Source: Ornithinibacillus sp. 4-3 (GTDB lineage: Bacteria > Bacillota > Bacilli > Bacillales > Amphibacillaceae). From it: DNA of 64,000 bases. A program made the translations under genes and the position numbers. Numbering within the stretch: position 1 is the first letter of the stretch; the number at the start of each line of letters is the position of its first letter. The stretch lies in assembly GCF_040958695.1 (NCBI RefSeq), contig NZ_CP162599.1, positions 530,001 through 594,000 on the forward strand, in the 5' to 3' direction. The notes beneath the pieces were generated by a model, which saw only the letters and a program-made list of their open reading frames with translations, was not told the DNA's origin and searched no databases. Of the stretch, positions 1 to 64,000 are shown in pieces.

Positions 1-138
1 TCTTTTCAACAACGTGGATTACAAGCTGCTTTACGCTCTTCCATTGGTTCGTTATTCGGATTCTTAGGAAGTACATTTGCAAAAATGGCTGTTCAATTTT
101 TAATGATTATTTGGTTTATCTTATTAATTATCTTCTAG
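1..138 (+). CDS. C-terminal end of a DUF456-like membrane protein (partial)
   Basis: An open frame runs from base 1 to a TAG at 136-138 and gives 45 residues; the start lies outside the window. The fragment has a basic, glycine-rich segment (GLQAALRSSIGSLFGFLGS) followed by a hydrophobic stretch ending in IIWFILLIIF. Basic-Ala-rich segment, GSxxGFLxGT-like glycines and a final membrane helix resemble the C-terminus of DUF456 (YqgC-type) membrane proteins. The family call is inference from a short piece; the function is unknown. The pyridoxine kinase gene begins 16 bases downstream, so the two could share a transcript. Confidence 0.5.
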   Translation, partial: SFQQRGLQAALRSSIGSLFGFLGSTFAKMAVQFLMIIWFILLIIF

Positions 139-154
139 GGAAAGGATTAGAAAC

Positions 155-982
155 ATGAATTTACCACCACGAATTTTAACAATTGCAGGATCAGCGGCTG
201 GGGGTAGTGCGGGGATACAAGCAGACTTGAAAACATTTCAAGAACTAGATGCCTATGGTATGAGTGTTATTACAGCAATGGTAGCTAAACATCCTGTTAC
301 GGGGAAAAATGTGCATCTTCAATCTATTGAAACAATTGAAGCTCAATTTGGTACAGCGATGACACAAATAGGTGTTGATGTAATTAAAGTTGGGATGTTG
401 TTCTCAGCAGAAATTATTGAAAAAGTTGCTGAACTTATTCGTAATTCAATGGTGAAAACAATTGTAATTGATCCAGTGATGATAGGGAAATTCAATTCGA
501 AGCTGCTGGCTGATGACGCGATTGAAGTTTTAAAAGAAAAACTCTTGCCCTTAGCAACGATTATTACACCTAATATGCCAGAAGCAACAGAGTTATTGGG
601 TGGAAAGGAAATTCAAACTAAAGAAGAATTAAAACAAGCAGCTATTGAAATTCAGAAATTGGGATTTAAAAATGTACTTGTAAAGGGTGGACGATTAACT
701 GGAAATGCAGTCGATATACTATATGATGGTGAAGCATTTTTAACAGCTGAGGCCTCGCGAATTGACACGGTAAATACAAGTGGAGCAGGTTGTACCTATT
801 CTGCGGCAATTGCAGCATATTTAGCACATGGAAAGACAATTGCAGAAGCTGTTTTATTAGCTAAAGAATTTGTGACAACAGCTATCGCACATGGATTTTC
901 ATATAATGAACACGTTGGACCAACCTATCATGCTGCATTAAGAAAATATGGTAGTATACAACGTATTCTTACAAATAATTGA
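155..982 (+). CDS. pdxK: Pyridoxine/pyridoxal/HMP kinase, PdxK/ThiD family
   Basis: A ribokinase-superfamily kinase of 275 residues that phosphorylates vitamin B6 vitamers in the cytoplasm. The N-terminus carries the substrate loop (AGSAAGGSAGIQADLKTFQE, residues 11-30), where the usual AGSDSSGGAG reads AGSAAGGSAG. The anion-hole motif GAGC ends at Cys213, as in the Bacillus PdxK subgroup where this cysteine is catalytic. The C-terminal NEHVGPTYHAALR block is also typical of Bacillus PdxK rather than ThiD. The AGGAAAGG-like site before ATG 155 supports the start. The replaced Asp in the AGSD motif is a small oddity. HMP kinase activity cannot be excluded. Family call is firm; substrate is inferred. 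Confidence 0.88.
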   Translation: MNLPPRILTIAGSAAGGSAGIQADLKTFQELDAYGMSVITAMVAKHPVTGKNVHLQSIETIEAQFGTAMTQIGVDVIKVGMLFSAEIIEKVAELIRNSMVKTIVIDPVMIGKFNSKLLADDAIEVLKEKLLPLATIITPNMPEATELLGGKEIQTKEELKQAAIEIQKLGFKNVLVKGGRLTGNAVDILYDGEAFLTAEASRIDTVNTSGAGCTYSAAIAAYLAHGKTIAEAVLLAKEFVTTAIAHGFSYNEHVGPTYHAALRKYGSIQRILTNN

Positions 983-1059
983 TCTTTCAGATATAACAAA
1001 AAGCATTGATTCAGCCTATATTTTATTATGATTTAGGATGTTAAATAGGAGGATGTTTT

Positions 1060-1611
1060 ATGAGCCAAAGGGCGTTAATAAATGTTGACTATACCTATGA
1101 TTTTGTTGCGGAAGATGGCAAGCTCACTTGTGGCTATCCAGGTCAAGCGATTGAGGATAAAATTGTCTCTTTAACAGAGGAGTTTATAGAGGCAGGCGAT
1201 TTTGTCGTATTTGCGATTGATTCACATGAAAAAGATGATCCATTACATCCAGAAACTGCATTATTTCCACCACATAATATAGATGGTACAAAGGGAAAAC
1301 AGCTTTATGGTAAGTTAGCAGAAACATATGAGAATAATAAACATTTAAAGACTGTTTATTCCTTTGATAAGACGAGATATAGTGCATTTGCTGGAACAAA
1401 TTTGGAAATTAAGTTAAGGGAAAGAAAAATTGAGGAAATTCACCTTGTTGGTGTATGTACAGATATTTGTATTTTACATACAGCAGTTGATGCATATAAT
1501 AAAGGATTTAAAATTGTGGTACATAAGGAAGCTGTTGCTAGCTTCAATGAAATAGGTCATCAATGGGCATTGGAACATTTCAAAAATACATTAGGTGCTA
1601 CAATTATCTAA
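1060..1611 (+). CDS. pncA: Nicotinamidase/cysteine hydrolase (PncA, YueJ-like)
   Basis: An isochorismatase-fold amidohydrolase of 183 residues that should convert nicotinamide to nicotinate for NAD salvage. The catalytic triad is visible: Asp10 (NVDYTYDF), Lys103 (FDKTRYSAF) and Cys136 (GVCTDICIL). Probable metal ligands are Asp54, His56 and His72 (IDSHEKDDPLHPETALFPPH). The length and the whole pattern match Bacillus subtilis YueJ/PncA. A clear AGGAGG lies 7-8 bases before ATG 1060. It stands between the B6 kinase and the aminotransferase gene in the same direction, without an obvious terminator on either side. Confidence 0.9.
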   Translation: MSQRALINVDYTYDFVAEDGKLTCGYPGQAIEDKIVSLTEEFIEAGDFVVFAIDSHEKDDPLHPETALFPPHNIDGTKGKQLYGKLAETYENNKHLKTVYSFDKTRYSAFAGTNLEIKLRERKIEEIHLVGVCTDICILHTAVDAYNKGFKIVVHKEAVASFNEIGHQWALEHFKNTLGATII

Positions 1612-1659
1612 GTTAGTAAGGTAATATAAAAATAGATTGAGAAACTTAGGGGGTTTTTA

Positions 1660-2814
1660 TTGATCATGTTAGAATCTTCAAATTTACTGCGTATTCCTGG
1701 TCCTACACCAATCCCAGGATGTGTTACTCGTGCAATGAGTAAGCCAATGATTGGGCATCGTACAGAAGAGGCGAAGCAATTATTAATTCGTTTGAAAGAG
1801 AAAATCAAACCGGTTTTTGGTACAAACCAAGATGTCATTATCCTTGCTGGGAGTGGATCAGCTGGTTTAGAAGCGGCCATTGTTAATATTACAGATGTCG
1901 GAGACGAGGTGCTTGTACTAGTTTCTGGAAATTTTGGTGAACGTTTTGCAGAAATTTGTGAAGTATATGGACTTAAAGTACATCGTATCGAAGTGGAATG
2001 GGGGAAAGCAATTGACCCTCAAGAGGTAGAAGTTTACATACAAAAAAATCCGAATATTAAAGCAGTATTTGTCACATCTTGTGAAACATCAACAGGAGTT
2101 CTAAATCCAATTCCAGAAATTACTGCTGCTGTTCGTGAACATTCAAATGCATTAGTGGCTGTGGACGGTGTTTCTTCCGTTGGTGGAGTAGATACACAAA
2201 TGGATGCGTGGGGTGTCGATGTTTTAGTTACTGGTTCACAAAAAGCAATGATGCTACCTCCGGGCCTATGCTTTGTTGCAGCAAGTGAGCGTGCTTGGGA
2301 AGTTATTCATGAGAATAAACGTCCTCGTTATTTTCTGGATTTACGTAAGTATTTAAATAATGCTGCGCCATACACACCAGCAGTTTCCTTATTAATGGGC
2401 TTGGAAGCAGCACTTGATCTAATTGCTGAAGAAGGATTAGAAAATGTATATGCACGTCATTTAACCATGATGGAAATGACTCGTGCAGCTGTAAAAGCAT
2501 TAGGCATCCCATTATTAACAGATGAAGAAAGTGCAGCTCCAACCGTAACAACATTAGTGCCAGCAGATTTTGAAGGCGATAAATTACGCAAGCAATTAAA
2601 GGCAGATTTTGGCTTAGAATTAGCTGGAGGACAAAAGCATCTAAAAGGAAAAGTTGTTCGAATTGGTCATATGGGCTATTGTGCGCCAGCTGATGTATTA
2701 CAAGTGATTAGTTTATTAGAAACAGGCTTACAAAGAATTGGTAAAGACATCACGCCAGGTCAAGGAATCCAGGCAGCGCAAGCAGTATTTTTACAATCAG
2801 GAGGGCAAGCGTAG
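1660..2814 (+). CDS. Class V PLP aminotransferase (AGT/PucG type), probable serine-pathway transaminase
   Basis: 384 residues with the fold-type I class V aminotransferase pattern: N-terminal LLRIPGPTPIPGCV, the GSGSAGLEA cofactor loop, Asp in AVDGVSSVGG, and the PLP lysine Lys195 in TGSQKAMMLPPG. It resembles alanine-glyoxylate/serine-pyruvate aminotransferases rather than classical SerC. The stop codon overlaps the GTG start of serA by one base, so the two are translationally coupled. I infer that it transaminates 3-phosphohydroxypyruvate (or a related 2-oxo acid) in serine synthesis. The start is TTG at 1660, about 7 bases after TTAGGGGG; ATG 1666 is an alternative two codons in. No SerB-type phosphatase is in the window. 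Confidence 0.82.
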   Translation: MIMLESSNLLRIPGPTPIPGCVTRAMSKPMIGHRTEEAKQLLIRLKEKIKPVFGTNQDVIILAGSGSAGLEAAIVNITDVGDEVLVLVSGNFGERFAEICEVYGLKVHRIEVEWGKAIDPQEVEVYIQKNPNIKAVFVTSCETSTGVLNPIPEITAAVREHSNALVAVDGVSSVGGVDTQMDAWGVDVLVTGSQKAMMLPPGLCFVAASERAWEVIHENKRPRYFLDLRKYLNNAAPYTPAVSLLMGLEAALDLIAEEGLENVYARHLTMMEMTRAAVKALGIPLLTDEESAAPTVTTLVPADFEGDKLRKQLKADFGLELAGGQKHLKGKVVRIGHMGYCAPADVLQVISLLETGLQRIGKDITPGQGIQAAQAVFLQSGGQA

Positions 2815-4403
2815 TGAGTAGTTTTAAAGTATTAATTGCTGATCCATTAAGTGAGGATGGAATTCATCCATTATTAGAAGAAGATAATATTGAAGTTGTT
2901 GTAGACACTGGTTTAAGTCCAGAAGCATTATTAGAGAAAATCCCTGAGTTTGATGCTTTACTTGTTCGAAGCCAAACACAAGTAAATCACGAAGTAATTG
3001 AACGTGGAACAAATTTAAAAGTTATTGGACGTGCCGGGGTAGGCGTAGATAATATCGATATAAAAGCAGCGACAGAAAATGGTGTGATTGTTGTAAATGC
3101 GCCAAATGGAAATACGAATTCGGCAGCAGAGCATACGATAGCAATGATTATGGGGCTAGCAAGAAAAATACCTCAGGCACATCATGCACTAAAGGCTGGT
3201 CGCTGGGATCGTAAAATATATCTTGGTGTGGAAGTAAAAGGGAAAACATTAGGTATTGTTGGCCTTGGTAGAATTGGGGAAGAAGTTGCATATCGTGCAA
3301 AAGGGCAACGTATGAAAGTAATTGCTTATGATCCATTTCTAACCCAGGAAAGAGCAGACCGTTTAGGAATTGAACATGGAACACTTGATGAAGTATTACA
3401 AGCTTCTGATTTTATTACGGTACATACTCCGTTATTAGAAGAAACAAGACATTTAATTAATAAAGATGCATTTGCCAAAATGAAAGATGGCGTGAAGATT
3501 GTTAACTGCGCACGCGGTGGAATTATTGATGAAGAAGCACTATATCAGGCAATTCTTGATAAAAAAGTTGCAGGGGCTGCTTTAGATGTATATGAACAAG
3601 AACCTGTAACAGATCATAAATTATTCGAATTAGATGAAGTAATTGCAACACCTCATTTAGGTGCGAGCACAGTAGAGGCACAGGAAAATGTAGCAATTGA
3701 TACGAGTAAAGATGTTATTCGTATTTTAAATGGAGGTTCTGCATTAAATCCAGTAAATATACCATCTGTGCCAAATGAAATGTTGAAGAAAGTTGAACCA
3801 TATTTCCATTTAGCGGAGAAGCTTGGTACATTTTTAGCAATTGTTGCAAAAGAACCTGTAGAAGAATTCCATGTGCGTTTTGCTGGAAATTTAACAGATT
3901 TAAATGTAGCTCCAATTACGCGAAATGCATTAAAAGGATTTTTGAAGTATCATCTAGGAAGTCGCGTGAATGATGTAAATGCGGCATATTTAGCTACTTC
4001 AAAAGGAATAACTGTAAGTGAGCATAAGTCTTCTGAAGCGAATGGCTTTACCAACCTAGTAACAGTGGAAATCAAGACGAAAAAGGCTTCATATAGTGTT
4101 GTAGGTACATTGCTAAAAGGTTTGGGTGCTAGAATTGTACGTGTTGATCGTTATACAACAGATGTTGTACCTGAAGGGCATATTGTAATGATTCACCATA
4201 AAGATCAGCCAGGAGCAATTGGTAGAGTAGGAACATTACTAGCTGAAAATGATGTTAATATTGCAACAATGCAGGTAGGTCGCTCAGAATCAGGTGGAGA
4301 AGCAATTATGATGTTAACCATCGACAAGCCATTAGAAGATCAAACCATCATAGAAGTACAAAATTTATCTGATATTTATCGAGCAGTTGAGATTGATTTA
4401 TAA
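2814..4403 (+). CDS. serA: D-3-phosphoglycerate dehydrogenase
   Basis: 529 residues, the long Bacillus form that starts serine biosynthesis by oxidising 3-phosphoglycerate with NAD. The Rossmann motif GLGRIG is at residues 150-155. The catalytic set is Arg234 (NCARGG), Glu263 (YEQEP) and His281 (TPHLGAST). An intervening (ASB) domain follows at about 320-450, and a C-terminal ACT domain (about 455-529, [18 protein letters not shown]) probably gives serine feedback control. The GTG start shares one base with the stop of the preceding aminotransferase gene. A terminator follows directly. Confidence 0.96.
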
Positions 4404-4412
4404 ACTAGACAA

Positions 4413-4455
4413 CAGTGTTCCTATTTCAAAAGTGAGATAGGAGCACTCTTTGTTT
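4413..4455 (+). terminator. Intrinsic terminator after serA
   Basis: AGTGTTCCTATTTC pairs with GAGATAGGAGCACT across a short AAAA-type loop, with two G-U pairs, and is followed by CTTTGTTT. It closes the aminotransferase-serA unit. Confidence 0.8.
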
Positions 4456-4534
4456 ATTAGCGGAAATTCTCTCTTTTTTAGGTGATGAAGTTAAGATTAC
4501 CAGCAGTAAAAATGATAGGAAGGGTGTAATTTTT

Positions 4535-4966
4535 TTGAAGATAAAGGGATTAAATCATATGACTTTTTCTTGTTCTGATTTAACGACATCAATCCAATTT
4601 TACCAGGCTGTTTTTGGAGCGAAATTACTTGTCCAAGGAAAGTCATCAGCTTATTTGGATTTAAATGGGATTTGGTTAGCTTTAAATGAAGAAACAAATA
4701 TTCCACGTAAAGAAATCTATGCTTCTTACACACATATTGCTTTTTCAATAGATGAGGCTGATTTTGACAAGACATACAAGAGGCTAATTCAGTTAAAAGT
4801 GAAAATTTTACCAGGAAGAGAAAGAGATGAAAAGGATAAGAGGTCTATCTATTTCACAGATCCAGATGGACATAAATTTGAATTTCATACGGGAACATTG
4901 CAAGATAGATTGGACTATTATAAAGAGGAAAAAGCTCATATGTCTTTTTTCCATGAAGGTAATTAA
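4535..4966 (+). CDS. fosB: Metallothiol transferase FosB (fosfomycin resistance)
   Basis: A VOC-superfamily enzyme of 143 residues that in Bacillaceae opens the fosfomycin epoxide with bacillithiol. The metal ligands fit: His8 (GLNHMTF), His67 (SYTHIAF) and Glu116 (HKFEFHTG). The C-terminal FTDPDGHKFEFHTGTLQDRL block is the FosB signature. Translation starts at TTG 4535, about 10 bases after AGGAAGGG. The gene stands alone between two terminators. Chromosomal FosB is common in Bacillus and gives no evidence of recent transfer. The chance of another bacillithiol transferase role is small. Confidence 0.93.
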   Translation: MKIKGLNHMTFSCSDLTTSIQFYQAVFGAKLLVQGKSSAYLDLNGIWLALNEETNIPRKEIYASYTHIAFSIDEADFDKTYKRLIQLKVKILPGRERDEKDKRSIYFTDPDGHKFEFHTGTLQDRLDYYKEEKAHMSFFHEGN

Positions 4967-5009
4967 CTGACTGTAGGCATCCTAAATAGGGATACCTACA
5001 GTCAGTATT
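4967..5009. terminator. Bidirectional terminator between fosB and hisJ
   Basis: CTGACTGTAGGCATCC pairs with GGGATACCTACAGTCAG around a TAAATA-type loop, with T-rich sequence downstream. It sits between convergent genes and can serve both strands. Confidence 0.8.
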
Positions 5010-5019
5010 TCAGGAACTT

Positions 5020-5835
5020 CTATCCTAATGGATGAGCAGTTCTTTTTCTTTGTTGAAATGTTTGTACTTCCTGATAGCCAACAGAACGAGCCAGCTCAAG
5101 GGATTGATCATATGCATAACCAACATGCTTTGGCATATGGGCATCAGAGCATAATACAATACCAACTCCAGCATCATGACATTTTTTTAGAAAAATCGGA
5201 TCTGGATAAATTTCTCCAACTGGCTTGCGTAATCCTGCCGAGCTAATCTCAATACAAGTGTCAGAATTAGCGAGTGCTTCTACCACACGATCATATTCTG
5301 CTTCTAAGAATGCCTGATCTTCTGGTTTATAGCCAAAGATTTTGATTAAATCAATATGACCAACAAAATCAAATAGTTTAGAATTTGCTAAGGTAATAAT
5401 TTGATCATAATATTGACGATACGCTTCCTCAATATTCCGATGCTCGTACTCCTCTTTGAAATCAGCTAAATCAATTCCCCAATCCTTGATCCAATGTACA
5501 GAGCCAATCACATAATCAAAAGGGTGTTGATTAATGAATGCTTCCATTTCTTTTTCTTTACCTGGAGTATAGTCCATTTCTATTCCCATTTTAATAGGGA
5601 GGTCTGCTTGTCTCACTGCATCGAAAAAAGCTTGGTAATCTTTGAAATGTAAATGACGACGATTGTCTACCCATGGGTTTGATAAGATGTTTTTTGTTTC
5701 ATAGAAGAAGTAGGCATGCTCAGAAATACCAAGCTCTTGAATGCCTGCTCGTTTTGCTTTTTCTAGATATTCTTTAAAATAATCGATTGTAAATTTTCCT
5801 GTTTCTGCCATATGAACATGGTAATCGGTTAACAT
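5020..5835 (-). CDS. hisJ: PHP-type histidinol-phosphatase (HisJ/HisK family)
   Basis: 271 residues with PHP-domain metal motifs: TDYHVHMAETG (His6, His8) at the N-terminus, ISEHAYF near residue 40, GIEMDYTPG near 85, SVHWI near 110, VGHIDLI near 160 and CSDAHMPKHVG near 230. The size and motif spacing match the Bacillus HisJ histidinol-phosphatase, which makes L-histidinol late in histidine synthesis. Start ATG 5835 lies 7-8 bases after AAAGGAG. No other his gene is nearby, which is usual for hisJ in Bacillaceae. A different phosphoester substrate is possible. Confidence 0.85.
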   Translation of the reverse strand: MLTDYHVHMAETGKFTIDYFKEYLEKAKRAGIQELGISEHAYFFYETKNILSNPWVDNRRHLHFKDYQAFFDAVRQADLPIKMGIEMDYTPGKEKEMEAFINQHPFDYVIGSVHWIKDWGIDLADFKEEYEHRNIEEAYRQYYDQIITLANSKLFDFVGHIDLIKIFGYKPEDQAFLEAEYDRVVEALANSDTCIEISSAGLRKPVGEIYPDPIFLKKCHDAGVGIVLCSDAHMPKHVGYAYDQSLELARSVGYQEVQTFQQRKRTAHPLG

Positions 5836-5955
5836 GGTGTATCTCCTTTATTTTCCTTTGATAATTTTATCTTACAACGAGCTTGGCTAAGTCGCAACAT
5901 CGAAGAATCTTGACTTTCCGTATACTTGCATATATATTTGTGATATATATGAGGA

Positions 5956-6112
5956 TGTTCAAAAGTCCAACAAAAATGACACATCGAACAGGGGAACTCC
6001 GACTAAGTTCCGACACGTCCTGTGTCGAACGTCGATGTACTAGTGCAGATGTTGCTCGCGTGACGTTGCGAACTTAACCGATGACGGTCCTTTTTACTGA
6101 CCATTTTGAACA
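5956..6112. repeat. Dispersed intergenic repeat, copy 1 (long form, 157 bp)
   Basis: The element begins TGTTCAAAAGTCC and ends GGTCC..ATTTTGAACA, giving imperfect terminal inverted repeats. It is GC-richer than its surroundings. Its left 33 bases are nearly the same as the left end of the copy at 32993-33137, and on the other strand it aligns with the copy at 59626-59792 at both ends and in parts of the middle. It has no convincing coding content. It lies between hisJ and the proS T-box leader. Confidence 0.75.
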
Positions 6113-6149
6113 CGCACTATATGTAAAAAACATTGAAAAGGAATAGTAT

Positions 6150-6345
6150 TATTTACTTGTCTTTATTTCAGAGAGGAAATGGTTGGTGTAAATTTCTAAG
6201 GACATAAATAAGAACCTGCCTTTGAGTTCGCCTAATGGGCGCGGTGAAGAACCGTTATCAAAAGAAGTGTATAGCAAGGTTAGTATGCTGTAAAAAAGGG
6301 TGGTACCACCAAAACTCGGTCCCTTACTGGATGGAGCTTTTTTTA
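6150..6345 (+). promoter_or_regulatory. T-box leader of proS (proline specifier CCU)
   Basis: The 5' leader of proS has the marks of a T-box riboswitch. GGTTGGTGTAAA lies at 6181-6192. A specifier segment GAACCTGCCTTTGAGTTC follows, in which CCT at 6215-6217 (a proline codon) occupies the specifier position. The T-box proper, GGGTGGTACCACC, is at 6298-6310. A terminator stem (CTCGGTCC/GGATGGAG) with a run of T ends at about 6344. Uncharged tRNA-Pro should stabilise the antiterminator and raise proS expression. The 5' boundary is approximate. Confidence 0.88.
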
Positions 6346-6415
6346 TGTCCATTTTTCAGATTGAAGCATTTTTATTAATTAAACGTGATTCATTAAATAG
6401 AGGAAGGTGTTTAGT

Positions 6416-7852
6416 TTGGCTAAGAATAAAAATTTTGTTGAAAAAATTACCGCAATGGAAGATGACTTCCCACAATGGTATACAGATGTAGTGAAGCAAG
6501 CGGAATTAGTTGATTATGGTCAAGTTCGTGGAACAATGATTATCAAGCCATATGGCTATGCTATTTGGGAAAATGTAAAAAATGAATTAGATCGTATGTT
6601 TAAAGAAACAGGGCATACCAATGTAGCATTTCCATTATTTATTCCGGAAAGTCTCCTGCAAAGAGAGAAAGATCATGTCGAAGGTTTTGCTCCTGAGGTA
6701 GCTTGGGTAACACATGGTGGAGACGAAAAATTAGCTGAGCGTTTGGCAGTACGCCCAACATCAGAAGTGCTTTTCTGTGATTATTATTCAAATAATATTC
6801 ATTCTTATCGTGATCTTCCAAAACTATATAATCAATGGTCAAATGTTGTTCGTTGGGAAAAAACAACACGCCCATTCTTGCGCTCTTCTGAATTTCATTG
6901 GCAAGAAGGACATACAGCACATGCGACAGAAGCAGAGGCAATAGAAGAAACAAATCGTATGCTTGAAATTTATGCGAAATTAGCAGAAGAATATTTGGCG
7001 ATTCCAGTTCTTAAAGGGAAGAAAACAGATAAAGAAAAATTTGCAGGTGCAGAGTTTACATTAACAATCGAAGCAATGATGCATGATGGTAAAGCATTGC
7101 AATCAGGAACATCTCATAATTTTGGTACTGGGTTTGCAGAAGCTTTTGATATTACGTATCTTGATAAAGAAGGAAAGAGCCAATTTGTACACCAAACATC
7201 ATGGGGTGTATCAACACGTATTATGGGTGCAATTATTATGGTACACGGTGATGATCGTGGTTTAGTAGTTCCGCCACGTATTGCGCCAACACAAGCAATG
7301 ATTGTTCCAATTGCACAGCATAAAGAAGGTGTACTAGATAAGGCTTATGATTTACGTGATCAATTGAAAGAAATTATTCGTGTGGATATTGATGCTAGTG
7401 ATAATATGCCAGGCTGGAAGTTCAACGAAAGCGAAATGAAAGGTTATCCAGTTCGTATTGAAATAGGTCCAAAAGATATTGAAAAAGAACAAGTAGTACT
7501 TGTTCGCCGCGATACTGGAGAGAAAGAATTTGTTGCAATGGCGGAACTAGAAGAACGTCTACCAGCATTGCTCGAAGAAATTCAACAAAACTTATATGAT
7601 AAAGCGTTAGCACATCGTTTGGAGAAAACATATACAGCAACAACAATGGAAGAATTTAAACAAATCTTTGCAGAAAAAACTGGATTTGTAAAAGCAATGT
7701 GGTGTGGAGATACTGCTTGTGAAGAGAAGATTAAAGAAGATTTAAGTGTAACTTCACGTTGTATCCCATTTGAAAAAGAAAGTGTTGGAGATACATGTGT
7801 CTTCTGTGCGAAACCAGCAAAAGAACTTGTTTATTGGGCAAAAGCATATTAA
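6416..7852 (+). CDS. proS: Prolyl-tRNA synthetase, archaeal/eukaryote-like type
   Basis: A class II synthetase of about 478 residues charging tRNA-Pro. It lacks the insertion editing domain of the long bacterial form and instead has the archaeal/eukaryotic layout, as in the second ProRS of the Bacillus cereus group. Visible parts are RPYGYAxWE-like [11 protein letters not shown], the class II motif [37 protein letters not shown], and a cysteine-bearing C-terminal zinc-type domain ([10 protein letters not shown]...[18 protein letters not shown]). The TTG at 6416, 6-7 bases after GAGGAAGGTG, gives the expected [11 protein letters not shown] start; GTG 6407 lies inside the ribosome binding site. 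Regulated by the T-box upstream. Confidence 0.95.
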
Positions 7853-7922
7853 AGAAAAAAGCGCTTTAGATTTTTATTAAAATGTTTAAGAGCTAAATAT
7901 AATGTCACACATTTTATAAGCC

Positions 7923-7976
7923 AAAAAAGGATAGATGAACAGGTTGAAAATACCTGTATTCATCTATCCTTTTTTG
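7923..7976 (+). terminator. Intrinsic terminator after proS
   Basis: AAAAAAGGATAGATGAACAG pairs with its complement ending CATCTATCCTTTTTT (one internal mismatch), loop TGAAAA. A strong hairpin with a T run. Confidence 0.9.
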
Positions 7977-8138
7977 TATAACAAATGCCCTTATTTACTA
8001 CAGCAACGATGGTTGTTCTTGCATATTTCACTAACTAGCTCCCATAACGCACTGTTTTCTTTATTTTCCAAGCCTATTACAATTTTCATATTGAAGCTTT
8101 GAATTTGTATTAAAACCTAATAAATTTCAGAGTTAACT

Positions 8139-8807
8139 CTATTTATCGCGTCGTTTGTTAACTTCAATTGTAATGAATTCTGGCAAATAGCTGGGAGTAC
8201 ATCCTTTTGCTACTTTTTCATCTTTGTAAAGACCCGTTTTCTCACCAAGTTTAATACAACGTGCACGATTTTTTTCATCATAAACACCAATCCAGCCTGC
8301 GGTGAAATTCATAGCCCACTGAACTTCTGGTTCTTCCTGTGTAATATTAGCTTCTAATGCAGATAACAAATATGTGGTGTTATCAGGTGGTGTTTGTCCA
8401 GTCCATCTCAATCGCCCTTGATAATACCAGAAAGCTCGCCTTTGCAGAGCAGAAGGGCTATTTTCCCATGACTCCATCAATGCAATGTTTTTCTTTTCTT
8501 TGGTGAGCTGGTTAGCCATTAACCAATCCATTAAGTTATTTCGCTCATCAAAAGTGTGAATCTGCATATCCTTATCAAGCTTATTTAGCACATCTTGTGA
8601 GAGAAGTTTTTTGTCCATAATTAAGATTGCTAATAGTCTGGGTAAAAATGCTTCGGTTGACCAAAGTTCCATAGCTAGTTCGTGATCTTTTTTAATCTCC
8701 TTCGCGATTTTTCGTAAGTCACCTAGCTTAGTTTTACTATGGATTTGAGATAGAATGTTTTCCGCTTTTGAAGCGTATTTTATTTCTGTACTTTTTTTGT
8801 CATCCAT
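8139..8807 (-). CDS. DNA alkylation repair enzyme, AlkD-like
   Basis: 222 residues, mostly helical with HEAT-like repeats and many tryptophans (MELWSTEAFLPRLLAILI, RAFWYYQGRLRW, VQWAMNFTAGWIG). This matches the AlkD/DNA-alkylation-repair family, whose members excise bulky or cationic N-alkylpurines. The Asp expected late in AlkD active sites cannot be placed with confidence here. Start ATG 8807 follows AAGGAGC. The gene stands alone between proS and the DCC-family gene, both of which have their own signals. Family call is reasonable; exact lesion range is unknown. Confidence 0.75.
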   Translation of the reverse strand: MDDKKSTEIKYASKAENILSQIHSKTKLGDLRKIAKEIKKDHELAMELWSTEAFLPRLLAILIMDKKLLSQDVLNKLDKDMQIHTFDERNNLMDWLMANQLTKEKKNIALMESWENSPSALQRRAFWYYQGRLRWTGQTPPDNTTYLLSALEANITQEEPEVQWAMNFTAGWIGVYDEKNRARCIKLGEKTGLYKDEKVAKGCTPSYLPEFITIEVNKRRDK

Positions 8808-8946
8808 TTTATGCAGCTCCTTTAAAAAAGCACTGTTTTATAATTATGTCCCTGACGGAATATATCAAGATGTTATAAGTCTTATTGCAGCAAAGTTAAT
8901 ATTAAGAATATAGAGGGAGAAGCTGTGTGGCTTTTCCCTCCATCCA

Positions 8947-9345
8947 TTAGTCTAGAAATCGTTTTCGCAAATCAGGAGTTGGAAGCATACAGGCTGTTTT
9001 TGTTCCGAACCATTTATAACGATTTTTGGCAATAAATTGATACATATAATCTCGAATTGGTTTCGGAATAACAATAAACAAATAACAAAGCTTCCAAAAG
9101 CCTTTTAAATGCTTGCAAATGCGTAAGGCAGCAGTTGATCTATCATAAACTTTTCCATTTTCGATAAGAATAAAACTATCAGTGTTCTTTGGAATATCAT
9201 GTTGCTGTAATAACCTTTGTCCAGCATCACTTTGCAGAGATGCAAAAGAAAACATATATTTTGTATCCCTTTTGAGAATAAATTGGACACTATTATTACA
9301 TAGATTGCACACACCATCAAATAGAATAATGGCTGTCATTATCAT
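8947..9345 (-). CDS. DCC-family thiol-disulfide oxidoreductase-like protein (DUF393, YuxK)
   Basis: 132 residues with the defining DGVCNLCN motif at 10-17, so a CxxC pair (Cys13/Cys16) sits just after strand one of a thioredoxin-like fold. Other family marks are FASLQSDAGQRLL, the segment YDRSTAALRI, and a C-terminal RDYMYQFIAKNRYKWFG region. The family is widespread but its partner and reaction are not defined. Start ATG 9345 follows AAGGAG; the ATG two codons in is also possible. It reads away from the M20 gene with about 110 bases between. Confidence 0.85.
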   Translation of the reverse strand: MIMTAIILFDGVCNLCNNSVQFILKRDTKYMFSFASLQSDAGQRLLQQHDIPKNTDSFILIENGKVYDRSTAALRICKHLKGFWKLCYLFIVIPKPIRDYMYQFIAKNRYKWFGTKTACMLPTPDLRKRFLD

Positions 9346-9456
9346 CTATTCTCCTTCCAAATCATGCAAGGCTATTTTCTTTTATTATAACATTTGCTAT
9401 TCTAAAGTGGTTAGAATAAAAAGATAATTTATTATATGAGTGAAGGGTGATTGAAG

Positions 9457-10611
9457 TTGAAAAGTCTTTTACAGGAAGAATTTAATAAAGTGAAAGAAGA
9501 TTTAATAGGAATCAGTGACCATCTCTATCATCATCCAGAATTAGGAGATCAAGAATTTGAATCCAGCAAATTATTAGTGAACTACTTAAAACAACATGAT
9601 TTTGAAGTGGAAACAGGCTTAGTAGAGCGACCAACATCCTTTAAAGCAGTATTTAAAGGAGAAAAAACGGGACCAACGATTGCTTATTTAGCTGAGTATG
9701 ATGCATTACCAGGAGTAGGACATGGTTGTGGACATAACTTAATCGGTACCATGGCAGTTGGTGCAGGAGTAGTGTTAAGTAAACTGGTTTCTGAAATTGG
9801 TGGTACGGTAACTGTTTACGGGACGCCAGCTGAAGAAACGAACGGAGCAAAAGTTCCAATGGCTAAAGCAGGTCTATTTAATGATGTTGATGTTGCAATG
9901 ATGCTACACCCTTCAGGTGGAAACTTTGAAAGTGGTAGCTCGTTAGCAATGGATGCACTTCAATTTGATTATACAGGTCAAACCTCTCATGCAGCAGGTT
10001 CACCTGAAAAAGGAATTAATGCACTAGATGCAGTAATTCAGCTATTCAATGGTATTAATGCTATTCGTGAGCATTTAAAAGATGATGCTCGTGTACATGG
10101 GATTATTACAAATGGTGGAGAAGCGGCAAATGTTGTTCCTGATAAAGCAACTGCGCAATTTTACGTCCGTGCACAGGAACGTGAATATTTAGATGAAGTA
10201 GTAGAAAAGGTAAAGGCGATTGCACATGGAGCGGCAATGATGACAGGAACAAAGCTGGAGATATCAAATTATGAGCTTAGCTATGATAACATGGTAACAA
10301 ATCAAGCATTATCAAGTGCCTTTTCTAAGAACTTAAAAGAATATAATGATCATCCGATCCGCCCAAAAGAAAGTGGAGGATCTTTAGATATGGGGGATGT
10401 GAGCCAAGTTGTTCCTTCTATCCACCCATATATAGGACTAAATAAACCAGATTTAATAGGACATACAACAGAATTTGCTGATCAGACGATTACAGAAGAC
10501 GGTCATAATGCTTTAATGAGTGGAGTTCTAGCAATGGCTGCTACAGGATATGATGTGATTACGAATGAAGAGTTATTAAAAACAATTAAAGAAGAATTCA
10601 AAAATAAATAA
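9457..10611 (+). CDS. M20 family metallo-amidohydrolase/peptidase
   Basis: About 384 residues. It resembles AbgB/YxeP-type M20 amidohydrolases: YHHPELGDQEFESS near the N-terminus, the metal motif GVGHGCGHNLIG near 87-98, PAEETNGAK near 127, and a dimerisation domain with GQTSHAAGSPEKGINALDA. These enzymes cleave N-acyl or p-aminobenzoyl-type amide bonds of amino acids. GAAGGGTG lies 8 bases before TTG 9457; TTG 9451 is too close to it. Substrate unknown. It is separate from the M20 pair at 20-23 kb, and of a different subfamily. Confidence 0.85.
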   Translation: MKSLLQEEFNKVKEDLIGISDHLYHHPELGDQEFESSKLLVNYLKQHDFEVETGLVERPTSFKAVFKGEKTGPTIAYLAEYDALPGVGHGCGHNLIGTMAVGAGVVLSKLVSEIGGTVTVYGTPAEETNGAKVPMAKAGLFNDVDVAMMLHPSGGNFESGSSLAMDALQFDYTGQTSHAAGSPEKGINALDAVIQLFNGINAIREHLKDDARVHGIITNGGEAANVVPDKATAQFYVRAQEREYLDEVVEKVKAIAHGAAMMTGTKLEISNYELSYDNMVTNQALSSAFSKNLKEYNDHPIRPKESGGSLDMGDVSQVVPSIHPYIGLNKPDLIGHTTEFADQTITEDGHNALMSGVLAMAATGYDVITNEELLKTIKEEFKNK

Positions 10612-10689
10612 AAAGTTTAAAATGAATTAATGCAAAATTTCCCCAAATGGATTTTTGTATAGAGATAGAATGAAGTTTAAAAAATAAAG

Positions 10690-10716
10690 AGACGACCGAA
10701 AAAAACGGTCGTCTTT
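10690..10716. terminator. Bidirectional terminator between M20 gene and trhO
   Basis: AGACGACCG pairs perfectly with CGGTCGTCT around a run of A, followed by TTG; A-rich on the other side, so it can serve both convergent genes. Confidence 0.85.
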
Positions 10717-10720
10717 GTAT

Positions 10721-11692
10721 TTATGCTTTTTGCTTTGTTTTCGCCTCTTCGGCAATAATATCTAAACGTTGTTGAATTTCTTCTTCTGATAGGTTATGTT
10801 CTTGTACATACATATTTCTTGGGCTGACACGGCATTCATGTGTACAACCACGCATATATTTATGTTCATTTTCTTCTGAACAGAGAATTTGCTTGTTACA
10901 TTCTGGGTTTGCACAATTAACATAGCGTTCACATGGCTTGCCATCAAAGTAATCTTTTCCAACAATTACATGCTCCACTTGATTAATTGGTACAGTCAAA
11001 CGCTCGTCAAATACATACATTTGTCCATCCCAAAGCTGTCCTTTAGTTTCAGGATCTTTTGCATAAGTAGCAATGCCACCATGCAATTGAGCGACATCTT
11101 CAAAGCCTTCACGTTTTAACCAGCCAGAGAATTTTTCGCAGCGAATTCCTCCAGTACAATACGTTAAAACCTTTTTTCCTTCAAATAAATGTCGATTTTG
11201 ACGCACCCACTCTGGAGTTTCACGGAATGTTTCCACTTCTGGACGTATTGCATTTCGGAAATGACCAACATCATATTCATATGTGTTACGCACATCTAAC
11301 ACAACTACATCATCACGTTTCATTTCTTCCATGAAATCTTTCGGAGCTAAGTATTCGCCTGTAATCTCATGAGGATTTACATCATCTTCTAGACTTAAAT
11401 TAACTAGCTCTGGACGTGGACGGCAGTGCATTTTCTTAAACGCATGTCCATCAACTTCATCAATTTTAAAAACAATACCTTCGAATAATGGATGATTTTT
11501 CATATGCTCCATATAAGCATCTGTTTGCTCGATAGTTCCAGAGCATGTTCCATTAATACCTTCTTTTGCTACTAAGATACGACCTTTAAGACCAAGCTCT
11601 TTACAAAACTTTAAATGTTCTGCGGAAAAAGCTTCAGGATCCTCAATATCCGTGTAGTAGTAGTACAGTAAAACACGATATTTACTGCTCAT
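10721..11692 (-). CDS. trhO: tRNA uridine(34) hydroxylase TrhO, rhodanese domain protein
   Basis: About 323 residues. An N-terminal domain ([25 protein letters not shown]) is followed by a rhodanese domain with the catalytic loop [15 protein letters not shown] and a C-terminal cysteine-rich segment ([26 protein letters not shown]). This is the YceA/TrhO (ybfQ-like) layout; the enzyme makes 5-hydroxyuridine at tRNA position 34. The ATG at 11692 is preferred over ATG 11713 because AGGTGGG lies 8-9 bases before it, inside the longer frame. Single-gene unit convergent with the M20 gene. Confidence 0.92.
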
Positions 11693-12089
11693 TATTTCTT
11701 TCCCACCTATCACCTATATTTGCAAGATACAAATGAATGGAATATTCTTGCCATCTTACATTATAACAATAATGATTTATTTGAAACAACTACCAACATT
11801 TAGGAAAAGTGACATTTTATTAACAAATGATCAGTATATATACTTGTATAGATAGCAATAATAAAGGAGATACTAATAGAGCTGCAAAGAGTTGAAATTG
11901 AAATAAAAGACACCATAAGTATAAGAGCTATCAAGATTCCATTAATATGTTTTTTTAACAAGTGAAATTCTTGGAAAAGAAAGTACAATTTTTTAAGAAG
12001 AATGGGTTTACAATATCTTAAGAGATTGATGGAGACAAGTTAAAACTTTCAGAAGTGTAAAAAAACAAAAATTAATTTTAACAAAAACC
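11693..12089. other. AT-rich gap before the cold-shock gene
   Basis: No gene supported. A hydrophobic 62-codon minus-strand frame at 11800-11988 lacks a ribosome binding site. The stretch presumably holds the trhO promoter on its left. Confidence 0.5.
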
Positions 12090-12118
12090 TTGATTTTTTA
12101 AAAGCAAAATAGTAATAT
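12090..12118 (+). promoter_or_regulatory. Sigma-A-like promoter of the cold-shock gene with long 5' leader
   Basis: TTGATT and TAATAT are separated by 17 bases. The transcript would carry an untranslated leader of about 118 bases before ATG 12243, as is usual for csp genes, where the leader acts as an RNA thermosensor. AAGGAGG at 12229-12235 is a strong ribosome binding site. Confidence 0.65.
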
Positions 12119-12242
12119 AAGGTATAGCAAATGGAAATTGAAGTTTCAATAATACTTTACGATCTCTTTATCAAAGAAGTGGTGTAAAAGTATTTTAAGA
12201 TTCAATTACTTTGCACGATATATGAATAAGGAGGTCATCCTA

Positions 12243-12440
12243 ATGACAGGTAAAGTAAAATGGTTTAACGCAGAAAAAGGTTTTGGATTCATCGAGCGTG
12301 AAGACGGAGACGATGTATTCGTACATTTCTCAGCTATCCAATCTGAAGGTTTCAAAACTCTTGAAGAAGGTCAAGATGTTGAATTTGAAATCGTTGAAGG
12401 CGAGCGCGGCCCACAAGCTGCTAACGTAGTAGGTCTTTAA
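12243..12440 (+). CDS. Cold-shock protein (CspA/B/D family)
   Basis: 65 residues forming one cold-shock domain that binds single-stranded RNA/DNA. RNP1 is KGFGFI and RNP2 is VFVHF; the start [18 protein letters not shown] is canonical. A longer frame opens at 12222 but AAGGAGG 8 bases before ATG 12243 fixes the start. Highly negative C-terminal half, as in Bacillus CspB. Followed directly by its own terminator. Confidence 0.96.
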
Positions 12441-12457
12441 TTTAAACTTTAAATGAT

Positions 12458-12493
12458 AAAAGCTTATCTCATTTTGAGATAAGCTTTTTTTGT
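12458..12493 (+). terminator. Intrinsic terminator after csp
   Basis: AAAGCTTATCTCA pairs with TGAGATAAGCTTT around TTT, then a T run. Confidence 0.92.
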
Positions 12494-12540
12494 GTCTTTA
12501 GGAACATTAATTCTACATTAAATCTATCTATCAGAAGAAG

Positions 12541-12569
12541 TTGACGCTCACTTTAATTATTGATATTAT
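12541..12569 (+). promoter_or_regulatory. Sigma-A-like promoter of the solute-binding protein genes
   Basis: TTGACG, 17-base spacer, TATTAT. The predicted start at about 12576 is a dozen bases before the structured leader at 12589. Confidence 0.65.
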
Positions 12570-12588
12570 ATTAAGAAATATTCTAAAT

Positions 12589-12680
12589 TGACTGTTAAAT
12601 CTAATTGACTTTACTGATGAAGTGAAGCATAGCCTAGATAATATACCAGTTATATGGAAAGAATTTTTAGTGATTCTTTT
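12589..12680 (+). promoter_or_regulatory. Candidate structured leader RNA (copy A) upstream of the binding-protein genes
   Basis: Three nested helices can form. P1 is TGACTG (12589-12594) with CAGTTA (12647-12652). P2 is ATCTA (12599-12603) with TAGAT (12635-12639). P3 is CTTTACT (12609-12615) with AGTGAAG (12621-12627), loop GATGA. An A/T-rich hairpin AAAGAAT/ATTCTTT (12658-12679) then runs into TATTT. The same order of helices and similar joining sequence (CTG-TTAA-ATCTA, TGA before P3, CA after it) recur at 18273-18370, with changed but still pairing bases. I do not recognise the class; it could be an undescribed riboswitch or protein-binding RNA. Confidence 0.55.
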
Positions 12681-12736
12681 ATTTGGCGATTAGATTTTTA
12701 AATACAGTGTATAGGAATATTTTTTTTATTTCCAAA

Positions 12737-12751
12737 ATGAAAGCGGTTACT
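12737..12751 (+). promoter_or_regulatory. CcpA (cre) site candidate
   Basis: ATGAAAGCGGTTACT matches the cre consensus WTGNAANCGNWNNCW at every fixed position. It lies downstream of the promoter, so CcpA would act as a roadblock to repress the binding-protein genes when good sugars are present. Confidence 0.65.
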
Positions 12752-12842
12752 AAAATAAGTTAATACATAGCGTAAAAAAGTTATTTGCCTCAATGAGAGC
12801 CTTAAAAAATTATATAGAGAAATCACAAAGGAGAGACATCTT

Positions 12843-14456
12843 ATGCAAAGAAAGCTTTTTACAATATTATTATTGGCGCTATTACTGATAGTAGGATTAG
12901 CAGCTTGCGGAGGGGACAAAGAAACTGGTGGAGAAAATGAAAATTCAAAGGATGCCAACACGAAAGATACAGATGCAGAGGGAAATAATGATGAGTTTCA
13001 GGAATTGAAAATTGCCTACTCTGCTCAACCACATATGCTTGATCCTCATGTAACAACAAATATTGCAACATCAGATATTTCAAGGCACTTTTTTGAAACT
13101 TTATTGACGGTAGACTCAGAATTTAATGTACAGCCAATGCTGGCAGAGTCGTGGGAATTAAGTGATGACGGCAAAACATACACATTTAAATTACGACAAG
13201 GTGTAGAATTCCATAATGGAAAAGAATTAAAAGCAGAGGATGTAGTAGCCTCGCTAAATCGTTGGAAGGATTTATCTGGAGGACGTGGATTATTTCTAGA
13301 TTCCACTTTTGTTGAAGTAGATGATTACACCGTAGAATTACAAATGCCTGAACCATTATCTATTGCACTTACAGGTCTATCCTATATGGGTGGAGGGTAT
13401 GCGGCAATTATGCCAAAAGAGATTATCGAAGGTGCATCAGAGGATGGGGTAACAGAATATATTGGTACAGGTCCATATGAATTTGAAGAATGGCGACAAG
13501 ATCAACATATATTATTAACAAAAAATGATAATTACCAATCTCGTGATGAAGAGCCGGATGGATTGTTTGGAAAAAGAGAGGCAATTATTGATGAAATCTA
13601 CTTTATGTTTGTAACAGATTCTTCTACAAGGGTTGCCGGGATACAATCTGGAGAATATGATATTGCACACGCTGTACCTTTTGATAGTGCTGATCAATTA
13701 GAAGGAAGCCCAGGGCTAGAAAATCATATATATCCTACTGCATTTCTAATCGCACATTTTAATAAAAAGAATGGTGTGTTTACAGATCCAAAAGCTCGTG
13801 AGGCTGCTTTAGCCGTTGTCAATGCAGAAGATGTATTAAAAGCGGCATATTCTAATGATAAATACTATATGCTAAATCATAGTTTGATGATGCCACATCA
13901 ACAGGATCAATGGTATAGTGACGTCGGTGAAGAGTTATATAATCAAAATGATTTGGAAAAAGCAAAGGCACTATTAGAGGAATCTAATTATAATGGCGAA
14001 GAAGTAAGGATTATCGCCACAAGAGACTATGAAGACCAGTATTTAGGTGGAGTAGTGCTTCAGGAACAATTAGAAAGTATGGGAATGAATGTAACATTAG
14101 AAATCTATGATTGGCCAACACTTTCAGATTTAATTTATGAAGAAGATGCATATGATATCTTTATGATGGGTAACACACCTGTCTCTGAACCAACATCAAG
14201 TGTATTCTTACGTCCAGACTATGCCGGTTTTATTGACGACCCTAAGATAGTAGAACTTGTTGATGAATTTAGAAGTAAGCCAACAGCAGAAGAGGCTAAG
14301 CCAATTTTTGATGAATTACAAGCATGGTTCTATGAATATATTCCTGCGATACGTTTCGGGGATTTCAACCGTGTAGCTACCACTAAAGATACAATTGATA
14401 AATTCCAATATTTAGATGGATTCTATTTCTGGAATATGTCTATTGATAATGAATAG
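12843..14456 (+). CDS. Oligopeptide-type ABC transporter solute-binding lipoprotein (paralogue 1)
   Basis: 537 residues, SBP family 5 (OppA/DppA type). The signal peptide ends in a lipobox LAAC with Cys22, followed by a charged Glu/Asn/Asp linker to about residue 50. Family marks include AYSAQPHMLDPHVTT, the MLAESWELSDDGKTYTFKLRQGVEFHNGKEL signature region, and YIGTGPYEFEEW. It should be tethered to the outer membrane face and deliver a peptide-like ligand to a permease. Very similar to the next gene and less so to the third. No permease or ATPase genes are adjacent. AAAGGAGAG precedes ATG 12843. Upstream are the promoter, structured leader and cre site. Confidence 0.9.
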   Translation: MQRKLFTILLLALLLIVGLAACGGDKETGGENENSKDANTKDTDAEGNNDEFQELKIAYSAQPHMLDPHVTTNIATSDISRHFFETLLTVDSEFNVQPMLAESWELSDDGKTYTFKLRQGVEFHNGKELKAEDVVASLNRWKDLSGGRGLFLDSTFVEVDDYTVELQMPEPLSIALTGLSYMGGGYAAIMPKEIIEGASEDGVTEYIGTGPYEFEEWRQDQHILLTKNDNYQSRDEEPDGLFGKREAIIDEIYFMFVTDSSTRVAGIQSGEYDIAHAVPFDSADQLEGSPGLENHIYPTAFLIAHFNKKNGVFTDPKAREAALAVVNAEDVLKAAYSNDKYYMLNHSLMMPHQQDQWYSDVGEELYNQNDLEKAKALLEESNYNGEEVRIIATRDYEDQYLGGVVLQEQLESMGMNVTLEIYDWPTLSDLIYEEDAYDIFMMGNTPVSEPTSSVFLRPDYAGFIDDPKIVELVDEFRSKPTAEEAKPIFDELQAWFYEYIPAIRFGDFNRVATTKDTIDKFQYLDGFYFWNMSIDNE

Positions 14457-14554
14457 TCATTTTTTAAGAAGATCATTTGGCAATTCAACTACATCATTTT
14501 TTTAGTTAATCTAACTAGCTTTTTACGTATGTTAGAACTTCCACTCAATAAAAT

Positions 14555-14613
14555 AATCTATCTGTCTGTAGCAGGGAATGAACACTGTCACAGATAGATA
14601 GATTTTCTTTCAA
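14555..14613 (+). terminator. Intrinsic terminator after paralogue 1
   Basis: AATCTATCTGTCTGT pairs with ACAGATAGATAGATT (one weak pair), followed by TTCTTT. It separates the first binding-protein gene from the second, so the second probably has its own promoter. Confidence 0.8.
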
Positions 14614-14749
14614 AACTTCTATGTTTTAACACATCTTATGAGTATACTCCAAAAGATTATCCATAAATCGATTCTCAACAATGACAAAACACCCAAGGAA
14701 AAGAAGGAAAACTACAAATATGTAAATGATGAAAGGTGAGGTTTGGGTG

Positions 14750-16354
14750 ATGAAAAAATTAGTATCTCTTGTATTGTTCATTTTCTTAGGTTTTGTTTTA
14801 ATTGCTTGTTCTAGCGATAGTAAAGGCGACGCGGAGCAAGAAGGAACAGAAGAACCTGGCGCAGAAGAGAAGGGAGAGGCAGAAAAGGATACGTTTCAAG
14901 AATTAAAAGTAGCTTACTCTGCACAGCCACATTTGCTCGATCCACATGTAACTACGAATATTGCTACATCAGATGTTTCAAGACACTTTTTTGAATCACT
15001 CTTAACAGTAGACTCGGAATATAACGTTCAGCCGATGTTAGCGGAATCATGGGAATTAAGTGAGGATGGAAAAACTTTTACTTTCCAGCTTAGGCAAGGT
15101 GTAACTTTTCATAATGGAAAAGAACTAAAAGCAGAAGATGTTGTTGCATCATTAAATCGTTGGAGTAGTTTAGCAGGAGGAAAAGGATTATTTGAGGATG
15201 CAGAATTTGTGGAGATCGATGATTATACATTAGAATTGCGCATGCCTGAACCATTATCGATTGCATTAACAGGTCTATCTTATTTAGGTGGAGGATTTGC
15301 AGCGATTATGCCAAAGGAAGTTATTGAAAATGCTTCCCCTGATGGAGTAACAGAATTTATTGGAACTGGCCCATATGAATTTAAGGAATGGAAACAGGAT
15401 CAATATGTTTTATTAACGAAATATGAGGATTATGTTTCGCGTGAAGAAGAGCCAGATGGTTTATTTGGAAGACGTGAAGCTATCATTGATGAAATTCGTT
15501 TTATCTTTGTTGCTGATTCATCAACACGAGTTGCCGGAATTCAGTCAGGTGAATATGACTTAGCTCATGCTGTACCGTTTGACAATGCAGATCAACTAGA
15601 AAGTAACCCTGATCTGGTTAACTATGTGTATCCAACTGCATATTTAATTGCTCATTTTAATAAAAAGCAAGGGTTTTTTGCTGATAAAACGGCTCGTCAA
15701 GCTGCATTAGCAGCAATTCAAGCAGAGGATGTATTAAAAGCAGCATATTCGAGTGAAAAGTATTACATGCTAAACCATAGTTTGATGATGCCTCATCAGC
15801 AAGACCAGTGGTATAGTGACGCTGGTCAAGAACTCTATAACCAAGATGATCAGGAAAAAGCCAAGGCTTTATTAGAAGAAGCTGGTTATGACGGAGAAGA
15901 AATTAAAATTATTGCGACAAGAGATTATGAGGATCAATATTTAGGCGGAGTAGTACTCCAAGAACAACTACAAAACATTGGAATGAATGTAACACTAGAA
16001 GTCTATGATTGGCCAACACTTTCAGATTTAATTTATGAAGAAGATGCATACGACATTTTTATGATGGGGAATATTCCATCATCAGAGCCTTCTTCTAGTG
16101 TAATGTTCCGAGCTGATTATGCAGGTTGGCCTGAGGATCCGAAATTAGAGGAGCTTATTCAGAAATTCAGAAGCATGCCGACAGAAGAAGAAGCAAAACC
16201 TGTATTTGACGAGTTGCAAGAATGGTTTTATGATTACGTTCCTAGTTTGAGATTTGGAGACTTCAATCGCGTTGCTACAGCACATAAATCTGTTGGTAAC
16301 TTCCAGTATCAAGACGGTTTCTTTTTCTGGAACATGACAAATAGTAAGGAATAA
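14750..16354 (+). CDS. Oligopeptide-type ABC transporter solute-binding lipoprotein (paralogue 2)
   Basis: 534 residues, SBP family 5. Signal peptide MKKLVSLVLFIFLGFVLIAC with lipobox cysteine, then an acidic Glu/Gly-rich linker. From ELKVAYSAQPHLLDPHVTT onward it follows paralogue 1 almost residue by residue (for example the identical segment around LNHSLMMPHQQDQWYSD), so the pair arose by recent tandem duplication. ATG 14750 is chosen because GAAAGGTGAG lies before it; a frame opening at 14726 would bury that site. No transport partners nearby. Ligand unknown. Confidence 0.9.
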   Translation: MKKLVSLVLFIFLGFVLIACSSDSKGDAEQEGTEEPGAEEKGEAEKDTFQELKVAYSAQPHLLDPHVTTNIATSDVSRHFFESLLTVDSEYNVQPMLAESWELSEDGKTFTFQLRQGVTFHNGKELKAEDVVASLNRWSSLAGGKGLFEDAEFVEIDDYTLELRMPEPLSIALTGLSYLGGGFAAIMPKEVIENASPDGVTEFIGTGPYEFKEWKQDQYVLLTKYEDYVSREEEPDGLFGRREAIIDEIRFIFVADSSTRVAGIQSGEYDLAHAVPFDNADQLESNPDLVNYVYPTAYLIAHFNKKQGFFADKTARQAALAAIQAEDVLKAAYSSEKYYMLNHSLMMPHQQDQWYSDAGQELYNQDDQEKAKALLEEAGYDGEEIKIIATRDYEDQYLGGVVLQEQLQNIGMNVTLEVYDWPTLSDLIYEEDAYDIFMMGNIPSSEPSSSVMFRADYAGWPEDPKLEELIQKFRSMPTEEEAKPVFDELQEWFYDYVPSLRFGDFNRVATAHKSVGNFQYQDGFFFWNMTNSKE

Positions 16355-16381
16355 AAATTAGAAATGAAAATGATTTTGGTG

Positions 16382-16418
16382 TTACTAATTTCAGCTTCTA
16401 TAGGCTAGAGATTAGTAA
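16382..16418 (+). other. Hairpin between binding-protein paralogues 2 and 3
   Basis: TTACTAATTT pairs with AGATTAGTAA (one G-U), with an inner AGC/GCT pair. There is no T run after it, so it is not a standard terminator; it may protect a 3' end or separate expression of the two genes. Confidence 0.45.
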
Positions 16419-16527
16419 TGCCTAGCTTCAAAATAAGTGCTTATTAATTTAACAGATATTGACATGCATTGGGACGACTCCCCGAAAAAAGCATTGTTCA
16501 AAATATAAAAAAATAGGGTGAGGTAAA

Positions 16528-18120
16528 TTGTATAAAAAGGAAAAGTATATGAAGTATTTTATTGTTCTATTATTAGCGATCGTATTAATTGGTTGTAATT
16601 CAACATCTTCTTCAGATAATGATGAAGAAAATCAATCAAATGAAGAGGGCAATGCGAGTGTAGGAGGAGAAATTGTTGTCGCGTATTCTTCGCAGCCGCC
16701 AGTACTCGATTCTCATGTGAGCTCGGCAGATGCAATTGTAGATACGATGCGTCATGTATATGACACGTTAGTAACGATCGACTCAGAATATAATGTTCAA
16801 CCATCTTTAGCAGACTCATGGGAAATAAGTGAAGATGGAAAAACATACACGTTTAAGCTACGAGAAGGTGTATTATTCCATAATGGTAAGGAATTTACTG
16901 CTGAAGATGCTGCTGCCTCTATGAATCGATGGAAGGAGTTACCTGGAAGTAGAGGGATTTTTAAAGATGCTACATTTGAGGCTGTAGATGATTATATATT
17001 AGAGCTACATTTACCGGAACCTTTATCCATTGCATTAACAGTTCTAGCATATTCTAATAGTGGATTTGCAATGATTATGCCAAAAGAGATTGCTGAAAAT
17101 GCTTCTGCGGAAGGAGTAACAGAACATATTGGTACAGGACCATTTCGTTTTGAAGAATGGAAGCCAGATCAGTATTTACATTTGAAGCGTTTTGAAGATT
17201 ATAAGCCAAGAGAAGAGCCTACAGATGGATTATCTGGAAAGAAAGAAGCATTAGTAGATGATTTACGTTTTGTTTTTGTAGCCGATTCATCGACACGTGA
17301 AGCTGGAATTCGTTCTGGAGAATATGATTTTTCACATGCGATTCCATTTGATAGTGCAGAGCAATTAGAATCTACTGGAGAAATCACGAACTACACGTAC
17401 CCAGGAGCATATGTAAATCTTCATTTTAATAAAAAGCAAGGGATATTTACCGAGAAGGAAGCACGCCAAGGGGTTGCGGCAATTCTAGAGATGGATAGTA
17501 TTTTAAGAGCTGGCTATGTAGATGAAAAGTATTATACGGTGAATCATAATATGATGATGACACATCAGGAAAGTCAATGGTATAGTGATGTCGGTAAAGA
17601 GAAGCATAACTTGAATGATCCGGTAAAAGGAATGGAATTATTGGAGCAGGCTGGATATAACGGTGAAGAGGTGACATTATTTACGACGAGAGATTATGAG
17701 GATCAATATCATAGTGCAGTCGTAATTCAAGAGCAGTTAGAACAAGCAGGTGTAAACGTAACTCTTGAAGTTTATGATTGGCCCACTTTACTAGATAAGA
17801 TTTATGAAGAAGATGGTTATGATATGTTTGTGATGGCAAATACAGTAGTAGCAGAGCCTACATCAGGCCCTTACTTTAATCCAGAATATGCTGGTTGGCC
17901 AAATGATCCGGAAATGGAAAAAATAAAAGCAGAATTTAGAGGGAAGCATACGGAAGAAGAAGCAAAACCAGTGTATGATCAATTGCAAGAGTGGATGTGG
18001 GATTATACACCAGCAGTTAAGATAGGAGATTATGATCGTGTATCATCAGCACGTAATACGTTAGAGAACTTTCAATATTTAGATGGCATGATTTTCTGGA
18101 ACGTTAAAAATAACAAGTAA
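16528..18120 (+). CDS. Oligopeptide-type ABC transporter solute-binding lipoprotein (paralogue 3)
   Basis: 530 residues, SBP family 5. The lipobox is VLIGC in a short signal peptide; a Ser/Asn/Glu linker follows. It shares the fold-wide pattern of the two preceding genes (WEISEDGKTYTFKLREGVLFHNGKEF, HIGTGPFRFEEW, YDWPTLLDKIYEEDGYDMFVM) but differs at many ligand-pocket-type positions, so it may bind a related but different ligand. TTG 16528 sits 5 bases after GGGTGAGG; ATG 16549, preceded by AAAAAGG, is an alternative. A terminator follows. Confidence 0.88.
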   Translation: MYKKEKYMKYFIVLLLAIVLIGCNSTSSSDNDEENQSNEEGNASVGGEIVVAYSSQPPVLDSHVSSADAIVDTMRHVYDTLVTIDSEYNVQPSLADSWEISEDGKTYTFKLREGVLFHNGKEFTAEDAAASMNRWKELPGSRGIFKDATFEAVDDYILELHLPEPLSIALTVLAYSNSGFAMIMPKEIAENASAEGVTEHIGTGPFRFEEWKPDQYLHLKRFEDYKPREEPTDGLSGKKEALVDDLRFVFVADSSTREAGIRSGEYDFSHAIPFDSAEQLESTGEITNYTYPGAYVNLHFNKKQGIFTEKEARQGVAAILEMDSILRAGYVDEKYYTVNHNMMMTHQESQWYSDVGKEKHNLNDPVKGMELLEQAGYNGEEVTLFTTRDYEDQYHSAVVIQEQLEQAGVNVTLEVYDWPTLLDKIYEEDGYDMFVMANTVVAEPTSGPYFNPEYAGWPNDPEMEKIKAEFRGKHTEEEAKPVYDQLQEWMWDYTPAVKIGDYDRVSSARNTLENFQYLDGMIFWNVKNNK

Positions 18121-18128
18121 ATAAGGTA

Positions 18129-18164
18129 GCACCCACTGTTACATTGTAATGGTGGGTGTTTTTG
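18129..18164 (+). terminator. Intrinsic terminator after paralogue 3
   Basis: CACCCAC pairs with GTGGGTG (with inner ATTACA-type pairing), followed by TTTTT. Confidence 0.88.
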
Positions 18165-18221
18165 AGAAAAAAGTAAACGAAATAGATGATGTATTATCAT
18201 TATTTCACGAAGTTGACCTCA

Positions 18222-18250
18222 TTGACTGGTAAGCGAATAGTTGCTATATT
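18222..18250 (+). promoter_or_regulatory. Sigma-A-like promoter of the ThDP-enzyme gene
   Basis: TTGACT, 17-base spacer, TATATT. The start at about 18257 precedes leader copy B by some 16 bases, the same arrangement as at 12541. Confidence 0.65.
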
Positions 18251-18272
18251 GAAAATAGTAAAATTTTCAAAA

Positions 18273-18370
18273 TAACTGTAAAATCTATCTGACTTTATCG
18301 GCGAGATAAAGCAATACAATAGATTCTTAACCAGTTACATTGAAAAAGAAATTATGTGTTAATTTCTTTT
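18273..18370 (+). promoter_or_regulatory. Candidate structured leader RNA (copy B) upstream of the ThDP-enzyme gene
   Basis: All three helices are perfect here. P1 is TAACTG (18273-18278) with CAGTTA (18332-18337). P2 is AATCTA (18282-18287) with TAGATT (18320-18325). P3 is CTTTATC (18293-18299) with GATAAAG (18305-18311), loop GGCGA. An 11-bp hairpin AAAAGAAATTA/TAATTTCTTTT (18344-18370) follows and runs into CTTTAT, so it may be an attenuator. P3 differs from copy A on both strands while still pairing, which argues for selection on RNA structure. Confidence 0.58.
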
Positions 18371-18435
18371 CTTTATAATTGGTTTTTTTATGAAAACCTA
18401 AAAATAGAATAATAGTTTAATTATTTTTCTGATTG

Positions 18436-18450
18436 AAGTAAGCGATTTCA
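18436..18450 (+). promoter_or_regulatory. CcpA (cre)-like site before the ThDP-enzyme gene
   Basis: AAGTAAGCGATTTCA departs from WTGNAANCGNWNNCW at one position (second base). Its place after promoter and leader mirrors the better site at 12737. Confidence 0.45.
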
Positions 18451-18505
18451 TTGACAAGTGTAAGATGAATTAATAGATAAGAATGTAATTTGAGGAGGTT
18501 AAGAG

Positions 18506-20206
18506 ATGACAGTTAATAATGAAAATACATTTACGATGGCTGATGCTATTGTAAAGGAATTGAAGCGTGAAGGTGTAGAAGTTGCATTCGGGATTGTTAG
18601 TATCCACAATATGCCAATTTATGATGCAATTTTACGTGATGGTAGTATCCATCTTGTAGGTGCTCGTGGTGAAAGCGGTGCAGTGAATATGGCTGATGGA
18701 TACGCTCGAGCAACTGGGAAAATAGGTGTTGTGATTACAAGTACAGGTGCCGGAGCAGGAAATACTGCCGGTTCTCTAACAGAAGCATGGAACCGTGGTG
18801 TACCACTTCTACATTTATCTGGAGATGTTGCATTTCCACACCTAGGAACAGGAAAACGTTATATTCATGAATGTAAAGATCAGCTTCAGATGATGGAAGG
18901 AGCAAGCAAAAAAGCATATCATGTTAAAAATCCTGAGCAAATTTCTAGTTTAATGCGTCATGCAATTGCAGAAGCAAAAGCATTACCATCAGGACCAGTG
19001 ACAATTAATATGCCAATTGACTTCCAATCGGTTATTGTACCTGATACAACATTTATTGATGCTACACCAGAAGTGTCTAAGGAAGCATTAAAGCCTGTAC
19101 ATATTCCGGAAGAAGTAGTGAGTGAAATTGCTGCTGCGAAACGTCCGACTATTTGGGCTGGTGGCGGTGTTTTAGAAGCTAATGCAATGGAAGAATTAAC
19201 GCATTTTGCTGAAAAAATTGGAGCAGCAGTTATAAGTGGGCAATCTGGAAAGGGAGCGATTCGAGAGGATCATCCACAGTGGATTGGACACTTTGCAACA
19301 ATGCCACCAACAAAAGAACTGTTCGAGAAATCAGATTTATTTATTAGTATTGGAACTAAATTACGTGGAAATGAGACAGGTAACTGGACATTACCATTAT
19401 CTGAAAATCATATAAAGATTGACTTAGATATTAACGCATTTAATCTGAGCTATCCTGTAAAATATGGGATTGTTGGAGATGCGAAACAAGTATTAAAGCA
19501 ATTAGTAGAAGAATTAGATAAGAAGGATGTTAAAGCAGACGCAGCTTATATAGAAGAGGTAGAGAATACTCGTAATAAGCTACGTGATAATTTACGAGCG
19601 GCTGTTCATCCTTACGATAAATTTGTTGATGTTATGCGTGAAAAAGCACCAGAGGATGCCATTTTTGTCCGTGATATTACAGTTCCTGCGTCATTATGGG
19701 GAAGTCGTTTATTTAATATTTACCAGCCAAACACGAATATTTACGCTTCAGGTGGAGGGATTGGTCAAGGTTTACCAACTGCCATTGGAGCACAGGTAGG
19801 GGCACGTGATAAAGTGGTTATGCTAATGGCTGGAGACGGCGGTTTCATGCTAAATGTTGGTGAATTAGCAACTGCTGCACAAGAAGAACTCCCGATGATT
19901 GTCCTTTTGTTTGACGATAAAGGATATGGAGTATTACGAGGAATTCAGGATGATGTTTATAATCGTCGTGTTGGTGTTGAGTTATTTACACCTGATTTCG
20001 TAACACTTGGAGAGTCCATGGGCTTTGAATCTGTACGTATTAAAGACGCGGAAGAATTTGCAGAGGAGCTAGAAAAAGCAATTGCTAGTAAGAAGCCTTC
20101 CATGATTGTCGTTGATATGAATGCTGTTGGTCCAATGGCAAGTCGTGGAGCTACAGCGCCTGATCTTGTAAATAATTATATTCCAAAAAAACGCTTTGAA
20201 GATTAA
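18506..20206 (+). CDS. Thiamine diphosphate-dependent enzyme (acetolactate synthase/2-oxo acid decarboxylase superfamily)
   Basis: 566 residues with the three-domain POX-type fold. The N-terminal pyrimidine-binding domain has VAFGIVSIHNMPIYDA and the catalytic glutamate Glu56 (GARGESGAVNMADGYARATG, where typical ALS has RHEQGA). The central domain follows, and the C-terminal domain has the ThDP motif starting GDG at residues 443-445 and ending LLFDDKGYG, with DD in place of the usual NN. It should act on a 2-oxo acid or aldehyde, as a decarboxylase or ligase; specificity cannot be read. It is not a standard IlvB: no small subunit is near. GAGGAGG precedes ATG 18506. It heads the catabolic half of the island and has its own leader. 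Confidence 0.85.
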   Translation: MTVNNENTFTMADAIVKELKREGVEVAFGIVSIHNMPIYDAILRDGSIHLVGARGESGAVNMADGYARATGKIGVVITSTGAGAGNTAGSLTEAWNRGVPLLHLSGDVAFPHLGTGKRYIHECKDQLQMMEGASKKAYHVKNPEQISSLMRHAIAEAKALPSGPVTINMPIDFQSVIVPDTTFIDATPEVSKEALKPVHIPEEVVSEIAAAKRPTIWAGGGVLEANAMEELTHFAEKIGAAVISGQSGKGAIREDHPQWIGHFATMPPTKELFEKSDLFISIGTKLRGNETGNWTLPLSENHIKIDLDINAFNLSYPVKYGIVGDAKQVLKQLVEELDKKDVKADAAYIEEVENTRNKLRDNLRAAVHPYDKFVDVMREKAPEDAIFVRDITVPASLWGSRLFNIYQPNTNIYASGGGIGQGLPTAIGAQVGARDKVVMLMAGDGGFMLNVGELATAAQEELPMIVLLFDDKGYGVLRGIQDDVYNRRVGVELFTPDFVTLGESMGFESVRIKDAEEFAEELEKAIASKKPSMIVVDMNAVGPMASRGATAPDLVNNYIPKKRFED

Positions 20207-20221
20207 GCAAAATAACAGGAT

Positions 20222-20254
20222 TCGGCTAGCTAACATGCTAGCCGGTCTATTATT
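20222..20254 (+). terminator. Probable terminator after the ThDP-enzyme gene
   Basis: CGGCTAGC pairs with GCTAGCCG around TAACAT, followed by T-rich TCTATTATTTTG. Confidence 0.7.
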
Positions 20255-20321
20255 TTGTCCTTATAAATTTTCAGAAAATATATTATCTAAGTACAGAAAT
20301 ATTAACTAACCCAATATTGAC

Positions 20322-20350
20322 TTGCTATGAAAATTCAGTATTTTGATAAT
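20322..20350 (+). promoter_or_regulatory. Sigma-A-like promoter before the first M20 gene
   Basis: TTGCTA, 17-base spacer, GATAAT; the gene starts 33 bases after it behind AAGGAGG. This would let the hydrolase genes be transcribed apart from the ThDP gene. Confidence 0.55.
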
Positions 20351-20382
20351 ATAATAATAATTGATATAAGGAGGAATGAAAA

Positions 20383-21660
20383 TTGCCAGAACAAAGAAAA
20401 CGAATTGCAGATTATATTGACCAGCATAAAGATGAGTTAATAAGAGAAGTTCAAAATGCGGTGAGAATTAAAAGCTTAGTTGGAGAAGAGCAAGAAATGC
20501 AAGCGTTTATGAAGAAGAAGTTTGAAGAGATTGGTTTGAAGGTAGTTGAATCTCAGCCAAGCTACGAACAGGTTTCTAAGCATGAGGCATATTGTCATTC
20601 AGGTTTTCCTTTTGAAGGTAGAACAAATATTGTTGGAATTTATGAAGGTTCAGATGCTTATAAATCGTTAACTTTAGAAGGACATGTTGATGTTGTATCA
20701 GCCGAGCCAGAGGAAGTATGGTCCTATGATCCATGGGGTGCTGAGATTGTAGGGAATCGTATGTATGGTCGTGGTGCACTAGATATGAAGTCCGGATTGA
20801 TGGCAAACTGGTTTGCTATGAAAGCACTGCTAGAACTAGGGTTAAAGCCAAAGGGTTCTGTTCAATTGCATAGTACGATTGAAGAAGAATCTGGAGGAGG
20901 AGCAGGAGCCCTAGCCTTGATGGAAGAAGGATTTTTAACAGACGGTTATTTGACAACAGAACCACATGCACTTCGTGTAACTGTATCACATTCTGGGGTG
21001 ATGTATTTCCGTGTGAAGGTAGTTGGAAAAACAGCACATGCTGCACGTTCACAAGAGGGAATTAATGCAATTGGGAAAATGTATAAAATTTATCATGCAT
21101 TAGAAGAGCTTGATCGAAAACGTGGAGAAGAAGTTATTTTTGAACTTATTCACAAAGCGTCTGACGGCCGTTCATGTAATTTAAACTTAGGAAGAATGGA
21201 AGCTGGGGACTGGGTATCTAGTGTAGCTGGCTGGGCAGTGTTAGAATGTCGTTTAGGATTCATTCCGGGTGAATCAAGAGAAGATATGAAGCGCCTGATT
21301 GATGAGACAATCGCTGATGCAATTAAAGGGGATGAATGGCTAGAGCAGTATCCGCCAGAAGTTGAGTGGTTTGGTTGGACAACAGAGGCATGGTATCAGG
21401 ATCCAGATCATCCATATGTACAAGAATTTATTAAGAGTGCTAAAGAAACATTAGGTCGCGATGAAATAGAAATTATTGGTCGTACGGGTGGAAATGATGC
21501 ACGCTTTACCCAATATTATAATCGTCCAGGAATTGGTTTTGGACCAGATGGAAAGTATTCTCACGGACCAGATGAATATGTGGAAATAGACACGATTATC
21601 GACACTGCTAAAGTGTTGGCAAATCATATTTTAGATTGGACATCAATTCCTAAAGCTTAG
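20383..21660 (+). CDS. M20 family ArgE/DapE-type deacylase
   Basis: 425 residues, a two-zinc amidohydrolase. Metal and catalytic motifs are GHVDVVSAEPEEVWSYDPWG (His and Asp near residue 100), GRGALDMKSG near 128, the Glu pair in STIEEESGGG near 168, and the late NDARFTQYYNRPGIGFGPDG segment. A lid domain with GKTAHAARSQEGINAI lies between. It resembles ArgE/DapE-family deacetylases and should remove an acyl group from an amino compound. TTG 20383 follows AAGGAGG by 8 bases. Followed within 51 bases by a second M20 gene, suggesting two related hydrolysis steps or substrates. Confidence 0.85.
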   Translation: MPEQRKRIADYIDQHKDELIREVQNAVRIKSLVGEEQEMQAFMKKKFEEIGLKVVESQPSYEQVSKHEAYCHSGFPFEGRTNIVGIYEGSDAYKSLTLEGHVDVVSAEPEEVWSYDPWGAEIVGNRMYGRGALDMKSGLMANWFAMKALLELGLKPKGSVQLHSTIEEESGGGAGALALMEEGFLTDGYLTTEPHALRVTVSHSGVMYFRVKVVGKTAHAARSQEGINAIGKMYKIYHALEELDRKRGEEVIFELIHKASDGRSCNLNLGRMEAGDWVSSVAGWAVLECRLGFIPGESREDMKRLIDETIADAIKGDEWLEQYPPEVEWFGWTTEAWYQDPDHPYVQEFIKSAKETLGRDEIEIIGRTGGNDARFTQYYNRPGIGFGPDGKYSHGPDEYVEIDTIIDTAKVLANHILDWTSIPKA

Positions 21661-21711
21661 AGCACTACATTTTTCTAAGTTTAAAAATAACATTTGGAGT
21701 GGAGAGATATA

Positions 21712-22842
21712 ATGGATCAATTAATATCTTATATTGATAACAAAGAAGAAGACTTCCTGCAATTGTTTAAACAAATGATTGAGCTAGAATCTCCAACATA
21801 CAATAAAAGCAAAGTTGATCAGTTAGTTGATTTTATTGAGAACTTTCTGAAGGAGCAAGGTGTAGAAGTCCAGCGCATGAAGGATGACACATTTGGAGAT
21901 CATCTTGTTGGTGAGTGGGGCGATGGCGAAGAGCAAATTATGTTCTTAGGCCATATTGATACGGTTTGGGAAGAAGGCACAATTAATCGCATGCCTTTTG
22001 CAGTAAATGGAGATCGAATTACTGGTCCTGGAACGTATGATATGAAAGGTGGAGTTTTCCAAGGGCTCTATGCCTTAAAAGTAATGAATGAATTAAAACT
22101 GAAGCCGAAATACAAAGTGGTTTTTGTTATTAATACAGATGAAGAAGTGGGAACACCTAACTCACGAAATATTATTGCTGAATACGCCAAAAAATGTAAA
22201 TATGTTTTTTGCGCAGAGCCAGCAAATCTACCAAATGGCGCAGTAAAAACATTTCGTAAGGGTGTAGGAAGGTTCCAATTAGAAATTGAAGGTATTGCTT
22301 CTCATGCAGGAGCAGACCCTTATGAAGGTGTAAGTGCCATTCACGAGTTTGCCCATCAAGTCGTTTATTTAGAATCGTTAGCAGATAGAAAAGAGGAAAC
22401 CACAGTTAATGTTGGGGTTGTGAATGGTGGAACTCGTTCCAATGTGTTAGCTGCTAACCTAACTGCAGAAATTGATATCCGTGTCAGCAAAATTAGTGAA
22501 GCTGATCGTATTGTTCCATTGATTAAAAATTTAAAACCGATAAATCCAAGAGCGAAAGTGACTATTCATGGTGATTTAAACCGTTATCCGATGGAAAGAA
22601 CACCTGAAATTACTGCACTCTATGAAAAAGTTAAAGCTCTTGCGAAGGAACAAGGCTTCGATTTACCAGTGACTGGCAGTGGTGGCGGAAGTGATGCCAA
22701 TATCACAGCGGCATTAGGAATACCGTCTGTTTGTGGGATGGGTGTTGTAGGTAGCGGTGCACACTCAGAAGATGAACATTGTCTTTTATCTTATATACCA
22801 CAAAGAATTGCTTTATTAATTAACGTGTTTAGTAATGTATAA
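21712..22842 (+). CDS. M20 family carboxypeptidase G2-like hydrolase
   Basis: 376 residues. Motifs are LGHIDTVWEEGTINRMPF, GPGTYDMKGG, NTDEEVGTPNSR, EPANLPNGAVKTFRKGVGRF and the C-terminal SGGGSDANITAALGIPSVCGMG, which match glutamate carboxypeptidase (CPG2)-type M20 proteins that cleave a C-terminal amino acid from an acyl or peptide partner. The ATG at 21712 follows GGAGTGGAGAG; an upstream in-frame TTG (21694) lies inside that site. In the same unit as the preceding deacylase. Substrate unknown. Confidence 0.85.
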   Translation: MDQLISYIDNKEEDFLQLFKQMIELESPTYNKSKVDQLVDFIENFLKEQGVEVQRMKDDTFGDHLVGEWGDGEEQIMFLGHIDTVWEEGTINRMPFAVNGDRITGPGTYDMKGGVFQGLYALKVMNELKLKPKYKVVFVINTDEEVGTPNSRNIIAEYAKKCKYVFCAEPANLPNGAVKTFRKGVGRFQLEIEGIASHAGADPYEGVSAIHEFAHQVVYLESLADRKEETTVNVGVVNGGTRSNVLAANLTAEIDIRVSKISEADRIVPLIKNLKPINPRAKVTIHGDLNRYPMERTPEITALYEKVKALAKEQGFDLPVTGSGGGSDANITAALGIPSVCGMGVVGSGAHSEDEHCLLSYIPQRIALLINVFSNV

Positions 22843-22945
22843 TTGAAAGCCATTTCAAAACACGGTATGATAAAATGAATAAGAGTATCTTTAGTTGATA
22901 ATTGTGAATTTCAAATAGGTATAAAATAATTTAGGAGGTAATAGG

Positions 22946-24367
22946 ATGCTTTATATTAATGGTGAATGGATTAAGACGGAAGATAAAATGGATGTTTTTA
23001 ACCCAGCAACTGGAGAGTTAATTGAATCTGTTTCAACTGGTGGAAAAGAGTATGCAAAACAAGCAATTCAAGATGCTAAAGAAGCATTTAAGACTTGGAA
23101 AAAGCTAACTGCTAAAGAGCGTGGGTCTTATTTAGCAAAGGCTGCAGAAATTATGAAGAGCAAAGCAGATCAGTTAGCAGAAACAATCACTAAAGAAAAT
23201 GGTAAACCATTACCAGATGCAAAAGGTGAAGTAGCAAGTGGTATCGAGCATTTAGAATGGTATGCAGAAGAAGCGAAGCGTGTGTATGGTGATACTGTAC
23301 CAGCGTCATCTCCTGACAGACAGCTACTTGTAATCAAACAGCCGATTGGTGTTTGTGGTGCAATTACGCCATGGAATTTCCCATTATCTATGATTACACG
23401 AAAAATTGCTCCTGCAATTGCAGCAGGATGTACGGTGGTATTAAAACCTGCTCCAGATACACCACTTTCTGCGATTCATGTATTTGAGTGCTTCCATGAG
23501 GCAGGACTTCCTAAAGGCGTTATTAACCTTGTTATTGGGCCAGCAGAAGAAATTGGTCATGAATTAACAAGCAGCTCAGATGTTAGAAAAATTTCATTTA
23601 CAGGATCTACGATGGTAGGTAAAAAATTACTTAAAGATTCTGCAGATACAGTGAAGAAAGTATCAATGGAGCTTGGTGGACATGCACCTTATATTGTTTT
23701 TGATGATGCAGACCTTGATTTAGCAGTTGATGGTATTCTAGCTTCTAAGTTCAAAAATGCTGGTCAAACATGTATTAGTACAAACCGTATTTATGTACAT
23801 GAAAATGTTGCAGATGAATTTAGTGAGAAGCTAGCTGCAAAAGTTAGTAAATTAAGTGTAGGAAATGGTATTGAAGACAATGTAGATGTTGGGCCAGTAA
23901 TTACACAGGCTGCCATTTCTAAAGTGAAAAATCATGTAGAGGATGCTGTTAAGAATAATGGTAAAGTCCTTACAGGTGGTAAAGTACATGCGAAAAGTGA
24001 AGCTGGTGGAAACTTCTTTGAGCCAACAGTTATTGCAAATGCAAATGAAAGCATGTTAATCGCATCAGAAGAAACATTTGGACCTGTAGCGCCAATCTTT
24101 ACATTTAAAGATGAAGAAGAAATTGTAGAAAAGGCAAATCACCCTACTTATGGACTTGCAGCTTATTGCTTTACTAGCAATCTAGGACGTAGTATGCGTA
24201 TGATGCAAGAACTTGAGTTTGGAATTGTTGGAATTAACGATACTTCACCAGGGGGAGTGCAAGCTCCATTTGGAGGAGTTAAAGAGAGTGGAATTGGTAA
24301 AGAAGGCGGACAATATGGTATCCGTGAGTATTTAGAAGAGAAAGCAGTGTCTATTCGTCTCGTATAA
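22946..24367 (+). CDS. NAD(P)-dependent succinate-semialdehyde-type aldehyde dehydrogenase
   Basis: 473 residues of the ALDH superfamily, closest in pattern to GabD. The catalytic residues are Glu242 (SMELGGHAPYIVF) and Cys276 (NAGQTCISTNRIY). The cofactor region has TPWNFPLSMITRK and FTGSTMVGKKL; the C-terminus has FGGVKESGIGKEGG. It should oxidise an aldehyde made by the neighbouring aminotransferase or ThDP enzyme to the acid. True substrate could be succinate semialdehyde, malonate semialdehyde or an analogue. TTTAGGAGG precedes ATG 22946. The aminotransferase gene follows 44 bases on. Confidence 0.87.
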   Translation: MLYINGEWIKTEDKMDVFNPATGELIESVSTGGKEYAKQAIQDAKEAFKTWKKLTAKERGSYLAKAAEIMKSKADQLAETITKENGKPLPDAKGEVASGIEHLEWYAEEAKRVYGDTVPASSPDRQLLVIKQPIGVCGAITPWNFPLSMITRKIAPAIAAGCTVVLKPAPDTPLSAIHVFECFHEAGLPKGVINLVIGPAEEIGHELTSSSDVRKISFTGSTMVGKKLLKDSADTVKKVSMELGGHAPYIVFDDADLDLAVDGILASKFKNAGQTCISTNRIYVHENVADEFSEKLAAKVSKLSVGNGIEDNVDVGPVITQAAISKVKNHVEDAVKNNGKVLTGGKVHAKSEAGGNFFEPTVIANANESMLIASEETFGPVAPIFTFKDEEEIVEKANHPTYGLAAYCFTSNLGRSMRMMQELEFGIVGINDTSPGGVQAPFGGVKESGIGKEGGQYGIREYLEEKAVSIRLV

Positions 24368-24411
24368 TTTAGAGGCAAGGAAGTGCACTTAATTAAAGGA
24401 GGGTATTAAAC

Positions 24412-25758
24412 ATGAGTTTAATTAACGAATTAGTAGAATTAGATAAAAAACATTTTATTCATCCGACATCATCTATTCAAGATCAACAAGAAAAGGGACC
24501 AAAAGCGATCATTGAAAAAGGTGAAGGAATTTATTTAACGGATATCGAAGGAAATGTTTACATTGATGGTATGTCATCATTATGGAATGTTAATATTGGA
24601 CATGGAAACAAAGAATTAGCGGAGACTGCAAAAGAGCAAATTGAAAAATTAGCATTTACTTCTACTTTTTCTACGTTTAGTCATGAGCCAGCAATTCGTT
24701 TAGCAGCAAAAATCGCATCACTTGCACCTGAAGGCATGAATGCAGTGTTCTTTACTTCAGGTGGTTCAGAGTCTAATGATTCTGCTGTTAAATTAATTCG
24801 TCATTACTGGAAAATACAAGGAAAACCTGAGCGTAACAAGATTATTGCACTTAGCCGTGGATATCACGGAGTAGCAGCAGCCTCTACAAGTGTAACAGGA
24901 ATTCCTGAGTTCTGGGATATGGCTGGTCATATGATTACCGGAACAACTCATGCAGATACCCACTATACTCGTGGAACAGAAAAATCAATTGCTTCCTTAC
25001 GTGCAGTAATTGAAAGAGAAGGTCCAGAAACAGTTGGTGCGTTTATTGCAGAACCTATTCAAGGTGCAGGTGGAGTAATTGTGCCTCCAGCGGATTACTT
25101 TAAAGAAATTCGCAAAGTTTGTGATGAGTATGGAATTTTATTCGTAGCAGATGAAGTTATAACTGGTTTTGCGCGAACTGGAAAAATGTTTGGTATTGAA
25201 AATTATGGTGTGACACCAGACTTAATGACATTTGCTAAAGGAGTAACAAGTGGTTATATTCCTTTAGGAGGAGTAATCGTTTCTGATGCAGTTCATGATG
25301 TGTTAAAAGAGAAGTCGAAGGGCGTTCTTTTCCATGGCTTTACTTATAGTGGACACCCTACTGCAGCAGCAGTTGCTTTAAAGAATATTGAAATTATGGA
25401 AAGAGATAATCTAGTAGAAAACTCTCGCAAAATGGGAGAAGTTTTACTAGATGGCTTTAAGAAAATCAAAGAAAAATTAAATATTGTTGGTGATGTTCGT
25501 GGAGTTGGATTACTAGGAGCTGTAGAGCTTCTTGAAGATCCAGCAACGGATAAACATTTTGATCCATCGCTAAAAGTAGCTGGAAGAGTAATTGAAGCAT
25601 TACATCAACGTGGTGTAATTTGCCGCCCTGTATCTTATGAAGGCACAGATATTATTTGTTTCTGTCCTCCATTAATTATTAATGAAGAACAGGTAAATAC
25701 AATGCTGGATAAATTACATGATGCTATTTTAGAAGTTCAAAATGAATTAGGATTATAA
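24412..25758 (+). CDS. Class III PLP aminotransferase (omega-aminotransferase type)
   Basis: 448 residues, fold-type I class III. SSLWNVNIGHGNKEL near the N-terminus, FFTSGGSESNDSAVKL (phosphate site), the segment RGYHGVAAASTSVTG, FVADEVITGFARTGKMFG (cofactor Asp) and the PLP lysine Lys276 in MTFAKGVTSGYIPLGG are visible. The layout is that of putrescine/beta-alanine/taurine-pyruvate aminotransferases, which convert omega-amino compounds to aldehydes; the aldehyde dehydrogenase just upstream would take the product. AAAGGAGG lies 8 bases before ATG 24412. A terminator follows. Amino donor unknown. Confidence 0.87.
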   Translation: MSLINELVELDKKHFIHPTSSIQDQQEKGPKAIIEKGEGIYLTDIEGNVYIDGMSSLWNVNIGHGNKELAETAKEQIEKLAFTSTFSTFSHEPAIRLAAKIASLAPEGMNAVFFTSGGSESNDSAVKLIRHYWKIQGKPERNKIIALSRGYHGVAAASTSVTGIPEFWDMAGHMITGTTHADTHYTRGTEKSIASLRAVIEREGPETVGAFIAEPIQGAGGVIVPPADYFKEIRKVCDEYGILFVADEVITGFARTGKMFGIENYGVTPDLMTFAKGVTSGYIPLGGVIVSDAVHDVLKEKSKGVLFHGFTYSGHPTAAAVALKNIEIMERDNLVENSRKMGEVLLDGFKKIKEKLNIVGDVRGVGLLGAVELLEDPATDKHFDPSLKVAGRVIEALHQRGVICRPVSYEGTDIICFCPPLIINEEQVNTMLDKLHDAILEVQNELGL

Positions 25759-25788
25759 TTCAAGCTGTAGCATGATGGTTCACCAAAG

Positions 25789-25826
25789 AGGCACTCCGTC
25801 TTGCATATGAGGAGTGCCTTGTTTTA
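25789..25826 (+). terminator. Intrinsic terminator after the aminotransferase gene
   Basis: AGGCACTCC pairs perfectly with GGAGTGCCT around a 13-base loop, then TTGTTTT. Confidence 0.9.
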
Positions 25827-25893
25827 TGGAGATGAAGAGAGTTTTAGGTTGATATATTTCTAGATGAAATTTTTCTGTTAGGGGATGAAAATA

Positions 25894-27507
25894 ATGGCTA
25901 GTATTATTAAAGCAGATTTGATTTTTATTAATGGGAATGTCATTACGATGAATGAGTTATCACCAGAAGCAAATGCAATTGCAGTAAAAAATGGAAGTGT
26001 TTTATATGTTGGAGAAACAGAAGATGTACTTACATTAAAAGGTGAACAAACAGAGGTTGTTGATTTACAAGGGAAGACCATTATGCCCGGATTTGTAGAG
26101 AGCCATACACATACAACTGGTTATGGAAATAATTTATTGCAAGTAGACTGTCGCCCAGCTCAAACACCATCAATTGATGATATTTTAGCAAAGGTAAAAG
26201 ATGCAGTTGAAGCTACACCTGAAGGTGAGTGGATTCGAGGTTGGGGATGGGATGATAGTAGATTAGCAGAAAAGAGAAATCCAACACGTTGGGATCTAGA
26301 TAAAGTAGCGCCAAATCATCCAGTATTTCTGAAAAGAACTTGTGGACATGTGGCTGTAGGTAATTCAAAAGCTCTTGAGATAAGTGGAATTACTAAAGAT
26401 ACACCAGATCCTGATGGTGGTCATATTCAATTGGATAAGGAAACAGGAGAACCAACAGGTATCTTGCAAGAATTAGCTCAAGGACTAGTATCTTTACCGA
26501 AGCTTACAAAGGAAGATGTAGCGCGTGGTTTAAAACTGGCACAGAAGGATTATGCTAAATGGGGAATTACTACACTACATGATATGTCTACACAAAAAAT
26601 TGATATGGAAGTATTTCAAATGCTCAAAGAGCAAAATGAATTAACTGTTCGTGTTCGTCCTTGGATATGGGCAATGGCACAAAGGGATCGTGCAGGTTTA
26701 CTTGATGAAATGATAACATTAGGTCTTCATAGTAATCTAGGTGGTGATATGGTCAAAATCCAAGGAATGAAATTCATGCTGGATGGAAGTGTTGGTGGTA
26801 GAACAGCAGCGACCGCTGAGCCGTATGAAGATGATGATAGCAAGGGAATTTTATATTATGACAAGGAGCATGTTGCACCATATATGAAGCGTGCTTTAGA
26901 AGCAGGTTTACGTGTAGCAATTCATGGAATTGGTGAACGAGCGATTGATGTTGCATTAGAATCATTTAAAGAAGCACACCAAGCTGTAGATATTTCAAAA
27001 ATGCGTAATCGCATAGAGCACTGTGGATTGCCAACAGAGGATCATTTGAAGACAATGAAGGAACTAAATATGATTGCAGCTTCTTCTATTGGCTTTATTT
27101 ATCATCTGGGAGATAGCTATATTCGTAATCTAGGACCAGAGCGTATGAAGCGTGTGTATCCTCAAAAAACATTTAAAGAATATGGAATTGTTGCACCAGG
27201 GAACTCCGATTTACCAGTAACAGATGGTAACCCATGGCTTGGAATTTATGCGGCAGTCAATCGTAAAACTGTTTCTGGTCAGGTTACAGATACCGTTCAA
27301 AATATTTCTGTGTATGATGCGATTAAAGCATATACAGTAGATGCGGCATATAGTTCCTTTGAAGAAGATACATTAGGTATTATCAAAGAGAATGCAAAAG
27401 CAGATTTGATGATTGTTTCAGACAATCCGTTTGAAATTGACACAGAAGCATTGAAAGATATTACAGTAGAAGCAACTTATTTAGGTGGTAAAAAAGTTCA
27501 TGGTTAA
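25894..27507 (+). CDS. YtcJ-like metal-dependent amidohydrolase (amidohydrolase family 3)
   Basis: 537 residues. The start of the metal site is His71/His73 (GFVESHTHTTGYG); VAIHGIGERAID and MRNRIEHCGLPTEDH supply later histidines, and GNSDLPVTDGNPWLGIY the late aspartate. The order matches YtcJ/NfdA-type exoenzyme-like amidohydrolases that hydrolyse amide or formamide bonds. The ATG at 25894 is preferred; ATG 25885 overlaps the AGGGGAT ribosome site. It lies past a terminator, so it is a separate transcript, but its chemistry fits the island. Substrate unknown. Confidence 0.83.
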   Translation: MASIIKADLIFINGNVITMNELSPEANAIAVKNGSVLYVGETEDVLTLKGEQTEVVDLQGKTIMPGFVESHTHTTGYGNNLLQVDCRPAQTPSIDDILAKVKDAVEATPEGEWIRGWGWDDSRLAEKRNPTRWDLDKVAPNHPVFLKRTCGHVAVGNSKALEISGITKDTPDPDGGHIQLDKETGEPTGILQELAQGLVSLPKLTKEDVARGLKLAQKDYAKWGITTLHDMSTQKIDMEVFQMLKEQNELTVRVRPWIWAMAQRDRAGLLDEMITLGLHSNLGGDMVKIQGMKFMLDGSVGGRTAATAEPYEDDDSKGILYYDKEHVAPYMKRALEAGLRVAIHGIGERAIDVALESFKEAHQAVDISKMRNRIEHCGLPTEDHLKTMKELNMIAASSIGFIYHLGDSYIRNLGPERMKRVYPQKTFKEYGIVAPGNSDLPVTDGNPWLGIYAAVNRKTVSGQVTDTVQNISVYDAIKAYTVDAAYSSFEEDTLGIIKENAKADLMIVSDNPFEIDTEALKDITVEATYLGGKKVHG

Positions 27508-27551
27508 TGATTAATAATGAAGGAAGCTTATTTGGAGAAAAAGTGTGTGAC

Positions 27552-27579
27552 TTGCTAGCAGGAATTTTTGTGATAAAAT
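27552..27579 (+). promoter_or_regulatory. Possible promoter of the 27672 gene
   Basis: TTGCTA, 16-base spacer, TAAAAT. It lies inside a wider inverted repeat (AAGCTTATT at 27524-27532 and AATAAGCTT at 27611-27619). Confidence 0.4.
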
Positions 27580-27671
27580 TTCTGTATGTCTAGTGGCGGA
27601 CTTTGTAGCGAATAAGCTTTCTTTTTTGAGGACTACTAGAAGATAAATTGCAATGAAATAGGTGGTTTATA

Positions 27672-27983
27672 ATGAATAATGAGATGAATGAAAAGGTAAT
27701 TCAGAGCTATTTACATGATGAAAAAATGATGATTTTAGTGTATGCACAATGGTGTATTAACAATGAGCTTGATCCACGGGCATTGTACCAGCAGGCATAT
27801 CCAAACCAAATCAATAATCAAGAATTAGAAATAGTTTTAGCTGAGTTAACCGTTTCTAAAGAAGAATCAGAGCCGATTGAAAATCAGGTCGTCATTCAAG
27901 TACTGCAACTTTTCGGTAATGATGATTTAGCTTTTGTTGTTCAAAATGAAATCAATAAAAAGAAGTCAGAACGAAAAGCGTAG
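27672..27983 (+). CDS. Small hypothetical protein, 103 residues
   Basis: Not recognised with confidence. The protein is soluble, acidic in the middle and ends in a lysine/arginine-rich tail (NEINKKKSERKA). It has MILVYAQWCINNELDPRALYQQAYPNQ near the N-terminus, which looks like a short helical domain. No signal peptide or membrane segment. TAGGTGG-type site before ATG 27672. The last codons fall inside a short copy of a dispersed repeat (GAAAAGCG joined to GAGCTAGACA), so the native C-terminus may have been replaced by repeat sequence. Function unknown. Confidence 0.7.
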   Translation: MNNEMNEKVIQSYLHDEKMMILVYAQWCINNELDPRALYQQAYPNQINNQELEIVLAELTVSKEESEPIENQVVIQVLQLFGNDDLAFVVQNEINKKKSERKA

Positions 27984-28047
27984 AGCTAGACAGCGCTAAC
28001 TCTAAATAAGAACAAATTTGGCAAAACATTCATGCTTTCTTATTTCA
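27974..28047. repeat. Short copy of a Bacillaceae-type intergenic repeat with GAGCTAGACA tail
   Basis: GAAAAGCG is directly followed by TAGAGCTAGACA and a tail (GCTA..TCT.AATAAGAA..AATTTG) that aligns with 43752-43813. In the long copy the same two ends are separated by about 240 GC-rich bases, so this looks like an internally deleted form. It overlaps the stop codon of the 27672 gene. Confidence 0.6.
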
Positions 28048-28052
28048 TAACA

Positions 28053-28082
28053 AAAGGGGCTATTTAATAAGCCCCCTTTTAT
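28053..28082. terminator. Terminator between convergent 27672 gene and dehydrogenase
   Basis: AAGGGGCT pairs with AGCCCCCTT (one bulged C), flanked by A-rich and T-rich runs; usable on both strands. Confidence 0.8.
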
Positions 28083-28964
28083 CTATGCTTGCTCAAAATA
28101 TTTAATTAATGCTTGTGTTCCGCTATCTTGTTCACCCATCTCGGCGAGTTCACGATATAGGCTTAAGGATAAGGAGAGTCCAGGTGTTTTTAAGCCTAGC
28201 TCTTCAGCAGATTCTAGTGCAATCATCATGTCTTTAATAAAATGTTTGACAAAGAATCCTGGAGCATAGTCACCTTTAATCATACGTGGAGCAAGATTTG
28301 ATAAAGACCAGCTACCAGCGGCGCCTGTTGTTATACTTTCTAAAACGCTGCTTGGATCAAGTCCTGCTTTTTTCGAATACATAATTGCTTCACAAACGCC
28401 AATCATATTAGAAGCGATAGTAATTTGATTTGCTAGTTTTGTATGTTGTCCAGCTCCTGCAGCACCTTGAAGAACAATATTTTCTCCCATTATTTGAAAG
28501 ATAGGTAATACATCATCGAATGCAGCTTGGTCACCGCCCACCATAATTGCCAATGTTCCGTTCTGTGCCCCAACATCTCCACCTGAAACAGGAGCGTCTA
28601 ATGAATGCATTCCTTTCTCCTTTGCTTCCGCATAAATCTTTTCTGCTAAAGATGGTTTGGAGGTAGTCATATCAATTAGATAAGAATTTGTTTTCGCATG
28701 ATCTAAAATTCCACTTGGCCCAAAATAAATTTCCTCTACATCTTGCGGATAACCAACCATTGTAATTATCACATCAGAGGAGCTTGCAATTTCAGCAGGA
28801 GAATTCTTCCATAAGGTTGTTTCATTTAATAATGCTTCTGCCTTTGCTTTTGTACGTGTATAAAGATTTATATCATATCCCGCTTTTTGTAAGTTTTTAA
28901 CCATGCTTTTCCCCATTACGCCAATACCAATAAAACCGATTATTTTCTTTTGTTGTTCTGTCAT
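28083..28964 (-). CDS. 3-hydroxyisobutyrate dehydrogenase-family NAD(P) oxidoreductase
   Basis: 293 residues of the beta-hydroxyacid dehydrogenase family. The Rossmann motif GFIGIGVMGKSM is at the N-terminus, the substrate motif DAPVSGGDVGAQNGTL near 120, and the catalytic lysine sits in GAGQHTKLANQ near 170. These enzymes oxidise 3-hydroxyisobutyrate, tartronate semialdehyde, or reduce glyoxylate/succinate semialdehyde. ATG 28964 behind AAAGGAG is preferred to a longer frame opening at 29039 whose extra 25 residues look untranslated. Single gene. Could process semialdehydes of the island, but this is only suggested by nearness. Confidence 0.85.
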   Translation of the reverse strand: MTEQQKKIIGFIGIGVMGKSMVKNLQKAGYDINLYTRTKAKAEALLNETTLWKNSPAEIASSSDVIITMVGYPQDVEEIYFGPSGILDHAKTNSYLIDMTTSKPSLAEKIYAEAKEKGMHSLDAPVSGGDVGAQNGTLAIMVGGDQAAFDDVLPIFQIMGENIVLQGAAGAGQHTKLANQITIASNMIGVCEAIMYSKKAGLDPSSVLESITTGAAGSWSLSNLAPRMIKGDYAPGFFVKHFIKDMMIALESAEELGLKTPGLSLSLSLYRELAEMGEQDSGTQALIKYFEQA

Positions 28965-29088
28965 TTTGCATTTCTCCTTTAATCGTATTTTTAGATATAA
29001 TAATAAGTGTAATATAGATATTCGACAAAAGCTTATCATTTTCCTCTGTTATATACTTTTTTTGCAAATTTAAAAGGAGCGTTGATAA

Positions 29089-29538
29089 ATGAGTTGGAAT
29101 GCAAAGTTATTTCATGAATTGAGTTTAACAGAATTATATCAGTTATTAAAAATACGTGTAGATGTATTTGTAGTAGAACAGCAATGTGCTTATCCAGAGA
29201 TCGATGGATTGGATAAGCAATCGATTCATTTTTACTATGAGGAAAATGAAACAATTATTGCTTATGCACGTATTCTGCCAAAAGGTATTAAGTATGAGCA
29301 TGCTGCGGCGATTGGTCGTGTGTTGGTTCATGAATCATATCGTGGTAGAGGTTTGGCAAAAGATTTAATAAAAAAAGTAATGGATTATATGAAGCTTGAA
29401 TTAAAGGAATCAGTCATTCAAATAGAGGCTCAAGAGCATTTAGAAGACTTTTATACTTCCCATGGTTTTCAAAAAATTTCTGAACCTTATTTAGAAGATG
29501 GAATCCCACATATTGACATGATTTTCCATAGGAAATAA
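29089..29538 (+). CDS. GNAT acetyltransferase, ElaA-like
   Basis: 149 residues. The ElaA-type N-terminus (LFHELSLTELYQLLKIRVDVFVVEQQCAYPEIDG) is followed by the acetyl-CoA motif RVLVHESYRGRGLAKDLI and EAQEHLEDFYTSHGFQKISEPYLEDGIPHIDM. The protein acceptor or small molecule is unknown. AAAGGAGCG lies before ATG 29089. Divergent from the dehydrogenase gene. Confidence 0.88.
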   Translation: MSWNAKLFHELSLTELYQLLKIRVDVFVVEQQCAYPEIDGLDKQSIHFYYEENETIIAYARILPKGIKYEHAAAIGRVLVHESYRGRGLAKDLIKKVMDYMKLELKESVIQIEAQEHLEDFYTSHGFQKISEPYLEDGIPHIDMIFHRK

Positions 29539-29611
29539 GGAATGAGATAGGAAATAATACACAAAGTATGAGTGATATTATAACCATTCTTTAGAGAAAG
29601 AGGACGATCAT

Positions 29612-30148
29612 GTGATTACAAGGGAACAAATCAGGCAGTGTAAGGATAAATTATTAGAAAGACAAATGGAACTTATTACTTGGGTGGAACAACATCAAGA
29701 TATGCATAGAAACTCATTAACGGAAGAAATAGGAGAATTAGCTAGTTTTGATAACCACCCTGCTGATTTAGGAACAGAATTATATGAACGTGAAAAAAAC
29801 ATTGCTTTAGTGGCTCGTGCAGAGAAAGAGTTAACACAGATTAATGAAGCATTGCATGCAATTGAAGCAGGCACATATGGAATTTGCAAAACATGTGGCA
29901 TGCCAATCCCATTAGCTCGCTTACTGGCAGTACCTATGACAGATACATGTAAAGAGCATGCAATAGAATCAACATTTATTCAAGAAAGTTCTAATTCTAA
30001 TTATTTTCATCGAGAAGATGAAGCAGATGATTATTATGTTGCTTATAATCTGTATGATGATTTCCCTCCAGAGGAAGAGTCGATGATAACAAGAATTCAA
30101 AAACAATATGATGCAGAAACAGGTGAAATATATCATGAAAGAGAATAG
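29612..30148 (+). CDS. TraR/DksA-type zinc-finger protein, YteA family
   Basis: 178 residues. An N-terminal coiled coil (REQIRQCKDKLLERQMELITWVEQHQ) and the segment SLTEEIGELASFDNHPADLGTELYEREKN are characteristic of Bacillus YteA/YocK-like proteins. The C4-like finger CKTCGMPIPLARLLAVPMTDTCKEHA lies at about 95-120, where the last ligand is His. The tail is acidic. Proteins of this family are seen in sporulating Bacillaceae and may bind RNA polymerase. GTG 29612 follows AAAGAGG. Its terminator overlaps the stop codon. Confidence 0.85.
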   Translation: MITREQIRQCKDKLLERQMELITWVEQHQDMHRNSLTEEIGELASFDNHPADLGTELYEREKNIALVARAEKELTQINEALHAIEAGTYGICKTCGMPIPLARLLAVPMTDTCKEHAIESTFIQESSNSNYFHREDEADDYYVAYNLYDDFPPEEESMITRIQKQYDAETGEIYHERE

Positions 30149-30172
30149 CACCTTATAGGTGCTAACTCTTTT
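30146..30172 (+). terminator. Intrinsic terminator after the YteA-like gene
   Basis: TAGCACCT pairs with AGGTGCTA around TAT, then ACTCTTTT. The stem begins in the stop codon. Confidence 0.8.
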
Positions 30173-30196
30173 ACGATAATAAAAGCAGGTGATAAT

Positions 30197-31021
30197 ATGA
30201 GGATTGCGCTTGTTACGGGAGCGAATAGCGGATTTGGTATGTTAATGACAGTAGAATTAATTAAAGCTGGATATGCCGTTATTGCTACGATGCGTGATAT
30301 AGAAAAAGGAACACGATTACAGCAAGAAATTGCAAAGCTAGATCGATTAGCGAATTTACATATAAGGAAGCTTGAAGTAACGAATGAAGAAGATATCATG
30401 CTGGTCTATCAATATGTTCAGGAGCAATTTGCTAGATTAGATGTTTTAATTAATAATGCTGGTTATTCTCAAGGTGGGTTTCTCGCAGACATTTCTATGG
30501 AGAATTGGAAATTGCAACAGGAAACAAATGTTTTTGGTACTGTTCATATGACACAAGCATTTTTGCCATTATTAGAGAGAAGTCAGCGAGGGCAAATCAT
30601 TAATCTAAGCAGTGTTAGTGGCATAATGGGATTACCTGGTCTTTCTGCTTATTGTGCTTCCAAGTTTGCGATAGAAGGATTTTCAGAGGGTATTCGCTTG
30701 GAATTAAGGAGTAAAAATATTTATGTTTCCTTAATTGAACCTGCATCTTATCAAACGGATATTTGGAAAAAAGCATTTGAAAAACTTGATCCTATAAATC
30801 ATTCAGATATATTAAAGGACAATGTGTTTCAATATGTTGAAAACTCAGCTTCATCTGCAGGTGATCCAAAAGAAGTTGCTGCATTAGTCATACGTATTTG
30901 TGAAAGCAAATATCCTAAACTACGATATCCTATTGGCAAAGGGGCATTATTTTTATCTTTTGCTAAAAAACTAGTTCCTTGGAGAATCATAGAATGGATG
31001 GTTTTAAAGAAATTAAGATAA
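30197..31021 (+). CDS. Short-chain dehydrogenase/reductase
   Basis: 274 residues, classical SDR. TGANSGFG cofactor loop at 8-15, NNAGYSQGG near 90, catalytic Ser in NLSSVSG near 138 and YCASK (Tyr/Lys) near 155. The C-terminal part (residues 220-274) is extended and hydrophobic (GALFLSFAKKLVPWRIIEWMVLKKLR), a layout seen in retinol-dehydrogenase-like SDRs. Substrate unknown. A weak AGGTGATA precedes ATG 30197. The zinc-ribbon gene follows 17 bases on and is probably co-transcribed. Confidence 0.88.
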   Translation: MRIALVTGANSGFGMLMTVELIKAGYAVIATMRDIEKGTRLQQEIAKLDRLANLHIRKLEVTNEEDIMLVYQYVQEQFARLDVLINNAGYSQGGFLADISMENWKLQQETNVFGTVHMTQAFLPLLERSQRGQIINLSSVSGIMGLPGLSAYCASKFAIEGFSEGIRLELRSKNIYVSLIEPASYQTDIWKKAFEKLDPINHSDILKDNVFQYVENSASSAGDPKEVAALVIRICESKYPKLRYPIGKGALFLSFAKKLVPWRIIEWMVLKKLR

Positions 31022-31038
31022 AGAGAGGCTGTTGGATA

Positions 31039-31245
31039 ATGAATACTGGTAAAGGGTGTATAAAATGTGGAAGTTCTGATGCAGAGCAAAAAGAAGTGGC
31101 AATGACAGGAACGGGGTTGTCTAAAATGTTTGATGTACAGCATAACCAATTCATTGTAGTATCATGTAAAGATTGTGGTTACTCGGAATTTTATAACAAA
31201 AAAAGTTCAAAAGGGAGTAATATTTTGGACTTATTCTTTGGCTAA
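31039..31245 (+). CDS. Small zinc-ribbon nucleic-acid-binding-type protein (COG3478, YpzJ-like)
   Basis: 68 residues. Two CxxC knuckles, CIKC near residue 7 and CKDC near 44, with the intervening VAMTGTGLSKMFDVQHNQFIVVSC segment and C-terminal KGSNILDLFFG are typical of this small zinc-ribbon family. Function unknown. ATG 31039 follows AGAGAGG; the frame is open further upstream inside the SDR gene but has no start signal there. A strong terminator follows. Confidence 0.82.
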   Translation: MNTGKGCIKCGSSDAEQKEVAMTGTGLSKMFDVQHNQFIVVSCKDCGYSEFYNKKSSKGSNILDLFFG

Positions 31246-31250
31246 AATAG

Positions 31251-31290
31251 AACCCGCTCTTCCGGTATGTGGAAGAGCGGGTTTCGTGTA
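31251..31290. terminator. Intrinsic terminator after the zinc-ribbon gene
   Basis: AACCCGCTCTTCC pairs perfectly with GGAAGAGCGGGTT around GGTATGT, then TTCG; A-rich on the left. Confidence 0.88.
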
Positions 31291-31332
31291 GTAGCTGTTT
31301 TCCTTAAGAAAACGGATATTGTTATATGTGAA

Positions 31333-31404
31333 TTATTGATTTTCGTACGTTTCATCAACATCGAAGGGAAGGGGAGGATTCGTGAATGGTACGAAAATCA
31401 ATAA
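31333..31404. repeat. 16-bp perfect inverted repeat with 40-base spacer
   Basis: TTATTGATTTTCGTAC at 31333-31348 is repeated inverted as GTACGAAAATCAATAA at 31389-31404. The spacer is purine-rich with GAAGGGAAGGGGAGG. It lies between convergent genes after a separate terminator and is not followed by a T run. No second copy was found in the window. Confidence 0.6.
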
Positions 31405-31446
31405 GGATAACGCGTAAGCTTTATTTATTTTCTTTTTAAAACATTT

Positions 31447-32835
31447 CTAAACTTCATCAGTTACTAATGTTAAATCTACTGTTTGTTCTGCTCCATCACG
31501 ATAAAATTCTAATGTGACAGTATCTCCAACTTTAACCTCTGAGTATAAATATTTTCGTAAATCTAACATATTGTTTATTTCTTCACCATCAATTTTTGTT
31601 ATTACATCAAATTGCTGTAATCCTGCTTCAGCAGCTGGAGATCCCGCTTGTACATCTGCAATGACAATCCCATTTTCTACTTCTTCAGGCAATTCAATTT
31701 GACTTCGGTATTCTGGTGGTACTTGGGATAATGGTGCACTAGTAATACCAATAAATGGTCTAGATACTTTACCTTCTGTTTCTAATTGTTCTACAATCGG
31801 CAAAGCAGTATCAATTGGGATAGCAAATCCAATTCCTTCTACTTCTTGCTGAGCGATCTTCATGGAATTAATTCCAATGAGCTCTCCATCTTTTGTAACA
31901 AGTGCTCCTCCACTATTTCCTGGATTAATGGCAGCATCTGTTTGAATAACGTCTGCAATCCAGTCTGGCTGATTATCGCCTGTTGTGTCTACCTGAATGG
32001 ATCGGTCGAGACCACTAATGATTCCTTTCGTTACAGAACCAGATAAATCCATTCCTAATGGGTTACCAATTGCTAGAACAGTTTCCCCAATTTGTAGGTT
32101 ATCTGAACTACCTAATTTAGCAACATGTGTAATATTATTTCCATCAATTTCTAAAACTGCTAAATCTGTTAATGCATCTGTTCCAAGTACTTTAGCGGTC
32201 ACTCGTTCACCTTCATGTAGTTGAACCTGTACTTCTTCAGCATCTTGAACAACGTGATTATTTGTTATGATATATGCTTTATCATTTTCCTTTTTATAAA
32301 TAATACCTGAACCCGCTCCAGCTTCTTCGCTAGGTGACCAAATGTTTTGCTGTCTTAAATTAATAATTCCTACAACAGATTTGGCTATTTCATCAATTGT
32401 CTGTGAATCAAGCGCATCTGTATTCATCAAATCACTTACTGGAACCGAGTTATTTTGCTCTGATATTTCTCCAGCAACAGAATTCTGATTGGAATCTAAT
32501 TGAATCGTCCACGGTAATAAATTATTTACTAAAAGCACAATAATTAATGCAGTTGCTAAAACTCCTCCAAATATTCCGCTGAAGAATCCTGTAGCAAACG
32601 ATCCTTTCTTCTTATTTTGTTGCTTTGTATATGAGTTAGGTTCTTTTGCTTGTTCAAAGTAAGCCAATGGCTCATCTGTTTCTACTTGTTTATCTTCATT
32701 TTGAATTTTATCTAATAGGCTTGATGAGTCTTCTTCTGACTTTTCTAATGTTTTTGGCGAATCTTGTTCTAATTCCTCTAGCTTTTCTTGAGGATCTTGG
32801 TCAAATTTGTTTCTATCATTTCCGTTATGCTCCAA
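31447..32835 (-). CDS. HtrA/DegP-like membrane-anchored serine protease
   Basis: About 462 residues. A long acidic cytoplasmic N-terminus is followed by one membrane segment near 80-108 (GFFSGIFGGVLATALIIVLLV), then an extracytoplasmic trypsin-like domain with catalytic His194 (NNHVV), Asp224 (TDLAVLE) and Ser308 (GNSGGALV), and one C-terminal PDZ domain (VENGIVIADVQAGSPAAEAGLQ). It degrades or refolds misfolded exported proteins. TTG 32835 is taken as start, about 9 bases after GAAAGGG. Divergent from a two-component system, as B. subtilis htrB is from cssRS, so regulation by that system is plausible. Confidence 0.92.
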   Translation of the reverse strand: MEHNGNDRNKFDQDPQEKLEELEQDSPKTLEKSEEDSSSLLDKIQNEDKQVETDEPLAYFEQAKEPNSYTKQQNKKKGSFATGFFSGIFGGVLATALIIVLLVNNLLPWTIQLDSNQNSVAGEISEQNNSVPVSDLMNTDALDSQTIDEIAKSVVGIINLRQQNIWSPSEEAGAGSGIIYKKENDKAYIITNNHVVQDAEEVQVQLHEGERVTAKVLGTDALTDLAVLEIDGNNITHVAKLGSSDNLQIGETVLAIGNPLGMDLSGSVTKGIISGLDRSIQVDTTGDNQPDWIADVIQTDAAINPGNSGGALVTKDGELIGINSMKIAQQEVEGIGFAIPIDTALPIVEQLETEGKVSRPFIGITSAPLSQVPPEYRSQIELPEEVENGIVIADVQAGSPAAEAGLQQFDVITKIDGEEINNMLDLRKYLYSEVKVGDTVTLEFYRDGAEQTVDLTLVTDEV

Positions 32836-32992
32836 TATAATCAACCCTTTCTGTATTGGATATACTTATCATAAAACTAAAATTTGGGACTAATTTGGTG
32901 AATTTGTGTAAAAAGTGTGTAATTGTTTTTATTACTGTTCAGTTTAGTGTAGTTATGTAAAAATATACATAAGAGGAAAGGGTTCTAGAGGT

Positions 32993-33137
32993 TGTTCAAA
33001 AAGTCCAATAAAAATGACACATCGAATTTCTGCGTTAGCTTGCTTTTCCGTTGCTCATGTATTAAAACCATACATTCCGCTACTCTAAGCTACGCTGCCT
33101 TGAACTTCTTGGTCCTTTTGATTGATCTTTTTGAACA
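32993..33137. repeat. Dispersed intergenic repeat, copy 2 (long form, 145 bp)
   Basis: Begins TGTTCAAAAAGTCCAATAAA and ends GGTCCTTTTGATTGATCTTT then TTGAACA, giving terminal inverted repeats. The left end matches copy 1 through ATGACACATCGAA; the middle differs. It sits between htrA and the response regulator gene, only 25 bases before the latter's start, so it forms the 5' flank of that operon. Confidence 0.72.
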
Positions 33138-33161
33138 TGAACTTATAGGGGAGGTATCTAT

Positions 33162-33836
33162 ATGGACAGGCATATCGGTATTGTAGAAGATGATGTAAAT
33201 ATTCAAAATATCGTTTCTGCTTATTTAAAGAAAGAAGCTTTTTCTGTAACTGTTTTAGGTTCGGCGGAGGAAGCATGGGAATTATGGGAAACAAATCCTC
33301 CAGATATGTGGATATTAGATATTATGCTGCCAGGAATGGATGGATATGAATTTTGTAAGAAAATTAGAATGGAAAGCGATGTACCAATAATTATTATTTC
33401 TGCAAAAGATGAAGAAATAGATAAGATTCTTGGATTGGAATTAGGTGGCGATGATTATTTAACCAAACCCTTTAGTCCACGAGAGTTGATTGCAAGAGTT
33501 AAGCGTTTATTTAGACGTACAAATGTTCAAGTTACACAAGAACAAGAACCAGAAAAAATTAAAGTAGGTCCATTGTTAATCTATAAAACCGAACGAAGAA
33601 TATTTTGGGATGGTGTAGAACAAGAATTTACAACAAAGGAATTTGATTTGCTTTTATTGTTAGCAGAGAATCCAAACCGGGCATTTTCACGGGAAGAATT
33701 ACTTGAAAGAATTTGGGGTGATGACTATTTTGGAAGTGATCGTGCAGTAGATGATTTAGTTAAACGAATTCGTAAAAAAATAACTGATATTCCGCTTGAA
33801 ACGGTTTGGGGTTTTGGATATCGGTTCCGTGGGTGA
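33162..33836 (+). CDS. OmpR/PhoB-family response regulator
   Basis: 224 residues. Receiver domain with acidic pocket EDD near residue 10, phospho-acceptor Asp53 (MWILDIMLPGMDG) and Lys in DYLTKPFSPREL; then a winged-helix domain (FTTKEFDLLLLLAENPNRAFSREELLERIWG, RAVDDLVKRIRKKI). AGGGGAGG precedes ATG 33162. The kinase gene follows after 6 bases. Divergent from htrA, hence a CssR-like secretion-stress role is possible, but the paired kinase is not obviously CssS. Confidence 0.9.
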   Translation: MDRHIGIVEDDVNIQNIVSAYLKKEAFSVTVLGSAEEAWELWETNPPDMWILDIMLPGMDGYEFCKKIRMESDVPIIIISAKDEEIDKILGLELGGDDYLTKPFSPRELIARVKRLFRRTNVQVTQEQEPEKIKVGPLLIYKTERRIFWDGVEQEFTTKEFDLLLLLAENPNRAFSREELLERIWGDDYFGSDRAVDDLVKRIRKKITDIPLETVWGFGYRFRG

Positions 33837-33842
33837 TTTATA

Positions 33843-35165
33843 ATGAAACTTCAATACCAGCTTAATATTGCATTTACTTCACTGCTTATTTTGACATTAA
33901 CTGTGACGGGGTATTTAATTTATTCATTAATATTAGACTTACTTATTCAAGATGAGAAACGACAACTTGTACAAAAAGGTGAGCTATTAGTAAATATATT
34001 AAATCAAGATCGTAATGATGTTCAGCAATTCAGTGACTTTATTGAAGAACAAAATTTACAATTAATTTTATATAATGGGATTCAAGAACAAGTTCTTGTG
34101 TCTACAATGCCACCAGAAACAGTTATTGGTTTGCAACGGAGAAATAACTTTGCTGAAGAAACTGAGGAATTATGGGAGTATGGCAATGATCGATATGTAA
34201 CATCGAAAATTTTTATCTATCCAGAAAGTCGTGGATTAGAGCTTATTTTGCTGACTCCATTAACAGATTTGCAGTCTGTGTTAAAGAATTTTATTGGAAA
34301 TTTGCTTATTGTGTTCTTTATAGGTGCCGTTGCTGCGATTTTTCTTAGCTATATTTTAACCAAAAAATTAGTAACGCCATTATCTCTTTTGAAAGTACAA
34401 TTGAAGAAAATAGAGAAGCGGCAATTTGATGAAATAGAGAGAGTTGAGGCAGCGGGAGAAATGAAAGAAGTGGAGCAAAGTGTATTTGATATGGCTCGAG
34501 AATTAGAAAGGTATATGAAAAGTCAGCAAACCTTTTTCCAAAATGCAAGTCATGAATTAAAAACACCGCTAATGACGATACAGGGCTATGCAGAAGGTAT
34601 TCGTGATGGTGTTTTTGATAAGGATGACCAGGAAAAAGGATTAAATGTAATGGTCTCAGAAGTAAAACGCCTTAAAGCAATTATTAACGAGATGATCTTA
34701 CTTGCTAAATTAGATAGTGAATCTACTCATTATGAGATGAGTAATGTACGCTTAGATACGTTGATTTATCATGTGAGAGATAGAACATTACCGTTGATCA
34801 ATGATACAAATGTTGATTTACAATTAGAAGTGGAAGAGCCTTTAACGCTAAAAGCGGATGAGGAAAAAATCCTTCGTGCACTCTTAAATATAACTGTAAA
34901 TGGAATTCGTTATGCAAAATCAATTGTGAAAATTACTGCTAAGCAAACGAATCAAGGGATTACAGTAAGCATAGAAGATGATGGTGAAGGAATTCCAGAA
35001 GATCTCCTTCCACATTTATTCCATCGTTTTGTAAAAGGAAAGGATGGAGAGACAGGATTAGGGCTTGCTATTTCACGAGCAATTGTTGAGCAATCTGGTG
35101 GAATTATCCAGGTAAGTAATTCAGAATTAGGCGGCGCAAAATTTATCATGAATTTTTTCAAGTAA
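33843..35165 (+). CDS. Sensor histidine kinase paired with the 33162 regulator
   Basis: 440 residues. Membrane segments at about 8-32 and 150-172 bracket an extracytoplasmic sensor of about 115 residues. A HAMP-like linker leads to the H-box with His237 (NASHELKTPLMTIQGYAEGIRDG). The ATPase domain has N-box NITVNGIRYA, G1 DDGEGIPEDLL and G2 GETGLGLAI. Sensor sequence does not reveal the stimulus. The neighbouring htrA gene suggests envelope or secretion stress. Confidence 0.9.
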   Translation: MKLQYQLNIAFTSLLILTLTVTGYLIYSLILDLLIQDEKRQLVQKGELLVNILNQDRNDVQQFSDFIEEQNLQLILYNGIQEQVLVSTMPPETVIGLQRRNNFAEETEELWEYGNDRYVTSKIFIYPESRGLELILLTPLTDLQSVLKNFIGNLLIVFFIGAVAAIFLSYILTKKLVTPLSLLKVQLKKIEKRQFDEIERVEAAGEMKEVEQSVFDMARELERYMKSQQTFFQNASHELKTPLMTIQGYAEGIRDGVFDKDDQEKGLNVMVSEVKRLKAIINEMILLAKLDSESTHYEMSNVRLDTLIYHVRDRTLPLINDTNVDLQLEVEEPLTLKADEEKILRALLNITVNGIRYAKSIVKITAKQTNQGITVSIEDDGEGIPEDLLPHLFHRFVKGKDGETGLGLAISRAIVEQSGGIIQVSNSELGGAKFIMNFFK

Positions 35166-35246
35166 AATCAATACATACGCTCATTATTATGATATAATTT
35201 TCTAGTTTAAAAGGTACCGGACTAAAAAAGAGGAGCGTAAACTTTT

Positions 35247-37079
35247 ATGCAATTAAGAAACGATGTTCGTAATATAGCAATTATTGCCCACGTTGACCAT
35301 GGGAAAACAACATTAGTAGATCAGCTTTTAAAATATTCGGGGACTTTCCGAGATCATGAACAAGTAAGTGATCGCGCAATGGATTCGGATGCGATAGAAA
35401 AAGAGCGTGGAATAACAATTCTTGCAAAAAATACGGCAATTAAATATCAAGATACATTTATTAATATTTTAGATACACCAGGACATGCAGATTTCGGTGG
35501 AGAAGTAGAACGAATTTTAAAAATGGTGGATGGAGTACTGCTTGTTGTCGATGCTTTTGAAGGTACAATGCCACAGACACGTTTCGTTTTACAAAAAGCG
35601 TTGGAGCAGAAGCTAAAGCCTGTTGTCGTTGTTAATAAAATAGACAGACCTAATGCACGACCTTTAGAAGTAGTGGATGAAGTATTGGAGTTATTTATTG
35701 AACTTGGTGCAGACGATGAACAAATCGATTTCCAAGTGATTTACGCATCTGCACTTAATGGAATGTCTGGACTAGAGCCAGATGAGTTAGAAGAGGATTC
35801 GATGGATCCGATTTTTAATACCATTATTGAACATATTCCAGCACCAATAGATCGTAGTGAAGAGCCTTTACAATTCCAAGTAGCGATGCTGGATTATAAT
35901 GAATACTTAGGACGTGTTGGAATCGGTAGAGTATTTCGTGGGAAAATGTCTGTTGGTCAGCAGGTTGTAGTGATGAAGGCAGATGGAACACAGAAATCAT
36001 TCCGAATTACTAAGTTATTTGGATTTTTAGGCTTAAAGCGTATTGAAATTCAAGAAGCAAAAGTAGGAGATATTGTTGCAGTAGCAGGAATGGAAGATAT
36101 AAATGTTGGAGAAACAGTCTGCCCGAAAGAGCATCCAGATGCACTACCATTATTGCGTGTGGACGAGCCAACATTACAGATGACCTTTCTTGTAAATAAT
36201 AGCCCATTTGCTGGAAAAGAAGGAAAATACCTAACTGCTAGAAAAATTGAAGAACGTTTAATGACACAGTTAGAAACAGATGTGAGCTTAAAGGTAGAAT
36301 CAACAGAGTCACCAGATAAATGGATTGTTTCTGGACGTGGAGAGTTACACCTATCGATCTTAATTGAAAACATGCGTCGTGAAGGCTATGAACTACAGTT
36401 ATCTAAACCACAGGTAATTGTTAAAGAAGTAGATGGTGTACAATGTGAACCTTTTGAGCGTGTGCAAGTAGATGTGCCAGATGAATACACTGGTGCAGTC
36501 ATGAAGTCTTTAGGAGCTCGTAAAGGTGAAATGTTAGATATGATCACTCAGGGAAATGGACAAGTACGACTTATATTTAAAGTTCCATCTCGAGGACTTC
36601 TAGGATATACAACAGAATTCTTATCACAAACACGTGGGTATGGGATTCTTAATCATAGCTTCGAAAGCTATGATCCAGTTGTTAAAGGACAAATTGGCGG
36701 TCGTCGTGAAGGTGTACTTGTGAGCTTAGATAATGGGAAGGCAACAACTTATGGGATTGTCCATCTTGAGGATAGAGGAACAATTTTTGTTGAACCTGGA
36801 ACAGAAGTCTATGCTGGAATGATAGTTGGAGAGCATAATCGTGATAATGATTTGACAGTAAATATTACGAGAGAAAAACATTTAACAAATGTTCGTTCTT
36901 CGACGAAGGATAATACAGTAACTCTTAATAAGGCAAAAGAAATGTCATTAGAAGAAGCTTTACAGTATATTGCTGAGGATGAGTATTGTGAAGTAACCCC
37001 AGAATCTATCCGTTTACGGAAGAAAATTCTTAACCAAAATGAACGTGAAAAAGCTGCAAAAAAATTAAAACGCCAATAA
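35247..37079 (+). CDS. typA: Translational GTPase TypA/BipA
   Basis: 610 residues. The G1 loop AHVDHGKTT is at 14-22, the switch region has [27 protein letters not shown] and [11 protein letters not shown]-like domains III and V and the BipA-specific C-terminal domain ([24 protein letters not shown]) follow. It is a ribosome-associated GTPase with roles in assembly and stress, especially at low temperature. AGAGGAGCG lies before ATG 35247. Neighbour ylaF supports the B. subtilis ylaF-typA context. Confidence 0.96.
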
Positions 37080-37085
37080 AAATAG

Positions 37086-37130
37086 TAAGGCAGAGAATCC
37101 ATTAAGTTGGTTTCACTGCCTTATTTTTTA
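37086..37130 (+). terminator. Intrinsic terminator after typA
   Basis: TAAGGCAG pairs with CTGCCTTA across a long loop, then TTTTTTA. Confidence 0.75.
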
Positions 37131-37153
37131 TAAGAAAAGAAAAGTTCTATGTG

Positions 37154-37327
37154 CTAATCTTTCGTATTGCTCCTAGATATGTATTTAGTGAAATATAATG
37201 CCAAAATAAGTAAAATAAATGCGATTCCCGAAGAAGCAATACCACCCCAACTTACTTCAGCGCGTAATCCAATAACGATGATGATTAAACTGATAACGAT
37301 TAAACAAGCAGATAAATATCGTTTCAT
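37154..37327 (-). CDS. Small membrane protein, YlaF-like (DUF5325)
   Basis: 57 residues with two hydrophobic segments (YLSACLIVISLIIIVIGL and GIASSGIAFILLILALYFT) and a basic C-terminal tail. A YlaF-like gene beside typA is the B. subtilis arrangement, which supports the call, though here it is convergent with typA. ATG 37327 follows TTGGAGTG; a longer frame upstream has no support. Function unknown. Confidence 0.65.
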   Translation of the reverse strand: MKRYLSACLIVISLIIIVIGLRAEVSWGGIASSGIAFILLILALYFTKYISRSNTKD

Positions 37328-37546
37328 GATGAACACTCCAATAATAAAAAATAAACTAACTTTAGTTATATCATATTTGTCTTTATTTTTCAGGCCTCTC
37401 TCACTATTCTTTAATAATATAGTGATTCCCGTTATACTAATAATAGGATGCTCAAAAATATTTTGAGGATACCAAAATGGAGTGGGAAAATAAATTTGTA
37501 CGATGGATAAAGTGATCGTACGACTTTTTACAAAGGAGCTCGTCAA

Positions 37547-38737
37547 ATGAGGTACAGAAAAAGTCTTGCACTACTTATTATATTGCTGCTTGGAGCATTT
37601 TTAGTTGGGTGTTCTAATGTGACAAATACTGACCAAGAGGAAGAGCAAGCAAATGAACCAGAGCAAGAAGAGGCTGTTGAGGAAGAGCCAGAAGAAGAAC
37701 CTGAGCCACCTGAGCCAGAAGTGATAGAAAATGAAATTACTATTTCAGCAGTTGGAGATATGCTGATCCATGAACGAGTTTATGATGATGCACGAACAGA
37801 AGATGGATTCGATTTTGTTCCAATGTTAGAAGATGTGGAACCTTTTCTTAATGATTCAACGATTACATTTGCGAATCAAGAGACAATGATTGGTGGAGAA
37901 GAAATTGGACTATCAACATATCCTGCATTTAACAGTCCAACAGAAGTAGGGGATGCGTTAAAAGCAGTTGGAGTAGATGTTGTATCCATTGCGAATAACC
38001 ACACATTAGATCGTGGTGAGCAGGCAATTATGAATTCACTTGATCATTGGGATAAAATTAATATGATGTATGTAGGCTCTTATCGAGATGAAGAAGATCG
38101 TAAAACGTTGCGTGTATACGAAACAGAAGAAGGAATAGATGTTGCCTTTTTAGCATACACATACGGTACAAATGGTATTCCAGTACCTGATAGTAAAGAT
38201 TATTTAGTAAATTTAATTGATCAGGAAATCATGATGGCAGATATTGCAGAAGCAAAAGAGCAATCTGATATTGTAATTTTAAGTCTTCATTTTGGAGATG
38301 AATATGAACGTCTGCCTAACCAGGAACAAAAAGATCTTGTCCAATTAGCTGCAGACCTAGGAGTAGATGCTGTTTTAGGGCACCATCCCCATGTGCTTCA
38401 GCCTATGGAATGGGTAGAGGGGAAAGATGGCCATAAAACACTTGCTATTTACTCACTAGGAAATTTCTTATCTGGACAAGAAGAATATTATCGACAAGTT
38501 GGCGGTATTTTAAAATTCAAATTTAAACAGACGATTATTGAAGATGAGGAAACCATTGAGCTTATCGAGCCACAGTTTATGCCAACTTTTGTAACGGCAC
38601 ACAGTGGTTATAAATATAAAGTATTGCCAATGTATCAATTAACAGATGCGGAATTGCCAGATGCAGCGAATTTATATAATGAAATCAAAGAGCATATGTC
38701 GCAATGGTTGCCAGAGTTAGAGTTTATGGAGCCATAA
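37547..38737 (+). CDS. CapA-like metallophosphatase-fold lipoprotein
   Basis: 396 residues. Lipobox FLVGC in the signal peptide, then a very acidic Glu/Pro-rich linker to about residue 62. The CapA domain has ISAVGDMLIHERV, TFANQETMIGG, VVSIANNHTLDRGEQ, LSLHFGDEYE, GHHPHVLQPMEW and YSLGNFLSGQ, which give the Asp/Asn/His metal residues of the poly-gamma-glutamate synthesis CapA/PgsA family. No capB/capC genes are present, so it is probably a stand-alone cell-wall-associated phosphatase-like protein. GGAGCTCG precedes ATG 37547. Confidence 0.87.
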   Translation: MRYRKSLALLIILLLGAFLVGCSNVTNTDQEEEQANEPEQEEAVEEEPEEEPEPPEPEVIENEITISAVGDMLIHERVYDDARTEDGFDFVPMLEDVEPFLNDSTITFANQETMIGGEEIGLSTYPAFNSPTEVGDALKAVGVDVVSIANNHTLDRGEQAIMNSLDHWDKINMMYVGSYRDEEDRKTLRVYETEEGIDVAFLAYTYGTNGIPVPDSKDYLVNLIDQEIMMADIAEAKEQSDIVILSLHFGDEYERLPNQEQKDLVQLAADLGVDAVLGHHPHVLQPMEWVEGKDGHKTLAIYSLGNFLSGQEEYYRQVGGILKFKFKQTIIEDEETIELIEPQFMPTFVTAHSGYKYKVLPMYQLTDAELPDAANLYNEIKEHMSQWLPELEFMEP

Positions 38738-38794
38738 ATACTTAGAAGAGGTATTACCTATTTCGTTGGTAATACCTCTTCTAAGTATTTATAT
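38736..38794. terminator. Very long bidirectional terminator
   Basis: A 23-bp perfect stem (38736-38758 with 38768-38790) closes a 9-base loop between convergent genes. The 5' arm begins in the stop codon of the CapA-like gene. Confidence 0.9.
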
Positions 38795-38799
38795 ATTGA

Positions 38800-39597
38800 T
38801 TAATAACAATCCCAATTATAAAGAACCTTACTAAAATCTTTATTCTCTAAATCCTTTTTCGAAATAAAGAAATTACCAACACCGGAATCTCCCCATAAAA
38901 TATGCTCACCAATGCTATCAACTTGCAGTAATAATATATCTGCATCTGTATAATCACCATATGTACGTGGATCTTCCTGTGTAAAGAAAGGGTACCCGCC
39001 TATTTTATGTCCAGTACCTGCAAAGGAATCATAGAATAAATCCTCTAAGTCTTCTTTTTCCTCAATAAATTCAAATATTGGTGCATACTTTTCTTCTCGA
39101 CGATAGTCAGATGTTGTAAGTGCTTCTGAGTCTACATCAAAAGATAATTTCATTTCTTTCTCTACTGGGAAAAACATTTCATCATCTGGTGAAGATACAA
39201 AAGAAAAATCTTGAATTAATTCTGATTCGTCTTCCAGAATGTTTTCATGATAAATAACACGAAAACCGTTTTGATTTTTCCCATTGTCAAAATCCATTCC
39301 GATTAAATCATCATGGGCATCAAGATAGAATTGTAATATCCCTTTTTCAGGAAGATTAGGGATATGTGCAGGAACTTCAGCAAAATTAATTTGTGCTAGT
39401 AGTGTTAATGGGGTTCCGCTGTCACTTTTGGGGTATTCCATTTGCTTAGGAAAATATGGATTCCCAGCAAATTTACTCTCAAATAATGTTGTTTCTTTTT
39501 CTGTTGTATCAATCTGTATAACAGGACGAATTGTATCTTCAATTATTGTACGAAATTCTTCAAATGCCTTTGGGATAGAAATAGAATTTTCTAGCAT
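38800..39597 (-). CDS. YwqG-family protein (DUF1963)
   Basis: 265 residues. Marks of the family are FAGNPYFPKQMEYP, the segment TLLAQINFAEVP, ILQFYLDAHDD, KIGGYPFFTQEDPR and LLLQVDSIGEHILWGDSGVGNFFISKKDL. The last is the conserved DxxG-F-I segment. Members are cytoplasmic and often accompany toxin or phage-linked loci, but their role is unknown. TAGGAGG precedes ATG 39597. Single gene. Confidence 0.87.
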   Translation of the reverse strand: MLENSISIPKAFEEFRTIIEDTIRPVIQIDTTEKETTLFESKFAGNPYFPKQMEYPKSDSGTPLTLLAQINFAEVPAHIPNLPEKGILQFYLDAHDDLIGMDFDNGKNQNGFRVIYHENILEDESELIQDFSFVSSPDDEMFFPVEKEMKLSFDVDSEALTTSDYRREEKYAPIFEFIEEKEDLEDLFYDSFAGTGHKIGGYPFFTQEDPRTYGDYTDADILLLQVDSIGEHILWGDSGVGNFFISKKDLENKDFSKVLYNWDCY

Positions 39598-39982
39598 GAT
39601 AATCCTCCTAATATAGTTTAAAATTTATTTTAATATAGCATGAGATAGAAGTTATGAAAATAATGGAAGGAAAAAGTTTACAATTCTTTTTCGTTATCCA
39701 ACGGAAGCCAAACTAAAGAAAAAATCAGCTATAAGCTAAAATACATTTCTAACACAATCATTCGCACTATATGTATTTCGGTGAGCTAATAATAAAAATA
39801 TGTTACAAAAACTCATAAGTGTTCTAATTCTGCTATTTAAAAAGATATAATAGAAAAGAAATCTTGAGATGGGATGTATAAAGATTCACTTGAGTATTGT
39901 TAGAATGCTACAGGCTAGAAATGTTTTTCGATAAAGCATGTCAAAATAAACAAGCAAGTTTGAGGAGAAAGAGAGAGGAAAT
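39598..39982. other. Gap before the DedA gene
   Basis: 385 bases without a gene. TATAAT at 39846-39851 is a likely -10 box for the DedA gene; a matching -35 box (TTCTAA, 18 bases before) is weak. No repeat or stable hairpin seen. Confidence 0.4.
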
Positions 39983-40624
39983 ATGTCAATTATAATGGGA
40001 TTAATTGATTTTATACTACATATTGACGAGCACTTAGTAGAAATAATTCAGAAATTTGGTGGCTGGTCATATGCTGTTTTGTTTGCGATTATTTTTATAG
40101 AGACAGGCATTGTAATTATGCCCTTCTTACCTGGAGATTCTTTATTATTTGCAAGTGGCGCACTTGCTGCAATAGGAGCTTTTAACATCGTTTCTTTGCT
40201 AATCTTTTTTGTTAGTGGAGCAATTATCGGAGATACAGTAAATTACCATATTGGTAAAAAAGTTGGCATGTCTATTCCAGAGGATAGCTTTATCGGAAAA
40301 TATATTAATCGTGATCGAATGGCAGTAGCACAACGATTCTTTAATAAATATGGAGGATTTACTATCGTTATAGCACGTTTCATGCCATTTGTTCGAACCT
40401 TTATTCCATTTGTTGCAGGGGCAAGTCGAATGAATTATAGTTATTTTCTTTTCTATAATGTTGTTGGAGCATTTTTATGGGTGTTCATTTGTACTTTATT
40501 AGGTTACTTCTTTGGCAATATTCCAATTGTTAAAGAAAACTTTACTACTGTATTATTATTAATTATTTTTATTTCTGTCTTACCTGCAATTATTGGTGTA
40601 TTTCGTGCACGAAGAAAGAAATAG
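39983..40624 (+). CDS. DedA-family membrane protein (VTT domain)
   Basis: 213 residues with four to five hydrophobic segments. The family motifs FIETGIVIMPFLPGDSLLFASGAL and the arginine-containing FMPFVRTFIPFVAGASRMNYSYF are present, with GDTVNYHIGKKVG between. DedA proteins are polyprenyl-phosphate or phospholipid flippase-like transporters needed for envelope homeostasis. AGAGAGAGG precedes ATG 39983. Monocistronic, with a shared terminator after it. Confidence 0.9.
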   Translation: MSIIMGLIDFILHIDEHLVEIIQKFGGWSYAVLFAIIFIETGIVIMPFLPGDSLLFASGALAAIGAFNIVSLLIFFVSGAIIGDTVNYHIGKKVGMSIPEDSFIGKYINRDRMAVAQRFFNKYGGFTIVIARFMPFVRTFIPFVAGASRMNYSYFLFYNVVGAFLWVFICTLLGYFFGNIPIVKENFTTVLLLIIFISVLPAIIGVFRARRKK

Positions 40625-40634
40625 ATAAAGTTAA

Positions 40635-40668
40635 ATGGACTGAGAAGAAAAACTCTCAGTCCATTTTG
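40635..40668. terminator. Bidirectional terminator between DedA and VOC genes
   Basis: ATGGACTGAGA pairs perfectly with TCTCAGTCCAT; T-rich after it. It overlaps the last codons of the minus-strand gene. Confidence 0.85.
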
Positions 40669-41294
40669 AATTGCACTTGATTAAATATATCAGCAAATGT
40701 AAGTTTACAATTTTCTAAAGGAATGGAATCATTTTCAGATGTTAAACGGTAGATATCTGCTAATGCTTGTTGAAGATTTTCAGGTAAAATCACAGAAGTA
40801 ATTTCCTGGTTATTTATTTGATCTTTTTGATCTGGCAGATTGATTGTGTTACCCCATTGCATGATAAAAGGATGGAAGGAATCATCCTCTGCTTTTGGAA
40901 ATAGCATACTCCAAGTTAATAAATCTCCATTTGGTTTTCTTCTGCTGCCATCTAGAGGGCCTACTGTTGGAATATTATGTTTAGTTAGATGTTCAGCATG
41001 CTCATGTAATATGGTAGTACGTAATGCAATTTGATAAGGCAGTTCATCATGCTTTTCTAATGTTTTCATCAATTGAGTAACAAGTGGGTTTGTTGCCACC
41101 TTCGCCTTATCAGTATCGTAAATCCCTAGCCATTCTATATAACAGTTGTTTTTAAAGTATGCTAAATAATTGTATGTTCCCCAATTTTCATGTTTTCCAC
41201 CAGGCATTGAAGTAACCTGATATTTTTTACTAAAAGCTTCTGCAGATTTCTGAGGGTCAATTGTTGCAATTACGATATGATCTAAAGCAAACAA
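40656..41294 (-). CDS. Glyoxalase-like domain protein (VOC, Glyoxalase_3 type)
   Basis: About 212 residues. It starts FALDHIVIATIDP, followed by MPGGKHENWGTYNYLAYFKNNCYIEWLGIYD and PTVGPLDGSRRKPNGDLLTWSMLFP, the pattern of the Glyoxalase_3/YyaH-like VOC family; the His and Glu in these segments are potential metal ligands. Substrate unknown. TTG 41294 is chosen since AAAGGGG abuts the upstream ATG 41303 but is 8 bases before the TTG. The final codons lie in the shared terminator. Confidence 0.8.
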   Translation of the reverse strand: MFALDHIVIATIDPQKSAEAFSKKYQVTSMPGGKHENWGTYNYLAYFKNNCYIEWLGIYDTDKAKVATNPLVTQLMKTLEKHDELPYQIALRTTILHEHAEHLTKHNIPTVGPLDGSRRKPNGDLLTWSMLFPKAEDDSFHPFIMQWGNTINLPDQKDQINNQEITSVILPENLQQALADIYRLTSENDSIPLENCKLTFADIFNQVQFKMD

Positions 41295-41389
41295 ATAAAT
41301 CATCCCCTTTACTTTTTATTGCATTCTAATTATTACTTTAACGCTATTTTCTGATATAGTACATAAAAAGGCTTACTAAAGTAGGTGAA

Positions 41390-42085
41390 ATGATGACACA
41401 ACCAATGATATTAATTGTTGAAGATGAAAGCAAGCTGAGCAGGGTGTTACAAATTGAGCTTGGCTATGAAGATTATCAAACAGAAATTGCTGATAACGGA
41501 TTGGATGCTTTTAGACTAATGGAAGAGAAAGAATGGGATCTTGTGTTATTAGATATTATGCTTCCAGGTTTAAGTGGACTAGAGGTTTTGCGTCGTTTTA
41601 GAAGAATAAATCAGCATACACCTGTTATCTTGTTAACAGCAAGAGATCAAATATACGATAAAGTGAGTGGGCTTGATCTAGGAGCAAATGATTATGTGAC
41701 AAAGCCCTTCCAAATAGAAGAATTATTAGCAAGAGTTCGTGTACATTTACGTCAAAATGTACAGATTGCTAGTGGAGAAGAAGAGCTAGTAGTTGGTGAT
41801 CTCCAGGTTAATATTGGACGCCGGGAGGTATCTAGAGTAGATAAATTAATTGACCTCACACCGCGTGAATTTGATTTACTTGTATACTTATTGAAAAATA
41901 AAAATCTCGTGTTGACTCGAGAACAATTAATTGAAAATGTTTGGGGTTATGATTATGTTGGGGATACCAACATTGTCGATGTCTATATCCGATATTTGCG
42001 CCAAAAAATTGATAAAGATTTTGATGAAGCATATATTGTAACGGTTCGCGGAGTTGGATATACGATAAAGGATCAAGGCGAATGA
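41390..42085 (+). CDS. OmpR-family response regulator, YkoG-like
   Basis: 231 residues. Receiver with EDE at 11-13-like acidic pocket, Asp55 (LVLLDIMLPGLSG) and Lys in DYVTKPFQIEE; winged helix with LTPREFDLLVYLLKNKNLVLTREQLIENVWGYDY. Its stop overlaps the kinase start by four bases (ATGA). With the following kinase and PepSY gene it parallels B. subtilis ykoG-ykoH and the PepSY genes ykoI/ykoJ. Sigma-A and operator sites were not resolved upstream. Confidence 0.9.
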   Translation: MMTQPMILIVEDESKLSRVLQIELGYEDYQTEIADNGLDAFRLMEEKEWDLVLLDIMLPGLSGLEVLRRFRRINQHTPVILLTARDQIYDKVSGLDLGANDYVTKPFQIEELLARVRVHLRQNVQIASGEEELVVGDLQVNIGRREVSRVDKLIDLTPREFDLLVYLLKNKNLVLTREQLIENVWGYDYVGDTNIVDVYIRYLRQKIDKDFDEAYIVTVRGVGYTIKDQGE

Positions 42086-43434
42086 AGCTACAGACGAAAA
42101 TTCAATTATTCACTAGTTTATTTATGTTGATTTTAGTGGTATTGATTAATACAGCTGTCTATTCTCTGTTCTATAAAATATCTATTGATAATGAGGTTGG
42201 AGAATTAAAGGGCCAAACTAATCAAATTGTAGAAACCTTAGCCGAAAATCCAGATATTCCCTATGATGATTTGCTTCGAGCATTTTTGCCGGAAGAAGGG
42301 ATGATTCGTGTATATGAGGCTGATACGAGCAAACTGATTACTATAATAACAAAGGATGCAAAATATCGCTCAATACCAGGAGAATTTTCTGATGCAGAAT
42401 CACATGAGGTGGTTAAGCAAAGTGGTGAACCCAGAACAGTAGTAATAAAGAAGCCAATTATTTGGGATGATGGAACAGTTGTATCTCTTCAGTTAAGCAA
42501 AAGCTTGGGAGCTTTAGAGGAAACGATGCGAACACTTTTCTATGTATTCTTAGTAGCGTCTATTGTCATTATTATTCCAATGATTATTGGAGGCATATTT
42601 TTAAGTAGATTCTTATTACAGCCAATTAAGACTTTTATTCATACAATGAAGGATAATACACAAGAAGCAAACTGGAAAAAAATTCATTTGCAAAATCGAT
42701 CAAAAGATGAATTATATGAGATGGAAAAAACATTTAATGAAATGATTGAACACTTAAAAGAGAATTACGAGAAGCAGGAGGTATTTGTCTCAGATGCTTC
42801 TCATGAATTAAAAACACCGATATCTATTGTGAAAAGCTATGCCCAATTACTAGCAAGGCGAGGAAAGGATAATCCAGAAATTTTTAATGAAGCAGTACAG
42901 GCAATCGATTCAGAAGCGGATCGGATGCAAAAGCTAGTGGAACAGATGCTATTACTGGCTAAAAATCAGCAAGATTCCTCTCATGAAATTGTTGATCTAG
43001 CGCATTTAAGCCGTCATACGATTAGCACTTTTCAAGGTGCCTATGATCGAAATATCGTGTTCCATTGCAAAGAAGAAAATATCTTCATTCAAGGAAATGA
43101 AGATCAGTTGCAGCAAGTTATTTATATTTTAGTGGATAATGCCTTAAAATATAGTAAGCAAGATGTTACTGTTGAGGTTACTAAAAGTGCACAAAAAGCT
43201 CAATTAAGCGTAACAGATTTAGGACAAGGGATACCAAAAGCAGAACAAGCTAAAATATTCGAGCGCTTTTATCGTATTGATAAAGCTAGAAGTCGAGATA
43301 CGGGTGGTACAGGTCTTGGTTTAGCTATTGCCAAATCAATTACAGAGCTTCATGGTGGTCGTTTAATTTTGCATAGTAAAGAAGGGGAAGGCTCTACATT
43401 CATTGTAGAATTTCCAATACTGAAAGAAGATTAA
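42082..43434 (+). CDS. Sensor histidine kinase, YkoH-like
   Basis: 450 residues. Membrane segments at about 10-32 and 152-175 flank an extracytoplasmic sensor; HAMP at about 178-230; H-box His241 (VSDASHELKTPISIVKSYAQLLARRG); N-box ILVDNALKYS; G boxes DLGQGIPKAEQ and GGTGLGLAI. Translationally coupled to the regulator. The PepSY protein encoded next could modulate or be controlled by this system; stimulus unknown. Confidence 0.9.
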   Translation: MKLQTKIQLFTSLFMLILVVLINTAVYSLFYKISIDNEVGELKGQTNQIVETLAENPDIPYDDLLRAFLPEEGMIRVYEADTSKLITIITKDAKYRSIPGEFSDAESHEVVKQSGEPRTVVIKKPIIWDDGTVVSLQLSKSLGALEETMRTLFYVFLVASIVIIIPMIIGGIFLSRFLLQPIKTFIHTMKDNTQEANWKKIHLQNRSKDELYEMEKTFNEMIEHLKENYEKQEVFVSDASHELKTPISIVKSYAQLLARRGKDNPEIFNEAVQAIDSEADRMQKLVEQMLLLAKNQQDSSHEIVDLAHLSRHTISTFQGAYDRNIVFHCKEENIFIQGNEDQLQQVIYILVDNALKYSKQDVTVEVTKSAQKAQLSVTDLGQGIPKAEQAKIFERFYRIDKARSRDTGGTGLGLAIAKSITELHGGRLILHSKEGEGSTFIVEFPILKED

Positions 43435-43507
43435 TGTTTTTCTCAGCAAATTCTCATTTTCCTCACAGGTGTTCTTCATTTACGCCGGATATTATATAAG
43501 TAAGAAA

Positions 43508-43813
43508 GAAAAGCGCAGAGCGTCCTTACAGGCTAAAAACGTGACGTCCTGTCACAACGCCTGCACTAGCACGTCCTGTGCGTCGAAAAACGTAGAGATT
43601 GGAGTGGCACAACCGAGATAAAGGAAACATGCCCCTTTAGGGGTATCCGACGTTAGGCTTTAGCCTGGTTTTAGTCGGGCTTCCTTATAAAACAAAATCG
43701 ATGTTGACTTATCGTAGGGCGTGACGGGAAATCTCATAGTTTTTGGCGCTCGGAGCTAGACATGGCTAGTTCTGAATAAGAATTAATTTGCGCAATTCTT
43801 ATACTTTTCTATC
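43508..43813. repeat. GC-rich intergenic repeat, long form, with GAGCTAGACA tail
   Basis: Starts GAAAAGCGCAGAGCG and ends GGCGCTCGGAGCTAGACATG followed by a tail shared with 27984-28047. The interior is much richer in G+C than its surroundings, with ACGTCCTGTCAC, CACTAGCACGTCCTGTG and a CCCCTTTAGGGG hairpin. Its ACGTCCTGTG module also occurs in repeat copy 1 near 6015. It resembles the long intergenic repeats common in Bacillaceae. No coding content. It separates the two-component genes from the PepSY gene. Confidence 0.65.
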
Positions 43814-43838
43814 TAACAAGAAACGAGGAGGAAATAAA

Positions 43839-44447
43839 ATGAATAAGAAATTAGGAATTGGAATTGGAGCATTACTTTTTGCAGGAATATTAGGTTTTTG
43901 GATTTATACATCTGATGCATCACAACAAGCACCAGAATTAACAACAGATAAAATTAGAGAAATGGTGTTAAGCCAATATCCAGGTGAAATTACAGAAATT
44001 GAATTGGATAAAGAGCTTAATAAAGTAGTTTATGAAGTAGAAGTAATCAGTAATGGAAAAGAATATGATTTAACTTTAGATGGTAATAGTGGAGAAGTAT
44101 TAAAGCTTAAAGAGAAAACAGTCTACACGAAAGAAAATCAATCAGATGACAGAAAAAATGACTCTACTAAAGAAAAATCAACAAATGATGAAAAAAATCA
44201 AACGGAACAAAAGCAAAATGAAAATAAACAAAATAATCAACAAGAAAACACAGTAATTAACGAAGAAAAAGCAATTGAAATTGCGAAAAGCGAATTTCCA
44301 GGCACATTAGTTAGCATGGAATTGGATAGAGATGACGGTCGCTTAATTTATGAAATTGAGATTGTGAATGGAAATGAAGAAGCGGAAATTGAGATTGATG
44401 CTTACACAGGAGAAATTTTAGTATTAGACATTGATATAGATGATTAA
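43839..44447 (+). CDS. PepSY-domain exported/membrane-anchored protein
   Basis: 202 residues. An N-terminal membrane anchor or uncleaved signal (KLGIGIGALLFAGILGFWIYT) precedes two PepSY-type repeats: residues about 35-90 (KIREMVLSQYPGEITEIELDKELNKVVYEVEV) and 145-202 (KAIEIAKSEFPGTLVSMELDRDDGRLIYEIEI). A Lys/Asn/Gln/Glu-rich low-complexity linker joins them. PepSY domains are thought to inhibit or sense peptidases. ATG 43839 follows GAGGAGG; the frame extends upstream into the repeat tail without a start signal. Probably functionally tied to the YkoGH-like pair. Confidence 0.87.
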   Translation: MNKKLGIGIGALLFAGILGFWIYTSDASQQAPELTTDKIREMVLSQYPGEITEIELDKELNKVVYEVEVISNGKEYDLTLDGNSGEVLKLKEKTVYTKENQSDDRKNDSTKEKSTNDEKNQTEQKQNENKQNNQQENTVINEEKAIEIAKSEFPGTLVSMELDRDDGRLIYEIEIVNGNEEAEIEIDAYTGEILVLDIDIDD

Positions 44448-44454
44448 TATGTTG

Positions 44455-44489
44455 TAGCAGGGGACTCTAAAGGGTTTCCTGCTTTTTTA
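44455..44489 (+). terminator. Intrinsic terminator after the PepSY gene
   Basis: AGCAGGGGAC pairs with GTTTCCTGCT (G-U pairs), then TTTTTT. Confidence 0.85.
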
Positions 44490-44516
44490 TCTTGTTTAAT
44501 TAGGAGATGGAATATT

Positions 44517-44545
44517 TTGTGCAACGAAATATTTCGTGATAATAT
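44517..44545 (+). promoter_or_regulatory. Promoter with palindromic operator in its spacer
   Basis: TTGTGC, 17-base spacer, TAATAT. The spacer holds ACGAAATATTTCGT (44524-44537), a perfect 14-bp palindrome, the expected place for a repressor dimer. It lies about 220 bases before the solute-binding protein gene, so the transcript has a long leader. Regulator unknown; none is encoded next to it. Confidence 0.6.
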
Positions 44546-44768
44546 ATGAAAGGGGATGTCGACTGTTTTCTAAATAGTAATATTTATTGCCATGAAATAT
44601 CAGAAAAATGACTATTAATCAAATCTAAAGATATAAATGATTTTTTTAAAAATATGGGAAAATAAATGAAAAACGCATACAAACAGTTGGCGAGAAGCAT
44701 AGGGAGAGGAGACACTTTAACATCTAAGGAAATCATGAAAAAACTTATTACATATTGAGGAGGACAAC

Positions 44769-46334
44769 ATGAAAAGATTAAGCAGTGTTTTAGTCATATT
44801 AGTATTATTAATTTTAGCAGCATGTGGGGAAGATAAATCTGATTCAAATAAGGAGAATGGTAATGAGGATAATCAACTTAAAGTTGCTATTATTCAACAA
44901 CCTTCTACTTTTGATCCACATATGACTTCAGAATCAATTGTTCGAGATACAAGTGTGAACGTCTATGAAACGCTAATTACATTGAACGCTGATTACCAGC
45001 CAGTGACGATGCTAGCTGAATCAGTAGATGAAAGCGAAGATGGAAAAGTTTATACCTTTAAATTGAGAGAAGGGGTAAAGTTTCATAATGGTAAGGAAAT
45101 GACTTCAGAGGATGTTTTAGCATCTATGAATCGTTGGAAAGAAAAATCTCCAATTGCTAGAGAAAATTTGGATACTGCTACATTTGAAGCGACAGATGAG
45201 TATACGGTTGTGTTAAATTTAGAAAAAAGTAGACTGGACACGTTAGAATTATTAGCTGGACAAGATTATGCTCCAGCAATTATGCCTAAGGAAATTATAG
45301 AAGAGGCAGGGGAAGAATTTGTAAGTGAATTTATTGGGACTGGACCATTTAAATTTGAGGAATGGAAGCAGGATCAATATATTCATTTAAGTGCATTTGA
45401 AGATTATGCCGCTGTAGATGCCCCAGCAGATGGTTTATCTGGTAAAAAAGAAGCGCTTGTAGATGATATTTATTTCTATATCACCAAAGATACATCAACT
45501 TTATTAGCAGGATTACAATCTGGAGAATTTGATATTGCAGGAACGAGCATTGGATTTAACAATTATGAAATCATAAAGAATGATCCAAATATTGATATTT
45601 ATAGTGCGTATTTTGGAACAATGAATCTTGTTTATAATAAGAAAACAGGTCCATTTAAAGATATTAAGATGCGTGAAGCAGTGAATATTGGTTTAAATGT
45701 AGATGATATTATGCTAAGTGCATTCGCTTATGAAGAGCTTTATAAAATGAATTCAAGTTATATTAATGAAAATGTTAAGAATTGGTATAGTGAAGAAGGA
45801 AAAGAAGCTTATAATCAAAATGATCAAGAAAAAGCAAAACAATTAATAAAAGAAGCTGGTTACGATGGAGAAGAAATAAAGTTGCTGACAAGTCGTGATA
45901 TTCAGTACCATTACGACATTGCCGTTGTTGTTCAAGAGCAATTAAAACAATTAGGGATGAATGTAAAACTTGAAGTATATGACTGGGCATCGCATTTAGA
46001 GGTACGTGATAATCCAGATGAATGGCATTTATCAACAGCAGGATTAAACTTTGCGACAACACCTTCACAATTAGTTTCATTGAATCCGAATTGGTCTGGT
46101 TGGTTAGATGATCAAAAAATACCAGAATTAATGAAATCCATTACGGAAGCTGATTCGCTAGAAGAAGGTAAAGCGCTTTGGGATGAATTACAAGGTTATG
46201 CTTGGAATGAGTATTTGCCGTTAACCCAGTTTGGTTCTGTCCCAGTATTATTAGCAGCACGTAATAATGTAGAAGGTTTAACAATTATGGATAGACCGAT
46301 ATTGATGCCTTTATGGAATGCGGAAATTAAATAG
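44769..46334 (+). CDS. Oligopeptide-type ABC transporter solute-binding lipoprotein (paralogue 4)
   Basis: 521 residues, SBP family 5. Lipobox LAAC in MKRLSSVLVILVLLILAAC, then an Asp/Asn/Glu linker. It shares the pattern of the three proteins at 12.8-18.1 kb (DGKVYTFKLREGVKFHNGKEM, FIGTGPFKFEEWKQDQYIHLS, LEVYDW) but is more distant. GAGGAGG precedes ATG 44769. A DUF917 and an AroM gene follow in the same direction, suggesting import and processing of a modified amino-acid-like ligand. No permease or ATPase genes adjacent. Confidence 0.9.
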   Translation: MKRLSSVLVILVLLILAACGEDKSDSNKENGNEDNQLKVAIIQQPSTFDPHMTSESIVRDTSVNVYETLITLNADYQPVTMLAESVDESEDGKVYTFKLREGVKFHNGKEMTSEDVLASMNRWKEKSPIARENLDTATFEATDEYTVVLNLEKSRLDTLELLAGQDYAPAIMPKEIIEEAGEEFVSEFIGTGPFKFEEWKQDQYIHLSAFEDYAAVDAPADGLSGKKEALVDDIYFYITKDTSTLLAGLQSGEFDIAGTSIGFNNYEIIKNDPNIDIYSAYFGTMNLVYNKKTGPFKDIKMREAVNIGLNVDDIMLSAFAYEELYKMNSSYINENVKNWYSEEGKEAYNQNDQEKAKQLIKEAGYDGEEIKLLTSRDIQYHYDIAVVVQEQLKQLGMNVKLEVYDWASHLEVRDNPDEWHLSTAGLNFATTPSQLVSLNPNWSGWLDDQKIPELMKSITEADSLEEGKALWDELQGYAWNEYLPLTQFGSVPVLLAARNNVEGLTIMDRPILMPLWNAEIK

Positions 46335-46340
46335 AAAAAA

Positions 46341-46382
46341 TGTAGTAGGTGCTCGATATGATTGTACCTACTACAAGTTTTT
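46341..46382 (+). terminator. Terminator after paralogue 4
   Basis: TGTAGTAGGT pairs perfectly with ACCTACTACA, then AGTTTTT. Read-through is needed if DUF917 is to share the promoter. Confidence 0.85.
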
Positions 46383-46434
46383 AGACATTATTTTAAAAGA
46401 CAGTGAAGGAATTACTTAAAAGAGGTGTGAGTGC

Positions 46435-47487
46435 ATGTCAAGAAAAAAATTAGTAGCTGAGATTGCAAAAAAAGCGGTATATGGTGGTTGTATACTAGGT
46501 GGGGGTGGTGGTGGCTGGATCCAAAGAGGCTTAGAAAGATCAAAGCTTGCTTTTGACCTTGGACAGGTGGAATTGGTCACAATTGATGAATTGGCAGATG
46601 ATGATTATGTAGTTTGTGTTTCATCTGTAGGTGCGCCTTCAGCGGAAGAGAGCTATGTAGATAGTGAACAACTTGTTCGTACCATTAGAAGAATGCAGCA
46701 AGAGTTTGATAAACCTATTAAAGCAATTATGACAAATGAAAATGGCGCAAACGGCACAGTGAACGGCTGGATTCAAAGTGCTGCAACGGGATTACCTTTA
46801 TTGGACGCTCCATGCAACGGGCGAGCACATCCTACAGGAACAATGGGCTCACTAAATTTATCTGAAATAGAAGGATATACTTCTATTCAAACTTTTGCAG
46901 GAGGAAAAGGGGAAAGAGAAGTAGAAGGAACGATAAAAGCTACTTTAAACTCAGCTTCCTCGATAACGAGACAAATGTCGGTACAAGCTGGTGGCACAGT
47001 TGGAGTATGTCGTAACCCTGTACAAGTTAAATATATAAAAGAACATGCTGCTCTTGGAGGAATTACCCAAGCTATTGGACTTGGAGAAGCATTTTTCGCT
47101 GCTGAACCTGGTATAGAACGTATACGAGCATCTGCTCAATTTTTAAATGGTGAGGTACTTCGTTCTGGAAAAATCACAAGCTATGAATTAAGTAAATCCG
47201 GTGGGTTTGATGTAGGAGTACTTTACATTGATGATTTAGAGCTAACAATATGGAATGAGTATATGACTGCAGAAATAGCTGGAGAAAGAGTAGGGAGTTT
47301 TCCAGATTTAATCATGACTTTTGATACGAAGACAGGTAATCCACTTGTAAGCGCGGAAATAAAAGAAGGCATGGATGTTACTGTTATTAATGTGCTTAAA
47401 GAAAATTTAAAGCTAAGTTCAACGATGTTTAATGAAAAACTGCTACGAGTAATTGAACCAATTATTAATAAAAAAATCATAGATTAA
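46435..47487 (+). CDS. DUF917 protein (S-methyl thiohydantoin desulfurase-like domain)
   Basis: 350 residues. The glycine-rich N-terminus AVYGGCILGGGGGGWIQRG, the segment SSVGAPSAEESYVDSEQ, MTNENGANGTVNGWIQSAATGLPLLDAPCNGRAHPTGTMGS and the C-terminal FPDLIMTFDTKTGNPLVSAEI match DUF917, a family related to hydantoinase-like proteins. The biochemical role is not settled; association with a peptide-type binding protein points to catabolism of a hydantoin- or amino-acid-like compound. GAGGTGTG precedes ATG 46435. The AroM gene follows after 40 bases. Confidence 0.88.
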   Translation: MSRKKLVAEIAKKAVYGGCILGGGGGGWIQRGLERSKLAFDLGQVELVTIDELADDDYVVCVSSVGAPSAEESYVDSEQLVRTIRRMQQEFDKPIKAIMTNENGANGTVNGWIQSAATGLPLLDAPCNGRAHPTGTMGSLNLSEIEGYTSIQTFAGGKGEREVEGTIKATLNSASSITRQMSVQAGGTVGVCRNPVQVKYIKEHAALGGITQAIGLGEAFFAAEPGIERIRASAQFLNGEVLRSGKITSYELSKSGGFDVGVLYIDDLELTIWNEYMTAEIAGERVGSFPDLIMTFDTKTGNPLVSAEIKEGMDVTVINVLKENLKLSSTMFNEKLLRVIEPIINKKIID

Positions 47488-47527
47488 TAATCAATCTTAA
47501 ATAATGTAGAATAAAGGGGTGAATGGA

Positions 47528-48187
47528 ATGATAAAAAAGACCATTGGCGTTTTAACAATAGGACAATCTCCTCGCACAGATATTGTTCCATCCTTTCAAG
47601 CAATTTTAGGCGATGATGTTTGTATTAAAGAAGCTGGTGGACTAGATCGACTTACAGAGCAAGAAATTGCTAATGTGTACCCAGACGAAGGGGATACTGT
47701 ATATATTTCTAGATTAAGAGATGGAAGCTCTGTGAAAATGGGTAAATCTAAAATCCTTCCTTTATTACAAAAGGAAATAAACGAATTGGAAAAAGAAGCT
47801 TCCATCATCATTGTTTTATGCACTGGTGAGCTACAAGCATTATCTTCAAATAAAACGATGATTTTTCCAGATGCGATATTAAAAAATATTGTAGCCGCTA
47901 CACTTCAGTTAGGTACACTTGGTCTGATCATCCCATTAGAGGAACAAAAAGAGAAGATGCTTCAAAGATGGAAGAACTTCCCGGTATTCGTTGAAGTAGC
48001 ATCTCCATATGCGAAAAGCGATGTAGAACAAGCGGCTAAAAAACTAAAGGAAAAAGGTGCATCTTTAATTGTTTTAAGTTGTATGGGATATAATGAACGA
48101 CATAAAGAGGAAGCAATACAAGGTAGTTCACTTCCCGTACTATTACCTAAAACGTTAATTGCGAAAATAGCATCAGAGTATTTATAA
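47528..48187 (+). CDS. AroM-family protein
   Basis: 219 residues. The family signature IGVLTIGQSPRTDIVPSF is at the N-terminus; EAGGLDRLTEQEI, LCTGELQ and LSCMGYNERHKE follow. AroM proteins have a racemase/asparaginase-like fold with paired cysteines (here in LCTG and SCMG), but no activity is established. AroM next to DUF917 is a recurring pair in Firmicutes and Proteobacteria. ATG 47528 follows AAAGGGG; GTG 47519 overlaps that site. A strong terminator ends the unit. Confidence 0.87.
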   Translation: MIKKTIGVLTIGQSPRTDIVPSFQAILGDDVCIKEAGGLDRLTEQEIANVYPDEGDTVYISRLRDGSSVKMGKSKILPLLQKEINELEKEASIIIVLCTGELQALSSNKTMIFPDAILKNIVAATLQLGTLGLIIPLEEQKEKMLQRWKNFPVFVEVASPYAKSDVEQAAKKLKEKGASLIVLSCMGYNERHKEEAIQGSSLPVLLPKTLIAKIASEYL

Positions 48188-48198
48188 GAATAATTTTT

Positions 48199-48233
48199 AA
48201 CAGCTGACTCCATTTTGGTAGTCAGCTGTTTTT
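48199..48233 (+). terminator. Intrinsic terminator after the AroM gene
   Basis: AACAGCTGACT pairs perfectly with AGTCAGCTGTT, then TTT. Confidence 0.9.
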
Positions 48234-48416
48234 AATCATCTTTTATCAAGTAACCTTTTCGCTATGATTTTATATCCTTTTGGAAGTTCATCTAAGGCAG
48301 AGAAGATCTTTAGAAACTCTATCTTTAACGACAAATAATATAGAAAATGATTATTTGAATGCACATCATTTTAATGATAACATTGCGGAAAAGAATGGCA
48401 ACAAGGAGGATGAAAA

Positions 48417-48899
48417 TTGGAAATTCACAAAGTGAAAGGCTCTGATTATTATTTGGTTTCTCCATTAATTAATGAGTGGTGGGGTGGAAGAAATATGGCT
48501 GATAAGTTACTAAAACTATTTTTCGACCATTTCACAAACACAAGTTTCGTAGCTGAAAAGGACGGAAATCTTATTGGTTTCTTAATAGGTTTTCTTTCCC
48601 AATCTCATCCAAATGAAGCATATATACATTTTGTTGGTGTTAGCCCTGACCATAGAAAGTGTAGCCTAGGTAAACATTTATACAATCAATTTTTCAAAGT
48701 GGCTCAGCAGAACGGAAGAAATATTGTTCGCTGTATAACATCTCCTGTTAATAAAGGTTCGATTGCTTTTCATACCAAAATGGGATTTGCTATTGAAGAA
48801 GGAGATAAAAAGGTTGATGATATATGGGTAAATAAAGACTATGATGGGCCAGACCAAGATAGAGTTTTATTTGTGAAATATTTGACTGAACAAGAGTAG
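48417..48899 (+). CDS. GNAT-family N-acetyltransferase
   Basis: 160 residues. FVAEKDGNLIGFLIGFLSQSHPNEAYIHFVGVSPDHRKCSLGKHLYNQFF gives the core strands and acetyl-CoA loop, where the usual R/Q-x-x-G-x-G/A reads RKCSLG. The C-terminal SPVNKGSIAFHTKMGF is typical. Substrate unknown. TTG 48417 follows AAGGAGG by about 9 bases. Single gene. Confidence 0.87.
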   Translation: MEIHKVKGSDYYLVSPLINEWWGGRNMADKLLKLFFDHFTNTSFVAEKDGNLIGFLIGFLSQSHPNEAYIHFVGVSPDHRKCSLGKHLYNQFFKVAQQNGRNIVRCITSPVNKGSIAFHTKMGFAIEEGDKKVDDIWVNKDYDGPDQDRVLFVKYLTEQE

Positions 48900-49051
48900 A
48901 AAACCAGTTACTGCTGTAATGCAAAAGTTCAGGTGATTATCTCAATAGCTGCTTTACATTTAAATAGGAACTTCCTTACATAAAGACGAAAGATTGCTTT
49001 CATTATAGGTGGGAGGTTCCCGCTTCAAACATCTACTAAATAAGGAAGAGT

Positions 49052-49945
49052 TTACATTTTATCTAATAGTCGCTTGGCAATAACTTTGTATTCCTCTGGT
49101 CCAATTCCAGGAGCAAATTCTTCTGGAAGCTCATCTAAGTCAGGAATTGGATGACCCTTAGGAACTCCTTCTTGAACGATTAATCTTTCACCATTTGTTG
49201 GGTTATCGCCCTTCCATATTTGTTTAATGCCATTATATTCTCCGGTATCATTCCAGGTAAATAGGACATTTCCTAGTCCTCTTTCTTCAAACTTTCGAGC
49301 ATGGTCAAAAACAGTATTATCTAAGTTTGGAATAGGGAGCATCTTTGTGACATTAGCACCAGTAATAATCTCTAAGGCTTTAGCATAAGCAAGGGCATGT
49401 GTACCTCCTCGGACAAGTAAATAACCAATCAATTCTCTAGCAGTAGGATGATTTGTCATTTCGTATACCCGCATTTTGTGTGTGCGAGCTCCACATTCGA
49501 GAAAAAAGTTATGCAGTAAATCAAGCACTAAATTTCCACTTGAGAACACATTAAATCCTGTCCATGGGCTCCCCATCGAATCAGTTACTAGTGTGGTTTG
49601 TGCAGTTGCAATAAAAGCGGCCGTATTTCGCATATCCTTCGCCTGATGCATCGGTGTTAAATCAGGAGGAGCATCAAATGTGGTTCCTTTTTGTATTAGA
49701 TTAATAGCATTTGAAACAAGCTCGACATGACCGAATTCTTCCGCAGTAATACTAGCAACTAAATCGTAGAAAGGCTTGAACTTTTTCTTTTGTCGGAAGT
49801 TAAAGGATTGGAACATATAATTGTTTAGTGTGGACATTTCACCAAATTTCCCGCCAAGTAATTCTTGAACTGCAGCTGCTGCATTTGCGTCTCCGTATGT
49901 TGGGACAGGCAGATCAATTGCTAGTTTATTTATTCGTTTAAACAA
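49052..49945 (-). CDS. Manganese catalase
   Basis: 297 residues, ferritin-like di-manganese catalase (YdbD-like). Metal ligand segments are GKFGEMSTLNNYMFQSF (Glu), TAEEFGHVELVSNAI (Glu, His) near 70, and LECGARTHKMRVYEMTNHPTARELIGYLLVRGGTHALAY (Glu, His) near 150-190. It detoxifies hydrogen peroxide. TTG 49945 follows GAGGAG. The DUF2642 gene ends 5 bases upstream and is co-transcribed, a pairing that suggests a spore or stationary-phase role. Confidence 0.93.
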   Translation of the reverse strand: MFKRINKLAIDLPVPTYGDANAAAAVQELLGGKFGEMSTLNNYMFQSFNFRQKKKFKPFYDLVASITAEEFGHVELVSNAINLIQKGTTFDAPPDLTPMHQAKDMRNTAAFIATAQTTLVTDSMGSPWTGFNVFSSGNLVLDLLHNFFLECGARTHKMRVYEMTNHPTARELIGYLLVRGGTHALAYAKALEIITGANVTKMLPIPNLDNTVFDHARKFEERGLGNVLFTWNDTGEYNGIKQIWKGDNPTNGERLIVQEGVPKGHPIPDLDELPEEFAPGIGPEEYKVIAKRLLDKM

Positions 49946-49950
49946 TAATT

Positions 49951-50184
49951 TTACTCCTCTCTATAAGATGATTTTGTAATCCAAACGATTTTTTCCATAC
50001 GAATGTAAAAAGGTGTACGTTGAACAGTAACAACAATGTAATCAGGCATCACCTGTGTTAATTTTCCTTGTACAGGATTATTGGTTGTCTGAACCACGAT
50101 ATTCTTATTTAGACATTCTGATAGCATTTGATAGAAATAGGAATCAATGTGATTAACCAGTTGCACCGAAGTATGATTTTTCAA
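49951..50184 (-). CDS. DUF2642 family small protein (spore-coat-associated type)
   Basis: 77 residues: QLVNHIDSYFYQMLSECLNKNIVVQTT then PVQGKLTQVMPDYIVVTVQRTPFYIRMEKIVWI, the pattern of DUF2642 proteins found in Bacillus spore coats. TTG 50184, 8-9 bases after AAAGGAGG, is chosen; a longer frame from 50292 adds an implausible run of phenylalanines coded by the hairpin-rich flank. Immediately upstream of manganese catalase. Confidence 0.78.
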   Translation of the reverse strand: MKNHTSVQLVNHIDSYFYQMLSECLNKNIVVQTTNNPVQGKLTQVMPDYIVVTVQRTPFYIRMEKIVWITKSSYREE

Positions 50185-50309
50185 GCTAGCATCCTCCTTT
50201 ATGATATTTACCCATATTGTATGAAACGCCCAGATAAGTGTGCTTGAAAAGAAGAAGAAAAAGAAAAAAATCCAAGTATGATTGAAGAACACTTGGATTT
50301 TATAAAGGA

Positions 50310-51490
50310 TTAAATTTTCTTTTTATCTAGCATGAACAAACAGGTGATAACAGCTAATAAACAGCAAGCGAAAATGATAATTCCCATCGGGGTAGCGCTT
50401 TGCTCACCTGCTATTCCAACAAGTGGGGAAACAATTGCTCCACCGGCAAAAGGAAGGATACCGAGTAAGGCTGATGCACTTCCGACAATTTTTCCTTGTC
50501 GATTCATGGCGAGTGAAAAGCCGGTAGTACTAACAACCCCGACACTGGATACGACCATGAAAAAGGCCAGCATAATCGTCCATAAAGGTAAATGTAAAAA
50601 TACAACAAATAAAAGTAAAATACTTCCTGAGAAGCCAAATAGGATTCCGGTACGTAATAAAATAATTTTCTCAAAGCGAGAAGTAAGTCTAGCACTTACT
50701 TAATGATTCCTAAACCATTTAAAGCAAAGACTAAAGAAAATTGCTGTGGAGTTACATCATAGATACGCTGTAAGACAAACGGTGATGCAGCGATATAAGC
50801 GAACATACTACTAGAAATAAAAGCCTGCGATAAGACAACACCCATAAATTGTCTATCTTTAAATAATGTTCCAAATGAACGATAAGCGGAAAAAGCATTC
50901 TCTTTAATTCTATTTTCTTCTGGTAATGTTTCAGGTAAAAAGAAAACAACTGATAGGAACATAACCAAACCTATAATACCTAGAATGTAAAAGACAGCAT
51001 GCCAAGTCACCCAATTTAAAACAATGCCACCAAAGATAGGTGCTAAAATTGGCGCTGCACCATTCACAATGGCTAATAAAGCAATAAATTTAGTAAGATC
51101 TTTCCCATAATAAATATCACGAGCAATAACAATTCCAGCGGCTCCGGTGAGTCCTTGGAAAAATCTTAAAATAATAAACGCCCAAATATTTGTGCTTAAT
51201 CCACAAAGAATGGAAGCAACCATATATAGGAGAAGAGTAATCAATAATGGTTTTCTTCGACCTTGTAAATCACTTAATGGACCGAATAAAAGTTGCCCTG
51301 CTGCTAATCCGAGCAAACAGGCAGTAATACTTAATTGTCCAAGAGAAGCGCTAGCTTGTAAATCATTGGTAACATCTGGTAATCCTGGTAAATACATATC
51401 CATAGATAATGGGCCAAAAGCAGTTAATGATCCTAGTATCAGTACTAATAAAATTTTATTTTGTTGTTTAGTATGTAATGCTGTTTGCAA
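50310..51490 (-). pseudogene. Bcr/CflA-type MFS drug transporter, disrupted by a frameshift
   Basis: The first piece (51490 to about 50699) gives about 263 residues of a Bcr/CflA transporter: GSLTAFGPLSMDMYLPGLP, the motif GPLSDLQGRRKPLL and eight or so membrane segments, then NGLGIIK and a TAA. A second frame on the same strand continues from about 50691 to 50310 with SARLTSRFEKIILLRTGILFGFSG and MLAFFMVVSSVGVVSTTGFSLAMNRQGKIVGSAS, the normal last third. Together they make the usual length of about 400. A small loss of bases near 50691-50699 explains both the stop and the frame change. TTG 51490 after AAGAGGG is the likely start. A sequencing error cannot be excluded. Confidence 0.85.
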
Positions 51491-51790
51491 CGATAAATAC
51501 CCTCTTTTCAAACATTCTTACATTGTATCATATCAAGTGAAGGTATTAGCAGAAGAAAAAATATTCCAGATTTTTTAAGTTTATTTTGTTAATGATAGAG
51601 GTAAGGATACTCTGTTAAAGGAAAATAAAACAGATTGTATGGAGCTTATTTTACAAGTAGATGACATCGTTTCGTTATTTTTACAATTAAGTAACAAAAC
51701 ATAAAGTTTTTCAGTTTAATGTATTGGATATAGGGTATATGTAAAATAACTTGACGGGTACAGTCATTAACACCTAGGAGGAAGACGTCT

Positions 51791-52039
51791 ATGGAACAAA
51801 ATAAAGTGGTTGTTTATGTAAGTGATCATTGTTCTACATCAGAACAACTAGTTGCATATTTAGATAAACACAAAATTTCATATGAAGTAAGAAACGTGAC
51901 GAGTAATTATGCCTATTTACTGGAATTGCAAGAGAAGGGAATGTATGGAACACCGGTGACTTATTTCGCAGAACAAAATCAATTTGTATTAGGATTTCCA
52001 AAAGATAAAATAGCTGATATGTTAGGAATTAATTTTTAA
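51791..52039 (+). CDS. Glutaredoxin-like small protein
   Basis: 82 residues with a thioredoxin-like core: VVVYVSDHCSTSEQLVAYLDKHKISYEVRNV, the cis-proline in MYGTPVTYF and a short C-terminal helix (DKIADMLGINF). The active-site CxxC is CSTS, so only the N-terminal cysteine (Cys14) remains, a monothiol-type site that could serve bacillithiol/bacilliredoxin-like chemistry. TAGGAGGAAG precedes ATG 51791. Stand-alone gene. Confidence 0.8.
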   Translation: MEQNKVVVYVSDHCSTSEQLVAYLDKHKISYEVRNVTSNYAYLLELQEKGMYGTPVTYFAEQNQFVLGFPKDKIADMLGINF

Positions 52040-52158
52040 TCTAATTTTATAAAAAACAACAAATACTCCTGTAATTGCTTTGCTTTTTCTGCTCACATCT
52101 CTTTAAAATACTGCATATATTATAGATAAGAAAAAGAAGGGAAAAGAGGTGTGCTTTC

Positions 52159-52623
52159 ATGTTTAATCGTCCAGACCATACAACATATTTTGGAGAAAAT
52201 CAGCAAAGTTCATATATAAATCCACCATATAGAGACAGCCAATATCCACCAACCATGCCTCCAGCAGACTATTATAATGAACCATCTCAATTAGAAGGAT
52301 GGTACTCAACACCGCCGTCACCAAATGATTTTATGAATCATTCACAAGTGCCATATCCTTATCACTCATTTTTTCCTGGTGGATATCCGCCGAATCAGCC
52401 GCCTATACCAGGGCAATGGAATGCTCCTACACAGGCAGCATATAATCAACCAAATCATTCCCCACCATCTAATTCTAGTCCAAGTTTTATGAGCCAATTT
52501 CAACAAGCTAGTGGCCAAATTGACTTTAATAAAATGTTATCAACAGTCGGACAGTTAGCGAATACGGTGCAACAGGTTGCTCCGATGATTCAACAATTTA
52601 GTGCATTGTTCAAAAGAGTATAG
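52159..52623 (+). CDS. YppG-like protein
   Basis: 154 residues. Residues 1-105 are low-complexity, rich in Pro, Tyr, Asn and Ser (PPYRDSQYPPTMPPADYY). The C-terminal part, PSFMSQFQQASGQIDFNKMLSTVGQLANTVQQVAPMIQQFSALFKR, is the YppG family signature. Such proteins occur in sporulating Bacillaceae, possibly in the coat; function not established. AGAGGTG precedes ATG 52159. Confidence 0.8.
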   Translation: MFNRPDHTTYFGENQQSSYINPPYRDSQYPPTMPPADYYNEPSQLEGWYSTPPSPNDFMNHSQVPYPYHSFFPGGYPPNQPPIPGQWNAPTQAAYNQPNHSPPSNSSPSFMSQFQQASGQIDFNKMLSTVGQLANTVQQVAPMIQQFSALFKRV

Positions 52624-52639
52624 AATCATGCCAGAAATG

Positions 52640-52670
52640 AAAAGCTAATACTATAAGATTTAGCTTTTCA
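52640..52670 (+). terminator. Intrinsic terminator after the YppG-like gene
   Basis: AAAAGCTAA pairs perfectly with TTAGCTTTT around an 11-base loop. Confidence 0.78.
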
Positions 52671-52713
52671 TCATTTGCGGATAGTAGTAAAACATGCGAA
52701 AGGAGTCGTGAAA

Positions 52714-53424
52714 GTGGTCGGGTGTCTTGTCATTCATGGATATACTGGTGGACCATATGAAGTAGAACCATTGGTAACTTATTTGAAACAGAAAACAGAT
52801 TGGAATATTGTAGTTCCAACACTTCCAGGACATGGAGAAAAGCTGGCATTAGAAAATATCTCACATGATAAATGGATTGAATCAGCAGAGGAAAACTTAT
52901 TGAAATTAAATGCAGAACATGAACAAGTTTATTTAATTGGATTTTCCATGGGAGGAATGATTGCAGCTTATTTGTCTGCAAAATATAAAGTAGATAAGCT
53001 TGTTCTTTTAGCACCAGCAGGAAAATACCTTTCATTCAAACAGATATCTGTTGAATTTGGCGAATTATTGATGGATGGCTTAAAAGGGAATTTAACAAAT
53101 AATTTAGTGTATAACCACTACCGAAAAAAATGGAAAACTGTTCCATTTAAATCAACTTTTGAATTTATGAAGTTAGTGAAGCATACAAGGCATTTCTTAA
53201 CAGAGATTAAAATACCTGTTTTTATCGCTCAAGGACAACTTGACAGCCTTGTTCCTGCAAAAACAATACATTATTTGGATAAAAAAATTGCTTCCACAGA
53301 GAAGGAATTTGTTTTATTTGATCGTTCTAAGCATATGATTTGTTTAGGGGACGACAAAAATACATTAAATGCAATGGTGCACAATTTTTTATTAAAAAAA
53401 TCAGTGCAAAAACAACTTACATGA
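52714..53424 (+). CDS. Alpha/beta-hydrolase, carboxylesterase (Est30-like)
   Basis: 236 residues. HGYTGGPYEVEPL is the oxyanion loop, GFSMGG the nucleophile elbow (Ser), and the C-terminal GQLDSLVPA and SKHMICLGDD give Asp and His. This fits the small monoacylglycerol lipase/carboxylesterase family of Bacillaceae. GTG 52714 is 8 bases after AAAGGAG; an in-frame TTG at 52675 precedes that site and is unlikely. Cytoplasmic; substrate unknown. Confidence 0.85.
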   Translation: MVGCLVIHGYTGGPYEVEPLVTYLKQKTDWNIVVPTLPGHGEKLALENISHDKWIESAEENLLKLNAEHEQVYLIGFSMGGMIAAYLSAKYKVDKLVLLAPAGKYLSFKQISVEFGELLMDGLKGNLTNNLVYNHYRKKWKTVPFKSTFEFMKLVKHTRHFLTEIKIPVFIAQGQLDSLVPAKTIHYLDKKIASTEKEFVLFDRSKHMICLGDDKNTLNAMVHNFLLKKSVQKQLT

Positions 53425-53536
53425 TATGAATAGACGGTGAATCTCGTATAGAAAAAATATTTCTGTAAGGAAATATGCATTTATAGTACCCATAAGAAAC
53501 AGAAGTATGTTAAAATATTATGACTGTGATTTTACC

Positions 53537-53564
53537 AAGGAATCGTTTTTGGATTCCTTTTTTC
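53537..53564 (+). terminator. Hairpin with T run in the 350-base gap before cshA
   Basis: AAGGAATC pairs with GATTCCTT around GTTTTTG, then TTTTTC. It is 113 bases after the esterase gene and about 210 before cshA. It may end esterase transcription or attenuate a long cshA leader. The rest of the gap (53425-53776) shows no gene. Confidence 0.65.
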
Positions 53565-53776
53565 AGGAGAAAGTCTTAACACTGCTCAAAAAAACAAGTA
53601 GTGATCGTCCGAATTTGATGAAGTAATGATTTGTAAAAACGATTTATTACATTATCCATTTGTATATATGGTCATATTGTCCATTTTTATAGAGAAAAAG
53701 TAGAAGGCTTTCCCAGCAAATACTTGGTGTAAATTAAGTTTAATTCTACAGCAGTAAAAAAGGAGAAGACTAATAA

Positions 53777-55258
53777 GTGACAACATTTAAAGAACTAGGT
53801 GTAACCGAACAAATTTTAACCGCATTAGATAAAATGGGGTTTGAGGAGGCTACACCAATTCAAGAACAAACTATTCCATTTGCGAAATCAGGACTTGATG
53901 TAATTGGACAAGCGCAAACCGGAACAGGAAAAACAGCGGCATTTGGTATTCCGATGCTGGAAAAGATTGACAAAAAAGAAAGAAAAATTCAAGGACTTGT
54001 TGTAGCTCCCACACGTGAATTAGCTATTCAAGTAGCAGAAGAAATTAATCGTCTTGGTCATGTGAAGAGAATAAAAGCTCTACCAGTTTATGGCGGACAG
54101 CATATGGAACGTCAAATCCGTGCCTTAAAAGATGGTCCACAAATTGTGGTAGCAACCCCAGGAAGATTACTGGATCATATGCGCAGAAAAACAGTGCGTG
54201 TAGATTCTTTAAAAACAATCGTACTTGATGAAGCAGATGAAATGTTAAACATGGGCTTTATTGATGATATCCGTGAGATTTTAAAGGCTGTTCCAGATGA
54301 AAGACAGACATTATTGTTCTCAGCAACAATGCCGAAAGAAATTCGCGAAATTGCGACAACGATGATGAATGATCCAAAAGAGATTAAAGTAAAAGCAACA
54401 GAGATAACAGTTGAAAATATTGATCAATATTTCATTGAAGTTCCTGAGAGAAATAAATTTGATACATTAACTAACCATTTAGATATTCATGAGCCTACAT
54501 TAGCAATAATTTTTGGTAGAACGAAAAAACGTGTAGATGAAATTGCTGAAGGTTTACAAGTAAGAGGTTTTCGTGCTGAAGGAATTCATGGTGATTTAAC
54601 ACAAAGTAAGCGTATGTCTGTATTAAATAAATTTAAAAGTGGACGCATTGAAGTACTAGTAGCAACAGATGTTGCAGCTCGTGGTTTAGATATTTCTGGT
54701 GTAACACATGTATATAATTTTGATATCCCACAAGATCCAGAGAGCTATGTACACCGTATTGGTCGTACAGGCCGTGCTGGAAAAACAGGAGAAGCACTTT
54801 CTTTCATTACGCCAAGAGAAATTGGGCACTTAAAAGAAATTGAACGTGTAGCAAAAACGAAAATTAAACGTATGATGCCACCAACAAATAAAGAAGCAAG
54901 AGCTGGTCAACAACAAGTTGCAGTTAGTAAGCTGCTTAAAGTAATTGCTGAAAAAGATTTATCTAATTATCATGAAATGGCAACTGAATTACTTGAGGAG
55001 CATGATTCAGTTACGATTATTTCAGCTGCGTTAAGTATGATTACACAGGAGAGAAATAACACACCAGTTAAACTTTCTTCTGTACAACCAATTAGTGTTC
55101 GTAATCGAAATCCACGTGGTGGACAGAATAATCGTAGCAATAACCGTGGCAATCGAAATAATCGTCGCTCAAATAGCAAACGCACGCAAAATCAGTATCG
55201 TTCTCAAGGATCAAGACCACGTCAAGGTCAAAATAGAAGAAAACAACATTCTAAATAA
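53777..55258 (+). CDS. cshA: DEAD-box RNA helicase CshA
   Basis: 493 residues. Q motif [13 protein letters not shown] near 23-35, Walker A AQTGTGKT at 46-53, PTREL at 78-82, DEAD at 151-154, SAT at 182-184, and [10 protein letters not shown] in the second RecA domain. The C-terminal tail (about 445-493) is rich in Arg, Asn and Gly, an RNA-binding extension. It is part of cold adaptation and the RNA degradation machinery. GTG 53777 follows AAAGGAG. First gene of the ydbR-ydbS-ydbT-like order. Confidence 0.95.
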
Positions 55259-55262
55259 TGAT

Positions 55263-55295
55263 AAAAAAAGCTCCTATCACGGAGCTTTTTTTATT
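55263..55295 (+). terminator. Intrinsic terminator after cshA
   Basis: AAAAAGCTCC pairs with GGAGCTTTTT around TATCAC, then T's. Confidence 0.92.
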
Positions 55296-55397
55296 GTCTA
55301 GCGTAATTATGATGCGCACTTATTTTGTAGGATTGCTCTACGTTTTTCTTTTGGTAACTATTGTTAAAAATAATATCTACAGCTTAGGAGGAAAAGT

Positions 55398-55877
55398 ATG
55401 AGACAGCCACCAAAGAATCGAATCGCTTCAGAAGTAAAGAAGGCTTGGAAAATTACTGCGAGTATTTATTTTATAATTTTTTGGATTATATTAATTATTG
55501 GTTTTATATTTATGAGGAAATATCAGCTTCCAATCTGGCCTAGTGTGTTATCTTTTGTTGTTTTAAGCATAGCTACCTATCTGTTCATTTTTGTAATACC
55601 TAAGCTGCGTTGGCGCCGATGGAGATACGAGGTGTTTGAACAGGAAGTTTATATACAGCATGGTATGTTAATCGTCACAAGGACGCTTGTACCGATGATT
55701 CGAGTGCAGCATGTCGATACAAGTCAGGGACCAATCTTAAAAAAATTTGGTTTAGCAAATCTTACTATATCTACTGCTGCTACAATACATGAGATTCCAG
55801 CTTTAAAAGAAGAAGAAGCATCTTATTTACGAGATCAAATTTCGGCATTGGCTAGGGTAGATGAAGATGATGTTTGA
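55398..55877 (+). CDS. ydbS: Bacterial PH-domain membrane protein, YdbS-like
   Basis: 159 residues. Two membrane segments (ITASIYFIIFWIILIIGFIFM and WPSVLSFVVLSIATYLFIFVIP) precede a DUF304/bPH2 domain (YEVFEQEVYIQHGMLIVTRTLVPMIRVQHVDTSQGPILKKFGLANLTI). It pairs with YdbT; in B. subtilis this pair affects resistance to heterologous antimicrobial peptides. TAGGAGG precedes ATG 55398. The end overlaps the ydbT start by 17 bases. Confidence 0.9.
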   Translation: MRQPPKNRIASEVKKAWKITASIYFIIFWIILIIGFIFMRKYQLPIWPSVLSFVVLSIATYLFIFVIPKLRWRRWRYEVFEQEVYIQHGMLIVTRTLVPMIRVQHVDTSQGPILKKFGLANLTISTAATIHEIPALKEEEASYLRDQISALARVDEDDV

Positions 55878-57279
55878 ACAAAAAAGATTACATCCAATTG
55901 CCATTTTATTTAATTTAATTGTGATAATAAAAAATACATTGTTCATAATTATCGCTGCTTTTTTGGGAATAAGCGTTTCTTATTTTTTTCTAATCGGTAT
56001 TCTTGGCTTTATTCTATTTATTATTGTTTTTAGCTTTTTAAGTTGGTACCGTTTTATATATTGGATAGAAAATGATGAATTAAGAATCGAATATGGGATT
56101 TTTGTTCGTAAAAAACGCATGATCTCTAAGAATCGCATCCAATCAATTGATTTGACAGCCAATCCAATTCATCGATTGCTCGGTCTAGTGAAAGTACAAG
56201 TGGAAACAGCTGGAAGCAATGAGGGAGCAGAGGCTTCTTTAAGTGCAGTACATCTCACGGAAGCTGAGCAACTAAAATCAATTTTAAAGGAGCAATCTCT
56301 TTCAAGTGATATAGCAGAAGAGGTAGAGCAGCAGAATCAAGTGCAGGAAAAGATCTCACCTCAGCGCTTATTTATGGCGGGTACAACGTCAAGTAGTATT
56401 GGAGTGCTTCTAGCTATTGTTGCTTTTGGTTTTTCAAAGGTTGAACAGTTTTTACCAGAACATCTTTATGAGAACACGGTTGCTTTAATCATTAGCTTTA
56501 GTCTTTCGATGATCATTGTTCTGGCTTTTTTATTCTTCTTCATCCTATGGCTCATTGGTATTGCTGGAACCATGTTAAAATATTGGAATTTTACTATTGT
56601 AAAGCAGGGGAAAGAGCTTTTAATTCAAAGAGGCTTACTGGAGACAAAGCAATTAACTATTCCTTTAAATCGCATTCAGGCAATCGAAATTGAACAAAGT
56701 CTAATTCGGCAACCTCTTGGTTATGTTAGTCTACATGTTGTTGTAGCTGGAAGTGATGTCAAAGAAGGATTTCCAGTTGTTTTTCCATTTATGCGTATGG
56801 TGGAGGTAGAAAGCTTTCTGCAACGATTTTTACCTGACTATACAGGGATGCTTGTACCCTTGAAACCATTGCCTAAACGGGCATTAAAGTTTTATATTTT
56901 TCGAGCTCTAATCCCAATGATAATTCTATCAATCCTTATTTGGTACTTCCTTCCTAATTTTTTGTGGGTAATTATTTTATTAAGTATGCTTGGGATTGGA
57001 ATCGGTTATTTGCGCTATAAAGATTCTGGTTATCGTATTCAAGGAAAAAAGGTAACCTGGTGCAAGCGATTAATTGGTAAAACGATTGTACTTGTCTATC
57101 ATCGTCGTATACAAGCATTTGAAGAAAAGCAGTTTAAGGTACAGGCTTGGCAGAAATTAGCAACAGCGCGTTTGTCAATTATCGGTTCGCTAGGTGCTGG
57201 GACACATTATACATTAAAAGATTTAGAGGAAGCTGATGTGGAAGAGATCGGTGATTGGTATTCTTATCGGGAAAATTAA
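55861..57279 (+). CDS. ydbT: Bacterial PH-domain membrane protein, YdbT-like
   Basis: 472 residues with three bPH2 domains (for example RIEYGIFVRKKRMISKNRIQSIDL, LLIQRGLLETKQLTIPLNRIQAIEIEQ and the C-terminal VYHRRIQAFEEKQFKVQAWQKLATARLS) alternating with pairs of membrane segments. Coupled to ydbS by overlap. The start could be any of ATG 55861, 55867 or 55870; no strong ribosome site decides, as expected for coupled translation. Confidence 0.88.
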   Translation: MKMMFEQKRLHPIAILFNLIVIIKNTLFIIIAAFLGISVSYFFLIGILGFILFIIVFSFLSWYRFIYWIENDELRIEYGIFVRKKRMISKNRIQSIDLTANPIHRLLGLVKVQVETAGSNEGAEASLSAVHLTEAEQLKSILKEQSLSSDIAEEVEQQNQVQEKISPQRLFMAGTTSSSIGVLLAIVAFGFSKVEQFLPEHLYENTVALIISFSLSMIIVLAFLFFFILWLIGIAGTMLKYWNFTIVKQGKELLIQRGLLETKQLTIPLNRIQAIEIEQSLIRQPLGYVSLHVVVAGSDVKEGFPVVFPFMRMVEVESFLQRFLPDYTGMLVPLKPLPKRALKFYIFRALIPMIILSILIWYFLPNFLWVIILLSMLGIGIGYLRYKDSGYRIQGKKVTWCKRLIGKTIVLVYHRRIQAFEEKQFKVQAWQKLATARLSIIGSLGAGTHYTLKDLEEADVEEIGDWYSYREN

Positions 57280-57283
57280 CAGT

Positions 57284-57326
57284 ATCTCCCTTATGTCTCT
57301 GAAACGGATATAAGGGAGATGTTTTT
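57284..57326. terminator. Bidirectional terminator between ydbT and ctaG
   Basis: ATCTCCCTTAT pairs perfectly with ATAAGGGAGAT, then GTTTTT; convergent genes on both sides. Confidence 0.88.
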
Positions 57327-58180
57327 CATTCTTTCTTTTTATAAGGAATCACAACACCACGGATAATACGGGTATCTTCATCGACTTCTCCTTCTTTTTC
57401 TTCTTCTGTTCTTCCCCAGCCAAGTACAATAAATAACAACGCATAAACATAGCTTATTAACTGGGTGAATTTTAAGAGACCACCTGCAAGCTGTTGATCA
57501 TATATTGCATTTAGCGGTTTGAAAAATTCTCCCGCTACCATGCCATATATAGGGTAGTGCTCCACTTGAACAATAAGCAGGAAAAAACCTATTGGTAATA
57601 GTAGGGCTGAAGCAAAGAAAATATAGATAATTTTTTTCACATTACTAAGCATATTTATTTCTGGAATTGGTGCAATGATAATCCACCACATGAAAAAAGC
57701 TAAAGCGGTGATAATGATTTGTGCAATCACCAATAACCAAATATGGCTTTTTAGAAAATTAAAGATAGGTGGAATAAAATAAATAGACAGTAGACTGTTA
57801 AATAAAAAGGCATTCAACCATGGATGTGAAAAAATCCGTAAGGTAAATTTCATTCGATAATTCCAAAATACACGTCGTAAAAATTCCACTGGGAAACTTA
57901 AAATAAGTAATGGAATGACAGCAAAGCATAGAATAGCTAACTGAAAAGTATGAGCTGAGAATAAATAATCCTTAGCAATAACATGATAAGGAGTACCCTT
58001 CATCAGATAGAAGAGTGTAATAGCGATGAAAAAATATTGAATTTGATTTCGATTCACTTTAAAGATTGGCGAACGAATCATATGTTTTATATATAAGTAA
58101 CCAGCTATGACCAAAATTACTAGATAGAAAGGTCTCCAAAGTTCAAACCAAGAATAATTGGAAAAAACAGAAGCACCCAC
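57326..58180 (-). CDS. CtaG-like membrane protein (caa3 oxidase assembly type)
   Basis: 284 residues with about seven membrane segments. The histidines and motifs of the Caa3_CtaG family are seen: YLMKGTPYHVIAKDYLFSAHTFQLAILCF, the segment FSHPWLNAFLFNSLLSIYFIPP and a QLAGGLLKFTQLISYVYALLF end. CtaG supports assembly of cytochrome caa3 oxidase. GTG 58180 follows GGTGGTG. No cta operon is next to it, so this is likely a second, stand-alone CtaG homologue. It interrupts the ydbT-rhomboid order. Confidence 0.85.
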   Translation of the reverse strand: MGASVFSNYSWFELWRPFYLVILVIAGYLYIKHMIRSPIFKVNRNQIQYFFIAITLFYLMKGTPYHVIAKDYLFSAHTFQLAILCFAVIPLLILSFPVEFLRRVFWNYRMKFTLRIFSHPWLNAFLFNSLLSIYFIPPIFNFLKSHIWLLVIAQIIITALAFFMWWIIIAPIPEINMLSNVKKIIYIFFASALLLPIGFFLLIVQVEHYPIYGMVAGEFFKPLNAIYDQQLAGGLLKFTQLISYVYALLFIVLGWGRTEEEKEGEVDEDTRIIRGVVIPYKKKE

Positions 58181-58280
58181 TGTATATTCACCACCATATG
58201 TTTATGTTAAAAAACGAAGATAAGAAAAAAGGGCTGCCTTAAAAATTACTTGCCACCCTATCATAATCTTTATATGTCTT

Positions 58281-59057
58281 TTAAAAACGATTCCATAAGC
58301 TAATGATAGCTATAATTGCAAAAATAATCCAAATTAAGTTCCTTTTCATCTTTTTTGATAACCGTCGTTTATTCCAGCGGTTCGGATCAAATTGTATTTC
58401 ACCATCTTTATGTTGCCGTTTTCGGTGAATTGGATAGTTTGAGAAGTGCACAGCATTTTGTAATATAATAGGGCTAAGCGCTATACCACCAATAAAACCA
58501 AAAATATGTCCGGCAATGTTTATGTTTGGACGAATAAACGTCATAATCAGTCCGATAACAAAAATGGTTAATACGATCTGAGCATTTGCAGAATCAATTA
58601 AATCTTTACGGCGAAGTACCATATACATATAGATTCCAAATAAACCAAAGATGGAACCAGAAGCCCCAACATGAGGAATTAAAGAAGTAGTATCAATAAA
58701 ATAGGTTCCTAAGTTACCAATTATACCTGCTGCGAGATAAGCAAAAATAAATTTACCTTTTCCAAGCATACGTTCTAAGGCAGGACCAAAAATAACTAAT
58801 GCAAAGGAGTTAAATAAGGTATGCATAAGATCTGCATGAAGAAATATTGGAGTAATAAAACGCCAATACTCATTATTGATCGTAATAGAAAAGTTATGAC
58901 CAAATCCCCAATAGTATAATTCAATGGCGAAAGGAAGCTGCATAAAATTAATCATAAGCCATAATACAAAATGGATAACGACAAGTGTGGTTACAATTGG
59001 GTACAGCTGAGCAAATTCTTTTATGCTTCTTTCTGTTCGGATAAACAATGAGCTCAC
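58281..59057 (-). CDS. Rhomboid family intramembrane serine protease
   Basis: 258 residues. About six membrane helices; the catalytic dyad is Ser133 (HVGASGSIFG) and His184 (NIAGHIFGFIGG). HADLMHTLFNSFAL in helix 2 is the conserved HxxxxHxxxN segment. The basic C-terminal tail (RKRQHKDGEIQFDPNRWNKRRLSKKMKRN) is followed by one more helix. It corresponds by position to B. subtilis ydcA, divergent from acpS. Substrates unknown. Confidence 0.9.
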   Translation of the reverse strand: MSSLFIRTERSIKEFAQLYPIVTTLVVIHFVLWLMINFMQLPFAIELYYWGFGHNFSITINNEYWRFITPIFLHADLMHTLFNSFALVIFGPALERMLGKGKFIFAYLAAGIIGNLGTYFIDTTSLIPHVGASGSIFGLFGIYMYMVLRRKDLIDSANAQIVLTIFVIGLIMTFIRPNINIAGHIFGFIGGIALSPIILQNAVHFSNYPIHRKRQHKDGEIQFDPNRWNKRRLSKKMKRNLIWIIFAIIAIISLWNRF

Positions 59058-59071
59058 TCCTTAATAGTGCG

Positions 59072-59108
59072 TGTACAAAAAGGCTATTTTTGTTGGACTT
59101 TTTGAACA
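59072..59108. repeat. Dispersed repeat, copy 3 (37-bp hairpin form)
   Basis: TGTACAAAAAGGCTATTTTT then TGTTGGACTTTTTGAACA. Flanks AGTGCG and TCCTC equal those of copy 1 read on the other strand. Only the terminal inverted repeats remain, forming a stem between divergent genes. Confidence 0.7.
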
Positions 59109-59272
59109 TCCTCTATTTTTCAAATAAATAAGTAGGAAGGCAGTTTTAACTCCCTCATACCATGTTAGAAGCAATTTATCAAAAGTACTTCCTGTATGAT
59201 AATTGTAATGGATGATTGAAGAAGAATACAACTATTTAGAAGAATATCAAATGCATAAAGGGGTGTTTTTAA

Positions 59273-59644
59273 ATGATTGTAGGAATAGGATTAGATATCG
59301 TTGAATTAAAAAGGATTGAAAATAGTTTAACTAAGGGAAGCAGGCTAATGAAACGTGTCTTAACACTTGAAGAACAAAAATTATTTACAAAATTATCAAG
59401 TGAACGACGAAAAATAGAATTTCTAGCTGGACGTTTTGCAGCAAAAGAAGCATTTGCTAAAGCGGCAGGAACAGGTATTGGTAAACTAAGCTTTCAGGAT
59501 ATGGAAGTATTAAAAAATGAACAAGGGGCTCCAGTAATGACGGTTCAAGGATATAAAGATTATGTGGTTTTTATATCTATTACACATAGTGAAGCGTATG
59601 CTGTTGCTCAAGTGATTATAGAGGATGTTCAAAAAATCCGGTGA
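59273..59644 (+). CDS. acpS: Holo-acyl-carrier-protein synthase
   Basis: 123 residues. Transfers 4'-phosphopantetheine from CoA to ACP. The Mg-binding Asp8 (GIGLDIVELKRIE) and Glu59 (RFAAKEAFAKA) and the late ISITHSEAYAVAQV segment are in place. AAAGGGG precedes ATG 59273. The last five codons (VQKIR) and the stop lie within repeat copy 5, so the native C-terminus has probably been rewritten by the insertion without harm. Confidence 0.95.
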   Translation: MIVGIGLDIVELKRIENSLTKGSRLMKRVLTLEEQKLFTKLSSERRKIEFLAGRFAAKEAFAKAAGTGIGKLSFQDMEVLKNEQGAPVMTVQGYKDYVVFISITHSEAYAVAQVIIEDVQKIR

Positions 59645-59792
59645 AAATGGTAGATCAAACAGAGGAGTTTGACCGAGTCCCAACATATTCCATAAAGCCC
59701 ATTGCTCAAAATTCCACCATACATGATGTGCCAATATTGATGCCCAAGTTCGTGATATTGCGAATTTAACTTTCCATCTTTCTTTTTGCACA
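59626..59792. repeat. Dispersed repeat, copy 5 (long form, degenerate, 167 bp)
   Basis: Starts TGTTCAAAAAATCCGG inside acpS and ends CTTTTTGCACA. On the other strand it aligns with copy 1: TTAAATTCGCAATATCACG against TTAAGTTCGCAACGTCACG, and GGGACTCGGTCAAA onward against GGAACTTAGTCGGA onward. A minus-strand frame through it contains HELGH by chance or as a relic; no coding signal supports it. The rest of the gap to 60059 shows no gene. Confidence 0.65.
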
Positions 59793-60059
59793 CACATTTA
59801 TAGAAAGATAATCTGCATATTGCCTTAAGTTGTCTCATATAATTTAGTGCGGACAGGGGAGAACAAGCTTTTAATTATTGTTCTCTACTGAGGAGCTAAG
59901 GTAAAAGCATGAGCCGGAGCTAAAAACTGAACAAAGTGCTAAGAATAATTAAGAAGATTGATTGTCCATCCAGAGAAATCTTACATCGCACATGATCAGC
60001 ATTTACAAGGTTAATCTTTTGCCCTAGGCTTCAGGAAATGAGACAAAGGGGATATGTGC

Positions 60060-61082
60060 ATGAGAAAATGGAAATGGTCACGAATAGTGATGGTATTCTT
60101 TGTAATGTTATTTTTAGCAGCCTGTGGAGGGAAGTCTCAGGAGAGTGTGCTGTCAAAGATTGAGGAAAAACTAGAAGAGGCCGACGGTTATAAAGTAAAA
60201 GCAGAAATGCTCATGAGAACTGGTCAAGATGAACAAGTTTATGAGATAGATGTTTGGCATAAGAAGCAAAACTTTTATCGAATTTCTTTAACAAACCCTC
60301 AAGATGAAAAAGGCGGGCAAGTAATTTTAAAGAATGAAGAAGGAGTATTTGTATTAACGCCGGCTCTAAAGAAAAGCTTTAAATTCCAGTCAGATTGGCC
60401 AGATAACAGTAGTCAGCCCTACTTATTACAGTCACTTGTAAAAGATGTAGTAAATGATAAGGAAGCTGTTTTTGAGACAACAGATCAACATTATATTTTC
60501 CAAACAAAGACGAATTATCAAAATAACACCTTATTGCCTTTCCAAGAAATTTATTTTGATAAAAAAGAGTATACCCCTGTACTTGTCAAAGTTTTAGATA
60601 AAGATAAAAAATCACAGGTAGAAGTAAGATTCTCTAGATTTGAGAATAATCCCGACTTTGCGACTGATGACTTTAAGACAGAAGAGACATTAGCAAGCTT
60701 AAGTGCTACAGCAGAAGAAACAGTAGTAACAGAAGCAGAAGAAATGCCGTTTACAGTCATGTTACCTTTGTACACCGCTGGATCAGAGCTAGTTGATAAA
60801 AAAGAAGTGGAAACAGATGAAGGAAAACGAGTCATTTTAACTTTTGCTGGGGAGAAGAACTTTACACTAGTTCAGCAAGAAGAACCGACAGTGGAGACAG
60901 CTACTACTTCAGAAGAAGTGAAGGGAGACATGATTCACCTAGGCCATGCTATTGGCTTTATTACGAATCAAGTCATTGAATGGAGTAAAGATGGAACGCA
61001 TTATATGCTTGCAAGTGATGAATTAACAAAAGAAGAACTGATTGAGGTAGCACAATCTGTGCAGGGCCAAGAAGTGAAATAA
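60060..61082 (+). CDS. LolA-like outer-surface lipoprotein, YdcC family
   Basis: 340 residues. Lipobox FLAAC in MRKWKWSRIVMVFFVMLFLAAC. The LolA/LppX-like fold is suggested by KAEMLMRTGQDEQVYEIDVWHKKQNFYRISL, NEEGVFVLTPALKKSFKFQSDWP and FQEIYFDKKEYTPVLVKV. B. subtilis YdcC sits at the same place between acpS and alr and is a sporulation-linked lipoprotein. ATG 60060 is 9 bases after AAAGGGG; ATG 60054 is too close. Confidence 0.88.
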   Translation: MRKWKWSRIVMVFFVMLFLAACGGKSQESVLSKIEEKLEEADGYKVKAEMLMRTGQDEQVYEIDVWHKKQNFYRISLTNPQDEKGGQVILKNEEGVFVLTPALKKSFKFQSDWPDNSSQPYLLQSLVKDVVNDKEAVFETTDQHYIFQTKTNYQNNTLLPFQEIYFDKKEYTPVLVKVLDKDKKSQVEVRFSRFENNPDFATDDFKTEETLASLSATAEETVVTEAEEMPFTVMLPLYTAGSELVDKKEVETDEGKRVILTFAGEKNFTLVQQEEPTVETATTSEEVKGDMIHLGHAIGFITNQVIEWSKDGTHYMLASDELTKEELIEVAQSVQGQEVK

Positions 61083-61095
61083 ATATTAAAGTACG

Positions 61096-61131
61096 TGTTC
61101 AAAAAGTTCATTTTTGTTGGACTTTTGAACA
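61096..61131. repeat. Dispersed repeat, copy 4 (36-bp hairpin form)
   Basis: TGTTCAAAAAGTTCA pairs with TGGACTTTTGAACA across TTTTTGT-type sequence; flanks ACG and ATCTC resemble copies 1 and 3. It lies 13 bases after the YdcC-like gene and may double as its 3' hairpin. Confidence 0.7.
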
Positions 61132-61153
61132 ATCTCTTAAAGAACTTAATGGG

Positions 61154-61276
61154 ACTAGAACAAAAGAAGAGAGCTTCATTTAAAATCGAACAATGTATAA
61201 TTAAAGTTAAGGATAAGATAAGTTCCTACACTAAACATGTTCGAATTTTATGAGCTTAAAATTCTTTTGTTCTAGT
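61154..61276. repeat. Long imperfect inverted repeat before alr
   Basis: Arms of about 42 bases (61154-61196 and 61235-61276) share ACTAGAACAAAAGAA/TTCTTTTGTTCTAGT (15 bp perfect) and continue inward with AGCT, AAAAT.CGAACA and TGT blocks, leaving a 38-base loop. T-rich sequence follows. It may fold as a large hairpin in RNA from the upstream gene or be a small non-autonomous element. No similar arm was found elsewhere in the window. Confidence 0.55.
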
Positions 61277-61461
61277 TTTCTTATATTTTTCTAAAATACG
61301 TTTGTGTTTAAATGTTCTAAAAATTTACATTAAAGTGCTCATAAAAGTATCCGCAAAATATAAAATAAGTTAAAATAGAGAGTAATTAAATACAAGTATG
61401 AAGTAATAAAATAAAGTATAGTTCTTTCATTATTTCAGAAAAATAGAGAGGGATTTACAAT

Positions 61462-62601
61462 ATGCAGCAAACATTATACCGAGAGACGTGGGCAGAAATT
61501 GATTTATCAGCAATTGCTCATAATGTGAGAGAAGTAAGAGGACTATTACCAAAAGAAACAGAACTTCTTGCTGTGGTTAAAGCAGATGGCTATGGGCATG
61601 GATCAGTAGAAGTGGCAAAGGTAGCGCTTCAATCAGGAGCATCCGGTTTGGCGGTTGCTTTATTAGAAGAAGCGTTAACTTTAAGAGAAGGTGGTATCAC
61701 AGCACCAATTTTAGTATTAGGAAGGGTTGCAGCAAAGGATGCTCATGTGGCTGCCACACATGATATTACATTAATGTTCTTCCAAAAAGAGTGGATTCAA
61801 GAAGTAAATAGTTATGAATTTGACAAAGCTTTAAATCTACACATGAAATGGGATTCTGGATTTGGTCGGCTCGGAGTGCGTGGAGTAGAACAACTCCAGG
61901 AATTATTAACAGAACTTAATAAGAATGAAAATATTCATTTGGCAGGAGTTTATACACATTTTGCAACAGCAGATGAGGAAGATATATCATATTATAAATT
62001 ACAATCTGAGCGCTTTAAGCAACTACAATCGTACTTTAATAAGTATTGGAAAGAACCAGTTAAATTTCATACAGGAAATAGTGCTGCGTCGATTCGTTTT
62101 CCAGAGGATATGCAGCAAATAAGCCGTTTAGGAATAGCGATGTATGGTTTATATCCTTCTGAAGCTACGAAAAAGGATACTTCCATTAAGTTAAAGCCAG
62201 CTTATTCGTTACATAGTCGTTTAGCACATGTGAAAAATGTGGAAAAAGATGAAGGTATTGGTTATGGTTGTACGTATTATTGTGAAGAAGAAGAATGGAT
62301 TGGAACATTTCCTATTGGATATGCGGATGGCTGGAGACGAAGCTTACAAGGAATGGAAGTATTAGTGGAAGGCAAACGTTTCCCGATCGTAGGGCGAGTT
62401 TGTATGGATCAGACGATGGTTCGTTTAGACAAAGAGTATCCAGTAGGGACTAAAGTAACATTAATTGGAGCACAAGGGGAAGAGCATATTACAGCAGATG
62501 AAGTTGCGAGTTATATCGATACTATTAATTATGAGGTTCCATGCATGATTACAGGACGTGTTCCAAGAATTTATAAGAACCGTCCATCATCAAATAGTTA
62601 G
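61462..62601 (+). CDS. alr: Alanine racemase
   Basis: 379 residues. PLP lysine Lys40 (VVKADGYGHG) and catalytic Tyr268 (GIGYGCTYY) are present, with WDSGFGRLGVR (Arg) near 130-140 and YADGWRRSL. Supplies D-alanine for peptidoglycan and teichoic acids. GAGAGGG precedes ATG 61462. The position upstream of the ndoAI-ndoA pair is conserved in Bacillus. Confidence 0.97.
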   Translation: MQQTLYRETWAEIDLSAIAHNVREVRGLLPKETELLAVVKADGYGHGSVEVAKVALQSGASGLAVALLEEALTLREGGITAPILVLGRVAAKDAHVAATHDITLMFFQKEWIQEVNSYEFDKALNLHMKWDSGFGRLGVRGVEQLQELLTELNKNENIHLAGVYTHFATADEEDISYYKLQSERFKQLQSYFNKYWKEPVKFHTGNSAASIRFPEDMQQISRLGIAMYGLYPSEATKKDTSIKLKPAYSLHSRLAHVKNVEKDEGIGYGCTYYCEEEEWIGTFPIGYADGWRRSLQGMEVLVEGKRFPIVGRVCMDQTMVRLDKEYPVGTKVTLIGAQGEEHITADEVASYIDTINYEVPCMITGRVPRIYKNRPSSNS

Positions 62602-62768
62602 GTGAGATTTTTGATCACTCATATGTAAGGTAAAGCTTGTGAGAGAAGAATTAAATAGAAGTTCTATGAAGTATAAAGATTTGAAAATAGATAATAAGAG
62701 TGCTCAATGTTGTTTCGCCTGTTTTCCATGTCGAAAGGCTCACTTTTTGTAGAAAATCACAATTATTT

Positions 62769-62797
62769 TTGCATATTATGTCGTTCAATGATATATT
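62769..62797 (+). promoter_or_regulatory. Sigma-A-like promoter of ndoAI-ndoA
   Basis: TTGCAT, 17-base spacer, TATATT, then a 50-base leader with GGAGGTG before ATG 62850. Confidence 0.65.
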
Positions 62798-62849
62798 TAA
62801 AGGTGATTTTATATGAACGTTCATCAGTTGACGGAGGTGCCTGGAAGAT

Positions 62850-63134
62850 ATGTCGGAAAACATACAGGAAGTTTCAGTTAAAATGCCAAAAAACCTTTTA
62901 AATGAGGTGAATGGATTAATGGACTATCAATATCGTGATTTGAGTGATTTTATATGTCAAGCGACGAAAACATACTTGCAACATAAAAAAGCGGAGAATA
63001 TGCGATCATATTATGAAACAATGCAGAAAGGATATGTAGAGATGGGACGAATTAATCTAACAATGGCTTCTGAAGCTTTTCAGGCAGAAGAGGAGGCTGA
63101 TGACACATTAGAGCGCTCTGTGATAGGGGTGTGA
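62850..63134 (+). CDS. ndoAI: EndoAI antitoxin (ribbon-helix-helix)
   Basis: 94 residues. An N-terminal ribbon-helix-helix DNA-binding segment ([39 protein letters not shown]) and an acidic C-terminal tail ([12 protein letters not shown]) that should occupy the toxin groove. It inhibits EndoA and probably represses the operon as a complex. GGAGGTG lies about 12 bases before ATG 62850. The toxin gene starts 4 bases after its stop, so they are coupled. Confidence 0.93.
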
Positions 63135-63138
63135 CATA

Positions 63139-63498
63139 TTGCACATTCAAAGAGGCGAAGTATATTTCGCTGATTTATCTCCCGTAGTTGGGTCAGAACA
63201 AGGGGGCGTTCGTCCAGTATTAATTATTCAGAATGATATTGGAAATCGATATAGTCCTACAGTAATTGTAGCGGCAATTACGGCGCAAATTCAAAAAGCA
63301 AAGTTGCCAACACATGTAGAAATTGATGCTGAAAAATACGGTTTTGATCGAAACTCAGTTATTTTATTGGAACAAATACGCACATTAGATAAACAAAGAT
63401 TGACGGATAAAATTACAAAATTAGATGATGATATGATGGAGAAAATCAATCATGCATTAGAAATTAGTTTAGGGCTTAAAGATATGTATGATAAATAG
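63139..63498 (+). CDS. ndoA: EndoA toxin, MazF-type mRNA interferase
   Basis: 119 residues. [29 protein letters not shown] holds the conserved Arg of the MazF active site, and [21 protein letters not shown] the Thr strand. It cleaves mRNA at UACAU in Bacillus. TTG 63139 follows AGGGGTG. Followed after 216 bases by rsbR, as in B. subtilis. Confidence 0.96.
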
Positions 63499-63714
63499 AA
63501 TGGGCTTCGAACGTAAACATACATAATTCGAGGTCCTATATTTTTGGAAGAATTAACCTAAACATTTCAAATATAAAGAATAGTTATCGATAATAAAGTG
63601 TGTCAACGCTTTTTTATCTAATTATTATGCTTTAATGCTCTGCTGAAATGATGAATTCACTTAGCAGAATTATGATAGATCAAGCTTTCTTTATGATTAT
63701 TGGAGGTAGGCTAA

Positions 63715-64000
63715 TTGGATAATCAATTTAGAGATATTGTGTTAGAAAACAGTGATGTAATTATTAAAAGATGGATTCAAGAGGTAGAAGCATTACGTCT
63801 AGAAAACTATACAGATCAAATATCTGATCGCCTTTTGGATAGTACCAATAGAGAGTTTGTAAATGTGATTTTCCATAGTATACGTAATGAAGGTGAGACA
63901 GCTGAAGTTCGAGCTTTCTCTGAAAAGTTAATTCATCTTGGTTGGCCTTTAAGCTATATTACAGATGGTCTTCATGTATTTCGCCGAGTCATCATTGAAT
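63715..64000 (+). CDS. rsbR: RsbR-type stressosome protein (partial, N-terminal)
   Basis: The frame from TTG 63715 (8 bases after GGAGG) is open to the window edge, giving 95 residues of the globin-like N-terminal sensor domain (IIKRWIQEVEALRLENYTDQISDRLLD, LIHLGWPLSYITDGLHVFRRVIIE). By sequence and position after ndoA it is RsbRA, a core of the stressosome that starts the sigma-B pathway with RsbS and RsbT. The STAS domain lies outside the window. Confidence 0.88.
   Translation, partial: MDNQFRDIVLENSDVIIKRWIQEVEALRLENYTDQISDRLLDSTNREFVNVIFHSIRNEGETAEVRAFSEKLIHLGWPLSYITDGLHVFRRVIIE

Follow-up and report, generated by a model that had tools for sequence, protein, structure and literature searches.

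A candidate riboswitch class with a P1-overlapping terminator before genes of putative 5-aminovalerate and glutarate catabolism

The pbuE adenine riboswitch is a transcription-attenuating RNA of the ON type, in which helix P1 of the aptamer competes with the terminator. Proteins of the BglG/LicT type act at RAT sites, hairpins of about 30 nt, by clamping the RNA and blocking the terminator, and a further point of reference is the ykkC RNA, variants of which sense other ligands. The protein regulators of csiD and gcdH in Pseudomonas putida have glutarate, not 5-aminovalerate, as effector, and CsiR also responds to L-2-hydroxyglutarate (PMC6667623). A published riboswitch for glutarate or 5-aminovalerate was not found in the open-licence PMC literature, among the matches listed.

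The RNA described here was predicted in DNA of Ornithinibacillus sp. 4-3, where it stands twice in the window, the whole stretch of 64,000 nucleotides that was analysed (contig NZ_CP162599.1, positions 530,001 to 594,000). Judged from sequence, it looks like a candidate for a new riboswitch class outside the families of Rfam 15. It is probably the aptamer domain of such a class, acting by transcription attenuation, with glutarate as the presumed ligand of one set of copies (G-type, with GCCAG) and 5-aminovalerate or a close relative as that of the other (A-type, with ACCAG; both typed by script).

The two copies in the Ornithinibacillus window

Both copies in the window are of A-type (Table 1). 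A promoter before copy A, the three helices of that copy and a second copy with the same helices were all part of the original prediction and are all present, copy B with a promoter-like site of its own. The two sites are the top scorers of the promoter scan, in which the number of promoter-like sites is close to that expected by chance (3 versus 2.5 for copy A, 4 versus 2.8 for copy B). The two leaders can be aligned across 73 columns, and P3 has two pairs more than predicted, with a bulged A in between. Inside fusA the genome has a third exact match of ACTGTNAAATCTA, which was set aside as chance.

Rfam 15 returned no match for copy A up to an E value of 10, six matches for copy B, all far below cut-off, and none for 20 homologous loci; with nothing above cut-off at any of these, the strong hit to a known family that would have spoken against the proposal was not found. 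A scan of the window with Rfam 15 gave four matches, none at copy A or B. Elsewhere in the window are a T-box leader (6124-6327) before a gene judged by eye to be prolyl-tRNA synthetase-like, a cspA thermoregulator match right at cut-off (12088-12490; 78.2 vs 78) and two Bacillaceae-1 RNAs (5987-6043 and 43517-43582).

Copy A is followed by three tandem SBP_bac_5 paralogues (12843-18120), and the adjoining ORFs include no ABC permease gene. Like A-type copies generally, those of the window precede mainly genes of transport and transamination. The thiamine-diphosphate (TPP) enzyme, the M20 hydrolases and the peptide-type binding proteins do not belong to the usual 5-aminovalerate gene set, and csiD is absent from the window's genome by Pfam search, which was counted against the glutarate-pathway reading. 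Guanidine and taurine pathways, suggested by the TPP enzyme, were dropped with models under cut-off.

Table 1. Features of the two RNA copies and of the genes that follow them (window positions)
Feature	Position	Strand	Remarks
Promoter-like TTGACG-17-TATTAT of copy A	12541..12569	+	site score 10 of 12
Conserved RNA, copy A (A-type)	12586..12657	+	78.3 bits, model R2
Helices of copy A	P1 12589-12594/12647-12652; P2 12599-12603/12635-12639; P3 12609-12615/12621-12627
A/T-rich hairpin and T run 3' of copy A	12659..12698	+	unlike the canonical terminator of the RNA family
cre-like site ATGAAAGCGGTTACT	12737..12751	+
SBP_bac_5 solute-binding protein 1	12843..14456	+	first gene after copy A
SBP_bac_5 solute-binding protein 2	14726..16354	+
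SBP_bac_5 solute-binding protein 3	16528..18120	+
Promoter-like TTGACT-17-TATATT of copy B	18222..18250	+	site score 10 of 12
Conserved RNA, copy B (A-type)	18270..18342	+	72.6 bits, model R2
Terminator of copy B	18329..18389	+	AACCAGTTA 18329-18337 paired to TAATTGGTT 18376-18384, T run behind
Thiamine-diphosphate enzyme	18506..20206	+	first gene after copy B; reaches the NF005470 cut-off
ArgE/DapE-family deacylase (M20)	20383..21660	+
M20 carboxypeptidase-like hydrolase	21694..22842	+
Aldehyde dehydrogenase	22946..24367	+	best NCBIfam model succinate-semialdehyde dehydrogenase, just under cut-off
Class III omega-aminotransferase (omega-AT)	24412..25758	+	commonest type of first gene following this RNA in the family of the window
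Amidohydro_3 (YtcJ-like) amidohydrolase	25885..27507	+	relatives directly 3' of copies elsewhere

Spread, fold and overlapping terminator

Three covariance models were used: R1, built from copies A and B only; R2, from 40 copies of one family, none with csiD as first gene; and R3, from 93 copies. L074 (weak, with neither gene nor terminator seen) and L059:51-116 were left out before R2, and few candidates were scored per genome in the searches, so that weak matches were lost. Within the window's own genome R1 finds copies A and B only, and it has no match in the single further genome of the genus; across the window's family it gives 41 matches in 34 of 159 genomes, a recovery from two copies alone that marks the RNA as more than chance. 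At the level of the order R2 finds it in 30 of 397 genomes, and at that of the class in 5 of 398, two of these five lying outside the order, both with the RNA before csiD. Within the order R3 matches 66 of 397 genomes, in 33 of 136 genera, and across the phylum 2 of 398 genomes, both members of the order; the phylum search thus doubles as a false-positive control. Named carriers by R3 match include Virgibacillus ndiopensis, V. oceani, V. litoralis, Lentibacillus halodurans, Compostibacillus humi, Oceanobacillus indicireducens, O. profundus, Sporosarcina limicola and Viridibacillus arenosi.

A third copy in the window's genome, before another SBP_bac_5 gene, is recovered with R2 as well as with R3. 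M20 hydrolase genes were observed near the third copy (C1:1318897-1318965; L107, L133:1508-1576), on the opposite strand. One record titled Roseburia sp. 1XD42-34 (L181) holds a close Bacillales-type relative of the omega-AT together with this RNA; the record name may be wrong. The 135 distinct copies tallied below are 98 plus 37 of the R3 matches of the order search, other matches and copies seen later being left out; the 98, used for terminator and gene counts, are 100 rows minus L052:1589 and L133:7816, both of which stay in one other count.

The conserved RNA is about 72 nt long. An alignment of 93 distinct sequences with 21 pairs gives 1816 cells, of which 94.0% are paired; slid controls reach 26-45%. 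Changes on both sides are seen in 17 of the 21 pairs, with 215 double-change cells, and 0 of 500 shuffles, which ignore relatedness, match any of the observed covariation measures. That changes which preserve pairing reflect a conserved RNA shape, as had been proposed from two copies, is borne out by these shuffles and by the family search with the two-copy model. The outermost pair of P1 is unpaired in 38 of 91 cells, so poorly supported that P1 is nearer five pairs. Because the alignment had itself been fitted to the model, column pairs were also ranked by corrected mutual information; the top 11 consist of 10 model pairs and the pair 21-82, a sixth covarying pair of P2, and no pseudoknot is evident among the 35 top column pairs listed. 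Across 98 copies, with the two outermost P1 pairs left out, G-U cells number 117 versus 195.5 expected from independent columns and mismatches 49 versus 242.4, counts which argue that the element acts as RNA. The core is roughly CTG-nnn-AATCTA-nn-nGA-[P3]-C-n-TAGAT-nn-AARCCAGT, and the tip of P3 differs between copies in both length and sequence. A CTGATGA resembling a hammerhead motif, noted in the loop of P3, was dropped as not conserved. With a conserved fold and compensatory changes, such as a riboswitch would have, the element is almost certainly a structured regulatory RNA.

The terminator was assessed over 11 bases, beginning two before the P1 3' strand, for pairing with a segment further 3' that runs into a stretch of T's. 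At least 9 of the 11 arm positions pair, with a T run behind them, in 95 of 98 copies, and all 11 do so in 49; in 87 of the 98, at most 5% of shuffled arms are equally good. The first arm base and its partner change together (A-T in 49 of 49; G-C in 42 of 48 and G-T in 6; one T-T). An expression platform that excludes the aptamer, as in known attenuating riboswitches, is thus found in these 95 copies. In copy B the arm AACCAGTTA overlaps the P1 3' strand and pairs at 9 of 11 positions, with 13% of shuffled arms equally good, which misses the 5% level; the minimum free energy structure of its leader has P1 open and the terminator formed, with P2 and P3 kept. This terminator is absent from the output of a simple terminator scan.

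Copy A is the exception, with 7 of 11, the lowest of the 98, and no canonical terminator. The A/T-rich hairpin, T run and cre-like site predicted to follow it are there, the last as ATGAAAGCGGTTACT by the cre consensus; as a terminator of the family type, the hairpin failed. The original prediction was silent on a terminator that shares the P1 3' strand, which most homologues have and its own copy A lacks. An alternative pairing in copy A, AAATCTAAT/ATTAGATTT with the P2 5' strand, is equalled by 100 of 1000 shuffles and was rejected as chance level. Copy A may be a diverged or translational version.

Downstream genes and the two sequence types

First genes were assigned by BLAST with one or two references each, as ORFs on the same strand within 700 bases, and protein identities are those of one representative per type. 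Among the 135 copies the first gene is an omega-AT in 31, csiD in 30, a CoA-transferase in 19, an APC permease in 8, HyuA in 7, GabT in 5, YtcJ in 4 and SSS in 3; SBP5, DAACS, acyl-CoA dehydrogenase, PotA and GntR are first in two copies each, and NhaC, a TPP enzyme, a saccharopine-dehydrogenase-like gene, Rieske, TRAP and ALDH in one each. An unassigned ORF comes first in six copies, and six have no same-strand ORF within 700 bases; both groups were counted against the pathway theme. Homologues before similar genes are thus many, and the RNA lies, as a riboswitch should, in the same-strand 5' leader of genes of one metabolic theme, with 12 of 135 copies lacking an assigned first gene.

The CsiD representative (Pfam PF08943) meets the NCBIfam model for glutarate dioxygenase GlaH (450 bits, cut-off 333), that of LhgO the L-2-hydroxyglutarate oxidase model (586, cut-off 299) and that of GabT TIGR00700, GABA transaminase (625, cut-off 507). 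The best model for the CoA-transferase is succinate-glutarate CoA-transferase, below cut-off (433 vs 750), and for HyuB caprolactamase beta, also below cut-off; the dehydrogenase has acryloyl-CoA reductase as its best model and glutaryl-CoA dehydrogenase as its second, below cut-off (381 vs 470). The best solved relative of the omega-AT is the Virgibacillus amine transaminase 6fyq. The gene set is read as a route from lactam or amine uptake through transamination and semialdehyde oxidation to glutarate, and on to 2-hydroxyglutarate or glutaryl-CoA, and points to glutarate/5-aminovalerate catabolism.

Genes chosen independently of the RNA were also surveyed. A Pfam search of 199 genomes of the order gave 27 csiD genes. 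Of these, 16 have a same-strand R2 match upstream, at a distance from the Pfam match of up to about 160 bases in 15 and of about 320 in one; R3 matches upstream of 23 of the 27, with 15 already in its training set. A protein search for the omega-AT gave 80 loci, and 22 of the 32 closer ones (L161-L192) have an R3 match, just before the omega-AT in 20 and before a CoA-transferase further upstream in L164 and L171; R3 has no match at the 48 more distant loci (L193-L240, 53-58% identity).

Several gene neighbourhoods carry additional features. On the far side of the omega-AT/APC pair or of the permease, L036, L039, L042, L045, L047, L048 and L061 carry ectoine-degradation-like genes: a doeA-like M24 gene and, in some, a eutB-like dehydratase, M20D, a second aminotransferase and RidA (one representative each). 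Ectoine was set aside as a ligand, since the omega-AT/APC pair accompanies the RNA also where ectoine genes are missing. A small gene, its representative assigned to DUF3870 (PF12986), occurs near glutarate genes at 18 loci (e.g. L050, L110, L112, L118, L124, L125, L258). L267, L271 and L273 hold three related copies with terminators, 476-490 bases before an unassigned ORF of about 1210 aa, with no obvious link to the pathway. At L125:3-1075 an opposite-strand copy stands beside a second one, before a Rieske-type oxygenase gene, which may hint at methylated aminovalerate.

The base before CCAG divides the 135 copies into 49 with A, 85 with G and one with T (L058). A csiD, CoA-transferase or acyl-CoA dehydrogenase gene is first in 51 of 85 G-type copies (30 + 19 + 2) versus 0 of 49 A-type copies (Fisher p 2e-14, relatedness ignored). 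Both types occur in eleven examined genomes from four genera (G066, G177, G307, G337, G426, G485, G495, G504, O. indicireducens, O. alkalisoli and O. luteolus), each time with the A-type at amine or uptake genes and the G-type at csiD or a CoA-transferase; in the three named Oceanobacillus genomes, A-type before omega-AT and G-type before CoA-transferase belong to one gene string. Against a strict rule, G-type copies precede the omega-AT in Sporosarcina (L162, L167, L168, L170), Planococcus (L183) and Viridibacillus (L185), so that base and gene type are not one to one.

Candidate mechanism, alternatives and known systems

The conserved fold, the place on the coding strand before genes, the mutually exclusive terminator in most copies and the theme of the genes were all computed here. 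Under the proposed mechanism, the P1 3' strand CCAGTTATAT of a ligand-free RNA would pair with sequence further 3' into an intrinsic terminator, so that transcription ends there. A ligand seated in the pair of conserved internal loops would keep P1 from opening and block the terminator, so that genes for uptake and catabolism would be transcribed. For the window this would put the three binding-protein genes under copy A and the enzyme genes under copy B. Because in most copies the P1 3' strand can double as the 5' arm of the terminator, a stabilised aptamer should block termination, and antitermination in the ON sense is highly probable.

The original proposal of a riboswitch or protein-responsive attenuator, tuned to a compound used by the gene island, finds support in the lack of an Rfam family and in the homologues before similar genes. 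Between its two halves, a metabolite is likely what is sensed, rather than a protein. An RNA-binding regulator that clamps P1 and so blocks the terminator would follow the same logic of terminator overlap, and direct binding of a small molecule by the RNA is itself an inference. Such a regulator is nonetheless improbable: none is common to all the listed gene strings (GntR or PAS-sigma54 appears in some, and many genes there are unassigned), and a 72-nt element of three helices with conserved internal loops exceeds a RAT hairpin. Still far less credible is a DNA operator of nested palindromes, bound by a transcription factor. Every helix is indeed an inverted repeat in the DNA too, and GntR genes occur in some operons; against this, G-U pairs are tolerated over mismatches, the element lies 3' of a promoter-like site in the window, and a strand common to element and terminator is possible in 95 of 98 copies.

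Glutarate is slightly favoured for the G-type, as the common substrate of the two gene sets that are found alone (csiD; CoA-transferase plus dehydrogenase) and as the effector for csiD and gcdH in Pseudomonas putida. The A-type ligand is a guess from the amine side, 5-aminovalerate or a related compound, and the assignment to something like 5-aminovalerate is tentative, at somewhat less than an even chance. It is conceivable, if speculative, that the two types are sister riboswitch classes on one scaffold, the loop base next to P1 setting specificity for 5-aminovalerate (or its lactam) with ACCAG and for glutarate with GCCAG, and that they are stacked in Oceanobacillus, with each substrate inducing its own half of the pathway. 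A single class with glutarate as its only ligand, the A/G difference reflecting lineage history or upkeep of the terminator, draws on two observations: the same omega-AT gene has G-type leaders in Sporosarcina, Planococcus and Viridibacillus, and the A/G base pairs within the terminator, where it covaries with its partner. This is rather unlikely in view of the first genes that are confined to the G-type (relatedness ignored), the like sorting of the eleven dual-type genomes and the three Oceanobacillus gene strings.

If a metabolite riboswitch is correct, it would bring a class with a testable ligand to the pathway of lysine, 5-aminovalerate, glutarate and 2-hydroxyglutarate, for which protein regulators are what the literature consulted has so far described, and would offer an RNA sensor for precursors of nylon-5 and glutarate. 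The two types would constitute a natural one-base test of aptamer discrimination between an amino acid and a dicarboxylate, and the YtcJ amidohydrolase, SSS symporter, DUF3870 and HyuAB would gain a candidate pathway.

Set beside described systems, the RNA resembles BglG/LicT RAT sites in overlapping a terminator, but it is longer, with three helices, and no PRD regulator gene is named in the listed gene strings. Its logic is close to that of ON riboswitches of the pbuE type, with a P1 3' strand common to aptamer and terminator, a ligand that should favour read-through and a place in the leader of transport or metabolic genes; unlike those, it consists of one stem interrupted by two internal loops, and it differs in its conserved bases and its genes. 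The ykkC RNA has a fold and genes unrelated to those of the new RNA. The likeness to the guanidine (ykkC) family (PMC7266159) lies in possible sister subtypes a few core bases apart. In the genes it precedes, the RNA parallels CsiR and GcdR of Pseudomonas putida, which control csiD-lhgO and gcdH and respond to glutarate; those are GntR and LysR proteins acting on DNA (PMC6667623), whereas here the candidate regulator is an RNA leader.
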